From positions 1 through 47,807 of the IMG/VR virus record IMGVR_UViG_3300021168_000046: DNA of 47,807 bases. The stretch is one strand, 5' to 3'. Within the stretch, counting starts at the first letter, position 1, and each line of letters starts with the position of its first letter. Positions 1 through 47,807 of this stretch are shown here, in pieces. A program made the position numbers and the translations under genes. This DNA comes from a virus. The notes beneath the pieces are model-generated. The model did no database searches. It saw only the letters and a list, made by a program, of their open reading frames with translations, and was not told where the DNA came from.

Positions 1-128
1 GTTCAGGAGATCGTCGAGGTCATCGACGTTCGAGTCATTGGTCGTGGTGCGCGAAGCTTCGGCAATCTGCGACTGCGTCGCCGTGTCGGAATTGGTCGGC
101 CCCATATTGGCTTCCTGGAAGCCAACCA
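1..128. repeat. Terminal direct repeat, left copy
   Basis: Bases 3-128 are identical to the last 126 bases of the window. Base 2 differs (t here, g at the right end) and base 1 matches. The repeat lies inside the portal coding sequence, which stays in frame when the ends are joined. This is what a circular assembly with an overlap of about 127 bases produces. A genuine short terminal redundancy of the packaged DNA is the alternative. Confidence 0.95.
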
Positions 129-1887
129 CCCGCAGCGTGTCCTCGAAATAGGGCGAGACGTCGTACAGCGCCGGATTGATCTCTGGCCCAGTGAAGGCTT
201 GCAGGAGATCCCCGACTTTCTGGCCGGGTTGCAGGCCGTTCAACTCAAGAATGGCGTTCGATGGATGCGATTCGAGCTTCTCGACATCCTCCGCATCGAG
301 CGCGCCGGCGCTGACCACCGTCTTCGGGCGAGCGGCTCGACGATGCTCGCGCATGCCCTGGCGAGCGGTGTTGTAATCAAGCTGCATGTCCTTCATCAGC
401 CGCACGTCCGAGGGCGGGAAAATATCGTCCTCGTGGTCGGTTTCGTTGAAGGTCAGGGTGAACCAGGGCCAGAAGCGTTCGAGCGGCGTGTCGGGCGCGC
501 CAGGCTCGCGCATAAAATCCGGGTAGCCGTCGCAAACGACATACACGAGCCCGTCTTTGCGGTTGTAAATCTCCCAGATGCAGCAGCACTGCTTGTCGTC
601 GCCAAGCCCCTTCTCGCGATCGTTCGGCCCGAGCTGCATCAAACCATTGGCCCGCACGCCGGCGTTCATGCCACCGTCCGGCCGACTGTAGGAGATGTAA
701 TTTTTGCCGACGTCGCGACCGTAAATTTCTTTCACTTCGTTGGGGCTGAGAATGTATTCCTCCGCCACCCAGTCGGAGCCGAGGAAACCGCGCAGATGAA
801 TGCACTTGGTGTCGGGGATGATCGAGAACGAGCTGGGGTAATCGTACGTCAGTCCCTCGTGAGCGATGAACTCAACCTCGCTCTGCAGATCCTGCACCAT
901 CAAGCGCAATTGTTCGGCTTCAGCGCTATCCGGATCACTCTCGTCGTCGGCGATATCCGCTGCGAGACGTTCGAGAGTCCCGAGGCGCTCATTGATGTCG
1001 GATAGCTTGGCGATCACGTCAGGGCGCTTCTGCATCACCCGCTCGAACCCGAGCTTGACGTAAGCGACGCCGACCGTCAGCGCCCGCCGCACCGTCATCT
1101 TCATCAATTGCTTGAACGGGTGGAGCTGCTGACTGACCTGGTAAGCGTAGAGCAGCTCCAGCGTCTTGGCGATCTTGTCGAGTAACTCCGTTTGCTGTTT
1201 GACCTGGCTGGCGTCCTGGATGATCGCCATGCCCTGCTGCAGCATCTGCGGCAGCATCGGGTTGGCCCCTGGAGGAGCAACCCCCAACCCCGGGGGCGCG
1301 CCAGGGGGTCCGCCGGGCGCTGGAGGCCCTGGCGGGGCTCCAGGCAGGCCAGGAGGCCCCATCGGCGCATTCATACCGGGCGGAGCCCCAGGAGGCGCTG
1401 GCGGCGCTCCCATGGTCGCGCCGGCCAGCCCGCCGCTCTGCATCGCCATCTCGCCGGCTTGCTGGATCGCCTGCAGGCTCTGCTCGGTGCCGTCCCACAC
1501 CGTGTTGAGGATCATCTCGCGCCGCTTGGCGACCGCCTTCGGATTGCGCGCGTACAGGAACGACACCCGCTGCGTCACCTCGCGCAGGGTGATGTTGGCG
1601 ACGTACCTTTTCTCTTTGGGATTCTTTGACCATTGCTTGCCGAGGCAGAAGTCTTGGTCCTCCTTCATCCGATCGAAGGCCGGCTTCCAGTGCTTCTTGG
1701 CGTGTTTGACTTCGGTGCCCCAGGCTTTGACCAAAGCCTTACGCGCCGGCGGCGGGTCCGGCCGCTCACGATCGATCATCTTGGCGTCGGCTTCGCCTCG
1801 CTGCAGAATCTGCGCGCCGCTAACGCCCTGCGGCGTGCCGAATAAACCCTGCACCGCCGCTTGGGTCGGATCTGTAGGACCAGGCAT
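1..1887 (-). CDS. Phage portal protein, N-terminal 629 codons (continues at the right end of the window)
   Basis: The portal is the dodecameric ring at the capsid vertex through which DNA enters and leaves and on which the tail is built. The frame is open from ATG at 1887 to base 1 and joins, on the circle, the frame ending at 47128; the whole product is about 812 residues. Visible family features are an N-terminal charged region, a segment of the type YARNPKAVAKRR near residue 115, aromatic-rich middle blocks, and a stretch near the left edge containing SDTATQSQIAEASR. Residues about 155-208 are an unusual Pro-Gly-Ala-rich, collagen-like insertion. The ATG shares its A with the TGA stop of the preceding small gene, implying translational coupling. 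Terminase upstream and scaffold/capsid downstream support the call. The assignment is by family resemblance. Confidence 0.88.
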   Translation of the reverse strand, partial: MPGPTDPTQAAVQGLFGTPQGVSGAQILQRGEADAKMIDRERPDPPPARKALVKAWGTEVKHAKKHWKPAFDRMKEDQDFCLGKQWSKNPKEKRYVANITLREVTQRVSFLYARNPKAVAKRREMILNTVWDGTEQSLQAIQQAGEMAMQSGGLAGATMGAPPAPPGAPPGMNAPMGPPGLPGAPPGPPAPGGPPGAPPGLGVAPPGANPMLPQMLQQGMAIIQDASQVKQQTELLDKIAKTLELLYAYQVSQQLHPFKQLMKMTVRRALTVGVAYVKLGFERVMQKRPDVIAKLSDINERLGTLERLAADIADDESDPDSAEAEQLRLMVQDLQSEVEFIAHEGLTYDYPSSFSIIPDTKCIHLRGFLGSDWVAEEYILSPNEVKEIYGRDVGKNYISYSRPDGGMNAGVRANGLMQLGPNDREKGLGDDKQCCCIWEIYNRKDGLVYVVCDGYPDFMREPGAPDTPLERFWPWFTLTFNETDHEDDIFPPSDVRLMKDMQLDYNTARQGMREHRRAARPKTVVSAGALDAEDVEKLESHPSNAILELNGLQPGQKVGDLLQAFTGPEINPALYDVSPYFEDTLRVVGFQEANMGPTNSDTATQSQIAEASRTTTNDSNVDDLDDLLN

Positions 1888-2099
1888 CACCGCCCATCCT
1901 TCGCTTGCGCAACCAGTTCCTGCAAAAGATCGTCGAGCGTGTCACCATGCCCGGTCGCATAACTATGCTCGATCATCCATGCGGCGACCGCTTCGCGCAC
2001 AATAATCTCAAGCTCTTCAGGCGAGGGACCAAACAGCCCTTTGAGGCCGTTCACCACCGCGACAACTTTCGGGTCGGCCGCCATCATTTCACCAGCCAT
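1887..2099 (-). CDS. Small hypothetical protein between terminase and portal
   Basis: A protein of about 70 residues with a helical, acidic C-terminal half (LDDLLQELVAQAKDG) and no membrane segment. It overlaps the end of the large terminase gene, and its stop overlaps the portal start, so it is embedded in a coupled packaging operon. The start is uncertain: ATG at 2099 and ATG at 2087 are both possible, and an in-frame ATG also lies at 2120. Its position suggests a small packaging or portal-assembly accessory, but I recognise no family. Confidence 0.7.
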   Translation of the reverse strand: MAGEMMAADPKVVAVVNGLKGLFGPSPEELEIIVREAVAAWMIEHSYATGHGDTLDDLLQELVAQAKDGR

Positions 2100-3654
2100 C
2101 CATTGCGGCGCGCGCCTCACGTTCGGCGCGCTTGGTGTTCTCCTTCACCCAGGCCAGGGTGAACTCTTTCGCAGCCCCCTCCCGCGCCTTCGGCTTGCCA
2201 CGCGCCGGAATCTGCTTCATCAGCCCGAGCCCGATCAGCGACAGCGTGTCGACGAAGTCATCAAAACCAGAGTGGGGGAATTTTAGCAATTGATCGCGCG
2301 CGTCGCTGAACCACCGCGTAAAGCGGGGAAACCAGACCCGGCCCATACTCATGCGGGCGGCGATCGATTGCGCCCGCGCCTGCTTGTCAGCGACCGGGGC
2401 GATCTCGTCGATCGAGCAAAACACCCGCTTTTCGAGCATGCGCTTACGCAAGAACGGTCCGATCGATTTGGTGATCGCGCCCTTTTCACCCCACCACAGC
2501 ATCGGCCGATATTTCGCCATCAGATTGATCACCGCCTCGATGCTGGCGTCGCTGGGCAGGCGCGCCCACACCAGGTCCGGCATGATCCAAAGGTTGTCGT
2601 TCTCGTCGACCCCGACCACCATGTGACAGCTCTTGTCATTCTCCTGCGTGGTCGCCACCGCCAGGTCGCTGGCTCCGTAGTAGCGCAGCGAATCCGGGTG
2701 CGGCAGGTCGGACATTTTGTTGTACATGCGGATGTGGTCGAGCTTGAAGAACGAGCCTTCCGCCGGCGTCGGCCGGCCCTGGTAGAGGGCGGTGAAGCCC
2801 CGCGGGTCCGCTCGCCTTTGATCCAACAAAAAGTCGGTTCCAAATCGACTTTCCCACAAGGGCGTGTCGATCGGCCGGCCGAGCGGGTCGTCCTCTTCGG
2901 CCAGCGCCGGCAGGTTGATGATTGACCAGCTCGCCGCCTCTTCCTCGTTGTAATAGGGATTGGTCGGGTCGGTATGGCGACCGATGATGTCGTCTTCGTT
3001 CCAGCGCGTGGCGATGATCACCAGCGCCGCATCCTGGGTCATCATGCGATAGCGCAGGACGTTGTTGTACCAGTTCCACAACGCTTCGCGCACGATCGGC
3101 GAATCCGCCTCTTTGCGGTTCTTGACCGGGTCGTCGAGGATGTTGATGTCGCCGCCGCGGCCGGTCAGCGTGCCGCCGACGCCGACAAAGAACAGGTCGC
3201 CGCCATCGACGATGCGCAGCCGATCGTTGGCCGCGCCGCCGTAGCGCAGCTCCAGCTTCGGAAAGACATGCTTGTAGAGCGGCGACTGCATCGTCGTCTT
3301 GACCACGCCGCCGATGTCCTGGGCGAATTTATCGTTGTAGGTCGCGAACACGATCGACTTGCGCGGATTGCGGCCGACCGCCCAGGTCGGAAACAGCATC
3401 GAGGCGAGCTTGGTCTTGCCGTGCCGCGGCGGACACGAGATCATCAATCGTTTGATCCGCCCAGCCTCGACCTCCTCCAGCGCCGCCGCGATCACCCGAT
3501 GGTGGCGCGCCACTTCATAGGCCGAGCAATTAGGGTCGACCCGGCGGTCCGGGTCAGGGCTCATGTAGCGCGCGAACGGGATCAGGCTGGCGCGCGATTT
3601 GAGGATCTCCTTCTTCCGTTCGAGAAGCAGGAGCCGGCGATCGGCGGCGTTCAA
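2089..3654 (-). CDS. terL: Terminase large subunit (packaging ATPase-nuclease)
   Basis: TerL pumps DNA into the prohead and cuts the concatemer. The 521-residue product has the expected two domains. The ATPase domain shows a Walker A-like CPPRHGKTK at residues 74-82, a Walker B ending in DDP at about 174-176, and the coupling motif ATRWNEDDIIGR at about 215-226. The C-terminal RNase H-like nuclease half shows GASDLAV near residue 330 and a late acidic cluster, DDFVDTLSLIGLGL. Length is normal for the family. ATG 3654 overlaps the stop of the upstream gene by 4 bases. Portal and a small gene follow. The subunit's small partner is not adjacent; the best candidate lies at 10973-11251. Confidence 0.95.
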   Translation of the reverse strand: MNAADRRLLLLERKKEILKSRASLIPFARYMSPDPDRRVDPNCSAYEVARHHRVIAAALEEVEAGRIKRLMISCPPRHGKTKLASMLFPTWAVGRNPRKSIVFATYNDKFAQDIGGVVKTTMQSPLYKHVFPKLELRYGGAANDRLRIVDGGDLFFVGVGGTLTGRGGDINILDDPVKNRKEADSPIVREALWNWYNNVLRYRMMTQDAALVIIATRWNEDDIIGRHTDPTNPYYNEEEAASWSIINLPALAEEDDPLGRPIDTPLWESRFGTDFLLDQRRADPRGFTALYQGRPTPAEGSFFKLDHIRMYNKMSDLPHPDSLRYYGASDLAVATTQENDKSCHMVVGVDENDNLWIMPDLVWARLPSDASIEAVINLMAKYRPMLWWGEKGAITKSIGPFLRKRMLEKRVFCSIDEIAPVADKQARAQSIAARMSMGRVWFPRFTRWFSDARDQLLKFPHSGFDDFVDTLSLIGLGLMKQIPARGKPKAREGAAKEFTLAWVKENTKRAEREARAAMDGW

Positions 3655-3932
3655 TCGTAGCCGTCGCCGTCCTCGTTGAGGCTCGATCCCGAGGGGATCT
3701 TGTCCGACGAGCCGCCGCCGCCTTTGCCGGGCCGATATTTCGCCACCATCGCATCGCCATGTTCGCTGACGCCGCCGCGCGAAAACAAGCTGTTGCTGAA
3801 GTCGCCGTCATCACCGCGTCCCATGCCGACATGACCGCCCTCGCTCGGCGAGCCAACGCCATGGCCATGCGGGTCGCAATGGTCGTCGCCGGCGGTCGAC
3901 GCGCCAGGGGTTCTAGGATCGATCTTTTTCAT
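3651..3932 (-). CDS. Hypothetical Gly/His/Asp-rich small protein
   Basis: Ninety-three residues, rich in Gly, His, Asp and Ser (for example CDPHGHGVG and KGGGGSSDK), with no predicted membrane segment, so probably disordered. It ends by overlapping the terminase start by 4 bases and itself overlaps the gene upstream by 20 bases, so it is co-translated with the packaging genes. The frame is favoured by this tight overlap on both sides rather than by homology. A Lys-rich start followed by a His/Asp-rich body could bind metal, but that is speculation. Confidence 0.65.
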   Translation of the reverse strand: MKKIDPRTPGASTAGDDHCDPHGHGVGSPSEGGHVGMGRGDDGDFSNSLFSRGGVSEHGDAMVAKYRPGKGGGGSSDKIPSGSSLNEDGDGYD

Positions 3933-4095
3933 CGCTTTGCTTTTCCTTCTCCTGCAGCCGCGCAGCGTGCTTCTCGGCTTCTTCCTGCTCGATCTTGTCA
4001 GCTTCCTCTTCGGTCGCCGGCTGGCCAGTGACGTAATCCTTGTCGCCAGGCTGCGGCAGCGGACGCTTGTACTTCGGCGGTTCGTCGTCGATCAT
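3913..4095 (-). CDS. Small highly charged protein
   Basis: Sixty residues with a proline-containing N-terminus (DDEPPKYKRPLPQPGDKDYV) and a C-terminal half made almost wholly of Glu, Lys, Gln and Ala, which should form a single amphipathic or coiled helix. Proteins of this composition are common near packaging genes in alphaproteobacterial phages; I know no function. It is the first gene after a perfect hairpin at 4120-4144 and overlaps the next gene by 20 bases. Confidence 0.7.
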   Translation of the reverse strand: MIDDEPPKYKRPLPQPGDKDYVTGQPATEEEADKIEQEEAEKHAARLQEKEKQSDEKDRS

Positions 4096-4119
4096 GTTGA
4101 GACCCTTTCAGGGTTTGGA

Positions 4120-4144
4120 GAGTTGGGCTGTTGTAGCCCAACTC
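4120..4144. other. Perfect 10-bp stem-loop in the gap between two late genes
   Basis: GAGTTGGGCT pairs exactly with AGCCCAACTC across the loop GTTGT. It lies in the 68-bp gap after the stop at 4164 and before the ATG at 4095. A second, short pairing (ACCCT/AGGGT around 4102-4115) sits next to it, close to the downstream start codon. There is no T-run on the 3' side for leftward transcription, so a processing or stability element or a weak terminator is more likely than a classical terminator. Confidence 0.6.
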
Positions 4145-4163
4145 CCAACGCGCAAAACAAAAA

Positions 4164-4913
4164 TCAGCGCGGCTGCGGCTGCGGCCGGGCCGGCGGCGTC
4201 CCGCCGACTCCGCCGGCAGGCGGGGTCGGAATGGTGATCACGGCGTAGCGATAACCGAGACCCGAGATCGCCACCAACGCAATCGCCTTGCCCGCGGGAA
4301 TCTCCGGCGGCAGCGGCGGCCACACGGTGCCCGGCGGCGGATCGACCGGAGGCGGCTCGACGCCCTCGACCGGCGGCAGGCTGTTGTCCGGCTTGCCAGG
4401 AATGGACGGCCAAATCGGCAAGCCATGATCCGGGCGCTCCGGGCGTCCGCCTACGCCCCAGCCAGGATCGATCGGCAGACCGCCGCCCGGAGGCCGCGGC
4501 CAAACATGCGGCGGGCGCTGCGGCGGAATAGGCGGCCAAACCTCCCCTCCATCAACGCCCCAATCAGGATCAATCGGACGACCAGGATACGACGGCAGGT
4601 GACCAGGGCGACCGGGGTAAGAGCCGGGCGGACGATTGCCAACATGCGGCGGCCGACCAACACCCCATTCCGGGTCAACCGGACCCTCGCCTTGCGATCC
4701 TTCGCCTTCATCGATTCCATAATCAGGATCGACCGGGCGACCCCATCGATCAAATCTGCGCTTGACGCGCAACCACCCAGAAACAAACGGCATGGCCTTC
4801 TCCTTTTCCTCCAAAAGGAATGCTGCGACGCCGGGAGGGACGACGTCGTAGTTCGCTAAAATGTGCGCCGGCGGCGGCCACTGCACTGCCGCCGGCCAGA
4901 TAAACGTCGCCAT
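4164..4913 (-). CDS. Proline/glycine-rich repeat protein
   Basis: The 249-residue product has a short folded-looking N-terminus (first 55 residues, Trp- and Pro-containing) followed by a long Pro/Gly/Trp-rich region. A motif of the form P-[VI]-D-P-x-[WY]-G-[VI] recurs four times (PVDPDYGI, PVDPEWGV, PIDPDWGV, PIDPGWGV), separated by Pro-Gly linkers, and a PDNSLPP element follows. The last 45 residues return to a more hydrophobic sequence before a PQPQPR tail. It sits between an Ig-like protein and the packaging genes in the leftward late operon, so a virion decoration or fibre-linker role is plausible but inferred. No catalytic motif is visible. Confidence 0.78.
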   Translation of the reverse strand: MATFIWPAAVQWPPPAHILANYDVVPPGVAAFLLEEKEKAMPFVSGWLRVKRRFDRWGRPVDPDYGIDEGEGSQGEGPVDPEWGVGRPPHVGNRPPGSYPGRPGHLPSYPGRPIDPDWGVDGGEVWPPIPPQRPPHVWPRPPGGGLPIDPGWGVGGRPERPDHGLPIWPSIPGKPDNSLPPVEGVEPPPVDPPPGTVWPPLPPEIPAGKAIALVAISGLGYRYAVITIPTPPAGGVGGTPPARPQPQPR

Positions 4914-5287
4914 TAAGCTACCGCGACAGCATTACTGGCTTGTGTCGTTGAGCCGCCGGCGTTGTGCGCCGTCTCCCGACACGAGACATTGGTTCCGCTG
5001 TCGGCGGCGACGAGGGTGTAAACCAAAGCCGTCGCGCCGGCGATCGGGAGCGCGCCCCGATACCAGGCATAGGTGCGGGAGGTCGGGCTGTTCGTCCACA
5101 CGCCCGGCGCGCAAGTCAGGTTCGAGCCGACCGTGCCCGAACCGGTCACCGCCGGCGGCGTGGTGTTGACCGGGGCCGGCGGCACATAGCCCCAGTAGTG
5201 ATGCAGCCGAGGACGCTGCGCCCGCACCAGAGCGCGAGTGCGCTCATTGACGAATTTGAGTTCAGCAGCAGTCGGCGGCCTAGCCAT
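4913..5287 (-). CDS. Ig-like domain protein, probable virion decoration
   Basis: A protein of 124 residues. After a basic N-terminal helix (ELKFVNERTRALVRAQRPR) comes one bacterial Ig-like beta-sandwich: TGSGTVGSNLTCAPGVW, then TYAWYRG, IAGATA, YTLVAADSGTNVSC and a C-terminal SNAVAVA. The paired Cys residues and the tryptophans are in the usual places. Such domains decorate phage capsids and tails and bind weakly to cell-surface sugars. I use ATG 5287 because GGAGG lies 8 bases upstream; an in-frame ATG at 5302 is also present. Its stop touches the start of the proline-rich gene. Confidence 0.85.
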   Translation of the reverse strand: MARPPTAAELKFVNERTRALVRAQRPRLHHYWGYVPPAPVNTTPPAVTGSGTVGSNLTCAPGVWTNSPTSRTYAWYRGALPIAGATALVYTLVAADSGTNVSCRETAHNAGGSTTQASNAVAVA

Positions 5288-5291
5288 CAGA

Positions 5292-5522
5292 TTAACCTCC
5301 ATGCAGAGCCAGAAGATGGACGGTCGGCATACCGAGCAGAAGCGCGACGACCATGTAAAGCGCGATCAGCGCCACCACCAAGAGATAGAGCCGCTGCACG
5401 TTCCAGTCGATCGGCCACTGAAACCATTTGGCGATCATCACGATCATCGCGCCGATCAGCACCAGGACCGCAATCACGATGGCGACGTTGATGACGCCAA
5501 GAAGCAAACCGGCAAGACTCAT
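5292..5522 (-). CDS. Small two-helix membrane protein, holin or spanin-like candidate
   Basis: Seventy-six residues with two strongly hydrophobic segments, at about residues 4-31 and 42-64, joined by a short Trp-containing loop (KWFQWPIDWNVQR). It overlaps by 4 bases the end of another one-membrane-pass gene that directly follows the endolysin gene, so the three form a lysis cassette. Two-helix size and placement fit a class II holin, which forms lesions in the inner membrane. The identification rests on topology and neighbours only. Confidence 0.7.
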   Translation of the reverse strand: MSLAGLLLGVINVAIVIAVLVLIGAMIVMIAKWFQWPIDWNVQRLYLLVVALIALYMVVALLLGMPTVHLLALHGG

Positions 5523-5704
5523 TCGGAAGGCTCCTTTCGACTCTTGTTGAACCAGTAACCTGCGATCAGCGCGCTAATCGTTGGGATCGTCACCAAAAGC
5601 TTGTCGACGACCTGCTGGTTGTGGATGATCTCCGTGCCCATCAGCACCATCGCGGTCGCCGAGATGACGCCCCAAGCGAGAGTGATGATGAGATCGGCGC
5701 GCAT
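5519..5704 (-). CDS. Small membrane protein, holin candidate
   Basis: Sixty-one residues with a hydrophobic segment at about 5-22 (LIITLAWGVISATAMVLMG), a polar middle, a second hydrophobic stretch near 38-51 and a charged C-terminus (NKSRKEPSE). The ATG overlaps the TGA of the endolysin, the usual coupling of endolysin and holin. Either this or the following two-helix protein may be the holin, and the other an antiholin; the sequence does not decide which. Confidence 0.72.
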   Translation of the reverse strand: MRADLIITLAWGVISATAMVLMGTEIIHNQQVVDKLLVTIPTISALIAGYWFNKSRKEPSE

Positions 5705-6306
5705 CAGCCTTTCGCTTTCCAGCGCGCATAAGCGTTCGCCATTTTCTGGTCGTAAGCGTTTTGCGCGTAGCCGGGACCGTTGTAGCCACGCGCGAAGGTC
5801 GCCCATTGCTTGTTGCGCAGCGCCGTGTCGAGTTTGTTGGCTTGAATGAATTTGACGAAAGCGTTGAGATGCGCCGGCGCGCCGCCAGTCCACATGGCGT
5901 CAACGAACTCTTGCGAGGTATCGAAACCGCATTGCTTGTGGTTCTGGCCGAGGATTTGAAACGTGCCCCACGAGCAGGCTTTGTTGGCCGCGTCGGGGTT
6001 GAGCTTGCGCGCGTCCTCGTAGCGAGCGTGCTCCTGCGCGCTGGTCTTACCGTAGAGCGCGCGGTTCCACGTCGGCGATGACAGACTGTACCCTCTCCGA
6101 TCCATAGCCCCCGCGTGCTTGCCGCCCGTCTCCTTGTGGAAGACGTGCGCCTCGTAGAGGATCACGGGGCGGCCATCGGGCAAGAACCCAGCGCCGGCCG
6201 CCTCGACTTCGGCGACGGCGCGGATCGCCGCGACCTCGACGTTGAGCGCTTTCGCCGCGCGAGCGAAGTCCGCATCGGTCAAAGTCCGCTGCAGCGTCTC
6301 GCTCAT
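5704..6306 (-). CDS. Endolysin, N-acetylmuramidase family (DUF3380-like)
   Basis: This enzyme cleaves the glycan backbone of peptidoglycan to release progeny. The 200-residue product matches the family throughout: the catalytic region VAEVEAAGAGFLPDGRP with the probable catalytic Glu35, then ILYEAHVFHKET, SPTWNRALYG, ACSWGTFQILGQNHKQCGF, EFVDAMW and the C-terminal WATFARGYNGPGYAQN. It is one compact domain without a signal peptide or a separate wall-binding domain, so it needs a holin for export. The two membrane genes directly downstream supply that context. ATG 6306 overlaps the stop of the tail fibre. Confidence 0.93.
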   Translation of the reverse strand: MSETLQRTLTDADFARAAKALNVEVAAIRAVAEVEAAGAGFLPDGRPVILYEAHVFHKETGGKHAGAMDRRGYSLSSPTWNRALYGKTSAQEHARYEDARKLNPDAANKACSWGTFQILGQNHKQCGFDTSQEFVDAMWTGGAPAHLNAFVKFIQANKLDTALRNKQWATFARGYNGPGYAQNAYDQKMANAYARWKAKG

Positions 6307-7907
6307 CGCGCGTGACTCACTTCGGCGCGCAAAGCCTCGACTTGAGCGCTCAATGTCTTCACCGAATTGATCAGAGCATAGATCAGCTCGGAGGCATTAA
6401 CATTGCGAAGATCAGTCACCCGCACGCCATCGATATAGCCCTCGCTCTCGCTGACCATGCTGGGAAAGATTTGCTCAAGCTCTTGAGCGACGAGACCGAC
6501 GAACGGCTTCTGTTCAAGCGCGACGTGATAGTGCATCGAAGCGGGATAGGGCGCTTCGACGACCTCAATCAGCGGCGTCGGATCATCAGGCAAACGAGCA
6601 GGCGGCGTGCTCACATCGGCGGTTGAAGTGTCGTTGCCCTTGTAAGTGTAGACAACAGGACGAAGTCGCAGCACCTCGTCGAGCCCCGCGGTATATTCGC
6701 TTTGCACCGTCTTGATGCGCGCGTCCGACAACGCGCCCCATTGGCCGCCGCCCGCCTGATAGCCAATACCGGGGCTGACGATGAAATTATGCCCGGAAGT
6801 CGGGGTGACGGTGATATCTTGAACCAAGCCGATGTTGGAGGGCGTGTTAGCGTTGGTCAGGTAAACAGTGCCATTGCCCGAATTGTAGTAAAATTGCCCC
6901 CTCACATTGCTTCCGGCGTCGAGAAGCTGGATAATCGGACTGGCGGTCTGGATGTTGACCGTTCCGTGAGCGGTCAGCGTGCTAGCGATGTCGACAGCGT
7001 TATTAACGGCAAGAGAGCCCGAGACAGTCAGACCGTTGCCCGCGACTACGGACGCAGCATTGAGGGTCATCAGATTAGACGGCCCCATCCTAATGTTCGC
7101 GCCGCTGTAATTATCAACCCAAGTCGATTCGCCAGTCGCGATGTTGAAATAAATTATGCTTCGATTGGTGGCTCCATCGAAGAGATAGAGGGCCGGATTG
7201 GCTGCACTTCCCTTATTGATCTGCAGGGTGCCGTTGTTGACCAGCACGTTGCTGCCAGAAAGCTGACCGGCAGCAGCGACATATCCATCTACGTTAATAT
7301 TTCCAGTAAAGCCTGCATTTGTTCCAGCCAGCGGTCCGGTCAGCGTGCCGCCGCTGATCGGCAGAAACGAGCCGCTATCGACGTAACGCTTCGTCGCCGC
7401 CTGCAAGTCTTGCGTGGGCGCGCCCGACAGGGTCAGCGGGCCGGTGAGCGTTCCGCCGGCGAGCGGAAGCTTGGTGTTGGCGACCGCCGTCGCCGCCGCG
7501 TCGCCTGCATCGACATAGCTCTTGTTCGCAGCCTGGGCTGGGGTCGTCGGGGCCGCCGCCGGAAGCGTGAGCGGCCCGGTCAGCGTTCCGCCGGCCAGCG
7601 GCAGATAAGCCGCCAAATCTTGCGCGGTGCCGATCTTCGACCAATTGGCGGCGACGAAGGCGCTCGGCGCGCTGGGCGCGATGGCGCGATAAAGATTGCC
7701 GGAATAGACAACAAAATCACCGATGGCGTAGTTCGCAGTCGGCATAAACAAGCGCACAGCGAGGAGCTTCTGCGCCGTCTGGGTGCTGTCGATAAAGCCG
7801 AGCGCGTTGTCAGAGAAGTTGAGCCACAGTTCGCCAGGCTGACGCTGGCCGGTTTGCGGCAACGCGCCAGGGACCGACGAGCGCAGGGTCTGAACGCGAT
7901 TGGACAT
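6303..7907 (-). CDS. Tail fibre with C-terminal S74 intramolecular chaperone
   Basis: A receptor-contacting fibre of 534 residues. The N-terminus is probably the virion-attachment part and is followed by a small binding module with YAIGDFVVYSGNLYRA (about 60-75). Three copies of the fibre repeat LPLAGGTLTGPL or a close variant lie near residues 102, 147 and 182. A beta-rich middle follows. From about residue 392 there is a peptidase S74 domain: SDARIK with the probable self-cleavage Ser, RLRPVVYTYKG, and VGLVAQELEQIFPSMV, ending in a coiled coil. In known S74 proteins this domain trimerises the fibre and then cuts itself off. It is followed by the lysis genes. Confidence 0.92.
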   Translation of the reverse strand: MSNRVQTLRSSVPGALPQTGQRQPGELWLNFSDNALGFIDSTQTAQKLLAVRLFMPTANYAIGDFVVYSGNLYRAIAPSAPSAFVAANWSKIGTAQDLAAYLPLAGGTLTGPLTLPAAAPTTPAQAANKSYVDAGDAAATAVANTKLPLAGGTLTGPLTLSGAPTQDLQAATKRYVDSGSFLPISGGTLTGPLAGTNAGFTGNINVDGYVAAAGQLSGSNVLVNNGTLQINKGSAANPALYLFDGATNRSIIYFNIATGESTWVDNYSGANIRMGPSNLMTLNAASVVAGNGLTVSGSLAVNNAVDIASTLTAHGTVNIQTASPIIQLLDAGSNVRGQFYYNSGNGTVYLTNANTPSNIGLVQDITVTPTSGHNFIVSPGIGYQAGGGQWGALSDARIKTVQSEYTAGLDEVLRLRPVVYTYKGNDTSTADVSTPPARLPDDPTPLIEVVEAPYPASMHYHVALEQKPFVGLVAQELEQIFPSMVSESEGYIDGVRVTDLRNVNASELIYALINSVKTLSAQVEALRAEVSHAR

Positions 7908-7925
7908 GGCTATGTAGCCTTTCCG

Positions 7926-8486
7926 CTAGAATGTTCCAGCGTCGATGGTGAAGTTGTCGATCGCGCTCGCGCTTGGGTCGGTGCCGTCCATGCGCGTGGT
8001 GAAGCCCGCGCTGGGGGTGAAAACGAGGTTAGCTCCGTCAATGAAAGTGCCGCCATTGATGGTGGTGACGGCGTTGCCGAGCGTCATCAGCGTGGGGATG
8101 CTCGCCACCATCCACGGAAACGACCCAGATGGACCGCTCACCATCACCTGGTAGGCCGCGCTCGCCTGCGGCGTCGCTGGCGTGAGCTGCATCGGGTACG
8201 GCGAACCGAACGCCGACACATAAGTCTGGCCCGGCCCGGTCGGGATCGGCAGGACCGACGACGAGGCGACCGATTCCCAGTCGAAACCAGGCCCAGGCCC
8301 CGACAGCAGCGACTGCCCTTGCGCGGTCGCCGCCGGCACGCTGGCGTCGACGGTGACGCCAGGCGGGCCGCCGATGTAAGTGTTGAATTGCGTCTTGAGC
8401 GGCGGCCCCGGCGACGCGATCTCGACCACCTCGCCCGCGTTCGGGCTCGGCGGAATGAACAGCGCGCTGTCGAAAGCCTTGGTCAT
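7926..8486 (-). CDS. Hypothetical structural protein next to the tail fibre
   Basis: One hundred and eighty-six residues, rich in Gly, Pro, Ser and Thr with few charges, the composition of a beta-structured virion protein. The middle holds runs such as PTGPGQTYVSAFG, and the C-terminus (TRMDGTDPSASAIDNFTIDAG) looks like a beta domain. It lies between the appendage protein, which it overlaps by 4 bases, and the fibre, so it probably helps build or attach the receptor-binding apparatus. No family recognised. Confidence 0.75.
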   Translation of the reverse strand: MTKAFDSALFIPPSPNAGEVVEIASPGPPLKTQFNTYIGGPPGVTVDASVPAATAQGQSLLSGPGPGFDWESVASSSVLPIPTGPGQTYVSAFGSPYPMQLTPATPQASAAYQVMVSGPSGSFPWMVASIPTLMTLGNAVTTINGGTFIDGANLVFTPSAGFTTRMDGTDPSASAIDNFTIDAGTF

Positions 8487-9829
8487 GGATTGTTGAGCGG
8501 CGTCTTGAACCAGGAGATGAAAACGTAAGCGTCAGCGGCCGGCGCTTGATTGAAGATGATGCTGTCGCCGCTCACGGCGTACTGAAGGCCCGGCTCCTGC
8601 AGCACGCCGTCGATCGACACCAGAAGCTCTTCAGGTCCAGCCAGATTGGGCGACGTTCCGTTCGCCTTCACGGTCAAGGGAAAGCCGATCCGAACCCCGT
8701 CTTGAAAACCAGGCGGGGTGTTGATGTTGGTGATCGGGAAGATCGCCACTGCCCCAGGCGCGAGCTGCGAGGCGGTCTGCAAGACATCGATCGCGACGAT
8801 CGCGCCGGCAGGCAAGACTTGCGCCAGGGTGATCGAGGAGTTGACGACGCTGACGAAGAAATCGCCGGTCAGCATGCCGGGGTTATTGTCCGGCGTCAGC
8901 CGCGCGCCATTGACGTAGCACTCGATCCCTTCCGGGTCTTGCTGGTTGAGGGTGAACGAATTGTTATAGAGATCCGCCGTGGTCAGCGGAAAATGTTGCT
9001 GGTTGGCGCTGGCGACGTAATAGAGGCTGGCGGTGAAGGCTTTTTGCGGGATGGTGAACGGTTGCCAGGCCGCGCCATTCCAAACCTGCATGGTGTTGGT
9101 GTTGGTGTCGAAGTACAGGCAACCGGCGGTCAGCGGATCGCCGACCAGCGTCTGGGTCGGCGGCACGTCGGACGCGCCGCAATAGAGCATCGACAGCATG
9201 CCGAATGCTGACGCGGAGCGCAGCGCCCACCATCGGCTCGACCAATGCTGGCCGCTGATGGCGTTGATCGCCAGGATGTTGGGCGGGATGGTGTCGGGCA
9301 GGTGCTCGGCCCACTCGATCGAGACTTGGGCGTAATCGGCGCTGGTCGCGGTCGCGCCGGCGGCGTCGCCGGCGTAGAAACCGCCGGCGTTGACGTAGAG
9401 GGTCGGGGTGGGAAGGGTCGGCTCGCGCGGCCTCGGCGCTTGCACGGGCGCGACTGCAGCGTTGGCGACCGCCGCCGCTAGACGAGCTTCAGCACGATCA
9501 GCCGCTTCGCGGGCTCGATCGGCATGGGTCTGGATGCGGGCCAGCTCAAGCCGGGCCTGGTCGATGACGCCCTTGGCGTTGACGGCTTGACGGCGCAAAT
9601 CCTCGAGTTCGGCCGCGGCCTGGCGCTTGATGTCGTCGGCGAGCGCCTGAACATCGATCGTCGGCGCGGTCTGCACCAACCGCTCGACCGCGAGCTGCAC
9701 CGCGGTGATGGCGTCGGCGTGGTTGGCGAGCTGAGCGTCGAGACGATCGCCGGGCGGCGGCGCGGTTGGTTGCCGGCGAGCGTGAGCCGTGAAATCGTAA
9801 ACCTTCTGCGGGCGCGCGATCGACGACAT
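8483..9829 (-). CDS. Virion appendage or receptor-binding protein
   Basis: A product of 448 residues from ATG 9829, the start I prefer. An upstream in-frame TTG at 9886 would add 19 residues but shows no better ribosome site. The first ~130 residues form an extended helical, Ala/Arg/Glu-rich coiled coil (QAAAELEDLRRQAVNAKG). After a Pro linker come beta-rich domains, including a module with AGCLYFDTNTNTMQVWNG typical of phage appendage proteins, and C-terminal repeats with ECYVNGARLTPDNN and LLVSIDGVLQEPGLQYAVSG. This coiled-coil attachment plus beta receptor domain plan fits a side-fibre or hub appendage. Exact role is inferred from neighbours. Confidence 0.78.
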   Translation of the reverse strand: MSSIARPQKVYDFTAHARRQPTAPPPGDRLDAQLANHADAITAVQLAVERLVQTAPTIDVQALADDIKRQAAAELEDLRRQAVNAKGVIDQARLELARIQTHADRAREAADRAEARLAAAVANAAVAPVQAPRPREPTLPTPTLYVNAGGFYAGDAAGATATSADYAQVSIEWAEHLPDTIPPNILAINAISGQHWSSRWWALRSASAFGMLSMLYCGASDVPPTQTLVGDPLTAGCLYFDTNTNTMQVWNGAAWQPFTIPQKAFTASLYYVASANQQHFPLTTADLYNNSFTLNQQDPEGIECYVNGARLTPDNNPGMLTGDFFVSVVNSSITLAQVLPAGAIVAIDVLQTASQLAPGAVAIFPITNINTPPGFQDGVRIGFPLTVKANGTSPNLAGPEELLVSIDGVLQEPGLQYAVSGDSIIFNQAPAADAYVFISWFKTPLNNP

Positions 9830-9886
9830 TTTGGCGTCTGGGGTTGGGCCGCGGGGATTGTTAGCGACAAACACCAGGAGGCGCAA

Positions 9887-10156
9887 ATGGCGGTATGGCG
9901 TTTCTTTCGCAGCCTGTGGCGTCTCAGGCAGCGCAAGCTCGACTGCGAACTCTTGTGGCCGTCATTGGTCGCCGGGGCGCAAGGCGACATCCGCTGGGCG
10001 CAAAACGGCATGCTCACGCACGCGATGAGCGACGCCGCCTGGCGCGACGAACTAACCGAGCTGGAGATTTACCGGGTGATCGCCAGGCTCACAGAGCACG
10101 AATCCGCCGGTAATAGGTCGCCTTGGAAAGGCCCAGCTCCTTCCACGGGGTCTTGA
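9887..10156 (+). CDS. Small rightward gene inside the leftward late block
   Basis: Eighty-nine residues from ATG 9887, with AGGAG six bases upstream. The N-terminus is Trp/Arg-rich (VWRFFRSLWRLRQRK) and is followed by LDCELLWPSL, an acidic and aromatic helix pair and EIYRVIARL. The LWPxxxxxA...DxxWA-like pattern recalls a family of small proteins I have seen in alphaproteobacterial phages, of unknown role. It is transcribed against all its neighbours: divergent from the appendage gene (57-bp gap) and convergent with a 55-residue HTH-like gene, overlapping that gene by 68 bases. The ribosome site and residue composition make it more credible than the opposite-strand frames. Confidence 0.72.
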   Translation: MAVWRFFRSLWRLRQRKLDCELLWPSLVAGAQGDIRWAQNGMLTHAMSDAAWRDELTELEIYRVIARLTEHESAGNRSPWKGPAPSTGS

Positions 10157-10256
10157 CGCCGGTCGCCGGCCGGCCGCGGCGCTTGGGCTTGGGGTTCAGC
10201 GCCACGGTGGGCTTAAGCGGTTGAGATACTCGAGATTTTGGGGCCGATGCTTGCAT
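10089..10256 (-). CDS. Very small AT-hook/helix-turn-helix-like protein
   Basis: A 55-residue product. A Pro/Lys/Arg-rich N-terminal half contains KRRGRPATG, which resembles an AT-hook, and the C-terminal half TPWKELGLSKATYYRRIRAL has the shape of a resolvase-type helix-turn-helix recognition pair. That suggests a small DNA-binding protein, possibly a late regulator. The ATG at 10256 is preceded by GTG, without a strong ribosome site. Its last 68 bases run antisense to the tail of the rightward gene at 9887-10156. Confidence 0.68.
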   Translation of the reverse strand: MQASAPKSRVSQPLKPTVALNPKPKRRGRPATGVKTPWKELGLSKATYYRRIRAL

Positions 10257-10279
10257 CACGAGACTTTAACCGGGGGCCT

Positions 10280-10300
10280 AGACCCCCCACAAGGGGGTCT
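10280..10300. other. 8-bp stem-loop between two late genes
   Basis: AGACCCCC pairs with GGGGGTCT across CACAA. It lies in the 61-bp space between the stop at 10318 and the ATG at 10256, next to a longer hairpin at 10333-10368. No T-run follows on the leftward strand, so an attenuator or mRNA-stability element is likelier than a full terminator. Confidence 0.5.
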
Positions 10301-10317
10301 TAGTTCACGAGCGCCGT

Positions 10318-10578
10318 TCACGGAACGTCCCAGGGGGTGGGAATTTGAGGCCCCAAATTCCCACCCCCCTTGAGGGGCCGATACTGCACCCCCTCCCATT
10401 CGGGTCCGCGGGCGTCGTGGCTGTCGATGCCGCCCTGGCAGCGGACGTAGATCCGGTGGCTCTGGTCGCTGCTGCCGACCGTGACGGTGAGACTGAAGCG
10501 GGGCCAGCCGGTATCGTGTCGGCGGGGGCCGATCATCGGCTGCAGCACCCGCAGCACGACCGGTTGAAGCTGCAGCAT
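10318..10578 (-). CDS. Hypothetical small phage protein
   Basis: Eighty-six residues with a beta-like centre (LTVTVGSSDQSHRIYVRCQGG) and a Gly/Pro-rich C-terminus (KGGGNLGPQIPTPWDVP). The start may be ATG 10578 or the in-frame GTG at 10590; I give the ATG. Its end contains a 15-bp perfect inverted repeat, so the C-terminal sequence may be shaped by RNA structure. It overlaps the preceding gene by 46 bases. Function not recognised. Confidence 0.65.
   Translation of the reverse strand: MLQLQPVVLRVLQPMIGPRRHDTGWPRFSLTVTVGSSDQSHRIYVRCQGGIDSHDARGPEWEGVQYRPLKGGGNLGPQIPTPWDVP
10333..10368. other. Perfect 15-bp inverted repeat inside the end of a coding sequence
   Basis: GGGGGTGGGAATTTG at 10333-10347 pairs exactly with CAAATTCCCACCCCC at 10354-10368 across a 6-base loop. 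It is within the last codons of the leftward gene at 10318-10578. The stem is GC-capped with an AT-rich tip and has no U-run after it. With the nearby hairpin at 10280-10300 it could stall or stabilise late mRNA. Confidence 0.6.
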
Positions 10579-10922
10579 GGATAGGGGCACGGGCGAAGCT
10601 TATTTTCGCCGCCGGCCGCACGAAGCGCCGTCTGCATGGCCATAGTAGGCTGGAGGCTCACGACGCCGCCCCCAGGCCGGCCTGTGCGTCTGCGGCTTCC
10701 AGGCGCAGGCGGGGCCGAGGAAGCGCCTGGGGGCGACGTCGTCGAGACTTCGATACGCCATTTTTCAGCGCCGGCGAAATTTTCCTGCGCGAGCCAGGCA
10801 GGTGCAGGAGCGGCCCCTTGGGGAGGGCCGGAGGGGCGATTGCGGCCTCCCCGCGCGCTCATGACGCCAGTGGCCATGGCGTCAACGTCCTGGGCAAGCC
10901 CCTGAAATGATTGTAGTATCAT
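10533..10922 (-). CDS. Hypothetical Pro/Gly-rich protein with a Cys-rich tail
   Basis: One hundred and twenty-nine residues from ATG 10922. The sequence is low-complexity in the middle (SGPPQGAAPAPAWL, TSPPGASSAPPAPGSRRR) and ends in an odd cysteine-rich tail (CPYPCCSFNRSCCGCCSR) that overlaps the next gene in another frame. It fills the space between the putative small terminase and the next gene, with no better frame on this strand. The Cys-rich end may be a by-product of the overlap, so the frame is only moderately supported. Confidence 0.5.
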   Translation of the reverse strand: MILQSFQGLAQDVDAMATGVMSARGGRNRPSGPPQGAAPAPAWLAQENFAGAEKWRIEVSTTSPPGASSAPPAPGSRRRTGRPGGGVVSLQPTMAMQTALRAAGGENKLRPCPYPCCSFNRSCCGCCSR

Positions 10923-10947
10923 GCCCTATCCCACATGCGCTCGACGT

Positions 10948-10969
10948 CTATCCACCCAGCCTACCCACC
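10948..10969 (-). repeat. 22-bp imperfect repeat of the integrase leader motif
   Basis: Read leftward, this segment begins GGTGGGTAGG, then CTG, then GGTGGATAG. It matches the segment just upstream of the integrase gene (29383-29404, rightward) at 20 of 22 positions. It lies in the gap between the stop at 10973 and the ATG at 10922. A protein-binding site such as an integrase arm-type site is one explanation. Confidence 0.6.
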
Positions 10970-10972
10970 AGG

Positions 10973-11251
10973 TCAGACCCGGCCGAGCTTGTTGATCTCC
11001 CTGTCAATGTCCTCGATCGAGAGGCGCTCGGGGTCCAGGTCGTCGGCCCTATCCTCTTGATCTCGTTGGTCTTTCGCCCTGCTGCCGATCGCGCCGACCA
11101 GCTCCAGGGCAGTACGGACCGCCGCGGCGCGGACGTTCGCGGGCACGCCCGGCGCAGTGACCAGAAGCTCAAGCGCAGCCTCTGCTTTCAATCGCAAACC
11201 GGTGTAGCCCTTAACCTCCTGATCAGACTGGGCCAACTGTCGGTCATCCAT
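10973..11251 (-). CDS. Candidate terminase small subunit or DNA-binding protein
   Basis: Ninety-two residues from ATG 11251 with GAGG five bases upstream; an upstream in-frame extension is open but would overlap the previous gene heavily. The sequence is helical: GLRLKAEAALELLV, an Ala/Val-rich helix, then an acidic linker and the C-terminal LSIEDIDREINKLGR. Helical proteins with such an LxxEDIDxEIxxLG ending are common in the terminase small-subunit position of alphaproteobacterial phages. It is second in the late transcription block, far from terL on the linear map. I call it a candidate only. Confidence 0.62.
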   Translation of the reverse strand: MDDRQLAQSDQEVKGYTGLRLKAEAALELLVTAPGVPANVRAAAVRTALELVGAIGSRAKDQRDQEDRADDLDPERLSIEDIDREINKLGRV

Positions 11252-11652
11252 GCCCTCGCGAACCGCATGCGGTCCCATTCGCTCGCCTGCCGATACGCTG
11301 GAAGCCTGGTCAATTCGAGAGGCACCACCGGCGACCGCCCCTCGACCATTGCGGCTCTGAACGCTGCGCTTCGACCTGACGGCTGAAATCTTCCTTGCCT
11401 TGACCATGCGCCAAACCCTCCGTGCGGTCCGCACACTGCAACCCCGCTCAACGCCACATTGCCGCAAGGTTGACCATTGCGCTTCGTCGCCGTGCAGATC
11501 CGATGGACGCCCGACCCGAAATAGGTTCGCTTCGCCGCCTCAAGCAACGCCGGCGGTGCAGTCTTTCGTCCGCCCCACAACTTCACCCGCTTCTGCATGC
11601 GTCGCTTTTTCGACGCCCGCCACGTCTCCCGAGTGAAGAACTCATCCGACAT
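11188..11652 (-). CDS. Zinc-knuckle (HGG-type) phage protein, first gene of the late block
   Basis: A product of 154 residues. The N-terminus is basic (RASKKRRMQKRVKLWGGRK). A cysteine motif follows, CTATKRNGQPCGNVALSG, then CGPHGG, with the C-x(6)-C ... C-x2-H-G-G spacing seen in small phage proteins thought to bind zinc and nucleic acid. An HTH-like C-terminal half overlaps the next gene by 64 bases. ATG 11652 is preceded by GGGAG at 11 bases; an in-frame GTG at 11664 is an alternative. It is the promoter-proximal gene after the AT-rich control region. Confidence 0.78.
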   Translation of the reverse strand: MSDEFFTRETWRASKKRRMQKRVKLWGGRKTAPPALLEAAKRTYFGSGVHRICTATKRNGQPCGNVALSGVAVCGPHGGFGAWSRQGRFQPSGRSAAFRAAMVEGRSPVVPLELTRLPAYRQASEWDRMRFARAWMTDSWPSLIRRLRATPVCD

Positions 11653-11694
11653 TTTCTGTCTCACTCCCGTCTCTCACACTGTAACGCACACATA

Positions 11695-11771
11695 GGGGGT
11701 CGCTATAGTTATAGTCGTATATTCGGCCCCCTCGCGCGCGCACGCGAGGCGCGCTCGCGCCTCACGTGCGC
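11695..11771. other. Stacked inverted repeats upstream of the late block
   Basis: Two stems follow each other. GGGGGTCG (11695-11702) pairs with CGGCCCCC (11724-11731), with one G-T wobble, around the palindromic CTATAGTTATAG. GCGCACGCGAGGCGCG (11738-11753) pairs with CGCGCCTCACGTGCGC (11756-11771) with a single mismatch and a two-base spacer. They sit in the presumed leader of the late transcript, directly next to the most AT-rich stretch I see in the window. Either a structured 5' leader or part of a replication origin would fit. Confidence 0.6.
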
Positions 11772-11920
11772 AGGTAGAAAAGAAATATAATATTATTTTA
11801 TTATATTATATTGTGTATATTTGTATTATTACCTTGTCTAACTCTATGACCCTAAAGACAATTTCGCTCATCACCCAAAATTAAACTGTCAATGATTCTG
11901 CTACACTCCAAAGGTTATTT
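11772..11920. promoter_or_regulatory. AT-rich tract, candidate late promoter and/or origin
   Basis: Bases about 11781-11830 are almost pure A/T in an otherwise GC-rich genome. Read leftward they contain two overlapping TATAAT sequences, and a perfect TTGACA lies further upstream near 11890. The tract is placed correctly to drive the leftward late block beginning at 11652. No gene is present on either strand between 11653 and 12020. AT-rich DNA flanked by strong inverted repeats is also the usual look of an unwinding element, so an origin cannot be excluded. Confidence 0.5.
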
Positions 11921-11926
11921 TACAGC

Positions 11927-12006
11927 GGGAGGGCGAGCATCTAGGGGGTTGAATGCCGCCCTCCCTAGATGACCAGCCTTAGTTGTGCGGCCGAAAGCTG
12001 GTCATC
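11927..12006. other. Three overlapping, partly exclusive stem-loops
   Basis: GGGAGGGCG (11927-11935) pairs with CGCCCTCCC (11957-11965). CATCTAGGG (11938-11946) pairs with CCCTAGATG (11963-11971). GATGACCAGC (11968-11977) pairs with GCTGGTCATC (11997-12006). The middle stem shares bases with both outer stems, so it competes with each, while the outer two can coexist. This is the geometry of an attenuator or RNA switch. It lies directly after the stop of the PEP-CTERM gene and before the AT-rich promoter region, so it may also act as that gene's terminator. Confidence 0.6.
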
Positions 12007-12020
12007 ATCTCGTTGAGACT

Positions 12021-12587
12021 TTAAATCGCCGATCGTGCAGACCGCGGCTTGCGCATGCCTAACAGCGACAGAAAACCAAATCCCAATGCCAACATGGCCC
12101 ATGTCCCAGGCTCCGGCGTCGACAAGGCGGTGATCGTGCCGTCGACCGCGATATGGATCGGCGAGCCTCCGCTGACGCCGCTGATCTCGGCGAAATAAGC
12201 GCCGGCGCTGAGCACGTCGGGCGCGACCGTCGCCTCCTGCCCCCCGAGCACATTGACGATCGGCGAGCTTTCCAGGAACGCGCCCGCCGGAATGAACAAG
12301 GGTCCAAGACCCGTCGAGGTATGGGTGTCCAGCTCCAGGACGCCGCCGGTGATGCGTCCAGGGCCGATCGCGCTGTCGCTCATCGACACCGTCACGATCT
12401 CGGTCGTCGGCAGGGTGAACTCGAAGAATTCCTGAAACCCAATGCCGCTGCCGGGCGTGTCTTCAGCCGGCAGCGCCAGCGATTCATTGAACACCGCGCC
12501 AATGTTCTCGACGCTGATCTGCGCCGCCTTGGCCGGCCCAGCGCCGATCGCGGCGAGAAGCGCAGCCGTCAGGTAAAATCTATGCAT
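12021..12587 (-). CDS. Secreted PEP-CTERM (PEPxxWA) sorting-signal protein
   Basis: The 188-residue product has a signal peptide (hydrophobic core YLTAALLAAIGAG, cleavage likely after AKA near residue 21). A beta-rich body follows, with QEFFEFTLP near residues 52-60 and LSAGAYFAEISG near 126-137, reminiscent of FxDxF-type PEP-CTERM proteins. The tail is classical: TPEPGTWAMLALGFGFL, with PEP at 158-160, a hydrophobic helix, then a basic cluster. In bacteria such tails are recognised by exosortase, which handles exported surface or matrix proteins. I see no exosortase here, so the host would supply it. GAGG lies 10 bases before ATG 12587. It is most unusual for a phage and is probably a lysogenic-conversion gene. 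Confidence 0.9.
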   Translation of the reverse strand: MHRFYLTAALLAAIGAGPAKAAQISVENIGAVFNESLALPAEDTPGSGIGFQEFFEFTLPTTEIVTVSMSDSAIGPGRITGGVLELDTHTSTGLGPLFIPAGAFLESSPIVNVLGGQEATVAPDVLSAGAYFAEISGVSGGSPIHIAVDGTITALSTPEPGTWAMLALGFGFLSLLGMRKPRSARSAI

Positions 12588-12679
12588 GGTCGTTGTCCCT
12601 CAAGTCGTGTCGGGTGTCGGGGCCGTCCCCGCCCAACCCTATCTTGCACATAACAGGCCAGGATGTCAGTTGTGCGCAA
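12588..12679. promoter_or_regulatory. Divergent promoter region between PEP-CTERM and LuxR-type genes
   Basis: This 92-bp gap separates two genes transcribed away from each other. Read leftward it contains CTGACA, then 17 bases, then CAAGAT, a weak but plausible promoter for the PEP-CTERM gene. I see no clear inverted repeat of the length LuxR-type regulators usually bind. Shared control by the neighbouring LuxR-type protein is suggested by layout only. Confidence 0.4.
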
Positions 12680-12925
12680 ATGGACGCGACCCCGATGCTG
12701 TCCTGCCCCCTGCCGCTCTCGCCGCGCGAGCGCGAGTGTCTGTGCTGGGCGGCGCGCGGCAAGACTTACACCGAAATCGGACTGATTCTCGGGCTCTCGT
12801 TCGGCTCGATCAAAACCTATCTCGATCACTGCCGCTACAAGCTCAATGCCGTGACCCTGGCGCAGGCGACCGCGGCTGCGGTGGCGTTGGGGGTTCTGAC
12901 CCGTGAGGATCTGGCCGGTCGATAG
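12680..12925 (+). CDS. Stand-alone LuxR-type (GerE) helix-turn-helix regulator
   Basis: Eighty-one residues from ATG 12680. An in-frame TTG at 12593 would add 29 residues but runs through the divergent promoter, so I prefer the ATG. Nearly the whole protein is one LuxR C-terminal DNA-binding domain: LSPRERECLCWAARGKTYTE, then IGLILGLSFGSIKTYLDH with the recognition helix, then a C-terminal helix with the AVALGVL ending. There is no receiver or autoinducer domain, so activity is presumably set by its amount. It is divergent from the PEP-CTERM gene and its end overlaps the opposite-strand gene 12843-13082 by 83 bases. Confidence 0.9.
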   Translation: MDATPMLSCPLPLSPRERECLCWAARGKTYTEIGLILGLSFGSIKTYLDHCRYKLNAVTLAQATAAAVALGVLTREDLAGR

Positions 12926-13082
12926 CGCCCGCCTCGATCAGCCAGGCGCGGATCTCGGCGCGCTCGGTCGGGTCAGGAATATTAGCGACCCATTGGCAAG
13001 GATAGCAGCGCTCGCGCACCTGGCCGAGCGCGTCAAAGACGGCTGCGCCGCAATCCTTGCAGACGAAGGTCGGCTCAGACAT
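12843..13082 (-). CDS. Small zinc-ribbon-like protein
   Basis: Seventy-nine residues with two CxxC pairs (CKDCGAAVFDALGQVRERC and CYPC, sharing one Cys) consistent with one structural zinc, then a helix (TERAEIRAWLIEAGA) and a Pro-rich tail. It is the last gene of the leftward cluster that starts at 17922. Its ATG overlaps the stop of the preceding 45-residue gene. The Pro-rich tail is antisense to the end of the LuxR-type gene. No specific function recognised. Confidence 0.78.
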   Translation of the reverse strand: MSEPTFVCKDCGAAVFDALGQVRERCYPCQWVANIPDPTERAEIRAWLIEAGAIDRPDPHGSEPPTPPQPRSPAPGSRH

Positions 13083-13212
13083 GGTCGTCCTCCTCTGGCT
13101 GGTCCCAATCGTCGAGCCATTCCTTGAAGCGGATCGCTGGATCGCGGCTGGGCGGCAGCAGCAGGCAGGCGATCGCGATCAGCCCGAGCGCGATGCCAAA
13201 CCAGTCAGACAT
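13075..13212 (-). CDS. 45-residue single-pass membrane protein
   Basis: The product starts MSDWFGIALGLIAIACLLLP, giving one hydrophobic helix at about residues 4-20, followed by a charged cytoplasmic-looking tail rich in Asp, Glu and Trp (FKEWLDDWDQPEEDDHV). ATG 13212 is preceded by another ATG at 13215. The stop overlaps the ATG of the zinc-ribbon gene and the start overlaps the end of the previous gene, so it fits exactly into the operon. Function unknown. Confidence 0.7.
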   Translation of the reverse strand: MSDWFGIALGLIAIACLLLPPSRDPAIRFKEWLDDWDQPEEDDHV

Positions 13213-13513
13213 CATCACGCTCGATCATCGCCATCAGCTGCGCTCGCTCATGCTGCCGCTGCGCCCACAGGACCGGGCCGCGCGAGGCGCAGATCGCCGC
13301 GATAGCCGTCTGGCGCAATAGGCTCGGCATGCGCAGCATGGCGTCTTCGACGCGCTCGACCTCATCCATGAACGCCGGCCAGGATATGCGCGCTTCTGTG
13401 ACGACCTGGTCGCAGGCATCACAGCAGCGCCCGTCCCTGGCCAATGGCGATGGACTATTGCCGAGGCGCTCGTAGGGCAATCCACATAGGCAGCAGGCGG
13501 TCGGCTCGCTCAT
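13205..13513 (-). CDS. Zinc-finger-like small protein
   Basis: One hundred and two residues. Two Cys pairs (CCLCGLP near residues 7-13 and CCDACDQV near 30-37) suggest a zinc ribbon. The rest is helical (EVERVEDAMLRMPSLLRQ) with an acidic end. It overlaps its neighbours by 4-11 bases on both sides, as expected for a coupled early operon. Similar CxxC-containing proteins of about 100 residues are frequent in phage accessory clusters; I do not know their role. Confidence 0.78.
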   Translation of the reverse strand: MSEPTACCLCGLPYERLGNSPSPLARDGRCCDACDQVVTEARISWPAFMDEVERVEDAMLRMPSLLRQTAIAAICASRGPVLWAQRQHERAQLMAMIERDDV

Positions 13514-13794
13514 GCGCGCCCCTCCATCTCGGGCTGGCCCTCGAAGCGCTTGATCTGCTCCTTGAACATTGTGACGATGTCCTCTCGGGCAGCGCCATTC
13601 GAAATGTAATTGCAGCGCCCCGCCTTCTCGCCGAACGGAAACACCAGAAGCACGAAGCCGGTTTCGCGCGCGTCGCCTTTGAGGTCGCCATTAAAAATCT
13701 CGTTGATGCCGTTCGCGAGCGCGACCATCTTGTCGTAATATTCCGGCTCGATTGGCGCGTCGCCGTACTGATGCCGGCGCTTGCTCTCACCCAT
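13510..13794 (-). CDS. Conserved phage hypothetical with CNYISNGA motif
   Basis: Ninety-four residues with a basic start (GESKRRHQYGD), helix ALANGINEIFNG, beta strand GFVLLVFPFGEK, then RCNYISNGAAREDIVTMFKE. I recognise this LVFPFG...RCNYISNGA..ED pattern from hypothetical proteins of many proteobacterial phages, whose function is not established as far as I know. It is translationally coupled to its neighbours with 4- and 8-base overlaps. Confidence 0.85.
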   Translation of the reverse strand: MGESKRRHQYGDAPIEPEYYDKMVALANGINEIFNGDLKGDARETGFVLLVFPFGEKAGRCNYISNGAAREDIVTMFKEQIKRFEGQPEMEGRA

Positions 13795-14575
13795 GCTGCT
13801 GCTCCCGCTTGTTGAAGGCGACGATCATGTTGACTGCCCGCACCATGTCCGGGTTGCCGGCGATCTCCACCATTTCGGCGTCAGTCGGCGCGCGCACCGT
13901 CAGATCCTGGGCGTAGACCATCACATGCGCGCAGTGCAGGCAGATCGCCAGGTCGCCAGGGTTGGGGGTCGAAGCGTCGGGCATGTCGGGCGTCGGCGCG
14001 CCGGCGCTGATCTTGCGACCACAATCGAGGCAAGCGTTGACCGGCGTCCGCGTGATGGTTGCGTTTCCCGTCACCACGCCGCGGCGGACGACGCTGTGCT
14101 GCGTCTTCTCGTCCTGGAACAGATTGTACATGCGGCCCTGGAAACGGTCGTTGTAGCCTTTGTCTTCGGGCAGGGCGGTGATCACGCCCTTAGCGTCGCG
14201 TTCGATGGCGTAGACCCTGGCCCCGCCCTTGCCCTGCCGATTGAAGGCATGGATCATCACCGCCTCGCGCCGGTCTGGGCGTTGTTCGGGTGTCAGGCGG
14301 GTTGGCCGCTTGAGATTTTCAGTCGCAACCCAAACCTCACCGAGAAAGGCATAATTGCGCGCATGCGGGCTCTTGAGCTTGTTGCGGATCATCTCGACCA
14401 CCGCCAGCTTCTCGGCTTCGCTGTCCCATGGCGTGATAATCATCTCGCCTGGCGCATTGTCGAATTGAATCCACCAAGTCGGCGTGAGCTGCGGCTCGCC
14501 GCCGTCAATCAGCATGAACTCGGCGTGGTCGAGCGCCATCGCCTGCAGCTCCTCGACCGTTTGCAATTTAGCCAT
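13787..14575 (-). CDS. Conserved phage hypothetical with C-terminal zinc site
   Basis: A 262-residue protein. The N-terminal half is mixed alpha/beta with WWIQFDNAPGEMIITPW and SPHARNYAFLGEVWVA. The C-terminal part carries ACLDCGRKIS and ICLHCAHVMVYAQ, four cysteines that could hold zinc, and ends with NPDMVRAVNMIVAFNK. It is the largest gene of the leftward accessory cluster and overlaps the genes on both sides by 8 bases. No enzyme motif is evident. Confidence 0.8.
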   Translation of the reverse strand: MAKLQTVEELQAMALDHAEFMLIDGGEPQLTPTWWIQFDNAPGEMIITPWDSEAEKLAVVEMIRNKLKSPHARNYAFLGEVWVATENLKRPTRLTPEQRPDRREAVMIHAFNRQGKGGARVYAIERDAKGVITALPEDKGYNDRFQGRMYNLFQDEKTQHSVVRRGVVTGNATITRTPVNACLDCGRKISAGAPTPDMPDASTPNPGDLAICLHCAHVMVYAQDLTVRAPTDAEMVEIAGNPDMVRAVNMIVAFNKREQQHG

Positions 14576-14795
14576 GCGTATCCTCCAGCGCCTGCACTCG
14601 CTGTTCGAGTTGGTTTACTTTCGCGTCAAAAACTTCGAAGCCAACGCGGTATGTCTCATCAAGGCCGTTAAGGCTCGCCAGCACCGCCCGCTGCGCCCGG
14701 TGTATGATGGGAAAATTGACCGCCAGCAGGATTGTCGCGGTCACTGTCGAGCCGGTCAGGGCGACCATTGCAATCAACCAAATGACGTCGATCAT
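14568..14795 (-). CDS. Membrane-anchored coiled-coil protein
   Basis: Seventy-five residues: a hydrophobic N-terminal helix at about 5-27 (WLIAMVALTGSTVTATILLA) followed by a soluble region ending in a heptad-like coiled coil (FDAKVNQLEQRVQALED). The topology suggests an inner-membrane anchor with a cytoplasmic or periplasmic coil. It is coupled to the genes on both sides by 4- and 8-base overlaps. It could be a spanin- or superinfection-exclusion-type protein, but the sequence does not show which. Confidence 0.75.
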   Translation of the reverse strand: MIDVIWLIAMVALTGSTVTATILLAVNFPIIHRAQRAVLASLNGLDETYRVGFEVFDAKVNQLEQRVQALEDTHG

Positions 14796-15061
14796 TGCAG
14801 ATCCTCGTCAGCGGCGAAGAGGGCGTGCAGCACCGTGAGTTGCTCGTCATTCAGCGCCAGGCTTAAGTCTTCGTCAGAAAGTGTTGCGAGCTTGCGGCCG
14901 GCGGTGCGGCAGCGCTCGGCAGTGACCCGATTCGGGCGGGCCTGGTAGTTCGCGACCGCCATCGTGACGTCGTACATGAGCATATACCGGCTTAGAACCC
15001 GCGCGATCAGCGGCGGAGCGTAGGACGTTCCAGAAGCGTGCGAGATAAACACATCCCTCAA
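14792..15061 (-). CDS. Small helical hypothetical protein, TTG start
   Basis: Eighty-nine residues with a TTG start at 15061, chosen because GGGAGG lies 5 bases upstream; GTG 15052 is an alternative. The frame continues upstream, but only as an antisense-like Arg/Ser-rich extension overlapping the previous gene. The body is helical (PPLIARVLSRYMLMYDVTMA, LSLALNDEQLTVLHALFA). It overlaps the next gene by 4 bases. No recognised function. Confidence 0.65.
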   Translation of the reverse strand: MRDVFISHASGTSYAPPLIARVLSRYMLMYDVTMAVANYQARPNRVTAERCRTAGRKLATLSDEDLSLALNDEQLTVLHALFAADEDLQ

Positions 15062-15071
15062 TGCGGCCTCC

Positions 15072-15398
15072 CTAAGTTTTCTCGGTTGTTGGCAACGCCA
15101 GGATCGGCGTCGGCTTGAATATTTTCGCCACCCAACGCGCATGACCGGCTTCGGCTTCGTCCCAGGTCGAATAGCGCTCCATCTGGCCGCCGTGGTCGGC
15201 GGCGAACACCATCGTTTCGAACAAAATCGCCTCATCGCCGCTAAAGCTATGGTCGAGCCCCAGGAACACCGTCGACACCATCACGTCGCCCTGTTCGGTC
15301 AGCCGCACATGCCGATCGGCCGTCTCAAACCAGCGCGCCCAGGTCAGGAGATCCCGACAGATGACCGGTTGATGCCCGACCAGGATGTACTGCCGCAT
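15072..15398 (-). CDS. Hypothetical protein of the leftward early cluster
   Basis: One hundred and eight residues with alternating strands and helices: ILVGHQPVICRDLLTWARWF, VSTVFLGLDHSFSGD, ILFETMVFAADHGG and YSTWDEAEAGHARWV. I recognise this as the kind of conserved hypothetical found in Rhizobiales phages and prophages. A WDEAEAGH-type stretch often precedes a helical end in these proteins. It lies just after the winged-helix gene, with its ATG next to that gene's stop. Confidence 0.78.
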   Translation of the reverse strand: MRQYILVGHQPVICRDLLTWARWFETADRHVRLTEQGDVMVSTVFLGLDHSFSGDEAILFETMVFAADHGGQMERYSTWDEAEAGHARWVAKIFKPTPILALPTTEKT

Positions 15399-15812
15399 TC
15401 ACGCACTCTGTTTTTTCTTCTGCTCTTCGGTCAATTGCCACTGGCCCTTCGCCCCAACGCGACGGATCAAGCCCCATTTTCTTAGCCGTTCGATCGTCGA
15501 GCCAGTGCCGTTGGGGTTATAGCCGGTCGCGACGAAAGCCTCTTTGATCTCCCTCGTGCGATGAACTTGCCCATCCGCCAGCACCTTGAGGATAGTGGCG
15601 TTGGTGCCCGCCTCCAGGTTTGGTGCATAACCGCCGGCGCGCGGTTCGCGCTTCATCTTTGGTTTGACGAGCTGCGGCGCTGTCTTAGCCTTGAGCTTCG
15701 CCGGCGTCGGGGCGATCTCCTCGACGCTCAGATCCTCGATCGGCAGCACCTTGGCTAGCAAGCCGAACAGCACTTCGCCTGGCATCACAAAGCTGAGACG
15801 ATATTTGATCAT
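15399..15812 (-). CDS. Winged-helix DNA-binding-like protein
   Basis: One hundred and thirty-seven residues. A hydrophobic N-terminal part and a basic linker (LVKPKMKREPRAGG) precede a C-terminal winged helix: ATILKVLADGQVHRTREIKE, then GTGSTIERLRKWGLIRRVG as recognition helix and wing, ending with GQWQLTEE. This layout suggests a small transcription regulator or a protein that reads DNA through its C-terminal domain. It overlaps the upstream XRE gene by 4 bases, so two DNA-binding genes are co-expressed. Confidence 0.78.
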   Translation of the reverse strand: MIKYRLSFVMPGEVLFGLLAKVLPIEDLSVEEIAPTPAKLKAKTAPQLVKPKMKREPRAGGYAPNLEAGTNATILKVLADGQVHRTREIKEAFVATGYNPNGTGSTIERLRKWGLIRRVGAKGQWQLTEEQKKKQSA

Positions 15813-16156
15813 CGGCGCGCCCCTTTGCGGTACTGCGCCATCTTGACCACATGCCGCATGGAATGCGTCTTAGTCTCCACCTTCGGCGGCGCTGGCGTCG
15901 GCTGCACCAGCGGCTTGGCGTCATAAGGCACCAGGCCCAGCTTCCAGCCCATCGAGCGCACGACGGCGTTGATGGTCGCCGCCTGGGGCTTCTTGGTTGG
16001 GCCGGTGAACCACGCCGTCAGCGTGCCAGGCGAGACGCCGCTGTGCTCGTGGATGTCTTTGTAGGTCGAGCCATGCTGCTGCACGATCGTTCGGATCTCG
16101 TCGATGATCGGATCTTTATCGACAAACGAGTAAGATTTGTAGGTGAATCCAGGCAT
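15809..16156 (-). CDS. XRE-family DNA-binding protein
   Basis: One hundred and fifteen residues. The N-terminal two-thirds is a lambda-repressor-like helix-turn-helix: IIDEIRTIVQQHGSTYKDIH, HSGVSPGTLTAWF as turn and recognition helix, and ATINAVVRSMGWKLGLVP. A Pro-rich linker and a basic tail follow. It has no dimerisation or peptidase domain, so it is more like Cro or a modulator than a full CI repressor. It is in the middle of the leftward cluster, coupled by overlap to its neighbours. Confidence 0.85.
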   Translation of the reverse strand: MPGFTYKSYSFVDKDPIIDEIRTIVQQHGSTYKDIHEHSGVSPGTLTAWFTGPTKKPQAATINAVVRSMGWKLGLVPYDAKPLVQPTPAPPKVETKTHSMRHVVKMAQYRKGARR

Positions 16157-16476
16157 CAGTCGACCCTCACAACTTCATAGGATTTGTCCGGTTGGATGAT
16201 GGCGAGCAGGCTTGACTGCGCATAGAACACCACCACCTCGTCGCCGATCTTGGTGATCGCGCACGGTTTGAAGGGTGGGTCGCCAGGAAAGCGCAGCGTC
16301 TTGTTTGGCAGCATTGTGATGCCTGGGATCGGCCGCCAGCCGCCGCCATGCCGGTAGCGGTCCTCTAGCTGTTCCTTGACCGAGCGCTTGTCCTCATTGA
16401 GCAGGATGTCAGGCAGAAAGCCTAAACCTTCAGCCCGAAAATTCGGCTCAAGCATTACCCAGACGCTGGTGTTCAT
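16156..16476 (-). CDS. Hypothetical small beta-rich protein
   Basis: One hundred and six residues with strands TSVWVMLEPNF, ITMLPNKTLRFPG, AITKIGDEVVVFYAQ and SLLAIIQPDKSYEVVRV, so probably a small beta-barrel or sheet protein. A charged helix (EDKRSVKEQLEDRYRHGGGW) separates the first strand from the rest. Its start and stop overlap the adjoining genes by 4 and 1 bases. No function recognised. Confidence 0.75.
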   Translation of the reverse strand: MNTSVWVMLEPNFRAEGLGFLPDILLNEDKRSVKEQLEDRYRHGGGWRPIPGITMLPNKTLRFPGDPPFKPCAITKIGDEVVVFYAQSSLLAIIQPDKSYEVVRVD

Positions 16477-16709
16477 TCTCCCTCCTCTTTGGTGTGGTAT
16501 TCAACGACGATCGCCATCAGGGCGAGTTCCTCCGCGCCGTAGACTTTAAATTCACCGCAGACTTCGCATTGGTAGCGGCGAGCGTCGGGCTCGCAGCCGC
16601 CTTGCTCGTTGCCGCAAGCGATGCAGAAGCCTGGGTCATCGAGACGGGTCATGCGACGCTCGCAAGCTTCCATGATGCGGTCTTCAGTGATCGTCGGGTG
16701 GATTTTCAT
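16473..16709 (-). CDS. Conserved zinc-ribbon phage protein
   Basis: Seventy-eight residues beginning KIHPTITEDRIMEACERR and containing FCIACGNEQGGCEPDARRYQ then CEVCGEFKVYGAEELALMA. The cysteine pairs (CxxC ... C ... CxxC) make a zinc ribbon. I recognise this exact arrangement as a widespread hypothetical of proteobacterial phages, function unknown. It overlaps the gene at 16684 by 26 bases and the next gene by 4. Confidence 0.88.
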   Translation of the reverse strand: MKIHPTITEDRIMEACERRMTRLDDPGFCIACGNEQGGCEPDARRYQCEVCGEFKVYGAEELALMAIVVEYHTKEEGE

Positions 16710-17202
16710 GCATGCGCCCTCGCGCTTCGATTTCGTCCATGCGCATGTGCATTGAGGTGATGCCGGCTCTGGTGGTGTTTATCGTCGCCTCCAGTGCTGC
16801 AAGCTTGCGCCATGCGCGTTCGTTGTTAATGTGCAGGTCGCGTTGATCGCCCAGAGTTCCCTTGAGTTTCTTGGCGGCTACCGTTAGCGCCCGATCGAGC
16901 CGGACCGCCACATAGACAACCACGAGCGCGATCACGAGGATGCCTAGCGTCTGCACGATGTCGATGAACTGATCGGGCCTCATGCTGCTGAAATCTCCGA
17001 TAGCGACGATGGGTCTAACGAGTGGCGCAGGTGTCGTTGACTCACGCCCGAGCCAGAAGCCAACCGCGGCGGCGATAACCGCCGTGACGCCGACCAGGAT
17101 TGCGAGGTTGCGCGGCGTCTCCCAAAATTCCTGCTTGCGTCGCAGATTGAACTCGACCGCCAGAAGCGCCTGCCTAAGCCGTTTTTCCTCCTCGTCAGTC
17201 AT
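16684..17202 (-). CDS. Membrane protein with two hydrophobic helices and coiled coil
   Basis: One hundred and seventy-two residues from ATG 17202; an in-frame start at 17262 would add a Gly/Pro-rich leader antisense to nothing useful. A charged helix (TDEEEKRLRQALLAVEFN) leads to the first membrane segment (LAILVGVTAVIAAAVGFWLG), then a short loop and a second segment (TLGILVIALVVVYVAVRL). The C-terminal third is a soluble coiled coil. The start overlaps the stop of the gene above by 4 bases. The topology suggests an envelope-associated accessory protein; no family recognised. Confidence 0.75.
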   Translation of the reverse strand: MTDEEEKRLRQALLAVEFNLRRKQEFWETPRNLAILVGVTAVIAAAVGFWLGRESTTPAPLVRPIVAIGDFSSMRPDQFIDIVQTLGILVIALVVVYVAVRLDRALTVAAKKLKGTLGDQRDLHINNERAWRKLAALEATINTTRAGITSMHMRMDEIEARGRMHENPPDDH

Positions 17203-17474
17203 CGGCGGCGGAGCGCCCCCACCTCCGTTCGTAAGTCGTAGACGTCGATGATCTCTCGCCACTCGCCAACCGTGAAACCGCTTTCGAGCCAGATGTCAGC
17301 CAGCATCAGGGTGAGCGCCAATACGGCCGCTGGCCCAGTCTCGTCGTAGGCTTTTCCCAAGGTCGGAAGCGTTTCTTTTCGTACTTTGTCGCTGGCGGCC
17401 TTGAATTGGTGTTCACTATCCGCGCCCATGTCCCACAGTTCCTTCTTTACTTTTCGGTCGTTGCCGACGTTCAT
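17199..17474 (-). CDS. Small hypothetical protein following the repressor-like gene
   Basis: Ninety-one residues, helical, with EHQFKAASDKVRKETLPTLG and the hydrophobic ETGPAAVLALTLMLADIWL, ending in basic residues. ATG 17474 overlaps the upstream XRE gene by 59 bases and has GAGG directly before it, too close to be ideal. ATG 17429, with AAGGA ten bases upstream, is the alternative start. Location next to the regulator suggests a role in the early or lysogenic programme, but that is inference. Confidence 0.65.
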   Translation of the reverse strand: MNVGNDRKVKKELWDMGADSEHQFKAASDKVRKETLPTLGKAYDETGPAAVLALTLMLADIWLESGFTVGEWREIIDVYDLRTEVGALRRR

Positions 17475-17922
17475 CCTCTAATAGAAGCCCCTGGATTTTG
17501 TGCGCCGTCTCCGCTGAGACAAATAATGCGAGCTGAATGAACACGGTGCCGTCTTCCGCATCGTGCGGCCTGGTGATCGACCAATCCGCAATGCCATGGT
17601 GCGCGGCCTTTACCAAAGTGGTGGGCGCGAGATGCGAGACTTTAACATTGAGCTTTTCGGCGAGCTTTTCCAAGTTCGCATTGTCGGGAAAACTCTTGCC
17701 GCGAATCCAGACCGAGATCCGGTCGCGGCCACGCGCGACATGCTTACCTTCGGTGTTGACGTAGCGCCCCCATATTTTCGCCGCCAGATCCGATTGCGTG
17801 AGTTCGCGCTCTTCCATGAGCTGTCTCAAACGCTTGGCAAATTCGAGATCACGGGCTCTCTCGGTGGGCATACGCGCCCCCGGCAGAAGCGGTGGTTTGT
17901 TAATCGTCTTGAAGGCGGGCAT
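17416..17922 (-). CDS. XRE-family repressor-like regulator heading the leftward cluster
   Basis: One hundred and sixty-eight residues. After a short leader comes a helix-turn-helix: LEFAKRLRQLMEERELTQSD, LAAKIWGRYV, then RISVWIRGKSFPDNANLEKL and AEKLNVKVSHLAP. The HTH is stretched by an insert (NTEGKHVARGRD) before the recognition region. The C-terminal part contains HDAEDGTVFIQLALFVSAET, which may mediate dimerisation; no LexA/CI Ser-Lys peptidase is visible. GAGGT lies 8 bases before the ATG. It diverges from the replication operon, the place of a lysogeny repressor. Confidence 0.85.
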   Translation of the reverse strand: MPAFKTINKPPLLPGARMPTERARDLEFAKRLRQLMEERELTQSDLAAKIWGRYVNTEGKHVARGRDRISVWIRGKSFPDNANLEKLAEKLNVKVSHLAPTTLVKAAHHGIADWSITRPHDAEDGTVFIQLALFVSAETAHKIQGLLLEDERRQRPKSKEGTVGHGRG

Positions 17923-18206
17923 GTGGCGCTACCTCACGGTGTCACGGTTTCAACGGGGTATGGGGGAAACGTTGGAATCGTCGCCTCCCGTGTCTTAAAG
18001 ACCGCGAATCATTACACGAGGGTTGGCCGTAGCACAACACTGTTGGGTTAGCCCCAATCACTCACCCACAGATCACAACATAAACACGCCGTGCGCAATT
18101 AATATTTGAGACAAATTTGTGGAGCTGGGTATTGACATCAAGGACGCTGCATCGGTAGCCTGCGGACCAACGCCAAACCCCACCAAACCCCAGGCGGCAG
18201 CGCAAT
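17923..18206. promoter_or_regulatory. Divergent control region between repressor and replication operon
   Basis: The 284-bp gap holds no gene on either strand. Rightward, TTGACA at 18132-18137 could be a -35 box with a weak TAGCCT 18 bases on. Leftward, TTGTGC followed after 17 bases by TAATGA is a weak promoter for the XRE gene. Two palindromes lie between: CAACACTGTTG at 18035-18045, overlapping that leftward -35, and ACAAATTTGT at 18111-18120. They are candidate operators. The area around 18090-18120 is AT-richer than its surroundings. Confidence 0.6.
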
Positions 18207-18419
18207 ATGCAACCGAATATAATCAGGGTGGATACGTCATTTAAGTCGCCCTATCCCTTCGATTCCCTGAAGCATGGCGATGTCATAGAAGTCGAACATC
18301 CGACCAGCGCTAAGGAGGTTTTCCGACGCTGGCGCAAGCTCCGGCAGCGCCAAGCGCAGCTCATCCAATCTCTGACATCGCCCAGGCTTTTATTCTTCAT
18401 TGACGAGCAGATCGTCTGA
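18207..18419 (+). CDS. Small hypothetical protein opening the replication operon
   Basis: Seventy residues: a beta-like N-terminus (NIIRVDTSFKSPYPFDSLKH), then GDVIEVEHP, a strongly basic helix (VFRRWRKLRQRQAQLIQ) and a hydrophobic end. The basic helix suggests contact with nucleic acid. Its stop overlaps the ATG of the RuvC-like gene. The ribosome site (AGGCGG) is weak. Being first after the divergent region, it is probably an early-expressed regulator or replication accessory. Confidence 0.7.
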   Translation: MQPNIIRVDTSFKSPYPFDSLKHGDVIEVEHPTSAKEVFRRWRKLRQRQAQLIQSLTSPRLLFFIDEQIV

Positions 18420-18877
18420 TGCGCGTCCTGGGCGTCGACCCTGGCGTAAGCGGCGCTTACGCCCTCCTCGCCGACGATGGCGGCGTCACAATGCCGATCG
18501 TCGATGACCTCCCCACCGTGGGCAATCAGATCAACGCCAGCGCCTGGCACCGCGCCATCAAGAGCCTGATACCTGACATCGCGGTTGTGGAGCTTGTGCA
18601 TTCGATGCCCAAGCAAGGGGTTGCGAGCACGTTCCGCTTCGGCATGGCGTGCGGGATCATCCGCGGCGTGCTGCTCGGCGCGGGGGTGCCGATCATCGAT
18701 GTCACACCCAACACTTGGAAGAAGTATTTCCGTCTCAACAACGAAGCCGAGAAGTCCCGCGCCCTCGCCTGCCAGCGCTTTCCAACCCTTCTCGGCCTGA
18801 CCAGGAAAAAAGATCACAATCGAGCGGAGGCGCTTTTGATCGCCTTATGGAAACTTGAAACCGACGACCCCGTCTAA
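18419..18877 (+). CDS. RuvC-like Holliday junction resolvase
   Basis: One hundred and fifty-two residues of RNase H-fold nuclease. VLGVDPGVSGAYALL carries the first catalytic Asp (D7), IAVVELVHSMPKQG the Glu (E58), and TRKKDHNRAEALLIALW the C-terminal acidic pair (D132, E137). FRFGMACGIIRG and IDVTPNTWKKYF are further RuvC-family signatures. Such phage enzymes cut branched DNA formed in replication and recombination and clear junctions before packaging. It overlaps the preceding gene by 1 base and is followed by the helicase. Confidence 0.92.
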   Translation: MRVLGVDPGVSGAYALLADDGGVTMPIVDDLPTVGNQINASAWHRAIKSLIPDIAVVELVHSMPKQGVASTFRFGMACGIIRGVLLGAGVPIIDVTPNTWKKYFRLNNEAEKSRALACQRFPTLLGLTRKKDHNRAEALLIALWKLETDDPV

Positions 18878-18891
18878 CCCGAGGAAACGCC

Positions 18892-20226
18892 ATGGAGCTG
18901 TGGCCGCACCAGACCACTGACGTCGCCTTCGCCCTGCACGAGAAGAAAGTCGCTTGGTGGAACGACACCGGTCTCGGCAAGACAAATAGCGCAATCGCGC
19001 TCGCCGACGCGATCGAGGCGAAGAGCATTCTCGTCATCTGCCCGGTGATCGCGCTCGAACATTGGAAAGCGCAATTCGCCAAGCATAGCCGGGTCGATCG
19101 CAGCGTCGCGTTGGTGCGTGACCACGACGCGCCCCTGCATGACGCGAACGTTATCGTCGTGCCGTTCAGCCTGATCTCGAAATATCCCCGCCTGGCGAAG
19201 CGCCTGCGTCAATACCGCTACGACCTGGTGGTGATCGACGAGGCGCATGCGCTGATGTCGATGGAGTCGAACCGCACCCAGTCAATCTACGCGATCGGCA
19301 GCGAGAGCGGCGGCCTGCAGGACCGCGCGCCTTATGTCGTCTTGCTGTCGGCGACGCTGTCGCCCAACGGTCGCCCGAATGAACTCTACACCCACCTGCG
19401 AGCGCTAAGGCCGGAGCTGCTCGGGCCGGCGTGCGGTTACGATACCTTCGTCAGCCGCTACTGCATCACCAAGTTCAACCGCAATCGCGAGACGATCGTC
19501 GGCCCCAACAAACTGACCGCGCCTGAACTCAGGCGGATCATGGGGCGCTTCGCCCGCCGGGTGAAAAAGAAGGACGTGCAGAAAGATTTGCCGGCGGTCA
19601 TCGTCGATGCGCTGCCGGTCAACGTCCTCGACCTGGTCGTGCCCGAGAAGCTGATGGCGGATTGGCGGGTGTCGGAATCGCTGCTCGCGCGCGACATCGG
19701 CAATGCGACCGGCGAAGAGGCGCTGGCGATTGCGCGATCGAGCCCGTACTCGGCGACCAATCGCCGCCTGACCGGCATCATCAAGGTGCAGGCGATGGCT
19801 GCATTGCTTGAGCCCGAGGTGCTGGCTGGACGCAAGGTCATCGCCTTCAGTGTCCATCACGATGTCATCGACGCCATTGCTGCACGCTTCAAGAACGAGT
19901 GCGTCACCCTCGATGGTCGGACGTCGCCGGCGAAGCGCCAGGCAGCGATCAAAGCCTTCCGCGAGGACAGGAAGATCCTTTTCAACGGACAGATTAGCGC
20001 CGCCGGCGAAGTGATCGACCTGACGCCCTGCAGCCTCATGTACATCTTCGAGCAAGACTGGGTGCCGAAAACGATCACCCAGGCGATCGGCCGCGCCAAC
20101 CGGCCAGGCCAGGTCGAGCCGCTGATGGTGTGGGTGCTGACGCTCGCGGGCTCGATCGACGATGCCCTCACCCGCACGCTCGTGCGCAAGCAGGTCGACA
20201 TTCGATCGCTGGAGCCGGCGATATGA
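18892..20226 (+). CDS. SNF2-like superfamily 2 helicase/ATPase
   Basis: The 444-residue product has the ordered SF2 motifs: a Q-like LWPHQTTDVAFAL at the start, Walker A DTGLGKTNSA (25-34), Walker B DEAH (116-119), motif III SAT (153-155), and in the second RecA domain FNGQISAAGEVIDL and the arginine-finger motif QAIGRANRPGQ (about 397-407). The mix of DEAH and QxxGRxxRxGQ is typical of SNF2-like phage translocases that remodel replication forks or aid recombination. GAGGA precedes ATG 18892. It overlaps the next gene by 4 bases. Confidence 0.93.
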   Translation: MELWPHQTTDVAFALHEKKVAWWNDTGLGKTNSAIALADAIEAKSILVICPVIALEHWKAQFAKHSRVDRSVALVRDHDAPLHDANVIVVPFSLISKYPRLAKRLRQYRYDLVVIDEAHALMSMESNRTQSIYAIGSESGGLQDRAPYVVLLSATLSPNGRPNELYTHLRALRPELLGPACGYDTFVSRYCITKFNRNRETIVGPNKLTAPELRRIMGRFARRVKKKDVQKDLPAVIVDALPVNVLDLVVPEKLMADWRVSESLLARDIGNATGEEALAIARSSPYSATNRRLTGIIKVQAMAALLEPEVLAGRKVIAFSVHHDVIDAIAARFKNECVTLDGRTSPAKRQAAIKAFREDRKILFNGQISAAGEVIDLTPCSLMYIFEQDWVPKTITQAIGRANRPGQVEPLMVWVLTLAGSIDDALTRTLVRKQVDIRSLEPAI

Positions 20227-20621
20227 ATCCCGATGACGAAGCGCTCGCTGAGTACAACAATCGACCCTTACTGCTGGCGCAATTTTTTGCGTTTCATCGC
20301 GCCAACCCGCTCGTCTTTCGCGAGATCATCAGACGAGCGCACGAGATCAAAGCGGCTGGTTGGGACAGCTACGCTATCCGCATCATCATTGAGTCCATTC
20401 GGTGGGACTTCGATCGCAAGATCAGAACGGTCAAAGCCACTAGAAGCGATGTGTTCAAGATCAACGACCATTACGTCCCGATGTATGTGCGTTTGCTGAT
20501 CGGCCGGTACCCAGAGTTCGAGGGCTTTTTCGAACTGCGCGCAGCCAACGGCAAAGGTTTATTTTCCGATGAAGAAAAGCTTCGCCGCGCCATCGTGGGC
20601 TTGGAGGATGACGACTTATGA
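20223..20621 (+). CDS. Conserved hypothetical following the helicase
   Basis: One hundred and thirty-two residues, helical and aromatic-rich: LLAQFFAFHRANPLVFREII, SYAIRIIIESIRWDFDRKI, then KINDHYVPMYVRLLIGRYPE and FEGFFELRAANGKGLF. The core HYVPMYxRLLIxRYPEFxGFFELR is one I recognise as conserved in many phage and prophage proteins next to replication genes, with no function assigned to my knowledge. Overlaps of 4 bases on both sides show translational coupling. Confidence 0.85.
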   Translation: MNPDDEALAEYNNRPLLLAQFFAFHRANPLVFREIIRRAHEIKAAGWDSYAIRIIIESIRWDFDRKIRTVKATRSDVFKINDHYVPMYVRLLIGRYPEFEGFFELRAANGKGLFSDEEKLRRAIVGLEDDDL

Positions 20622-20914
20622 GGACCGCGCTCGTTCTCATCTTCCTGCTCAGCGCTCAGCCGGCGCTCGCCTGCCACCATTATCGATCGTGGTCGTATCC
20701 CTGGCCGCAATCGTGCAAGATATCGATCGCGCATACGCCCGTGCATCAGCGCACATGGTTCGTAGAAATCGCGCCGACGCCGGCACCGCCGCCTGCGCCC
20801 GCGCCTGAAGTCGAAGACCCGGTGAAAGTCCAGGCGATCGAGACGCTCAAGCAGGAGCTGCTTTGGCGTGCAGCACAGAGTTTAACCATGGAGGAAAAGC
20901 GGTATGGCGATTGA
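20618..20914 (+). CDS. Secreted Pro-rich small protein with signal peptide
   Basis: Ninety-eight residues. The first ~19 form a clear Sec signal peptide (RTALVLIFLLSAQPALA with cleavage after ALA), leaving a mature N-terminus CHHYRSWSYPWPQSC. A Pro/Ala linker (APTPAPPPAPAPEVED) and a final helix follow. A Cys at +1 recalls lipoproteins, but the preceding residues do not form a good lipobox, so a disulfide with the second Cys is equally likely. Finding an exported product inside a replication operon is odd; it overlaps both neighbours by 4 and 11 bases. Confidence 0.8.
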   Translation: MRTALVLIFLLSAQPALACHHYRSWSYPWPQSCKISIAHTPVHQRTWFVEIAPTPAPPPAPAPEVEDPVKVQAIETLKQELLWRAAQSLTMEEKRYGD

Positions 20915-21338
20915 GATCGACATCAGGATTATCGGCGACACGACTGCTGCGGTGGTGCAGGAGCTGGGAACGTTCGCCGCTCATTTGTCCGGTGGGTTGG
21001 GGGTTGGCGCACGCGCCGTCAACACGCCCGACACCGCCGAGGCGAAAGCGCCGGCGGCGACTGACGGCAATGGCGCTGGCAAGCCGGCGAGCACTCGCAA
21101 GCGCACTGCGGCGACTACCGCCGCAGCGCCCGAGGTCGCCAAGATCGATCGGGCGGCGATCATCGACGGGCTGACCAAAATCTACTCGAAGGGCGACGAG
21201 GACGTCCGCCTGGCGATCACCAAGTTTCGTGATGGTCAGGGCGCTGACCGGCTGCGGGATCTCAAGGACGACGCCCTGCCGGCCGCGGCCGAGCTGCTGA
21301 CCGAGCTGAAGCTCGCCGCTGAGCAGCCTGCAGTCTGA
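20904..21338 (+). CDS. Hypothetical protein with Ala-rich linker
   Basis: A product of 144 residues: a beta-like N-terminal part (IEIDIRIIGDTTAAVVQE), a long Ala/Thr/Lys-rich disordered linker (residues about 40-78), and a helical C-terminal domain (IIDGLTKIYSKGDEDVRLAI and RDLKDDALPAAAELLTELK). It starts within the end of the signal-peptide gene and its stop overlaps the start of the DUF2800 nuclease. Location suggests a replication or recombination accessory; no motif proves it. Confidence 0.75.
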   Translation: MAIEIDIRIIGDTTAAVVQELGTFAAHLSGGLGVGARAVNTPDTAEAKAPAATDGNGAGKPASTRKRTAATTAAAPEVAKIDRAAIIDGLTKIYSKGDEDVRLAITKFRDGQGADRLRDLKDDALPAAAELLTELKLAAEQPAV

Positions 21339-22552
21339 TGACTGAGCACGCCGAGCTTGGCGCGTCATCGAGCGCGCGCTGGATGGCTTGTCCTGGCTCG
21401 GTGCCGCTCGCGCGGCCCTACTTGGGCGGCCCCGCGTCATCCTACGCCGCCGAGGGCACAGTCGCCCACACAATCGCCCAGGCGGCTTTGACTAAGCAGC
21501 CATTGCCGCCAATCGGGGCGCTGGTCACGGTCGACGGTCATGATGTTCTTGTCACCGAGGAGATGCTCGACGCCGTCAACGAATATCTCGGCATCGTGCA
21601 GCCCCTGTTGACCAAGGCGCAGGACGGCGGGGTCGAGATCCGGGTCCATATCAGCTCAGTGCCGCCGACCGCCGAATGCTACGGCACTGCCGACTTCGTC
21701 GCCATCATCGGCCGCAAGCTTTTCATCGTCGACCTGAAATACGGCAAGGGCGTCCACGTTTCGGTCGCCAACAATAGCCAGGCTTTGTTCTACGCGCTCG
21801 CGGTCGTCGAGACACTCCACCTCGATGGTCTGATCGACGAGATCGAGATCACTATCTGTCAGCCCCGCATCGATGGGGCCGAGCGCCAATCCTGGACGAT
21901 CGACATCATCGATCTTTGGATGTGGCGCGACGGCAAGCTTGTCCCGGCGGTGCAGCGCATCCTCGATGGCGACACAAGCCTCCAGGATGGCTCGTGGTGC
22001 CGGTTCTGCCCGGCCCTGGCCATCTGCCCGCTCAAGCATGAACTGGCCATGCAGGCGGCCGAGCAGGCATTTGACGCGGTCACTGAGACAGACTTCCCCA
22101 ACAGCCCCGACCTCAGTTCAATCCAGATCGCCGAGCGCTTGCAGCTCGCGCTGCGCCTCGAAGACTGGATCGACAAGCTCAAAGAGCACGCCGCCCTGAT
22201 GATCCACCGCGGCGAGGACGTGCCGGGGTTCAAGCTGGTCGAGGGCCGCTCGAACCGCAAATGGGCGGGCGAGGACGTCGACATCCTGCATGAGCTGGTC
22301 GAGCGCGGCAAATTTACGCCCCAGGACGCCGAGCGCTTCTACAAACCCCCTGAGCTGCAGTCGCCGGCAGGGATCGAGAAAACGCTCAAGCGCATGGGCC
22401 GCACGCAGACCCAGTTCCTGCTCAACGGCTTGATCAACAAACCCGCCGGCAAGCCATCGCTGGTGCCCGCCGACGACCCACGGCCGGCAATGGCGATCCT
22501 CACCGCCCGCGAAGCTTTCCGTTTGTCAGCGACCGATGAAGAGGAGGTTTGA
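21338..22552 (+). CDS. DUF2800 family PD-(D/E)XK-like nuclease
   Basis: The 404-residue protein begins with the characteristic ARWMACPGSVPLARP and YAAEGTVAHTIAQ. The nuclease core follows: AECYGTADFVAIIGRKLFIV then VDLKYGKGVHV, giving the acidic/Lys pattern D...DxK, and a C-terminal Cys set (CRFCPALAICPLKH) that may bind an Fe-S cluster as in AddB/Cas4-type enzymes. Members are encoded beside ssDNA-binding and polymerase genes in many phages, and presumably act in recombination-type end processing. The length is usual for the family. Confidence 0.9.
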   Translation: MTEHAELGASSSARWMACPGSVPLARPYLGGPASSYAAEGTVAHTIAQAALTKQPLPPIGALVTVDGHDVLVTEEMLDAVNEYLGIVQPLLTKAQDGGVEIRVHISSVPPTAECYGTADFVAIIGRKLFIVDLKYGKGVHVSVANNSQALFYALAVVETLHLDGLIDEIEITICQPRIDGAERQSWTIDIIDLWMWRDGKLVPAVQRILDGDTSLQDGSWCRFCPALAICPLKHELAMQAAEQAFDAVTETDFPNSPDLSSIQIAERLQLALRLEDWIDKLKEHAALMIHRGEDVPGFKLVEGRSNRKWAGEDVDILHELVERGKFTPQDAERFYKPPELQSPAGIEKTLKRMGRTQTQFLLNGLINKPAGKPSLVPADDPRPAMAILTAREAFRLSATDEEEV

Positions 22553-22556
22553 AACG

Positions 22557-22751
22557 ATGACAGAGGCTGAGCGCGTCAAAGCCTGGCGCGACCGTAAGCG
22601 CGGCGGCCCCCCGCGCCCGTACACGATCACCACCAAGAAACGTCACCCGAGCCTCCTGAAGCGCGCTCGCGCGATTCAAATGGCGTGGGACGACCCCCTC
22701 CGGCGCGCTGTGATGAGCCGGATCAAAACCGAGAAAAAGGAGCACCGATAA
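22557..22751 (+). CDS. Small basic protein between nuclease and ssDNA-binding gene
   Basis: Sixty-four residues, very basic (KAWRDRKRGGPPRPYTITTK and KRHPSLLKRARAIQMAW). ATG 22557 has GAGGAGG nine bases upstream, better than the in-frame ATG at 22536, which overlaps the nuclease gene. The stop overlaps the start of the DUF2815 gene. Charge and place suggest a nucleic-acid-binding helper of replication. Confidence 0.72.
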   Translation: MTEAERVKAWRDRKRGGPPRPYTITTKKRHPSLLKRARAIQMAWDDPLRRAVMSRIKTEKKEHR

Positions 22752-23293
22752 TGGCCGCGATTCAGAGCCCCGTCGTCACCCTGTCTTACCCGCATTTGTG
22801 GAAGCCGACGCCCAAGGCGGAGGGCAGCACCGAGCTGGTCTTTTCCGCAGTCGGGCTGCTCAACGATCAGCAGATGAAGTCGCCGGCGTGGAAAGCGCTG
22901 TACGCCGCCTGCGAAAAGGAATCCTTGCGCGCGTTCCCCAAGCTCATCTTAGGCAAGGGGGTCAAGTCGCCGTTTCGCTCGACCGAGGAGAAGGAAAACT
23001 TTCCGCCGGAGTACAAGATTTTCTTCAATTGCTGGTCGACCTCGAAGCCCGGCATCGTCGACACCGGCCGCAACCACATCACCGATTCCAACGAAGTGTG
23101 GGCGGGTCAATGGGTCCGCTTCTCGCTCAATCCGTTCTCCTGGGAGCACTCAGGCAAGAAGGGCGTCTCGCTCGGCTTGAACCATGTGCAGATCATCAAG
23201 TCGGAAGGGTTGAAGCGCCTCGACGGTCGCAAACCGGTCGAGGAATCCTTCGACGACGAGTTCGACGACGCAAATGCTGACGACGACGTTTGA
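22751..23293 (+). CDS. DUF2815 single-stranded DNA-binding protein
   Basis: One hundred and eighty residues with the family's features: VVTLSYPHLWKPTPKAEGS at the start, LVFSAVGLLNDQQMKS, FRSTEEKENFPPEYKIFFNC, then WAGQWVRFSLNPFSW and KGVSLGLNHVQIIKSEGLKR, ending in an acidic tail (EESFDDEFDDANADDD). DUF2815 proteins resemble the T7 gp2.5 OB-fold, and the acidic C-terminus is typical for recruiting replication partners. It is the last gene before an intrinsic terminator. Confidence 0.93.
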   Translation: MAAIQSPVVTLSYPHLWKPTPKAEGSTELVFSAVGLLNDQQMKSPAWKALYAACEKESLRAFPKLILGKGVKSPFRSTEEKENFPPEYKIFFNCWSTSKPGIVDTGRNHITDSNEVWAGQWVRFSLNPFSWEHSGKKGVSLGLNHVQIIKSEGLKRLDGRKPVEESFDDEFDDANADDDV

Positions 23294-23307
23294 CTTCTAA
23301 AACATGA

Positions 23308-23334
23308 GGCGCGGCAAAAGCCGCGCCCTTTTTA
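23308..23334 (+). terminator. Rho-independent terminator after the ssDNA-binding gene
   Basis: GGCGCGGC (23308-23315) and GCCGCGCC (23320-23327) form a perfect 8-bp stem over AAAA, followed by CTTTTTATTT. It lies 15 bases after the stop of the DUF2815 gene and before the next coding start at 23352. It would reduce transcription into the polymerase genes, letting the upstream proteins be made in larger amounts. Confidence 0.9.
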
Positions 23335-23351
23335 TTTCGGGAGGTGGGTTC

Positions 23352-23780
23352 ATGCGCGATCATCGGCGCGTCATCGACGAGATCCACTCCATCGACCCTG
23401 ATCTGAAAGTTCCCCTTGTTCTGTTGCGGCTTGGCGCGGCGCTCAACCGCGCGCGTGACGACCTGGGCGACACTTACCCGAGCTTACGCGATTCTCTCGC
23501 CTGTCTTCGGCACGAGCACGACCGCAATCAGGTGACGGTCGACAAGGATCTCCGCATCATACGGTTCGCGACGATCAAAACCTGCTGGCACCATCACACC
23601 CAGATCCCGCGTTTCGGGTGGTCAGTCTGCCGGCAATTCTCTTGCCTCTGCCCAGACGGCGACGAAACGTTTCTGACCAACCTATTCAAGACCGGAACGA
23701 TCCGGCGCAGCATGACCCGCGAGCAGCTTGACGCGCTGCGTTCGCTAATGCGCGACACGCTCATTGCGCCGAGGCACTGA
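23352..23780 (+). CDS. Hypothetical protein upstream of DNA polymerase
   Basis: One hundred and forty-two residues from ATG 23352, with GGGAGG about 8 bases upstream; an in-frame ATG at 23304 would start inside the terminator stem and is unlikely. Helices IDEIHSIDPDLKVPLVLLRL and YPSLRDSLACLRHEHD are followed by a Cys/His/Trp-rich middle (KTCWHHHTQIPRFGWSVC, SCLC) and MTREQLDALRSLMRDTL. The Cys/His set might bind metal. The stop overlaps the polymerase start. Confidence 0.7.
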   Translation: MRDHRRVIDEIHSIDPDLKVPLVLLRLGAALNRARDDLGDTYPSLRDSLACLRHEHDRNQVTVDKDLRIIRFATIKTCWHHHTQIPRFGWSVCRQFSCLCPDGDETFLTNLFKTGTIRRSMTREQLDALRSLMRDTLIAPRH

Positions 23781-25756
23781 TGATCTGCCATGCGGATTTC
23801 GAAACCGCATCGTGGGGCTCCCTGCCGCGCATCGGCGCGCACAAATACGCTCGCGACCCGTCGACCCACATCCTCTGCTTCGCCTACGCGATCGATGAGG
23901 ACGATCCCATCCTCTGGTTCCCGACGCTGCAGCCTGCGCCAGCGGACCTGATCGAAGCGGCGCACGACCCAAAACTCGAGTTCCACGCTTGGAACGCCGC
24001 CTTCGAATTTAACATCTGGAATGCTGTCGCGGTGCGGCATGGTCTGCCGCCGCTGCCGATCGAGCGCTTCCACTGCACTATGGCGCGCGGCCTGGTGTGG
24101 GGCGCGCCGCCCAAGCTCGAACAGGCGGCGATCGTTCTCAAGACAAACATGGAGAAGGACAAAGAGGGCGCGGCGCTGATGCGCAAGATGATGAAACCAC
24201 GCCCGCACAAAGACGGCTCGATCACCTGGTGGCATGAGGACGACCCGAGCCTCTTGTGGCGCTTAGGCGAATATTGCGCCCAGGACGTGCGCGCCGAGCG
24301 CTCGATCGGCCGCCGGCTGCGACCCATGCCGCCGGAGGAACGTCGCCTATGGGTGCTCGACCAGCACATGAACGAGCGCGGGCTAAGGGTCGACACCAAC
24401 GCCGTGCAGAAAATGCAGACGGTGGTCAATGGCGAGATGGTCCGCATCGGCAGGGGCCTGGCCTATCTGACTGACAGCCAGATCACCAGCCCAACCCAAA
24501 CCGCGCGCCTGCTCGCCTATCTCAAAGCCGAGGGCGTCGCGATCGACAGCCTCGACAAGCGCGTGCTGCCGTTGGTGCTCAAGGACGATCTCATCGATCG
24601 CCACCGCGAGATCATCACGCTCTATCAGCAGGGGGCGAAATCATCGACCGCCAAGCTGCGCTCAATGACCAATTACCTCGATGACGATGGTCGCATCCGG
24701 GGCTTAACCCAATATGGCGGCGCGATGCGGACACTGCGCTGGGCCGGCCGCGGACCGCAGATCCAAAATTACCCGCGACCGTCGAAGGAGATCGACGCTC
24801 GCGCCGCTATTGCCGACATCATTTGGGGGGTCGACGCCGAGACGCTCGACTTCGTCCATGGCAACCCGATGGACGTTGTCAGCCAATGCCTACGTGGGGC
24901 CTACGTGCCCGCCGAGGGGCATGCGTTCGCGGTCTGTGACTATTCCGGCATCGAGGCCCGCGTGGTCGCGTGGCTGGCCGGCCAGGACGATGCGCTCGAT
25001 GTCTTTCGCCGCGGCCTCGACATCTACAAGAAAGCCGCCCACGACGTCGGTTCGAATAGCCGCGACCTGGGCAAGCTTTTGGTGCTGTCGTGCGGCTTTG
25101 GCGCGGGGCCGCGCCGGGTCCGCATCATCGCGCAGAACCCGCCTTACTTCATTGAGCTGACTGAAGAAGAGTCGGTCCGCAACGTTTACGGCTGGCGCGA
25201 CGCCAATCACCACATTCGCTCGCTTTGGTACGAAGTTGACGAGATCATCCGCATGGTCATCAAAGGTCGTGTCTCCGACCGTTGGCTCTGGACAAGCTCC
25301 AAGAAGCTCGCCTTCCGCATGGCGACCGACGAGCGCCTCGCCGGCTCCCTCCTCATGCGGCTCCCGAGCGGCCGAAAGATTGTCTACCGCAACGCCAGCA
25401 TCGACGAGATCATCAACGACCCAGACGGCGCGGCCTGGGTCGAGCCGGTAATCCGCTACGATGGATTGGACTGGACAAAGAAGTGGACCCGGATTCGTTC
25501 TTGGGGCGGCAAATTTGTCGAGAACGGAACGCAAGCGACCGCACGCGATCTGCTCGCCGGCGCAGTTCTGCAGCTCGATAACGATGACGACGACCTGCTG
25601 ACCACGATCCATGACGAGATCATCGCAGAGCCCCTTCAGGGCCGCGCTGACGCCCGTCTGCGTGAGATGAAGGCGGTGATGGGCGAAGCCCCGCCTTGGG
25701 CTTACGGCCTGCCTCTAAAGGCCGAGGGAAGCGTGATGGGGAGGTACGGCAAATGA
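23780..25756 (+). CDS. Family A DNA polymerase with 3'-5' exonuclease domain
   Basis: The replicative polymerase, 658 residues. The exonuclease domain comes first: HADFETAS with D6 and E8, HAWNAAFEFNIWN near 69-81 and YCAQDVRAE with D169. The polymerase domain follows: motif A VCDYSGIEARVVAWLA with D387, the O-helix region RDLGKLLVLSCGFGAG at 428-443, and motif C TTIHDEIIAE with H611-D612-E613. No 5' nuclease domain is present, as in other phage enzymes of this type. It is coupled to the primase-helicase by a 4-base overlap. Confidence 0.96.
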   Translation: MICHADFETASWGSLPRIGAHKYARDPSTHILCFAYAIDEDDPILWFPTLQPAPADLIEAAHDPKLEFHAWNAAFEFNIWNAVAVRHGLPPLPIERFHCTMARGLVWGAPPKLEQAAIVLKTNMEKDKEGAALMRKMMKPRPHKDGSITWWHEDDPSLLWRLGEYCAQDVRAERSIGRRLRPMPPEERRLWVLDQHMNERGLRVDTNAVQKMQTVVNGEMVRIGRGLAYLTDSQITSPTQTARLLAYLKAEGVAIDSLDKRVLPLVLKDDLIDRHREIITLYQQGAKSSTAKLRSMTNYLDDDGRIRGLTQYGGAMRTLRWAGRGPQIQNYPRPSKEIDARAAIADIIWGVDAETLDFVHGNPMDVVSQCLRGAYVPAEGHAFAVCDYSGIEARVVAWLAGQDDALDVFRRGLDIYKKAAHDVGSNSRDLGKLLVLSCGFGAGPRRVRIIAQNPPYFIELTEEESVRNVYGWRDANHHIRSLWYEVDEIIRMVIKGRVSDRWLWTSSKKLAFRMATDERLAGSLLMRLPSGRKIVYRNASIDEIINDPDGAAWVEPVIRYDGLDWTKKWTRIRSWGGKFVENGTQATARDLLAGAVLQLDNDDDDLLTTIHDEIIAEPLQGRADARLREMKAVMGEAPPWAYGLPLKAEGSVMGRYGK

Positions 25757-28131
25757 GGCGCAAGCGGCACGTCGATTATGTCCGCGACTACGCCAAAAAC
25801 CTCGTTCCCGTGATCCCGCACGATGCGACGCTTTCCCCAAACTCAAAAATCGATCCCGGCAATCGCGGCAAGGTTCCTGGTCAGCGTAAGCCTGACGGGA
25901 CATGGTACGGCGGCTGGAAGGATCTCGGCGACGCCACCATGGCGCTGGCCAAGAAATGGGACGAGTGGGGCGCTTTTATCGGCAACCGCACCGGCTTCGC
26001 CGGCGTGTTCGCGCACGATGTCGACCTGACTGTCCGCGCCGACGCCGAGCGCGTGCTGGCGCTCGCTTACGGGATCTATGGCCGGAACCTGGCGGTGCGG
26101 CGCGTCGATCACCCAGCGCACACCAAATTGCTCATCTGCTTGCGCCTCGAAGGACCAATGCCGGCGTCGTTCAACGTCGACGTCGTGCAGAGCGACGGCG
26201 CGCATGGCCAGATCCAGTTTCTCGGGCCTGGTCGATATTTCAACATGCATGGCGTCCACCCCAAGCGCCTCAAGCCATACATCTGGGAGAATGACCCGGC
26301 TGACGTTCCCCTGGTGTCGGTCAGCCTGGCTGAGTTCGAAGCCTTCTGGGCCGCGATCGGACAAGATTTTGAAGTCGCCCACCGCCCCCGCCTGCATGCG
26401 TTCAACCAGGTCCAGCGTGAGCCCGAACGCTGCACGCCAGAGGAGATGGAAGCGCTCATCGAGCTGATCCCCAACGACGCGACCTTCGAGGCTTACAAAG
26501 ACTTTATCGCCATGGGCGCAGCGATCTATGGCGCGAGCGCCGGCGCTGACTGGGGCCGGGTGCAATGGCTCGCCTGGTGCGATCAGGTTGACCAGCCACA
26601 GGACCGCAAGCCGGAGATCTTTTGGGATTCGATGACCCAAGCGCGCAGCGGCGCGGACGTGCTGCGCATGTTCGCCAACGTCCGCCAACCGCTCGAAATG
26701 GCCCGCCGGGACTTTGCCGACCCGCCGATCGAGGAGATCGAGCCCGAGCTGGTCGCCCAGGCGGATCAGGATGCCGAAACGGCAAAGATAACGCTCAACG
26801 ACTGGTGTCTGGTCGGAGGGGCCGAATTTTATGCAATCAAACATCCAGGCGCGCCCTTAACCCCAACCGCTTTCGGCATGGTTCATGCGCGATATGAGAA
26901 GGCGCTCAAGCGCGCGCTGGGTGGTGACAAGCGCCTCTCCCTCGCCAAGCTGTTCGCTCGCAGGAGTGCAAACATGGTCGACGCCGTTGTCCACGAGCCC
27001 GGCAAGCCGCGCTTCATCGAGCGCGAAGGCCAACGTTTTCTCAACCTCTGGAGCCCGCCGCCGCGACCGCATTACGGTCAGCCGATCGACCTCAAGGTGA
27101 TCGCTTTCTACCGCGACCTGGTCGAGTTCGTTCTCGGGTCGGTCGAAGAGACTGACTTGTGGTTCAAGTGGCATGCCTGGCTGTTGCAGAACCCCGACAA
27201 GGCCCCCGGCTGGCATTGGATCGTGCAGACCGGCCAGGGCCGCGGCAAGGATTTCATCCTGCGGCCGATCGGGCTCGCGCATGGCGACGACTATACCCCG
27301 ATCCACCCCAAGGATCTGTCAGCCCCCTACAACGATTATGCGGAGAAACATTTAATCTCGGCCAGCGAAATGAAGGAGCGGGGCCGTGATGACGCTTACG
27401 TGATGCTGAAGGCGATCACCTCCGGCACGCCGCAGGTTCCGATTCGCATCCCCTACCGCAAGCGCTACCTGGCCGCAAACGTCGCCGCCTTCGTCGTCTT
27501 TTCCAACGAAGAACACCCGCTGAAGATCGATCACGACGATCGTCGGCTGCATGTCGTGTCAAACTTCAGCGCCGAGCGCCGATCGCCGGAATACTACTCG
27601 CAGGCGCTCCGGCTCCTGAACGAGCACTGGGCGATGATCGGCGAGCATCTCCTGACCCTGCCGTTAACCGACGCCGACCTCGATATCCTGACCGGCAACG
27701 CCCCTCGCAGCGACGCCAAAACGGAGATGGCCGAGCAGATCGCCGAGCGCACCATCCTCGACATCATCGGCGAAATCGAGAGCGACAAGCCGCCGCCGAA
27801 CTACCTGCCGGTCGCCACCACCGGCGATGTGCTCGACTGGCTCAAGCGCGAGCATCTCCGACCGCACGAGCTGCCAAGCCGGCAGGAGCTGCCGAGCCTG
27901 CTTTACCGGCTGGGCGCGCGACCCCTCAACCCAAACCGCGCCAACCCAAAGCGGGCCGAGCCCATTGGAGGGTCACGCTTATGGCGGCTGGCCAAAACCT
28001 GGGTCGAGCAGGGGCGCGAGTGGAACCTTGAATCCATCGCCCCCGCCCGCCTGGCTAAACTCTATGACGATCGCGCCATGCCGCCGGCGACCAAAGGCGA
28101 TTTCAAGGTCATCGACGAAGGCGAAGTCTGA
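25753..28131 (+). CDS. Primase-helicase (AEP-type primase plus DUF5906-like ATPase)
   Basis: A 792-residue replication initiator. The N-terminal ~210 residues are a bifunctional primase/polymerase domain: FAHDVDL with the catalytic Asp pair at about 89-91, and GQIQFLGPGRYFNMHG near 152-167. A middle helical part follows. The C-terminal third is a helicase-type ATPase of the DUF5906 group: IVQTGQGRGKDFILRPIG near 490-507 as a divergent Walker A, SASEMKERGRDDAYVMLKAI, and VVFSNEEHPLKI with DDRRLHVVS. GAGG precedes ATG 25753, which overlaps the polymerase stop. Confidence 0.92.
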   Translation: MRRKRHVDYVRDYAKNLVPVIPHDATLSPNSKIDPGNRGKVPGQRKPDGTWYGGWKDLGDATMALAKKWDEWGAFIGNRTGFAGVFAHDVDLTVRADAERVLALAYGIYGRNLAVRRVDHPAHTKLLICLRLEGPMPASFNVDVVQSDGAHGQIQFLGPGRYFNMHGVHPKRLKPYIWENDPADVPLVSVSLAEFEAFWAAIGQDFEVAHRPRLHAFNQVQREPERCTPEEMEALIELIPNDATFEAYKDFIAMGAAIYGASAGADWGRVQWLAWCDQVDQPQDRKPEIFWDSMTQARSGADVLRMFANVRQPLEMARRDFADPPIEEIEPELVAQADQDAETAKITLNDWCLVGGAEFYAIKHPGAPLTPTAFGMVHARYEKALKRALGGDKRLSLAKLFARRSANMVDAVVHEPGKPRFIEREGQRFLNLWSPPPRPHYGQPIDLKVIAFYRDLVEFVLGSVEETDLWFKWHAWLLQNPDKAPGWHWIVQTGQGRGKDFILRPIGLAHGDDYTPIHPKDLSAPYNDYAEKHLISASEMKERGRDDAYVMLKAITSGTPQVPIRIPYRKRYLAANVAAFVVFSNEEHPLKIDHDDRRLHVVSNFSAERRSPEYYSQALRLLNEHWAMIGEHLLTLPLTDADLDILTGNAPRSDAKTEMAEQIAERTILDIIGEIESDKPPPNYLPVATTGDVLDWLKREHLRPHELPSRQELPSLLYRLGARPLNPNRANPKRAEPIGGSRLWRLAKTWVEQGREWNLESIAPARLAKLYDDRAMPPATKGDFKVIDEGEV

Positions 28132-28352
28132 TGCACGGCTCTCGCATTTGCGGCCTGGTTGAGCCCGTGCGGGCGGAGATCCTGCGGGTCGGCGGCGTCG
28201 TCAATCGTCAACGGACTGGCCGGCATGTCGTCATCTATTGGTCGATCGCCGGCCGCAAATGCATCACCGTCGTGCCCCGCAGCACCGTGAACTATCACGC
28301 GCTCGGAAACCTACTTTCGCACGTTCGCAAAAGCGCCAGGAGCGCCCCATGA
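28131..28352 (+). CDS. Small basic protein, HicA-like fold suspected
   Basis: Seventy-three residues: PVRAEILRVGGVVNRQRTGR, HVVIYWSIAGRKCITVVPRS, then HALGNLLSHVRKSAR. The alpha-beta-beta-beta-alpha order with a Gly/Arg/His turn and a final basic helix recalls the small dsRNA-binding-like fold of HicA toxins and related phage proteins. The catalytic His of HicA could correspond to the HVVIYW position, but I cannot confirm this. No HicB-like partner lies beside it. It overlaps both neighbours by 1-4 bases. Confidence 0.72.
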   Translation: MHGSRICGLVEPVRAEILRVGGVVNRQRTGRHVVIYWSIAGRKCITVVPRSTVNYHALGNLLSHVRKSARSAP

Positions 28353-28537
28353 ACCGTCCCGAGATCAAGCGCGTCGGCTACACCATCAGCGAAGTGGCGG
28401 AGATGACTGGCCGCAATCGCACCACCATCCATCGCTGGCTGGAGCGCGGCGTGCTGCGCGCCATTCAGGTGCCTGGCGGCAAGCGCCTGGTGCAGGCGGC
28501 TTCGCTCGATAAACTCATCAAAGGAGGTTCGGCATGA
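28349..28537 (+). CDS. MerR/excisionase-type helix-turn-helix protein
   Basis: Sixty-two residues forming one HTH_17-type domain: VGYTISEVAEMTGRNRTTIH, RWLERGVLRAIQVPGGKRLV. The PGGKR wing is characteristic. Small proteins like this act as excisionases or local regulators. ATG 28349 overlaps the stop of the preceding gene. With the integrase 900 bases downstream on the same strand, an Xis role is reasonable but unproven. Confidence 0.85.
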   Translation: MNRPEIKRVGYTISEVAEMTGRNRTTIHRWLERGVLRAIQVPGGKRLVQAASLDKLIKGGSA

Positions 28538-28896
28538 GCAAGAGATTGATCTCGATCGAAGACGCCGCCGCGATCGGCATAAAGCGCCTGCGCAAACCCG
28601 TCTGGGCCAATCCGCTCGACCATCTGAAGATCGACATCATCGACGACAAGCCGGGGCCGTGGCTGCATCTCTGGTGCCCATTCAACAAGGAATGCAACGG
28701 TCGCGATCCGGTCAGCGTGCTCGCTTTCCTCAAATGGGATCTCAGCGTCCCTGAGTTCGAGCTTTACGACGGACCGCTGCCCGACTCGGAAGAGTACCAA
28801 AACGCGGTCGCGCGCTTCGAGGGCGTTCTCGCTTCGCCTGGTGCAGGCGCGCTCGACCGGCTGGTCAACAGTGAGGTGCGAGGAGAGCAAAAATGA
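28534..28896 (+). CDS. Conserved hypothetical protein
   Basis: A product of 120 residues. It has KRLISIEDAAAIGIKRLRKP, then LKIDIIDDKPGPWLHLWCPF, NKECNGRDPVSVL and PEFELYDGPLPDSEEYQNAV. The strand pattern and the W-x-C-P-F/C pair resemble small phage proteins next to integrase or replication genes; I know no function. It overlaps the HTH gene by 4 bases, so both are probably co-translated. Confidence 0.75.
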   Translation: MSKRLISIEDAAAIGIKRLRKPVWANPLDHLKIDIIDDKPGPWLHLWCPFNKECNGRDPVSVLAFLKWDLSVPEFELYDGPLPDSEEYQNAVARFEGVLASPGAGALDRLVNSEVRGEQK

Positions 28897-29159
28897 CGAA
28901 CGACGATGAACGAGAATTTGAGGTTCACCACGTTATAGGTCTTCAGGCCAGTTCGTTTCGGGGCTGGCGCAAGGGTCTCACTCAGCGACCCTGCGGGCAG
29001 TGCAGCACGATGGTCGTGCTCAATGAGGCTTCCCGCGACCTTTTGCGACACCACCGCCCTAAACCCCAAGTGCTGTGTCATGTGTGCGCCTGGGAAAAAG
29101 CGCCCAAAAATGAAGATGGCTCACGAGAGTTTTATCACGGCATCCGTCTGGGGGGATAA
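28893..29159 (+). CDS. Zinc-finger-like small protein, last of the replication operon
   Basis: Eighty-eight residues. RPCGQCSTMVVLNEA and VLCHVCAWEKAP provide two CxxC pairs about 30 residues apart, with the helix EASRDLLRHHRPK between them, a plausible zinc site. It overlaps the upstream gene by 4 bases and is followed by an intrinsic terminator at 29193. No catalytic motif visible. Confidence 0.78.
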   Translation: MTNDDEREFEVHHVIGLQASSFRGWRKGLTQRPCGQCSTMVVLNEASRDLLRHHRPKPQVLCHVCAWEKAPKNEDGSREFYHGIRLGG

Positions 29160-29162
29160 GCC

Positions 29163-29172
29163 GGGTGGATAG
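29163..29172 (+). repeat. Short GGGTGGATAG repeat downstream of the replication operon
   Basis: GGGTGGATAG here matches exactly the second half of the repeat at 10948-10969 (leftward), and differs by one base from the second half of the repeat at 29383-29404. It lies just after a stop codon, 20 bases before the terminator. Taken with the other two it may mark binding sites of one protein around the integrase gene. Confidence 0.45.
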
Positions 29173-29192
29173 CCCCAAACCCATGCAACATC

Positions 29193-29216
29193 AGCCGCCT
29201 TTTTGGGCGGCTTTTC
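29193..29216 (+). terminator. Rho-independent terminator of the replication operon
   Basis: AGCCGCC (29193-29199) pairs with GGCGGCT (29206-29212) around a T-rich loop, and TTTC follows. It is 33 bases past the last stop of the operon and precedes the integrase leader, separating the two transcription units. The U-tract is short, so termination may be partial. Confidence 0.75.
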
Positions 29217-29382
29217 AATGTCTTAGCCACACATACTGACGCCATCGCCCATGGCGTTCTAGGGTTGGGTGTAGGCTTTGATATGCCTACGCTTTTCGGC
29301 CAAGCCATTGAAATATCTGACCACAAGCCGGGGTTGGGTGTTGCGCGACGTTGCACAACGCGCTATATGGTGGCTTCCCCCA
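29217..29382. other. Integrase leader, candidate attP region
   Basis: No gene is visible in this stretch between the terminator and the integrase. GGGTTGGGTGT occurs twice in the same orientation (near 29262 and 29332), and several short direct and inverted sequences lie between. In temperate phages with a P4-type integrase the attachment site usually lies beside the integrase gene, so this is the best place for attP. The core cannot be fixed without a host sequence. Confidence 0.45.
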
Positions 29383-29404
29383 GGTGGGTAGGATAGGTGG
29401 ATAG
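29383..29404 (+). repeat. 22-bp repeat overlapping the integrase ribosome site
   Basis: The segment reads GGTGGGTAGG, ATA, GGTGGATAG and is internally near-tandem. It matches 20 of 22 positions of 10948-10969 in opposite orientation. It ends two bases before the integrase ATG at 29406 and contains its likely Shine-Dalgarno sequence, so a protein bound here would affect integrase expression. Confidence 0.6.
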
Positions 29405-29405
29405 G

Positions 29406-30635
29406 ATGCTCAAAGAACACGATGTGATGAAACTGCCGGAAGGCAAGCACTGCTTCGGCGACTACCTCTGGCTCTCGGTCAAAGGCGCGAGCCGCTCGTG
29501 GGTCGTGCGGTTGCCGGCGGTGAACGGCAAGCGCCGCGAGGCCGGCTTAGGTTCGGCCGCCAAAGTGTCGCTGGCGCTCGCCCGCAAGGGCCGCGACGCC
29601 CTCATCGAACAGTTGCGCAACGGCGTTGACCCGGTCGCCGAGCGACAGGAGGCCAAGGAGGCTGCGGCCAAGCGTAAGACGTTCGCGGAAGCCGCCGAGG
29701 CGGTGATCGAGAAGAACCGGCAGGGGTGGAAGATCTCGCTTGAGGGCCGATGCTCGACGCTCGACCAATGGCGTCGCGACGTCGAGGTGACCTGCAAGCC
29801 GATCGCGCACAAGCTCCTCGACGAGATTGCCATCGCCGACATCAAGGGCGTGCTGCAGCCGTACTGGGATCGCGGCCAGCTCGACAGTGCTTCAAGTCTG
29901 CGTAAACGGATTGAAGCGGTGCTCGACTACGCGACCGCGCATGGCTGGCGCGCCGGCGACAATCCGGCGTCGTGGAACATCTTCAAACATCTGTGGCCGG
30001 GCGAGAAGGTCCAGGACGTGCATCACGCCGCCTTGCCCTGGCGCGACGCGCCGGCGTTCATGGCTCGCCTGCGCCAGTCGGGTGCGACGAGCGCTCGCCT
30101 GCTTGAGTTCATCATGCTGACCGCCGTCCGCTCGAACGAGGCGCGCGGCGCGACCTGGTCAGAGATCGACCTGGAGGCTCGCGTGTGGACGATCCCGGCG
30201 GCGCGGATGAAGATGCACCGCGACCACGACGTGCCCCTCTGTGACCAGGCTGTCGCCCTCCTGCGCCGGATGGAAACGGAGAAGATCGTCGAGAAGATTG
30301 ACAGCCCGTTCGTGTTCGTCGGCGGTCGCGGCGCGGACGCCAAGGCGGCCGGCAAGCCGATGCGCAACGCCAGCCTTTGGATGCTGATGCAGCGCGCCGG
30401 CGGCGAGGCGACCACGCATGGCTTCCGCTCGACCTTCCGCGATTGGTGCGGCGAGAACGGCGTCGATCGCGAACTGGCCGAGCGCTGCATCGCCCACAAG
30501 GTCGGCAGCGACGCCGAGAACGCTTACGCCCGATCGAGCCTGATCGCCCGTCGCCGGCCGATCATGGAAGCCTGGGGCGCATTCGTCGACGGCGCTCGTG
30601 ACAACGTGCTGCCGTTCGAAAGGCGGGCGGCATGA
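29406..30635 (+). CDS. int: P4-type tyrosine integrase
   Basis: Site-specific recombinase of 409 residues that inserts and excises the phage. An N-terminal arm-binding domain (DUF4102-like; WLSVKGASRSWVVRL and REAGLGSAAKVSLALAR) is followed by a SAM-like core-binding domain and the catalytic domain: R242 in TAVRSNEARG, K269, H338 and R341 in THGFRSTFRDW, H364 in CIAHKVG, and the nucleophile Y374 in ENAYARS. All catalytic residues are present. An in-frame GTG at 29397 is an alternative start. The stop overlaps the next small gene. Confidence 0.95.
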   Translation: MLKEHDVMKLPEGKHCFGDYLWLSVKGASRSWVVRLPAVNGKRREAGLGSAAKVSLALARKGRDALIEQLRNGVDPVAERQEAKEAAAKRKTFAEAAEAVIEKNRQGWKISLEGRCSTLDQWRRDVEVTCKPIAHKLLDEIAIADIKGVLQPYWDRGQLDSASSLRKRIEAVLDYATAHGWRAGDNPASWNIFKHLWPGEKVQDVHHAALPWRDAPAFMARLRQSGATSARLLEFIMLTAVRSNEARGATWSEIDLEARVWTIPAARMKMHRDHDVPLCDQAVALLRRMETEKIVEKIDSPFVFVGGRGADAKAAGKPMRNASLWMLMQRAGGEATTHGFRSTFRDWCGENGVDRELAERCIAHKVGSDAENAYARSSLIARRRPIMEAWGAFVDGARDNVLPFERRAA

Positions 30636-30811
30636 ACGCTCGCTGGCCCGCCGACAAAGTCCCTGGCGCACGCCAGGGGCTGACCGAAAGCGAAGCCGCC
30701 AAGCTGGAGCAGTTCCAGCGACGGCCCTTCGCGCTCAACAAACGCGAGCGCGATCAACTGACCAAGCTGCTTCGAAAAGCAAATACCGAAACCACCCTGG
30801 GGAAAGATTAA
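30632..30811 (+). CDS. Small charged protein after integrase
   Basis: Fifty-nine residues: GARQGLTESEAAKLEQFQRR then PFALNKRERDQLTKLLRKAN, two charged helices without hydrophobic stretches. ATG 30632 overlaps the integrase stop by 4 bases, so it is translated with it. It could be a regulator or excision accessory; there is no recognised motif. The TAA stop is followed by 30 untranslated bases. Confidence 0.65.
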   Translation: MNARWPADKVPGARQGLTESEAAKLEQFQRRPFALNKRERDQLTKLLRKANTETTLGKD

Positions 30812-30841
30812 GAATCCCCACAATTTTTTCTGGAGCGTTCG

Positions 30842-31078
30842 ATGAAGCTCACCAAACAACTCGCCCTGGAGCTTGCCGACACGATCGAGCTGAGCGCGCT
30901 CGAAGCGCACGAGGAACTGCACCCCAACGACGTGCGCGCAATCGCCGAGGGGCTCTACGAGGGGCAGCTCGACAGCTTCCAGTTCAGCATGCTGACCGAC
31001 TGGGCCTACAAGATCGCCGACGCGCGTTTAGGCTGGCGTCGTCGGCGAACCCCCGCCAGCAAACTTCTGGTTCTGTAA
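30842..31078 (+). CDS. Small hypothetical protein, convergent with the late block
   Basis: Seventy-eight residues: an acidic helical body (LALELADTIELSALEAHEEL, DVRAIAEGLYEGQLDSFQ) and a basic tail (GWRRRRTPASKLLVL). TGGAGCG precedes the ATG. The last 51 bases run antisense to the end of the leftward gene stopping at 31028, and the arginine-rich tail is encoded there. No terminator separates the converging units. Confidence 0.68.
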   Translation: MKLTKQLALELADTIELSALEAHEELHPNDVRAIAEGLYEGQLDSFQFSMLTDWAYKIADARLGWRRRRTPASKLLVL

Positions 31079-32626
31079 CTGCTGCCACCAGTCTTGGAAG
31101 CCCGGTGATGACGCAATCGACGCTTGCGGTCCTGGCGCTGCCGGCGTCTCCTGACCATTCTGCTGCATCGCCGCCGGCAGAGCCACCGCACCCGCCGCTC
31201 CTGGCACTGCGAGGAGCGGCCATTTCCCCTGCCAGAATCCCTGCACGACCTCTTGCGGGCTTTTGCCCATCCGATAAGCCGTGTTCTTAATTCGGTCCTG
31301 GTACATATCCAGGAAAGTTTTTGATGGGTCGGTGTCGACCCCGGTCAGCTCGGCGTTGCCCACCCACCCGGAAGCCTGCGCCTGACCCGGAGCCATGCCC
31401 GCCTCCTTGGCCAGGCTCTGGTAGTAATCCTCCAGCGGCGCATATTCGTTTTTCAACGGCATGTCGGTCCAATAGATCGGCCGCTTGAGCGCCTCCTCCA
31501 TCGTGAGGTTGCCGGCGTTGAACTCATCCTGCGGCCGAAACTTCGTCTTGTCCGGCATCGTCACCTGGGTCGCCAGCCAGCGCGGGTCTTCCGTCATCAT
31601 GCCCGGCGCGCGAATCGCGTGCCGGTCCATCGCCACCGGGGTCAAATTGCCTTCGAGATTCGCGCCGTAGGATGGCGTCTTGGCGACGTCGCCCTCGCCC
31701 CACGTCCCGCCCAGGATCGCATTGACCGCCTTCTGGTGCCCCGTGTTGGCAAGCCCGCCGTGGTAAGGGTCGGGCGGGGATGAACCGACCTCGACCGGCC
31801 CCATGTCGTTCTTGTCGCGGTAGTAATAATAGCTCGCCTCGCGCAAATTGGTCGGCACCGCGTTGAGTGAGCTGGTGCCGGCGTTGTAGTCGATGAAGCG
31901 CTTGAAAGCGTCGCGCCCGGCCTGCTCCGACCCGAGCGCGTCGATCGCATCCTGGATCGCTGGCTGAGTGTTGTGCCAGGACATGCCAATGTCCTTGCCT
32001 TGCTGGATCGAGTCGAGCATCCGCTGGCGCACGGCGGCGTTGGAGATCAGATCCGCCACCCGATCGGACGGACCTTTGGGAGGTTCATAGCGCGGCAGCT
32101 CAACCTGCGGGACGCTCGTAGGGACGGTCGCCAGGCTGGGGTCTTTGGTGTCGTAGATGTCGGGGATCGTGACATGCGGCGGCGGCTCCATCGGCACCCC
32201 CTTAACCGGGCCGCCTTCCCAGGCTTGCGTGTTCGGGTTCCAGGTGACGTTCGGCAGATCCTTGGGCGGCTTGGCGCGCTTGGCGATCGTGCTGGCGACG
32301 GTTTCAGTTTCCGGCAGGAGCTTCGCGCCGGCGGCGGCGATCGGCACCGCGGCTGCGGCGCTCGGCCCCACATGCTCGGTCGGCATGTCGAGCCTCGCGG
32401 TGATGTCGCGGCCGAACTGATTGGCGCTCGCTTGCGTCTCGGGGGTCGACGCTGACCCGCCGGGCGACAAAAAGTCGAGCGGGCCGTGACTGGCGGCGTA
32501 AGCGGCTGCATTGCCGACGCCCTGCGTGGCGAGATTGGTAAGGCCGCCGACGACCTCCAGCGGGTTGACCGGAAACATCGTGTCGAGAAAGCTTCGGCTG
32601 GACGGCGGCATGGGGCGATTAGGCAC
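31028..32626 (-). CDS. Large hypothetical virion-associated protein, last gene of the late block
   Basis: A protein of 532 residues with a GTG start at 32626, chosen because GGAGGAG lies 6 bases upstream; ATG 32611 is an in-frame alternative. A helical Ala/Gly-rich N-terminus is followed by a Pro-rich linker, a helical core (DLISNAAVRQRMLDSIQQGK, DIGMSWHNTQPAIQDAID) and a Tyr-rich stretch (REASYYYYRDKNDMG). Large mostly helical proteins after the SleB hydrolases in this position are usually ejected or internal virion proteins. The assignment is by position and composition only. Confidence 0.72.
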   Translation of the reverse strand: MPNRPMPPSSRSFLDTMFPVNPLEVVGGLTNLATQGVGNAAAYAASHGPLDFLSPGGSASTPETQASANQFGRDITARLDMPTEHVGPSAAAAVPIAAAGAKLLPETETVASTIAKRAKPPKDLPNVTWNPNTQAWEGGPVKGVPMEPPPHVTIPDIYDTKDPSLATVPTSVPQVELPRYEPPKGPSDRVADLISNAAVRQRMLDSIQQGKDIGMSWHNTQPAIQDAIDALGSEQAGRDAFKRFIDYNAGTSSLNAVPTNLREASYYYYRDKNDMGPVEVGSSPPDPYHGGLANTGHQKAVNAILGGTWGEGDVAKTPSYGANLEGNLTPVAMDRHAIRAPGMMTEDPRWLATQVTMPDKTKFRPQDEFNAGNLTMEEALKRPIYWTDMPLKNEYAPLEDYYQSLAKEAGMAPGQAQASGWVGNAELTGVDTDPSKTFLDMYQDRIKNTAYRMGKSPQEVVQGFWQGKWPLLAVPGAAGAVALPAAMQQNGQETPAAPGPQASIASSPGFQDWWQQLQNQKFAGGGSPTTPA

Positions 32627-33221
32627 CGAAAGCTCCTCCACTGAACAGCGTTGGCATGGTCTGGCCAGGTCCAGCCGAACCGCCGACAAAAGTCTGACCG
32701 CCAATCTTAACTTTGTTCTGCGCCGCGAGCGGTGCAGCCCACGACGGCGGCCGAGGCATGTACCCATAATAGTGGGTCGCGCCGCCAGTCGGGTCAGGGA
32801 TCAGACCATTGTAAACCTTGTCGACGATGTCGCCGATGTTGCTGTAGGCGCTGGACAGCGCCGGATTTGGGTCGTTCGGGGAAAGGTGCTGGGCGATGGG
32901 ATTGCTTTCAGGCACGCCCGGAGGGTTCCAAGGCGAGAACTCGTGAAAGCCACGTGCGGCGTCGCGAGGGTTTGGGACTGGCGCGGTGACGATGTTGGCG
33001 ATGGTGTTGGGGGCCGCACCGCTATAGCCGCCAGCACGAAGCCGGTTGAGGATGGCGGCGGCGACACCGGCCTGACCTTGCGGGGGCTCTCTGCTGGCTT
33101 CGCCGTAGACGGTCCTAATCAGCGCCTCACGATCGGCTGGAGTGAGCGGCAGGCCGCCAGCGCTCGATGGCGTCGCCTCCGGTGGCGGGTAAAAGCCGTT
33201 GAGCAGATCAGGATCAGCCAA
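32619..33221 (-). CDS. SleB-type cell wall hydrolase
   Basis: The 200-residue product has a SleB/Hydrolase_2 core: ALIRTVYGEASREPPQGQ with the probable catalytic Glu41, GVAAAILNRLRAGGYSG, FSPWNPPG, and NGLIPDPTGGATHYYGY. Such enzymes cleave peptidoglycan glycan strands. I take a TTG start at 33221 with a G-rich ribosome site overlapping the upstream stop; a GTG at 33248 in the same frame is the alternative. It probably belongs to the virion, opening the wall during DNA ejection. Confidence 0.85.
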   Translation of the reverse strand: MADPDLLNGFYPPPEATPSSAGGLPLTPADREALIRTVYGEASREPPQGQAGVAAAILNRLRAGGYSGAAPNTIANIVTAPVPNPRDAARGFHEFSPWNPPGVPESNPIAQHLSPNDPNPALSSAYSNIGDIVDKVYNGLIPDPTGGATHYYGYMPRPPSWAAPLAAQNKVKIGGQTFVGGSAGPGQTMPTLFSGGAFGA

Positions 33222-33534
33222 CCGGTGACCCCCCGCCCCCGCCGCCACCCTGGAAGAGCCTGGCCAGGATCGCCCTCAGATCCGTTGGCGGACCGGCCTG
33301 GGGCGCTTGCAGCGCGCCCATAGGCGGAAGCGGCCCGGCGTTGACTGCGCCGCCTGGGGGCATCGCAGGCCGATTGATGGGCGGCGGCGGAGGCGGAGCG
33401 CGCATGCCGTTAAGCTGCGGCAGCGCTCTCGGCGAGCCTATGCCCAACCCGCCGCCAGGCGGCGCTGACTTTGCTGCGAGCGTGTCAGCGACCGAGAGGT
33501 GACCGCTATTTCGGGGGGTGCGTTGAGTCGCCAT
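33214..33534 (-). CDS. Pro/Gly-rich disordered linker protein
   Basis: One hundred and six residues, almost wholly low-complexity: APPPPPPINRPAMPPGGAV, MGALQAPQAGPPTD, one helix (LRAILARLFQ) and a polyglycine tail (GGGGGGGSPVG). Its stop overlaps the start of the SleB-type gene, and it follows the SleB-VanY gene closely. Only the short helix looks folded. A spacer or chaperone between two virion hydrolases is conceivable, but nothing shows it. Confidence 0.65.
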   Translation of the reverse strand: MATQRTPRNSGHLSVADTLAAKSAPPGGGLGIGSPRALPQLNGMRAPPPPPPINRPAMPPGGAVNAGPLPPMGALQAPQAGPPTDLRAILARLFQGGGGGGGSPVG

Positions 33535-33538
33535 CAGA

Positions 33539-35134
33539 TCATCCTGTCCGTGTCGCCGGGAAGAGAAGGTTAATCAGGTTTTGCGCCGACGCCAGCATCG
33601 AGCCTGGGATCTGCGGGACTTGGTTAGGCGGCTGCAGTGTGAGCGGCGCTGAAGCTTGAGGCCCAGTCGTAGTCTTGTCGTCAATCCTGATACGCCCGCC
33701 GCCACCGCCGCCAAGAGATATCGACGCAGCTCCGTCCGGCGCGCCGCTTGGCCTATCATTCCAAGCATTGCGCAGCGTTGGCGCTGGCGCAGGCGCAGGG
33801 GCGGGCTCCGGCCGAACTGGCGGCGTCGGCGTCTGATCGAGCGGCACCCGCTGGGTGAGATCCGGCACCGGCTGCGCAGGCGCAGGCGCAGCCGGTGCGG
33901 ACGCCGGCGGGGTCGCTGGAGTCGACCCGCCGAACAGATTGCCCCAATTCGCCGCGGTGGTGAGCTGGGGGTTGCGGCCGGTGCCGGCGGTCATGCCGGA
34001 GATGACCGAATATTTGTCGCTTCCCGGCCCTACGAAGCCCGCTGACGGGTTTGCCGCGCCTCCAGGTATTGGGGAGGCTCCAGCCGGCGCTGTGGCCGCC
34101 ACGGGCTGCGCTGCGGGCGCTGGCGCGTTCGGGTTAGGCTCCTCCGCCGCCGGCGGCAGCGAAGGCCCGAAAGTTTTCCGCGCATCGGCTGCATCAGGCG
34201 CGCTGTAGGCGCTCCAGACTTTCGGCCAATCCCCCGACGCTTTCGCCGCCTTCAGCGCTGCAAGCATCGCCGGCGATCTCTCGAGCGGCAGCTCCGGCAA
34301 TTGCCAATGATTGAACTCGGCCGAGTCGCCGATCCCATAAGGGTTGTGCAGGCCGTTCTGCTCGGCAATCTGCGCCCACCGCTGGGTGATTCGACCGTTC
34401 GGACCGTCAAGCCCGCCAATGTCGCTGGCGAGCCCGTAGCTGTGCGACGAATTGCCGCCGGCGTCGTACTTCGAGCCGGTCTGGCCCTCTTCACGAAAGC
34501 CCGACGACACGGTGACCGGCAAGCCTTCGGAACGCGCCTGCTTGATCGCGCTCGCCAGCCGAATCGCAAAAGCCGGATTCATATTGGCGGTGTCGCCGGG
34601 TCGGGTCGGGTGCGCGCTGAGCGAAGCGAGAAACTGCCGCGCCGCCTGGGTGTCGGCGTCCGACGTCACGGTCGAAGGGCCGACGATCGCGGTGCCGGCG
34701 GTGTTCGCGGCGGTGAGCGGCAAGCGATAAAAAATCTGACTGCCGATCATTTGACCGTTCTGGCCGGTCGCCCAATCTGGGCTTTGACCATTCGGCATCC
34801 CCTTCGGCGCGTAATAGTGGGTCGCGCCGCCAGTATTGTCGGGGAGCTGGCCAGCGAAAACCTGCTGCGCCACCATAGCCGCGCGCTGATAGTTCGGGTC
34901 GGTGGTCGGAATTGCCCGCACCCGAGGGGCGTTCTTGTTGCCGGGGTTCCACACCGCAAATTGCTTCGGGGCGTTGATCACCGGCCCGAGCCGAGTGTTA
35001 GACCCCCACGCGCCCGAATCAACCCGGTTCTTGATGACGTTGGCGACCGCCTGATAGCCCTCCGGCGACTGGTCGGCTTCGCCGAGCAGCGTGCGGACAA
35101 CCATGTCAAGAGCGTCCGAGGTCAGGCCGGCCAT
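33539..35134 (-). CDS. Bifunctional SleB-like glycan hydrolase and VanY/M15-like peptidase
   Basis: A 531-residue protein with two wall-degrading domains. Residues 1-138 are SleB-like: VVRTLLGEADQSPEGYQA with Glu19, FAVWNPGNKN, and TGGATHYYAPKG. Residues about 180-280 are a zinc D-Ala-D-Ala carboxypeptidase/M15-like domain: VTVSSGFREEGQ, the metal motif HSYGLASD (H231, D238), and EFNHWQ (E273, H276). The remaining 250 residues are a Pro/Ala-rich flexible region with a final helix. Together they could cut both glycan and peptide bonds of the wall at entry. It begins the internal-protein end of the block. Confidence 0.88.
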   Translation of the reverse strand: MAGLTSDALDMVVRTLLGEADQSPEGYQAVANVIKNRVDSGAWGSNTRLGPVINAPKQFAVWNPGNKNAPRVRAIPTTDPNYQRAAMVAQQVFAGQLPDNTGGATHYYAPKGMPNGQSPDWATGQNGQMIGSQIFYRLPLTAANTAGTAIVGPSTVTSDADTQAARQFLASLSAHPTRPGDTANMNPAFAIRLASAIKQARSEGLPVTVSSGFREEGQTGSKYDAGGNSSHSYGLASDIGGLDGPNGRITQRWAQIAEQNGLHNPYGIGDSAEFNHWQLPELPLERSPAMLAALKAAKASGDWPKVWSAYSAPDAADARKTFGPSLPPAAEEPNPNAPAPAAQPVAATAPAGASPIPGGAANPSAGFVGPGSDKYSVISGMTAGTGRNPQLTTAANWGNLFGGSTPATPPASAPAAPAPAQPVPDLTQRVPLDQTPTPPVRPEPAPAPAPAPTLRNAWNDRPSGAPDGAASISLGGGGGGRIRIDDKTTTGPQASAPLTLQPPNQVPQIPGSMLASAQNLINLLFPATRTG

Positions 35135-35196
35135 TGCGGTTAAAGCCCCTTCCCACTATGTATTGGGTTTCGTCCAACGTTGTTCACGAGATCCCA

Positions 35197-35397
35197 ATGC
35201 CCCGCACCGAACAAGAAGAGCGCTACTGGACCCAGTACGAAGAGGAAAAAGCCGCCCAGGCGGAGCTTGCCCCGCTGCGCGAGAAATCCATTCTTGAGCT
35301 GACCCCGGAAGAGCTTGCGCGAAAGCATGCGCTCGAAGAAAAATTGGGTCTTCTGCCCTGGCAACTTCGGGCGGCGGGGCTCAGCCCTTACCCCTGA
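35197..35397 (+). CDS. Small rightward gene inside the leftward late block
   Basis: Sixty-six residues from ATG 35197; in-frame ATGs at 35158 and 35134 extend it without better ribosome sites. The product is strongly helical and charged (RTEQEERYWTQYEEEKAAQA, LTPEELARKHALEEKLGLLP). The opposite strand of the same DNA gives an unlikely Phe/Leu-rich frame, so I prefer this strand. It diverges from the gene above and converges with the next, whose stop is 2 bases away. It is one of three genes oriented against the late block. Confidence 0.68.
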   Translation: MPRTEQEERYWTQYEEEKAAQAELAPLREKSILELTPEELARKHALEEKLGLLPWQLRAAGLSPYP

Positions 35398-35399
35398 TT

Positions 35400-37553
35400 T
35401 CATCGTCGAAGCCCCGGCGTATATTTCAGCAGGGTGTTCGCCAGATCGGACACTGGCCCCTTCAAACTCGACACGGCGTTCGCAGCCTGCCCAACGCCCG
35501 ACTGCAGCGCCGCCACCGGATCGACATAGTCCGGTCGCGCGCCTAAGCCCGCATGCTGCGCATATTGCGTCAGCAGCCCCGCGATATTGTCCGGAGTGAA
35601 TTGCCGCCCGGCGACCGCGCGAATGAACGAGGGGTCGTGCAGGGCGCTGGTCAATAGCGCCGTGAACGGCAGCGCCGCGACCCCACCCGCTCCAAGCGCG
35701 CCATACCCGCCAAGCGCCGCCGCGCCGCCGGCGGCGACCGACGCCAGCGTCCTTCTAAGCCCGCCCCGCTCCATCGGTTCCGCCGTCGTCTTGGCGGCGT
35801 CGACCGCCGCCTGCAGCTTCGCGCCTGCGCCTGGCGCTTGTTGCTCGATATGATCCAGGACATTTTGGTTGACGCCCGAGCTGGCCTGTTGCGCGAACAC
35901 ATCCGGTCGGAAGTGCTCCATGCTCTTCGGGTGCGCCGGCTGACCCTTGGCGGCGATCGTCTCCGCTATCGCCTGATTGGGCGTCTCGGGGGTGAGACTG
36001 CTGAGCTTGGTCAGGGTCGGCATGTCGCCGCCCTTCACCGCGCTGTTCAGATTGGAGGTGATGTCGTCGGAGGTGGCGTATTTCTCCCACGGCTGCGGCG
36101 CGTTGGCGTCATCAAGCACGCCGGCGGTGTCAGCCAGATTGCGCTTGACCTGGCTATGCGCCGACCAATCCGCATCGAGCTTCTTCCAGGCTGGCCCCTG
36201 GCCGGCGTCATTGGCCGCCTGTTGCATCTGGGCGCTCATCGCGTCCTCGATCGGCGAGATGCTCCTGGCGACCGTGTCCTTCGCGCTGCGCGCGCCGCTC
36301 GACGGCTGAAACATATTGTCGACGATCGCGCCGAACGTCGAGCGCTCAGTCTTCAGCGCATTGAAGGCGATCGAACCCGTCACCGGGTCAACGTTGCTTG
36401 CGATTCGATGATAGGCGGCTTCCGCCGCGCGCCTGACCTGGTCGCCCGCATTCGGATCGGTCGCCACGCTCAAAGCCGCATCGAGCACCGGCTGCGCGCT
36501 CACTCTTCGGTTCGGATCGATCGCCGCTTCGATATTGTCCGAGCGGGTCTTCAGCTCCTGTTCATTAGCCAGGATCTTCGACCGGCTTTGGTTGGCGAGA
36601 TCCGTCGCGAAATCATTAAGGCTCTCGGGGCCAGCTTCCTGCACCGGCGTCGAGCCCGGCGCGAACTGCTGCAAAGCGCTGTTGGCGGTGTCGGTGATCG
36701 CTTTCTCTTGCGCGTCGAGCGCGCCCTTCTCGCCGGTGCTGGAGAAGGGAAAGGCCGAGAAGCCGGAGCTGAGCTTGCCAAAACTCGAGTCGGGGTCGAC
36801 GACCGATTTTAGCGGCGGCGCGTTGGGGCTGATGGCGCGGTTGACGTCGTAGTTCTGACCGCTCTCGTCGCCAGGTCGGCCAGCGACGATCGGCATCGCC
36901 TTGCCGCCGGCGGCCGACGTCGCGTGCCTGGCGCTCGCGCCGACAATGCCAAGCAGCGTCTGCACCGCCGGGCTATAGCCGTTGTCGCGCGCCCATTTCT
37001 GCATGTCGTCAGAGATGAACCAATCGGCGGCGTTGCCCAGCTCTGATCGACCGGCGGTCATCAGCTTGTTGAACACCCCCGGCGCTTCTTTGAGGCGGGT
37101 GATTTGGTTGCCGGTCGGGATCAGCCACGGCGTGACCGCTTCCGCCGTCTTCGCCCATTGCGGAGCGTCGTCACCCAGCTCAAGCGGCGCGCCATGCAGC
37201 TTGCCAATGTCCTTGATAATTTCTTCGCTTGGCGTCCACACCGAGTGCGGCTGGGTAGCCGGCGCTTCTTTCACCAACGACGGGTCGCTGGACGAAGCTT
37301 CGGTCATGCCGATATTCGCCGCGCTTGGCGAACCGAACCCCTGCACGACATTCGCCAGGAGATCCGGAATAGCGCTCAACACGCGAATACCGCTGAGCGC
37401 GCCGACCTGCGCCCCCGTGGCGATGTTCTTTGCCGCCGGCGTCGACCGCCAGTCGGGCGGCGTGGTGTCGACTTGTTCAAGCCAATCGCCGCTCGCCCCC
37501 GCCGCCGGCGTTTTCGGCGGCGTCGTGTTGACCTGGTCAAGCCAGTCGGGCAT
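35400..37553 (-). CDS. Internal virion protein
   Basis: A 717-residue protein. The N-terminus carries a tandem motif DWLDQVNTTPP / DWLEQVDTTPP at residues 3-13 and 23-33, a type of short repeat I have seen at the head of phage internal proteins. A long helical region rich in Ala, Gln and Asp follows. Residues about 600-640 are a hydrophobic Ala/Gly segment that could insert into a membrane. Size, helical content and its place among gp14/15/16-like genes suggest an ejected protein that helps form the DNA channel. No enzymatic motif is visible. Confidence 0.75.
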   Translation of the reverse strand: MPDWLDQVNTTPPKTPAAGASGDWLEQVDTTPPDWRSTPAAKNIATGAQVGALSGIRVLSAIPDLLANVVQGFGSPSAANIGMTEASSSDPSLVKEAPATQPHSVWTPSEEIIKDIGKLHGAPLELGDDAPQWAKTAEAVTPWLIPTGNQITRLKEAPGVFNKLMTAGRSELGNAADWFISDDMQKWARDNGYSPAVQTLLGIVGASARHATSAAGGKAMPIVAGRPGDESGQNYDVNRAISPNAPPLKSVVDPDSSFGKLSSGFSAFPFSSTGEKGALDAQEKAITDTANSALQQFAPGSTPVQEAGPESLNDFATDLANQSRSKILANEQELKTRSDNIEAAIDPNRRVSAQPVLDAALSVATDPNAGDQVRRAAEAAYHRIASNVDPVTGSIAFNALKTERSTFGAIVDNMFQPSSGARSAKDTVARSISPIEDAMSAQMQQAANDAGQGPAWKKLDADWSAHSQVKRNLADTAGVLDDANAPQPWEKYATSDDITSNLNSAVKGGDMPTLTKLSSLTPETPNQAIAETIAAKGQPAHPKSMEHFRPDVFAQQASSGVNQNVLDHIEQQAPGAGAKLQAAVDAAKTTAEPMERGGLRRTLASVAAGGAAALGGYGALGAGGVAALPFTALLTSALHDPSFIRAVAGRQFTPDNIAGLLTQYAQHAGLGARPDYVDPVAALQSGVGQAANAVSSLKGPVSDLANTLLKYTPGLRR

Positions 37554-38857
37554 CAGAAGCCTCCGGCCTCAAGGTCGACGCCATTCGCCTTGCCAGCGTC
37601 GATGATGCGCTGCCGCACTGTCGGATCACCGCCTGCCTGTTGCAGTTTCACCCGCGCGCGCTGAACGGTTTGCGGGTCCGCCGGCGTCAATTTCGGCGTA
37701 GGCGCGGGTGCGGTAGTCGTCGGAGCCGGCGGGTTGGTTGTCGTGTCCGGCGCGCCTTTCTTGATGTCGAGCCCGGCGCGCGCATAAGCATTGCCCTCTG
37801 CGATGGCGTTTGCGCGCTTCTGCTCCTGATATTTGATGTAATTATCGCGTGTCGGATTCTTCGTGTACTCGAACGCCGCGGCACCGTCTTTGGCCTGCCG
37901 ATCGATCGATGTCTGCAGCGCTTCGAGGCTGCTGCGGAACCGTTCGGGCTCAGCCTTCGGGTCCGGGAATTGCCCCATGATCTGGTCGATGCCGCCTCTG
38001 AACATCGGCTGACCCTGGCTGTCGCGCAGGTTAACCACCATGCCGGCGAACAGTTTCTGGATCTCGTTTCTGGCGTCGCCCGTCGAGCCAAAGCGACTAA
38101 AGTCAATGCCGGTCGCTTCCGACAGGCGGTGTTTGATTTCATCGGTGAGGATGCCGGCCGGGTCAGTGTTCGGCGCGACATAGCGATCGTAGACCGCCAA
38201 AACTTTTTGCATCTTGCCAAGGTTGCCGATAGCGGCGTTGCCCTCCGCCGCGTCGCGCCCCGCTTCAGCCGGGTTCGCCGCGCTTTCCGTTCTGGCGACG
38301 CCCTCGTCGTAGACCGAGCCGCCGCTGATCGTCGGACCGCCGCCAGGCTGGCCGGTGACGTTGATCGTCTGGCCTGGACTGAGCGGCGTGGTGGCGCGCG
38401 TCCGCACTGCGCCTGGCGTCGCGCCCGCGCCGACCAGCGGCGTCTGGAAGACATCGGTCGAAGTCTGCAGCGCCGCCGGCGACATGCGCCCGTTGAGCAC
38501 TTCGTTGGCAATATATTTCTGCTCCGGCGTGAAGCCCGACTCGTCGATGCGCGAGATCCGACCGCCAGGCCCCGGCGTCGCCGAGGGCGGCTTCGACAGC
38601 GACGCCACGGTGCCCGCCACGCTCGGCTGACCAGGGTCGGTCGCGTTCATGTTAAGCGTGCGCGTCAACCCCGGCACGGAGTTCGCCGCCGCCTCGCCCG
38701 TCCCGAGCTTCTCGTAAGCCTCCTGATTGGCGATGTCCGCGCCTTGGGTCTCTTGATAAAGCAGAGCCGCCTTAGCCGCGGCTTCAGGCCCAACCTGCTG
38801 CGCGATGCCGCCCAGGATGTTGCCGAGCGCGCTTGAGGTCGCGCCGCCATCGTTCAC
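37553..38857 (-). CDS. Internal virion protein
   Basis: A protein of 434 residues starting at GTG 38857, with GGGA five bases upstream; the overlapping ATG is out of frame. It begins with a helical Ala/Gly part (LGNILGGIAQQVGPEAAAKA), a flexible middle, and a helical core (GKMQKVLAVYDRYVAPNTDP, DEIKHRLSEATGI) with MFRGGIDQIMGQFPDPKAE. A Thr/Pro-rich linker precedes the end. It lies between two other internal-protein genes and its stop overlaps the start of the next. Role by position only. Confidence 0.75.
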   Translation of the reverse strand: MNDGGATSSALGNILGGIAQQVGPEAAAKAALLYQETQGADIANQEAYEKLGTGEAAANSVPGLTRTLNMNATDPGQPSVAGTVASLSKPPSATPGPGGRISRIDESGFTPEQKYIANEVLNGRMSPAALQTSTDVFQTPLVGAGATPGAVRTRATTPLSPGQTINVTGQPGGGPTISGGSVYDEGVARTESAANPAEAGRDAAEGNAAIGNLGKMQKVLAVYDRYVAPNTDPAGILTDEIKHRLSEATGIDFSRFGSTGDARNEIQKLFAGMVVNLRDSQGQPMFRGGIDQIMGQFPDPKAEPERFRSSLEALQTSIDRQAKDGAAAFEYTKNPTRDNYIKYQEQKRANAIAEGNAYARAGLDIKKGAPDTTTNPPAPTTTAPAPTPKLTPADPQTVQRARVKLQQAGGDPTVRQRIIDAGKANGVDLEAGGF

Positions 38858-38885
38858 ATAGATCCCAGGAATCGGCGTTACTCCA

Positions 38886-39575
38886 TTAGAAGGCGGTCTT
38901 CATGCTGCTAGCGAGGCTCTTGCCCGCGGCGCTGTTCGAAAAAGCGCTGCCGGCGATATTGCCCAACTGGCCGGCGATCGTGCCGGCGATGTTCGAACCT
39001 TGCGCATATTGCACTGGCTGAATCGCCTGGGTGACCCCGAGCGTCTTGGTGGTGCCGGAGCGCAGATCGTTGGCGAGATTGATCCCCTCCGCCGAATCGG
39101 CCAACGCCGAGCTGGCGGCCGAGCCCATGCCCTGATAGCCGCCACCGTAGGAGGTGATGCCCGCCAGCGCCTTGATGCGACCCTGCGCCTCCCTGGCGGC
39201 GCTGGTGACCCGGCTCGCCATGTCCGAGCTGACCGATGTGTCGGCCGGCGTGCCGCCAAGCAGGGTGATGTTGGAATTAGCGTTGGCCGGCGAGCCCGCC
39301 AGCATCTGGCTATTGAGGTCGGTCGCCGCCCCCTGCTGCACCGCTGTCTGGTTGGCCGGCCCAAGCGCCGTCTCCGCGGTGCCAAGCGAAGCCGTCGCCT
39401 TCTGCCGCTGCACTTCGTCGGCCGCCGCCGCCTTTGCCGCCGCCGCGCGTTGGGTCGCGACCCAATCCTCGTTAGCCTGCTTCTGAGCGTTCAGGGTGTC
39501 TTGCTGACCCATATAGTTAACGCCGGCGGCGACGGCCGAACCAGCGAGAGCGATGGCGCTGAGCGGGTCGCACAT
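38886..39575 (-). CDS. Internal virion protein, T7 gp14-like
   Basis: Two hundred and twenty-nine residues. The start MCDPLSAIALAGSAVAAGVN, a Cys followed by a hydrophobic helix, is typical of T7 gp14-like internal proteins, and a long Ala/Gln-rich helical domain follows (DEVQRQKATASLGTAETA). The C-terminal half is Gly/Ser/Ala-rich with small hydrophobic patches. In T7 this protein inserts in the outer membrane at infection. Adjacent internal-protein genes support the call. Confidence 0.78.
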   Translation of the reverse strand: MCDPLSAIALAGSAVAAGVNYMGQQDTLNAQKQANEDWVATQRAAAAKAAAADEVQRQKATASLGTAETALGPANQTAVQQGAATDLNSQMLAGSPANANSNITLLGGTPADTSVSSDMASRVTSAAREAQGRIKALAGITSYGGGYQGMGSAASSALADSAEGINLANDLRSGTTKTLGVTQAIQPVQYAQGSNIAGTIAGQLGNIAGSAFSNSAAGKSLASSMKTAF

Positions 39576-39579
39576 TTGA

Positions 39580-40608
39580 TTAGCTCGTATATGTCTTGCC
39601 GGACGACAAGCTGGCCGACGCTGGCGTCGGGCTAGTCGGCGGGACGTTAAACGGCGAATTGTAAGTCTGGCCTGGATACATCATTCCATTGATGGCGCTG
39701 CCGACTGTGGTCAAAGCCGGCGTGAACAAAGCCGCCGCCGGCGTCAGGTTCGGGTCTTGCAATCGCGAAGCCGCGGCGCTCGATTGCGCCAGGTTCGCGG
39801 TCAGCGTCGGATCTTCCGTCGAATAGAGTTGATTGATCAGCGCTTGCTTGTTCGACTGGATCTGGCTCTTGAGATTGCCTTCCTGGGTGTTGGCGTTGGC
39901 GACGATATTCGCCTTCTGCAAAGCGTCGTTGTAGGCCAGCTCGCCCTGCTTGTCGGCCGCAGTCGACGATTGCAACGTGCCAGCGCGCGCCAGGCTGTAC
40001 TTCAGATCGCGCTGAGCTGCGTCATATTGGCGCTGCTCGTCCGGCTGGTAGTAGTCAAGCACCTTTTGCTTGTAAGCGTTGTAGAAAGCATCGTCGAAAC
40101 CGCCGGTCCTCTGGCCGGTGTCGTATTGCGATGTGATGCTGAGCGGATCGCCCTGCTTGGTGATCTTGCCGCTCGCGTCTTGGAGGCCCCAGGTCATGGC
40201 GTTCGCGGGCGCTCCCGCTGCGCCAGCAGTCGACCCGACGCTCGACACCGGAGAGGCATAGCGCCCAGTGTTGTATTGCCCAGCGGCCTGCGGTGAACTC
40301 GGAATAGACGCGGCGCTGGGCCGCCCACCAGGCGCTGCAGTCGTAGTTGGCGCGGCCGGAACCCGCACCGCCGTATAGCCAGCCGGCATGCCGCTGGCCG
40401 GCATCAACCCCGCGCCCGGCGTGAAGGTCGACCAGTCGTAATTGCTGGTCTTGGTGCCCATCACCGGCGCGCCATTGAAAATTTGGTCGATCAGCGTCTG
40501 ACCCTGCGTCAGCCGCGCCTGACGGGCGGCCTCTTTCGCATCGGCTTCGGCCGCCTGCTGCTTCTCGAAATCAACCGCGGCGCTATTGGTGGGAGCTGAA
40601 CCGGACAT
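39580..40608 (-). CDS. Hypothetical virion protein
   Basis: Three hundred and forty-two residues from ATG 40608, whose ATGA overlaps the stop of the acetyltransferase gene; longer starts run back into that gene. The N-terminus is a charged helix (FEKQQAAEADAKEAARQARL), then a Gly/Ala/Pro-rich segment and a helical part with RQYDAAQRDLKYSLARAG and LTANLAQSSAAASRLQ. Composition and place suggest a structural or internal protein; no family is certain. Confidence 0.75.
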   Translation of the reverse strand: MSGSAPTNSAAVDFEKQQAAEADAKEAARQARLTQGQTLIDQIFNGAPVMGTKTSNYDWSTFTPGAGLMPASGMPAGYTAVRVPAAPTTTAAPGGRPSAASIPSSPQAAGQYNTGRYASPVSSVGSTAGAAGAPANAMTWGLQDASGKITKQGDPLSITSQYDTGQRTGGFDDAFYNAYKQKVLDYYQPDEQRQYDAAQRDLKYSLARAGTLQSSTAADKQGELAYNDALQKANIVANANTQEGNLKSQIQSNKQALINQLYSTEDPTLTANLAQSSAAASRLQDPNLTPAAALFTPALTTVGSAINGMMYPGQTYNSPFNVPPTSPTPASASLSSGKTYTS

Positions 40609-41087
40609 CAGAGCGCTTTCGAAAATGCGCCGCCCATCGGCGTAAACCCAAACTCTCGAAACAGATGGCAGAGCGATTGACCGCCGATCGAGGTCGGCGC
40701 GACGGTGGCGAAGAACGCACACGCGCCTTCCGCCTTGGCGAGATCAGCCGCGAGCCAGACAAGCTTTCGACCGACTGCGCCATGCCGGTATGCGGGGCGA
40801 ACGTAAATGCTCCACAACACCGCGATCGGCGCGACGGTGAAGACGTGCATCATCGTCCATGAGATCCAGCCGACAAACTCGCCGGCGACCTCGCCGATCA
40901 GAAACGGCGTATCGCCTTGGGCCAGGAGCCGCTTCGTTTCGCGCACCGCGCGCTCGAGGTCGAACGTCGAAAACGTCGCGAACCCGCCTTCAGTGAAATG
41001 GTCTTCACCATACTGGGTCAGCAACGGCTCGACGTCGTCGGCCTTGCCGAGACGAAAGGCTAAGTTGTCAATGACGTCGTGGCGCAT
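40608..41087 (-). CDS. GNAT-family acetyltransferase
   Basis: One hundred and fifty-nine residues of GNAT fold: FRLGKADDVEPLLTQY, PFLIGEVAGEFVGWISW, the conserved strand-loop-helix IYVRPAYRHGAVGRKLVW that binds acetyl-CoA, and a C-terminal LCHLFREFGFTPMGGAFSK. The Q/RxxGxG/A motif is present as RHGAVG. It overlaps the preceding gene by 20 bases, forming a pair of acyltransferase-like genes among the virion genes. Substrate unknown; a phage structural or host protein is possible. Confidence 0.88.
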   Translation of the reverse strand: MRHDVIDNLAFRLGKADDVEPLLTQYGEDHFTEGGFATFSTFDLERAVRETKRLLAQGDTPFLIGEVAGEFVGWISWTMMHVFTVAPIAVLWSIYVRPAYRHGAVGRKLVWLAADLAKAEGACAFFATVAPTSIGGQSLCHLFREFGFTPMGGAFSKAL

Positions 41088-41550
41088 CGCCCGTCACCCG
41101 CGCACAAAGAACGAAATCTTCGCGCCCCTGGCCGAATTGGGCGGTAACGGCCTCCTGCTTGAACCCCAGCATTCTAAGCCAGCGGATCGAAGCAGTGTTG
41201 GACGCCATGGCGCGACATTCGATGCGATGCACGCCACGGGCGTCGAGCGTCGGCAGAATATGCTGCTTCATCGCCCGCGTCACCTCGATCACCACCTCGT
41301 CCCAGCGGCTGGTGCCCCACATCCAGCCAGAGCCCATGCCAGGCCAGATCGGGACGAAGCCGCCAACCGCCGCGGGCTCGGCGTCGCGCTCGGTGCGCGC
41401 CTCCCATTTCGGCCCTGGAATCCCGGCGATCAATTTGGCGGTCGCTTCCGCGCTGCCCTGGTAGATCGTCGCGCGTACTTCCGCTTCGTCGGCGTCACGC
41501 AAATTGCCGACCACAAACTCGAGCCCGTAGGGAGTCAGACCGCCAATCAA
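41068..41550 (-). CDS. DUF2833/gp13-like acyltransferase-fold protein
   Basis: One hundred and sixty residues: LVGNLRDADEAEVRATIY-like start region, FVPIWPGMGSGWMWGTSRWD, VVIEVTRAMKQHILPTLDAR, and GVHRIECRAMASNTASIRWL with LGFKQEAVTAQFG. These are the features of T7 gp13-like internal-core acyltransferases, in which the fold is GNAT-related and the R-x-E-C and N-x-x-x-x-x-x-L-x-x-L-G-F pieces recur. It sits between the nozzle gene and the second GNAT gene, as in T7-like gene order. Confidence 0.8.
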   Translation of the reverse strand: MIGGLTPYGLEFVVGNLRDADEAEVRATIYQGSAEATAKLIAGIPGPKWEARTERDAEPAAVGGFVPIWPGMGSGWMWGTSRWDEVVIEVTRAMKQHILPTLDARGVHRIECRAMASNTASIRWLRMLGFKQEAVTAQFGQGREDFVLCARVTGDAPRRH

Positions 41551-42968
41551 TCGGTGCTCCCATCGTCAAAGATCAGGGTGACCTGGCCAAGCCTGGCGCG
41601 CGTAGGGTCGGTCGATCGGAAGCGCAGCGAAATGTGGGTGCTCTGTTCCGGCATCGTCATGGTCGGGTTGACAAACGTCGAACCGGTGAAGGTGGCGACC
41701 GTTTCTTCAGTCGCCTGATTGTTCGGGTCGCAGCCGACCGACAAAGTCCAGGTTCCCTCCGCGCCGACGTCAAACGAGTGAAAAAGCTTGTTCTTCGACG
41801 GACTGTCGCAATTGAGCGCCGGCGTAATCACTTCGGCTTCGGTCGCGTCGTAAGCGGCCAGAACGTCGCTGCCGTACAAATAAAGCCAACCGTCGTCACC
41901 GCGCAGGACCACCCATGGGTCGGCGACGCAAGCATCGACAAAATGAAACGGCGCGTCGAACATGCTCCAGGCGGTGATCGCCGGCTCCTGGAAGGTCGAC
42001 AGCATGTAGATCCGATCGTACAGCACCACCATCACCCGACCCGAGCGCGGCTGGATCAGAGTGCGCGCGCCAGCGAACCAGGCCGCGCCGTTCTGGATGA
42101 TCAATTGCCGAAAGATCTCATCAATTGGCGTGCCGATGTCGGTCGTGCCGGCGGTCAGCGAAATGTTCTGCACTTTCAGCGAACGCACGCCATGCGACGA
42201 GACATAGAGCACGTCCTGGCCAAACTGCACGAGCCCCTGCGCCGCGAGCAGCCCGGTCGAGCGCAGGAGCTGGACAAATTGATTGAGGGCAGGGTCGGGG
42301 TCGAGCTTCCAAATTTGGGTCGACAGAGTCGAAAAGATCGCCATGTTGCCGAGATAAACTTCAAGCCCAATGAGTTGGGTTGAATCGGCGTCTTGGGCCG
42401 AGAGATCAATATAGCCGGAGCCGTCGTTGGTGGTGCCGCCTGGCGGCGTCCATTTGGTCGGGTCGTTGATCGCCGAGAAGCGCAGCAATCGACCGTCGAC
42501 ACCATACATTTTCGAACCGAACGTGCGAACCGACGAAGCCGTCGCCATGGCGTCGGTAACCAAAACCTGATTGTAGTAGTGGTAGTAGCGACCATCGCTG
42601 CCGGCCATGACAATGTAAAATTGACCGTTGAACAGATCCCAGTCAGCGACACGGGTCATGCCAACCGGGAACGGCAGCGAGATCACGCCCGGCGTGCAAT
42701 TCGGCGAAGGCCCGACTGGATTCCAATCGGTGATCCCGGAGGGGCCGTTGACAATGACAAAAATCTCACCGTTGCGCGACACCACACCATAGCTGGGAGC
42801 TGTCGGCTGCGCCGTTCCCCACTGCAGGAAAATAGTGCGCTTCTCGATCTCCGCCCCGGCGCTGATGATGCAATTGCGCAGCACTCGCAACGAGCCGGCG
42901 GGGGCGGTGGCGTAGCTTTTGCGGAGATCCAGCCCGCTCTTGAAATCCTGGATCTGATAGACGGGCAA
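41547..42968 (-). CDS. Tail tubular protein B-like (nozzle) protein
   Basis: A 473-residue, beta-rich product. It begins YQIQDFKSGLDLRKSYATAP then SLRVLRNCIISAGAEIEKR, and continues with repeated strand pairs such as VFGSKMYGVDGRLLRFSAIN, DVLYVSSHGVRSLKV and VMVVLYDRIYMLSTF, a plan like the beta-propeller nozzle of T7 gp12-type proteins. It lies just after the adaptor gene and before the acyltransferase gene, matching T7 gp11-gp12-gp13. It would form the tip of the tail. Confidence 0.85.
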   Translation of the reverse strand: MPVYQIQDFKSGLDLRKSYATAPAGSLRVLRNCIISAGAEIEKRTIFLQWGTAQPTAPSYGVVSRNGEIFVIVNGPSGITDWNPVGPSPNCTPGVISLPFPVGMTRVADWDLFNGQFYIVMAGSDGRYYHYYNQVLVTDAMATASSVRTFGSKMYGVDGRLLRFSAINDPTKWTPPGGTTNDGSGYIDLSAQDADSTQLIGLEVYLGNMAIFSTLSTQIWKLDPDPALNQFVQLLRSTGLLAAQGLVQFGQDVLYVSSHGVRSLKVQNISLTAGTTDIGTPIDEIFRQLIIQNGAAWFAGARTLIQPRSGRVMVVLYDRIYMLSTFQEPAITAWSMFDAPFHFVDACVADPWVVLRGDDGWLYLYGSDVLAAYDATEAEVITPALNCDSPSKNKLFHSFDVGAEGTWTLSVGCDPNNQATEETVATFTGSTFVNPTMTMPEQSTHISLRFRSTDPTRARLGQVTLIFDDGSTD

Positions 42969-42971
42969 GGC

Positions 42972-43703
42972 TCACGGCCCCGGAATGTAATCGAGGTAGG
43001 GGGTCGCGCCGCTCTGGTAAGTCGGCTGGGCGCGCTGGCCCTGGCCCATCGCCGAAATGTCGCGCTTGTTCGCGCCCGAGCGCCCGAGCAGGCGGCGAAT
43101 ATAGGATTGCGCCTTCTGCCCCTTGAGCGTCGCCACTTCGCTCTTCTGCGCCCCGAGCAGCTCGGCCGCGGCGGTGAGCACGATCGCGGTCGAATCAATC
43201 ATGCATTTGTCGGCGTCAACCTTGAGCGGATTGAGCGGCGCTTGCCCGTTCCAGCGCATGTGCGACAGCATGGTCGGGATCGGCCAGATTTGCGCCTGGC
43301 CGGCGAAATTGGTCAGCCCGCTGGCGTTGTCGACGGTGACCACATTGCGCCATCGCACCGGCGGATAGGACGCCAGCGTCTCATTGATCCAATCCTCGAA
43401 CCCATAGCGCAACTGAATCCACGGCTGCTGGCTCGAAGGGTTATAATTGCGCCACAGGCCGACCACGTTCTCAAACGGCATCGTCGGATCGAAGTCGATG
43501 TATTGAGTGTTCGCCGGCCAATCGAAATCGATCCGGTAGGTCAGATGCGGCCAAACGTATTGGTTCCACAATTCGCGCTGGGTGCGCTCCAGAATGACGT
43601 TCTGCATGTCGACGGCGGAGAGGCCGTGCGCCGGCAAAAGGCTCGAATAGATTTCGGCCCTTAGCTCGTAGCGCAGATCCGACAGCGCGACGCCCAGCGG
43701 CAT
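42972..43703 (-). CDS. Tail tubular protein A-like head-tail adaptor
   Basis: Two hundred and forty-three residues, helical at the start (VALSDLRYELRAEIYSSLLP, VILERTQRELWNQYVWPHL), then RIDFDWPANTQYIDFDP and a C-terminal RGD-like basic region with KAQSYIRRLLGRSGANKRD. Helix bundle and length fit gp11-type adaptors that join portal and nozzle. It sits directly before the nozzle gene, three bases apart. Confidence 0.82.
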   Translation of the reverse strand: MPLGVALSDLRYELRAEIYSSLLPAHGLSAVDMQNVILERTQRELWNQYVWPHLTYRIDFDWPANTQYIDFDPTMPFENVVGLWRNYNPSSQQPWIQLRYGFEDWINETLASYPPVRWRNVVTVDNASGLTNFAGQAQIWPIPTMLSHMRWNGQAPLNPLKVDADKCMIDSTAIVLTAAAELLGAQKSEVATLKGQKAQSYIRRLLGRSGANKRDISAMGQGQRAQPTYQSGATPYLDYIPGP

Positions 43704-43704
43704 G

Positions 43705-44112
43705 TCATACCTCTGCCGGTTGCGAGCGCTTCGCCTTCGCCGGCGCGACCGGCGGCAGCGGCAATTGCTCCTGCTCCGGCTCCGATCGCTTGATGTCAGC
43801 GACCAATTTGCGCTCGGGGCGCTTGATCGCGATCGGCTCCTTGTCGCCGGGGAACTCCATGTCCATCATCGGCCGCGAGCCGGGGTAGCAAATGTTGACC
43901 GCTTCAGCTCCATAGAGCCCGAGCAGGCGCATCTTCTCCGCTTGGCTGGTCACCGATTCCGAGCCGACATATTCGCAGTCGAAAACGTTGTCCTCGCCAT
44001 GCAGATGCTGCAGCACCCGGATCTCCGGCCAACTGACCGGCACGTCGGGGCCTCGATACAAAACATTGTTCGAGTCGCCGCCGAGCGCGATCTTGCATGC
44101 GACATAATCCAT
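43705..44112 (-). CDS. Hypothetical structural protein after the capsid gene
   Basis: One hundred and thirty-five residues from ATG 44112, with GGAGG six bases upstream; in-frame codons run back into the hairpin at 44126-44160, so this start is well supported. ACKIALGGDSNNVLYRGPDV and EIRVLQHLHGEDNVFDCEYV form a beta-type N-terminal part, followed by a helix and a Pro/Lys/Glu-rich tail (EPEQEQLPLPPVAPAKAKR). The position between capsid and adaptor suggests a head-completion or decoration protein. No family recognised. Confidence 0.78.
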   Translation of the reverse strand: MDYVACKIALGGDSNNVLYRGPDVPVSWPEIRVLQHLHGEDNVFDCEYVGSESVTSQAEKMRLLGLYGAEAVNICYPGSRPMMDMEFPGDKEPIAIKRPERKLVADIKRSEPEQEQLPLPPVAPAKAKRSQPAEV

Positions 44113-44125
44113 TCGTGTTCCTCCA

Positions 44126-44160
44126 AGTGTAGGGCGTCGTGCGTACCGACGCCCTACACT
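44126..44160. other. Perfect 14-bp hairpin between capsid gene and the next gene
   Basis: AGTGTAGGGCGTCG (44126-44139) pairs exactly with CGACGCCCTACACT (44147-44160) across a 7-base loop. It lies in the gap between the stop of the major capsid gene (44168) and the ATG at 44112. It has no T-run, so it is not a standard terminator. A hairpin right after a highly expressed capsid gene most often protects its mRNA from 3' decay or partially blocks read-through. Confidence 0.75.
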
Positions 44161-44167
44161 CTGATCG

Positions 44168-45277
44168 CTATTTGATCTCAATCACAAGGGAGGAGTTGCG
44201 CTGAGTAGCGACCATCTGCCCGGTTGACGTGATCGACTTGTAGAGGACGAACTGATTCGCCGGCCGTGACGGCGTGTGGTCCTTCCGCCATTCGTCGGTC
44301 ATCTGCACCAGGAAGATCTTCTTCGGGTCGAACCAATAGCAACGCTTCGATAAGCCGAGATCGTCGAGGCTCGGGTCGTACTGGAAGGTCGTGCCCATGT
44401 ACTTCAATTCGCCGACCGAAACGTCGCGCGAATTGGAGAAGCCTTGCATCGAGTAATTGCCGTTCGCCCTGACCTCGATCTCCATCGCGCCGAGAAAGTC
44501 GGAGCCGCACAGCGCCATCGTCGGCTTGCCGCCATAGCGGATGAGCTGGCGATATTCGCTCTGCAGCATCGTAATCAGCGCGCCGCCATTGGTCGGATCG
44601 GACTGGATCGAATCCCCACCATGCACCGCCAACCCCGGCGTGCCGGTGACCTTGAGGCCAAACGCCGTGGTGCGAGCACGGTTGCGCCACCAGGCATTGT
44701 TGGCCAGCGATTGATCGAGGCCGCCGACCGTGCCGATCGAGGGGTCTTGCGAGATCAAGAAGCGCATGCCGGCCAGCGCCTTGGCGTCGGTGGTGCCGTC
44801 GCCCCAGAGCAGACCATTCATGCCGCGCGCATATTGCTCGCCCAGCTCGAAGAGTTTGTCTTGGAATAAGTTGACCAAGACAGTTTCGTCGCGCTCGCTG
44901 TGCTCGGTGGTGTTCTCACCATTAGTATCGACTACGCTTATACCATCCATTTTCAATTCGGTATGAGTAAGCGTCAAGCCGATATGGTGTTCTCTCCAAG
45001 GATAGTTGCCCCGAACGATATTCGCCGGAGTAAAAAATCCCACAGTATCATTGTGAGTATAGCCTTTGACGACGTCATTACCTGAGCCGTCACCGAACTG
45101 ACCATGCAACGCAACCGAGATGTTGCCCTTGCCGCCAGGGAATTTCTTCGGATCAGTTTCCGCCCACTTCAGGAGCGGCTTGTCTTGCAGGGTCTGGTAG
45201 AACTCTTCCGGCCGGCTCCAGTAATAGTCGAGCGCGGCATTGGCGATATTGGTGATTTCTCCGGCTGTGAAAGCCAT
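44168..45277 (-). CDS. Major capsid protein, HK97-like fold
   Basis: Three hundred and sixty-nine residues. The start FTAGEITNIANAALDYYWSR, then PGGKGNISVALHGQFGDGSG, the long central helix region with LFQDKLFELGEQYARGMNG, LLWGDGT, and the C-terminal YMGTTFQYDPSLDDLGLSKR, CYWFDPKKIFLVQ and STGQMVATQRNSSLVIEIK are a pattern shared by podovirus capsid proteins. No protease-cleaved delta domain is visible, consistent with the separate scaffold gene. It lies between scaffold and head-tail genes. Confidence 0.92.
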   Translation of the reverse strand: MAFTAGEITNIANAALDYYWSRPEEFYQTLQDKPLLKWAETDPKKFPGGKGNISVALHGQFGDGSGNDVVKGYTHNDTVGFFTPANIVRGNYPWREHHIGLTLTHTELKMDGISVVDTNGENTTEHSERDETVLVNLFQDKLFELGEQYARGMNGLLWGDGTTDAKALAGMRFLISQDPSIGTVGGLDQSLANNAWWRNRARTTAFGLKVTGTPGLAVHGGDSIQSDPTNGGALITMLQSEYRQLIRYGGKPTMALCGSDFLGAMEIEVRANGNYSMQGFSNSRDVSVGELKYMGTTFQYDPSLDDLGLSKRCYWFDPKKIFLVQMTDEWRKDHTPSRPANQFVLYKSITSTGQMVATQRNSSLVIEIK

Positions 45278-45305
45278 GACTTAAGCGCTCCGAGCGCGGG
45301 GCTCG

Positions 45306-46361
45306 TCAACGCGATCGCTCTATTGCGAAATGAATCGCCTCCTTGAGACTCTTCGGTTCGGTCCGAGCGCCGTTGACCCGATTGATGCTGCTCGGAACCT
45401 GATGCGTACCCCGTGGACTCGGCATGAAACGCGAAGACATCGCCTTCGCCCGCTCGTAAGCCTGTTTGGCAATCTCGACGGCTTCGGCTGGCGACCGCGG
45501 CGGCCCGCGCTCATGCACGACGGCGTGCAGCAGCTCCCTCACAACGGGTTCTGTGCGCGCGTAGTCGGGGTCGGATCGTCGAACCCCTTTTTCCCAGTCG
45601 GCGACCGCACCCGCCACTGAAGCCTGGAATTGCTGCACGGCTTCAGCGTGGTCGCGTTGAGACGTCTCCTGCGTCACCCGAGCGAGCTGCCCTTGAGCGA
45701 GTTGCTGCTGGGCTCTCACCTGGGCGGTGTACCGTGCCGCGTCCGCGGTCATATGCCCGCCCTGGACCGCCGCTTGGAGGTCAGCCGGGAGCTGTATGCC
45801 GAGGCTCTCCTGCGCCAATTTGACGTAGGGCGCGACGCCCTCCAGGAACGTCCTGAAGTCGCCACGTCGCATCGCCGCGGCCAGATCCAGCACGAGCCCG
45901 AAATCTTCCTTGGCGATGTCCGCCTGTTTCAGGAAGTTCTGCAGCGCTTGCGTCGTCTGGGCCTGAGCTTCGAGCGGCGCGATCTGGGACCGGAGGCCCT
46001 TAATCTCGGCTCGAAACTCGTCGATGCGTTTTCGCGTGCGCGGTGAGAAAGCGTCTACTTCCGCCTGGGTAAGCGGTCCTAAATCCTCTTTCGACTGCGC
46101 GCCAGGAGCTGCCGACTCTCCTGACCTTGAGACGCCACGTTCGTCGCCGGGACCAGGGTGCGCTTCCCTACGGGGAGCGGCCTTACGGACGACGTCGAGC
46201 AGCGACTCGCGGCTCTCGGCCTTTTCGCCGGGCGGGGTTGACGATTCCCTCGATACGTCGGACGAGGCTGGGGTTGAGGCAGCATCGCCTGGAGCTTCAC
46301 CGCCAGCCGGCGCGGGCGTCGAAGCTGATTCATTTGCGACGATGGACGATTCGTCAGCCAT
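45306..46361 (-). CDS. Scaffolding protein
   Basis: Three hundred and fifty-one residues, acidic and Ala/Gln/Glu-rich. A disordered N-terminus (SESASTPAP-type, ~100 residues) is followed by a coiled coil (KRIDEFRAEIKGLRSQIAPL, EAQAQTTQALQNFLKQADIA) and a helical middle (YTAQVRAQQQLAQGQLARVT), ending with a basic region that could touch the capsid. This composition and placement immediately upstream of the capsid gene are those of scaffolding proteins that shape the prohead and then leave. Confidence 0.85.
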   Translation of the reverse strand: MADESSIVANESASTPAPAGGEAPGDAASTPASSDVSRESSTPPGEKAESRESLLDVVRKAAPRREAHPGPGDERGVSRSGESAAPGAQSKEDLGPLTQAEVDAFSPRTRKRIDEFRAEIKGLRSQIAPLEAQAQTTQALQNFLKQADIAKEDFGLVLDLAAAMRRGDFRTFLEGVAPYVKLAQESLGIQLPADLQAAVQGGHMTADAARYTAQVRAQQQLAQGQLARVTQETSQRDHAEAVQQFQASVAGAVADWEKGVRRSDPDYARTEPVVRELLHAVVHERGPPRSPAEAVEIAKQAYERAKAMSSRFMPSPRGTHQVPSSINRVNGARTEPKSLKEAIHFAIERSR

Positions 46362-46421
46362 TTAGTTTTTACGTCCCATGGGTTGGGGGTTGTGCCGCAT
46401 TTCTGGCAAACACGCAACACC

Positions 46422-47138
46422 ATGCAGTTTTATCTCGGCATCCATCAGCCTTCCGACGCCAAGTATCTCGACCGGGTATTCGTCAGCGTCACTCGGCTGA
46501 GCGGCCCCAAGGGCCGCAAGCGCAAGTTCACCGACCAACCCTGGATTATGGATTCAGGGGCGTTCACGACCATCGCCAGGCATGGCGGCTACCCAGAACC
46601 GCCGGCCGCCTACGCAGAACACATCCGCCGCTGGGCGGCCCCAAACCTGGTCGCCGCGGTGGCGCAAGATTTCATGTGCGAAGAGTTCATGCTGGCCAAA
46701 ACCGGCCTGACGCTCGCCGACCACCAGCGACTGACAATCGAGCGTTACGACGAGCTGCGCCGAGAAGACACCGCCGGCGTCCTCATCATGCCGGTCTTGC
46801 AGGGTTATGCCCCGGACGATTACGCCCGCCACGCCCTCGCCTATGGCGACCGGCTGGCGTTAGGCGCTTATGTGGGCGTCGGCAGCGTCTGCAAACGCAA
46901 CAGCCGCCCTGCGGCTATTGTGGCCGTTTTGGAGGCAATCAAACATGCGCGTCCTGATCTTCGACTGCACGGTTTTGGCCTCAAGACCACAAGCCTGGCG
47001 GTCAAAGAAATCCACGACCACCTTGAATCCGCCGACAGCATGGCTTGGTCGTTCGCCGCCCGCCGGCAAGGGCGCAACCAAAACGATTGGCGCGAAGCAG
47101 CAGCGTTCGTCACCACGATCGAAACCCTCAGTGCGTAG
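46422..47138 (+). CDS. DpdA/queuine tRNA-ribosyltransferase-like enzyme
   Basis: A protein of 238 residues with TGT-superfamily signatures: YLGIHQPSDAKYL at the start, WIMDSGAFTTIARHGG with the DSG(A/G)F motif (44-48), AQDFMCEEFMLAKTGLT, MPVLQGYAPDDYA (LQG at 126-128), ALGAYVGVGSVCKR (150s), LHGFGLKT and ADSMAWS (204-210). In the family, base exchange puts a 7-deazaguanine into nucleic acid; phage DpdA members modify DNA. The start is ATG 46422; in-frame codons upstream lack a ribosome site. Length is short compared with full TGTs (~370), as in small phage members. I see no preQ0-making genes. It is transcribed against the late block, and its end overlaps the portal by 11 bases. Confidence 0.87.
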   Translation: MQFYLGIHQPSDAKYLDRVFVSVTRLSGPKGRKRKFTDQPWIMDSGAFTTIARHGGYPEPPAAYAEHIRRWAAPNLVAAVAQDFMCEEFMLAKTGLTLADHQRLTIERYDELRREDTAGVLIMPVLQGYAPDDYARHALAYGDRLALGAYVGVGSVCKRNSRPAAIVAVLEAIKHARPDLRLHGFGLKTTSLAVKEIHDHLESADSMAWSFAARRQGRNQNDWREAAAFVTTIETLSA

Positions 47139-47807
47139 GCCCGGTCAACCGCCCCATGCCGGGCGTCGGCATCGCCGGGCCTGAACCCTGCGGCGGCACC
47201 GGCGGCGGGAAGCTGCCGCCTGGCCGCGGATTCTGCGGCGGGTTCTGTTCGCCGGCCGGCCCCTGCATCTGCGGCGACTTCGGCGTCGCTCCGGCCGCCG
47301 GCGTCGCCACCTGGCCGACGCCAGGCGGTCCAGCAGGCCCATGCGCCATGGTGTTCATGGCCACGATCGAAGGCAGCGGCGACTTGAAGGCTTGGGTGAG
47401 GTCGAGCTTGTCATCGAGGCGATGCAGGAGATCGCGCGCCAAGAACTCGGGGTCGATGCCAGGGATCTGCATCACCAGGGGGTAAATCTTCTGCGCGTTG
47501 GCGATCTGTTGCGCCTGGTTCGGGTTGCCCGAGCTACCGGCCTCGATCTCCAGCCAAACCTCTTCGCTGATCTGCTGCCGCGTCAGATCCGGCCAAACCG
47601 CGCCGGGGCCGACGATGCGCTTCACCGTCGCTTCGCTGACGTTCGAGAACAGGAGCTGCCCGCCATAGCGGGCCAGATGGGTCAGGAGATCGTCGAGGTC
47701 ATCGACGTTCGAGTCATTGGTCGTGGTGCGCGAAGCTTCGGCAATCTGCGACTGCGTCGCCGTGTCGGAATTGGTCGGCCCCATATTGGCTTCCTGGAAG
47801 CCAACCA
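47128..47807 (-). CDS. Phage portal protein, C-terminal part (continues from position 1)
   Basis: This is the rest of the portal frame that enters at base 1. The final 126 bases duplicate the start of the window, so the joined gene counts them once. It contains TVKRIVGPGAVWPDLTR, helices around IANAQKIYPLVMQIPG, DLLHRLDDKLDLTQAF, and a Pro/Gly-rich tail (residues about 745-812) similar in kind to the internal insertion. The stop at 47128 overlaps the end of the DpdA-like gene on the other strand by 11 bases. Confidence 0.85.
   Translation of the reverse strand, partial: VGFQEANMGPTNSDTATQSQIAEASRTTTNDSNVDDLDDLLTHLARYGGQLLFSNVSEATVKRIVGPGAVWPDLTRQQISEEVWLEIEAGSSGNPNQAQQIANAQKIYPLVMQIPGIDPEFLARDLLHRLDDKLDLTQAFKSPLPSIVAMNTMAHGPAGPPGVGQVATPAAGATPKSPQMQGPAGEQNPPQNPRPGGSFPPPVPPQGSGPAMPTPGMGRLTGPTH
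47680..47807. repeat. Terminal direct repeat, right copy
   Basis: Identical to bases 3-128 over 126 bases; position 47681 is g where position 2 is t. Joining the copies gives a circle of about 47,679 bp and a continuous portal gene. Confidence 0.95.

Follow-up and report, generated by a model that had tools for sequence, protein, structure and literature searches.

A phage gene on the minus strand of the window (the whole 47,807-base stretch of DNA analysed here, which is an entire virus record) encodes a secreted PEP-CTERM protein, and comparison with related phages indicates that the exported domain and the sorting tag of these proteins can recombine at the PEP codon, making the gene modular. 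We judge it probable that this is a cargo gene of a temperate phage, one that uses the host exosortase to display a domain chosen by the phage on the cell surface of its infected or lysogenic host.

A phage-borne PEP-CTERM protein

The gene and the parts of its product are as follows.

12021-12587, minus strand: PEP-CTERM protein gene with an ectodomain of family A; 188 aa, ATG start; assigned by profile matches and aligned homologues
12522-12587, minus strand: Sec-type signal peptide, residues 1-22, with cleavage at about AKA/A; read directly, its type conserved across homologues
12117-12521, minus strand: beta-rich exported ectodomain, residues 23-157; replaced by an unrelated domain in the sisters
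12024-12116, minus strand: sorting tag, residues 158-188, with PEPGTWA, a helix (about 164-178) and the basic cluster RKPRSARSAI

Direct reading of the N-terminus, MHRFYLTAALLAAIGAGPAKA followed by A, identified n, h and c regions with a basic residue, a hydrophobic core and an AxA site; the C-terminus is TPEPGTWAMLALGFGFLSLLGMRKPRSARSAI. The initial annotation had proposed a secreted PEP-CTERM protein, and profile searches bear this out. Signal peptide, PEPGTWA, helix and basic cluster are all present, and the protein scored above the cut-offs of Pfam PF07589 (24.0 bits, cut-off 20.7) and TIGR02595 (17.6, cut-off 16); a genome-wide profile search gave 27.8 bits against PF07589 (E 2.1e-7). Although PEPGTWA fits the PEPxxWA form, the protein fell below the cut-off of the PEPxxWA-CTERM model NF035944 (24.6 versus 35 bits). 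It was also below that of the FxDxF model NF038126 (36.7 versus 50 bits, residues 6-180), and this match vanished once the signal peptide and tag were removed; membership of the FxDxF subfamily was rejected. No NCBIfam family matched the family A ectodomain alone, and searches of PHROGs and of solved structures by sequence returned no match to the protein. Twelve aligned homologues on other viral contigs are 56-67% identical, with P-E, W and G invariant in the aligned set. The family A gene is under purifying selection (median dN/dS of about 0.34 over 81 pairs). The homologues, this selection and the PEP-CTERM genes at the same position in sister phages all speak against a chance resemblance. 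AlphaFold models of the ectodomain were beta-rich and of low confidence (mean pLDDT 57 and 63), and Foldseek returned weak, non-specific and mixed jelly-roll matches to them, some to carbohydrate-binding modules; given this low confidence and the weakness of the structural matches, we drew no function from the models.

Simple membrane anchors likewise combine a signal peptide with a C-terminal helix. The protein might then be a PEP-CTERM look-alike that stays anchored in the inner membrane and acts there without an exosortase, for example by keeping the DNA of other phages out of the cell. A host exosortase is an assumption, and PEA, PET, PEL or PEI replaces PEP in some relatives. However, the curated PEP-CTERM cut-offs were passed, PF07589 was matched by all 63 of the 63 distinct proteins of at least 80 aa from viral contigs, which fall into many unrelated ectodomain clusters, and the invariant P-E, W and G exceed the needs of a plain anchor. 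We regard such an anchor as improbable and continue with a substrate of the host exosortase.

Besides terminase, capsid and tail-fibre genes, the window phage encodes a muramidase, a cell-wall hydrolase, a helicase, an exonuclease, a DNA polymerase and a primase. Other features that bear on its lifestyle and on the surroundings of the PEP-CTERM gene are listed below.

29397-30635, plus strand: tyrosine integrase with an arm-binding domain, indicating a temperate lifestyle
17416-17922, minus strand: CI-like helix-turn-helix regulator
12640-12669, minus strand: upstream stretch CTGACATCCTGGCCTGTTATGTGCAAGATA, candidate promoter region; 28 of 30 bases identical in L099 and partly shared with L100
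11927-11965, minus strand: ACCCCC-loop hairpin immediately 3' of the PEP-CTERM gene, conserved with compensatory changes in sister phages
12680-12925, plus strand: small LuxR/GerE-type helix-turn-helix gene, oriented divergently to the PEP-CTERM gene; no counterpart found in sister phages

Given the integrase, the CI-like regulator and the terminase, capsid and tail genes, the window phage is very probably a temperate tailed phage. Its nearest annotated relative is Microcystis phage Mae-Yong1326-1 (terminase 50%, capsid 58%), followed by Rhizobium phage RHph_N65 (terminase 44%, capsid 40%); both share related terminase and capsid genes with the window phage, and neither record has a PEP-CTERM match. 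The exosortase profile PF09721 found nothing in the 47.8-kb window record, as expected from the initial annotation, which had described a phage copy without an exosortase. A terminase-based search for lysogens in 84,980 prokaryote genomes found none, the only matches being two of 30% in Bacteroidales; an exosortase in the host is thus an assumption.

Sister phages were defined as terminase relatives at 79-95% identity, three of which cover the region (L015/L099, L016/L103 and L022/L100). In all three, which come from other metagenome datasets, a PEP-CTERM gene occupies the same slot as in the window, between an HGG-motif protein (11188-11664) and leftward early-type genes. The slot therefore holds a PEP-CTERM gene in 4/4 group phages that cover it, the window phage included. 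The sisters' gene encodes an unrelated protein of 239-240 aa, which we call family B. Since three sisters from other datasets fill the slot and the tag DNA is shared with a sister, an assembly chimera with host DNA is excluded and the gene is genuinely phage-borne. The same-locus gene in related phages that the initial annotation had proposed to look for is thus a PEP-CTERM gene with an unrelated ectodomain.

No consensus promoter was called at the upstream stretch, nor was any consensus promoter or terminator called on the flanks of the window gene, which may thus be transcribed together with the same-strand late genes and not as a prophage unit of its own. The ACCCCC-loop hairpin lies 3' of the PEP-CTERM gene in the window phage and in L099, L100 and L103, and a similar hairpin follows the PEP-CTERM gene of L002, a different phage; an Rfam search with it gave no match. 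By eye, a hairpin and T runs also follow the PEP-CTERM genes of L003, L005, L045 and L084. The sigma-54-like GG-N10-GC that precedes the window gene recurs in L099, not in L100 or L103, and is not claimed. The LuxR-type neighbour, not conserved in the sisters, is a lead and was not adopted as a regulator. Further along, at 11690-11900, a strongly AT-rich stretch (ATATAATATTATTTTATTATATTATATT) adjoins GC-rich inverted repeats and keeps its position in the sisters; it is possibly a replication origin or a late promoter region.

Ectodomains and tags around the PEP codon

The proteins of the window phage and its sister L099 are 20% identical in the ectodomain and 75% identical in the tag. At the DNA level, identity stays at background up to the PEP codon and is 75-100% from precisely that point on. 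The tag DNA is 80% identical; in the survey of cross-family pairs, the window's own pair gave 85% in the tag and 29% in the 75 nt ahead of PEP. Counted per 20-nt block, identical bases number 11, 6, 6, 5, 10 and 2 before PEP and 15, 20, 16 and 17 after it. The window tag is closer to that of L099 than to the tag of any family A homologue compared (41-63% aa).

This pattern extends beyond the window group. For 30 of 81 unique family A and B proteins, the nearest tag belongs to the other ectodomain family. Cross-family pairs with at least 75% DNA identity in the tag (n = 25) have a mean identity of 32% in the 75 nt before PEP, equal to the 32% background before PEP over all cross-family pairs, whose mean in the tag is 58%. 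The clearest are L176-L111 (tag 91%, before PEP 32%), L174-L111 (89% and 32%) and L167-L112 (85% and 39%); several pairs have members in common and are not independent events. The swap between A and B on near-identical tags also recurs in an integrase-linked phage group. Judged from these alignments, the exported domain and the tag recombine at the PEP codon.

Some tags depart from the PEPxTWA form. In L139, L146 and L147 a family B ectodomain is joined to other tag types (VPEPFSLG, VPEPASLG and VPEPATLG), which suggests that these genes may have moved to hosts with a different exosortase. Elsewhere the second P of PEP is replaced by L, I, A or T (PELSTW, PEISTW, PEASTW, PETSTW), in one set of loci comprising L166, L169, L186, L191-L194, L203 and L209 and in a second comprising L117, L134, L149-L153, L161, L177 and L183. 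Such variants would be useful for studying tag specificity.

Viral distribution and genomic neighbourhoods

Family A was found at 54 IMG/VR loci, whereas a single-sequence search had given 9 full-length relatives, and family B at 50. A scan for the PEP[G/A]TWAM motif returned 58 stretches, about 49 of them outside families A and B. There are thus well over 100 PEP-CTERM copies on viral contigs, with several unrelated ectodomains; many records are fragmentary, and host flank may be part of some contigs that belong to neither A nor B. Among 50 PEP-CTERM-carrying viral records, many of them fragments, none had an exosortase by PF09721, 21 had an integrase and 18 a PF03237 terminase.

The gene occupies cargo-type positions, either convergent with an integrase gene or beside portal or terminase genes. 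The PEP-CTERM genes of L003, L005, L045 and L084 are convergent with a tyrosine integrase. By tblastn, the same arrangement was found for family A copies at L163, L167, L168, L171, L174, L176, L181, L201 and L207 and for family B copies at L111, L112 and L113, and about a dozen copies of each family adjoin portal or terminase genes. Pfam confirmed the integrases in L005 and L045, an SU10-type portal in L008 and a terminase in L009. As both A and B occur beside integrase and both beside portal or terminase genes, one slot serves either ectodomain in at least three groups of phages. A third ectodomain family lies between replication genes in L011, which is distantly related to the window phage. 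Some contigs carry two PEP-CTERM genes, paired or apart (L013/L095, L066, L053, L059 and L092), as does contig 3300021475_000019 (L163 and L181).

The main rival to a lysogenic role is a late, lytic one, which we consider unlikely. The protein would be made late and sorted to the surface, aiding virion release or escape from the matrix or preventing progeny from re-adsorbing to debris. Such timing would suit the window gene, which lies on the same strand as, and just ahead of, the tail, lysis and terminase genes and is not followed by a called terminator, and it would suit the L002 and L175 copies, which lie between muramidase and terminase genes. Other copies, however, are convergent to integrase genes and have terminator-like hairpins on one or both sides, integrases are present in the window phage and many other carriers, and a host sorting step would seem slow for a lytic burst.

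Outside viral contigs, no relative of family A was detected in the 84,980 prokaryote genomes by an exact-pattern search, which could miss distant relatives, nor in plasmids. None of 50,697 annotated phages matched family A, the tag or the other queries. As a positive control, the same tag query recovered annotated PEPxxWA-CTERM proteins on Sphingomonadales plasmids. These results bear on whether the gene was recently acquired from a host and is carried passively with no benefit to the phage. PEP-CTERM genes are common in many bacteria, the ectodomains vary widely, and many of the IMG/VR contigs whose ectodomains are of other kinds could be the ends of prophages together with host flank. Passive carriage is nevertheless disfavoured, and we give it very little credence, in view of the empty exact-pattern search of genomes for family A, the purifying selection on it, its 54 viral loci and a slot occupied in every one of the four group phages that cover it.

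The initial annotation had put the number of such phage genes at very few or none, and we likewise found no earlier description in the literature, the 50,697 phages or PHROGs. In the literature covered on PEP-CTERM or exosortase together with phage, prophage or virus, which samples subscription journals thinly so that absence is not proof, no paper describes a phage-encoded PEP-CTERM protein; a paper on Microcystis viruses (PMC12642866) concerns host genes. PHROGs contains no PEP-CTERM family matching these proteins, and phage PEP-CTERM genes are therefore likely to be annotated as hypothetical.

Proposed role at the host surface

Bacterial PEP-CTERM proteins are found where EpsH and EPS genes occur, and in the accepted model the tag retains the exported protein until exosortase cuts the protein, which then moves on to the surface or polymer layer (PMC1569441). 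The phage proteins share with this EpsH/Xrt system the signal peptide, PEP motif, helix, basic cluster and matches to PF07589 and TIGR02595, and like their bacterial counterparts they are short proteins with an ectodomain of their own. They differ in being encoded by phages whose records lack exosortase (0/50), in the exchange of ectodomain and tag at the PEP codon and in scoring below the PEPxxWA-CTERM and FxDxF cut-offs.

By analogy, the phage protein would be exported through the Sec route and stay anchored in the inner membrane through its C-terminal tag until the host exosortase cut the tag at PEP. The beta-rich domain would then either be set free to the outer surface or the exopolysaccharide layer or become attached there. 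The phage would bring the substrate only, with the enzyme supplied by the host, and expression would presumably be from the prophage. Within a phage lineage the tag would be kept, presumably as a fit to its hosts' exosortase, and the exported domain exchanged by recombination at the PEP codon. Retention of the tag with replacement of the ectodomain is what would be expected if the tag is fitted to a host enzyme and selection on the ectodomain keeps changing, for example through competing phages. The most likely benefit would be a changed lysogen surface, leading to superinfection exclusion, in which competing phages could no longer adsorb, or to altered matrix or aggregation.

Several features are those of morons, extra genes in variable slots of temperate phages that can alter the surface, including by superinfection exclusion. 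The window phage is able to integrate and carries, in a fixed slot, a variable gene that differs between sisters; across carriers the genes adjoin integrase or are flanked by structural genes, and sister phages carry unrelated cargo. That relatives have the gene convergent with a neighbouring integrase gene fits the lysogenic-conversion factor suggested by the initial annotation. That reading needs enlarging, given well over 100 viral copies, several unrelated ectodomains and the recombination at the PEP codon; the gene is not a lone curiosity. Lysogenic conversion by an interchangeable surface-display cassette that uses the host exosortase is probably the better description.

A partial precedent is SasX of staphylococci, a prophage-encoded surface protein and sortase substrate. 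There too a prophage supplies a surface protein that needs a host sorting enzyme to be anchored. SasX, however, is a single protein with an LPXTG wall anchor for a Gram-positive sortase, whereas the phage PEP-CTERM proteins carry a Gram-negative-type tag for an unrelated enzyme and have many interchangeable ectodomains. We know of no lysogenic-conversion cargo gene that uses the exosortase route, and as far as we found this route has not been described for phages. Phage cargo that alters the host surface is a known kind; what is new, as far as we found, is the sorting route and the unexpected modular exchange.

The modularity also provides a natural experiment on exosortase specificity: near-identical tags occur on different ectodomains and, conversely, one ectodomain occurs on PEPxTWA, PEAxTW, PETSTW, PELSTW and PEPASLG tag types. 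PEP-CTERM-carrying phages probably redecorate the surface of the bacteria in which they live. More tentatively, and with rather less confidence than in the display function itself, they may represent a widespread, undescribed form of Gram-negative surface remodelling, in which swappable ectodomains on an exosortase tag kept within each lineage would give lysogens differing coats, the diversity arising from recombination at the PEP codon. Bacterial PEP-CTERM proteins are needed in floc formation and raise bound polymer (PMC9850573). If our interpretation is true, the exosortase route would join the means by which prophages change the host surface, the hosts being environmental bacteria that rely on PEP-CTERM proteins and exopolysaccharide for their flocs and biofilms.

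What the first reader, a model, noticed from the sequence alone, without database searches (positions are those of the whole stretch)
46422..47138. Lone DpdA/TGT-like gene: likely 7-deazaguanine DNA modification without its own precursor pathway
The enzyme's family inserts a preQ0-type base into nucleic acid, and DpdA-type phage enzymes protect DNA from host nucleases. No folE, queD, queE or queC-like gene is present in this complete genome, so the host's queuosine pathway would have to supply the base. Its length is shorter than typical full-length TGTs, and it sits between scaffold and portal on the opposite strand, so it may have its own promoter and timing.
Basis: partly seen in the sequence, partly recalled or inferred. 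Interest (0 to 1): 0.75.

Follow-up and report, generated by a model that had tools for sequence, protein, structure and literature searches.

The report
Lone DpdA-like base-swapping enzyme in phage
A temperate phage has picked up, as one cleanly inserted gene, a DpdA-family enzyme that probably swaps guanine in DNA for a guanine look-alike made by the host; lone genes of this kind are already known from hundreds of phages, and their product has not been shown.

Summary
The gene is real: 238 aa, 46422-47138 (+). It belongs to Pfam DpdA (PF23859, E 2e-41). Its high-confidence model (pLDDT 95) is closest to the solved DNA preQ0 insertase DpdA (7ui4, Z 19.5), nearly tied with tRNA-guanine transglycosylases. 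The active-site residues are invariant in 109 relatives, including the histidine aligned with DpdA H196. The genome is complete (126-bp end overlap). It lacks GTP cyclohydrolase I, PTPS/QueD, radical-SAM and QueC genes, so "lone DpdA without precursor pathway" stands. This is not new: Hutinet et al. 2019 defined such phages as a group. The protein falls in the Orion-type subfamily, not the one from phages with proven deazaguanine DNA (CAjan, 9g, Rosebush type). Orion DNA was unmodified, though its host makes no preQ0. New here: the gene is a single-ORF insertion between portal and scaffold, absent from all 66 comparable relatives. It carries no visible promoter. Some unrelated phages of this subfamily encode a short gene of PF02592, the QPTR/YhhQ transporter family, beside dpdA. 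28 of 36 bacteria carrying the window's branch encode QueC, against 11 of 38 in the actinobacterial branch. Best reading: host-fed deazaguanine insertion into DNA; chemistry and expression are untested.

The parts
46422..47138 (+). dpdA-like gene, 238 aa, TGT/DpdA fold; D44 (DSGAF), D83, Q127, C157, R159, H183, K188, D205, W209 invariant
   Evidence: PF23859 2.2e-41, PHROG_1279 2.3e-61, alignment of 109 relatives, model pLDDT 95.2, best PDB match 7ui4
46424..47126 (.). inserted segment: closest phage relatives lacking dpdA are homologous up to about 47126 and again from about 46424, so the insert is essentially the dpdA ORF
   Evidence: blastn to L187, L189, L190, L192, L195, sequences at the junctions, 66 of 66 relatives empty
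45306..46361 (-). scaffold-like gene, diverging from dpdA across a 60-bp gap
   Evidence: 36% identical to the protein between major capsid and portal of Microcystis phage Mae-Yong1326-1; weak PHROG head scaffolding match
47128..47681 (-). portal gene, C-terminal part, ending tail to tail with dpdA (11-bp overlap)
   Evidence: 58% identical to the Mae-Yong1326-1 portal
1..1890 (-). portal gene, N-terminal part, joined to 47128-47681 across the circular join
44168..45277 (-). major capsid protein, used to find relatives of this phage
   Evidence: PHROG major head protein 1.7e-35
47682..47807 (.). terminal overlap identical to 3-128, shows a circularly permuted complete genome
29397..30635 (+). 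tyrosine integrase: the phage is temperate
   Evidence: PF00589 7.9e-19

Best explanation
A single-gene DpdA-family DNA-guanine transglycosylase acquired as a moron. Shown: family, fold, conserved active site, absence of the precursor genes from the complete genome, single-ORF insertion in the late operon. Inferred: during infection or lysogeny the enzyme takes a 7-deazaguanine base (most likely preQ0) from the host's queuosine pathway and exchanges it for guanine in DNA, probably at a low level as in Salmonella phage 7-11 rather than the ~30% of G seen in CAjan, hindering restriction enzymes that read guanine N7. The exchange would run through attack of D205 (TGT D280 equivalent) on C1', with D44 (TGT D102 equivalent) as acid/base.
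For: PF23859 DpdA far over cut-off. Model closest to the DNA preQ0 insertase DpdA 7ui4, ahead of or tied with archaeosine and queuine TGTs. Profile alignment to 9g DpdA E 2.6e-8, with DSGAF, H196=H183 and the DS..W motif in register. Active-site residues invariant in 109 sequences. No queC over cut-off in 40 relatives' records. In 4 of 41 lone-DpdA records a PF02592 gene is present, each time beside dpdA (chance about 1e-5), and more cases were found in prophages; PF02592 is the family of the preQ0/preQ1 transporter QPTR/YhhQ (PMC11130926), which points to a deazaguanine substrate. 28 of 36 bacteria carrying the window's branch have QueC. Salmonella phage 7-11, a lone-DpdA phage, had trace dADG.
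Against: The only DNA measured for this subfamily's type (Orion) had no deazaguanine, and mycobacteriophages keep the gene in a host without the pathway. The window has no transporter and an unknown host. No promoter was found. Substrate DNA versus RNA cannot be told from the fold: Z 19.5 and 19.3 are tied.
Confidence: 0.55

Rival explanations
1. The enzyme is a DpdA-fold transglycosylase whose substrate is not preQ0 (another purine, or guanine excision/exchange on host or competitor DNA), which is why it persists in phages of hosts without the queuosine pathway.
For: Orion DNA unmodified and M. smegmatis has none of the genes; 390 Mycobacterium phage records carry homologues; 27 of 38 hosts of the actinobacterial branch lack QueC; subfamily split from the proven DpdAs with long branches.
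Against: PF02592 genes beside dpdA in several lineages, in both branches; preQ-pocket motifs kept; the window's branch sits mostly in QueC-positive hosts.
Confidence: 0.15
2. The gene is a recent insertion that is idle in this genome: no promoter came with it and no fixed precursor supply exists, so it modifies nothing here.
For: Insert equals the ORF, starts at or next to ATG, no sigma70-like promoter; absent from all 66 relatives incl. portal 97% identical; junction not found in other contigs.
Against: ORF intact; the upstream strip may hold a promoter of another type; other insertions use the same site.
Confidence: 0.17
3. A phage tRNA-guanine transglycosylase that alters host or phage tRNA decoding.
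For: Same fold as TGT, tied scores; many records annotate it as queuine tRNA-ribosyltransferase.
Against: No Pfam TGT match, only DpdA; the branch lacks the zinc-site cysteines; no C-terminal RNA-binding extension; DpdA-specific His present.
Confidence: 0.1

Closest known systems
Lone-DpdA phages, third group of Hutinet et al. 2019 (Mycobacterium phage Orion, Salmonella phage 7-11)
   Same: DpdA homologue, no folE/queD/queE/queC; the window protein shares PF23859 with Phipps, a phage of genus Pegunavirus (about 39% identity)
   Different: Window branch lacks the C-terminal Cys/His cluster, sits mostly in QueC-positive hosts, single-gene insertion in a temperate phage with a Mae-Yong1326-1-like late module
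Phage DpdA of CAjan, 9g, Rosebush type (phrog_7068), proven deazaguanine DNA
   Same: TGT-like core, DSGAF, His 196 equivalent, DS..W motif; profile E 2.6e-8 to 9g
   Different: Different profile family, no cross-match of PF23859; those phages carry the precursor genes; window protein about 80 aa shorter than 9g DpdA
Bacterial DpdA (PDB 7ui4, DNA preQ0 insertase)
   Same: Best structural match, Z 19.5 over 225 residues
   Different: 16% identity, 238 aa against 413 aa; no dpd cluster around the gene
Sinorhizobium phage phiLM21 gp25 with gp26
   Same: 53% identical lone DpdA of the same branch
   Different: phiLM21 has a PF02592 transporter-family gene right after dpdA; the window has none

Membership tests
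DpdA (PF23859) | Profile score over the curated cut-off | tested here: met
   142.2 bits, cut-off 27
DpdA (PF23859) | TGT-like fold and conserved catalytic Asp residues plus the DpdA His196 equivalent | tested here: met
   Model pLDDT 95, 7ui4 Z 19.5; D44, D83, D205, H183 invariant; H183 aligned to 9g H196
DpdA (PF23859) | Inserts preQ0-type base into DNA | not testable with these tools
   Needs LC-MS; Orion negative, 7-11 trace dADG in the literature
CAjan/9g/Rosebush-type phage DpdA (phrog_7068) | Belongs to the same sequence family as proven phage DpdAs | tested here: not met
   P0001 to phrog_7068 only E 0.0047; PF23859 misses CAjan, 9g, Dp-1, 7-11, nt-1 and Arbiter; phrog_7068 hits CAjan, 9g, Dp-1, Arbiter, not Phipps
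Lone-DpdA phage group (Hutinet 2019) | dpdA present, preQ0 biosynthesis genes absent | tested here: met
   No QueC, PTPS, radical SAM, GTP cyclohydrolase I in a complete genome
tRNA-guanine transglycosylase | Pfam TGT profile and zinc-binding cysteines | tested here: not met
   No TGT match at E 1; no cysteine after the catalytic motif in P0001, cysteine cluster only in the actinobacterial branch
tRNA-guanine transglycosylase | Acts on tRNA G34 | not testable with these tools
   Structure scores tie DpdA and TGT

The most novel reading that the evidence does not exclude
The PF23859 lone-DpdA branch is a separate 'scavenger' kind of DNA modification: instead of making preQ0 it uses host base, or imports it with a dedicated mini PF02592 (QPTR-family) transporter encoded beside dpdA in some phages, and spreads as a one-gene cassette; in hosts without any supply it may use a different base.
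Probability: 0.3. Interest if true: 0.6.

Novelty: new member of a known kind. Interest (0 to 1): 0.4.

Why it matters
Lone DpdA genes sit in hundreds of sequenced phages, yet their product is unknown, and the one mycobacteriophage tested was unmodified in a host that makes no precursor. The window's branch lives mostly in bacteria that do make preQ0, and some of its members carry an adjacent gene of the preQ0/preQ1 transporter family, so it makes the open question (do lone DpdAs modify DNA with borrowed base?) directly testable in laboratory strains.

Tried and rejected
Single-sequence and profile searches of PDB sequences found no true relative; only the fold search did. MetJ and MCM5 matches are sub-threshold noise. 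A tblastx synteny comparison gave mostly short frame-noise matches and was replaced by protein-against-DNA comparison. My codon-bias gene caller missed dpdA in many loci, so neighbour statistics were redone from all ORFs. The association of the PF02592 gene with QueC-negative hosts was examined and is inconclusive: window branch 1 of 3 with the gene are QueC-positive against 27 of 33 without; actinobacterial branch 4 of 11 against 7 of 27. Defence-system library: no match. Orion and Rosebush records are not held; Phipps (genus Pegunavirus) and Arbiter (species Rosebushvirus rosebush) stood in; that Orion is a Pegunavirus/B1 phage rests on my own knowledge. The reviews by Cui 2023 and de Crecy-Lagard 2024 could not be read, so parts of the transporter link may already be described there. 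An assembly chimera as source of the dpdA segment was considered: the intact ORF and precise edges speak against it, reads were not available.

Full report
OBSERVATION. The ORF 46422-47138 (+) encodes 238 aa. It matches Pfam DpdA PF23859 at E 2.2e-41, 142 bits against a cut-off of 27, and PHROG_1279 at 2e-61. tblastn finds homologues in 399 phage records, 390 of them Mycobacterium phages. The pattern scan of IMG/VR gave 162 relatives and that of species genomes 152. Against its four closest relatives dN is 0.18-0.21 and dS 0.9-1.3, so it is a constrained protein gene. The contig ends overlap by 126 identical bases; the portal gene runs across that join. The genome is therefore complete, about 47,679 bp, and carries a tyrosine integrase, so it is temperate.

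NO PRECURSOR PATHWAY. Six-frame searches of the whole record with QueC, PTPS/QueD, Radical_SAM (QueE superfamily), GTP cyclohydrolase I and the PF02592 transporter family found nothing, with positive controls ringing. Being alone is a property of the subfamily: none of 40 records with close homologues has a QueC match over the cut-off.

WHAT THE PROTEIN IS. Across 109 diverse relatives D44 (DSGAF motif), D83, Q127, C157, R159, H183, K188, D205 and W209 are invariant. A profile of these aligns with DpdA of phage 9g, whose DNA insertion activity is published, at E 2.6e-8. H183 falls on 9g H196, the histidine reported for DpdA and missing from DpdA2, and D205 falls on the DS..W motif. The AlphaFold model is confident (pLDDT 95.2, pTM 0.91). 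Its best solved match is 7ui4, the DNA preQ0 insertase DpdA (Foldseek 4e-7, Z 19.5), followed within less than one Z unit by archaeosine TGT (19.3) and then queuine TGTs. So fold and active site are those of the TGT/DpdA superfamily, while DNA or RNA as substrate is not decided by fold. The TGT numbering (D102, D156, Q203, D280 for D44, D83, Q127, D205) is my motif reading from established knowledge, not a computed superposition. The C-terminal Cys/His cluster seen in actinobacterial members is absent in the window's branch, which explains part of the short length.

WHICH SUBFAMILY. PF23859 matches the window, phiLM21, Phipps (genus Pegunavirus, the B1 cluster to which Orion is assigned from my own knowledge) and Beezoo. 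It misses CAjan, 9g, Dp-1, Salmonella 7-11, nt-1 and Arbiter, a member of species Rosebushvirus rosebush. phrog_7068 shows the mirror image: it hits CAjan, 9g, Dp-1 and Arbiter, not Phipps. In the tree the proven group and the PF23859 group separate with full support on very long branches, so exact depth is unsure. Hutinet et al. 2019 (PMC6884629) already described phages with only dpdA as their third and largest group, suggested host-made or imported precursor, and measured two: Orion without modification, 7-11 with a trace of dADG. The finding is thus a new member of a known kind, in the subfamily whose chemistry is least settled.

SUPPLY OF THE BASE. Of the 74 loci whose genomes were searched, bacteria carrying the window's branch have a QueC at E below 1e-20 in 28 of 36, against 11 of 38 for the mainly actinobacterial branch (Fisher 3e-5). 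The host of the window phage itself is unknown. The commonest recurring neighbour of dpdA is a short membrane protein; phiLM21 gp26 and the L010 neighbour match PF02592 (Vut_1), the family of the preQ0/preQ1 transporter QPTR/YhhQ, while the seed sequence from L140 did not reach the Pfam threshold on its own and is linked by sequence similarity. Four of 41 lone-DpdA virus records have a PF02592 match over cut-off, always within 500 bp of dpdA (chance about 1e-5). Its relatives also stand next to dpdA in prophage-like loci of Alphaproteobacteria, Dehalococcoidia and several actinobacterial genera. Hutinet et al. saw phage YhhQ homologues but no correlation with a group; adjacency to PF23859 genes is what I add. 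Whether the gene goes with QueC-negative hosts could not be shown.

HOW IT GOT THERE. Relatives of the phage found through the major capsid protein show an empty site: 66 of 66 loci that hold both portal and capsid lack dpdA, including one with 95% identical capsid and 97% identical portal C-terminus. Homology to these relatives stops at about 47126 and resumes at about 46424. The insert is the ORF itself: the start codon sits at the junction and the stop lies within portal codons. The four nearest dpdA relatives (73-77% identical) lie in other phages; one of them, L005, shares a distant replication module with the window but has dpdA inside that module. In cousins the same portal-scaffold gap ranges from 19 bp to 2.75 kb and holds other genes, for example a radical-SAM-like protein in L197 (Pfam score just under its cut-off), so it is a cargo site. 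The Pegunavirus Phipps likewise carries dpdA against the direction of its late genes. No sigma70-type promoter was found and none came with the insert; expression is an open question.

MECHANISM AND LIKELIHOOD. I judge it near certain that this is a TGT/DpdA-fold enzyme with intact active site; about 55% that it inserts host-supplied 7-deazaguanine into DNA; 15% that it uses another base or target; 17% that it is idle in this genome; 10% that it acts on tRNA.

Noticed in passing
L083 8771-9298; L033, L052, L059, L010, L125, L140, L143, L169, L184 next to dpdA: Short PF02592/QPTR-like membrane protein genes adjacent to lone dpdA in unrelated phages and prophages, a candidate importer of 7-deazaguanine bases.
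   Followed up: partly
portal-scaffold gap, window 46362-47127 and L186-L265: Variable cargo site in this phage lineage: gap from 19 bp to 2.75 kb, with different inserted genes in different relatives (L197/L200: radical-SAM-like protein plus a 375-aa protein without Pfam match).
   Followed up: partly
window 12021-12587 (-): 188-aa phage ORF with a C-terminal PEP-CTERM sorting motif (PF07589, E 4e-5), unusual for a phage protein.
   Followed up: no
window 3-128 and 47682-47807: 126-bp identical ends: record labelled linear is a complete circularly permuted genome, probably missed because the first two bases differ.
   Followed up: yes
L085 4747-5514 (Microcystis phage Mwe-JY25): dpdA homologue loses homology after residue 192 and resumes in another frame, so the catalytic D205 motif is out of frame (frameshift or sequencing error).
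   Followed up: no
L153, L157, L161 and other actinobacterial loci: C-terminal Cys/His cluster (C-x-x-H-x-N-C-A-N-C type) present only in the actinobacterial branch of PF23859, suggesting loss of a zinc site in the other branch.
   Followed up: partly
window 46383-46423 and L187: Strip upstream of the scaffold gene is 97% conserved with L187 and, on the minus strand, opens a frame starting MVLRVCQKCGTTPNPWDVK (CxxC); meaning unknown.
   Followed up: no
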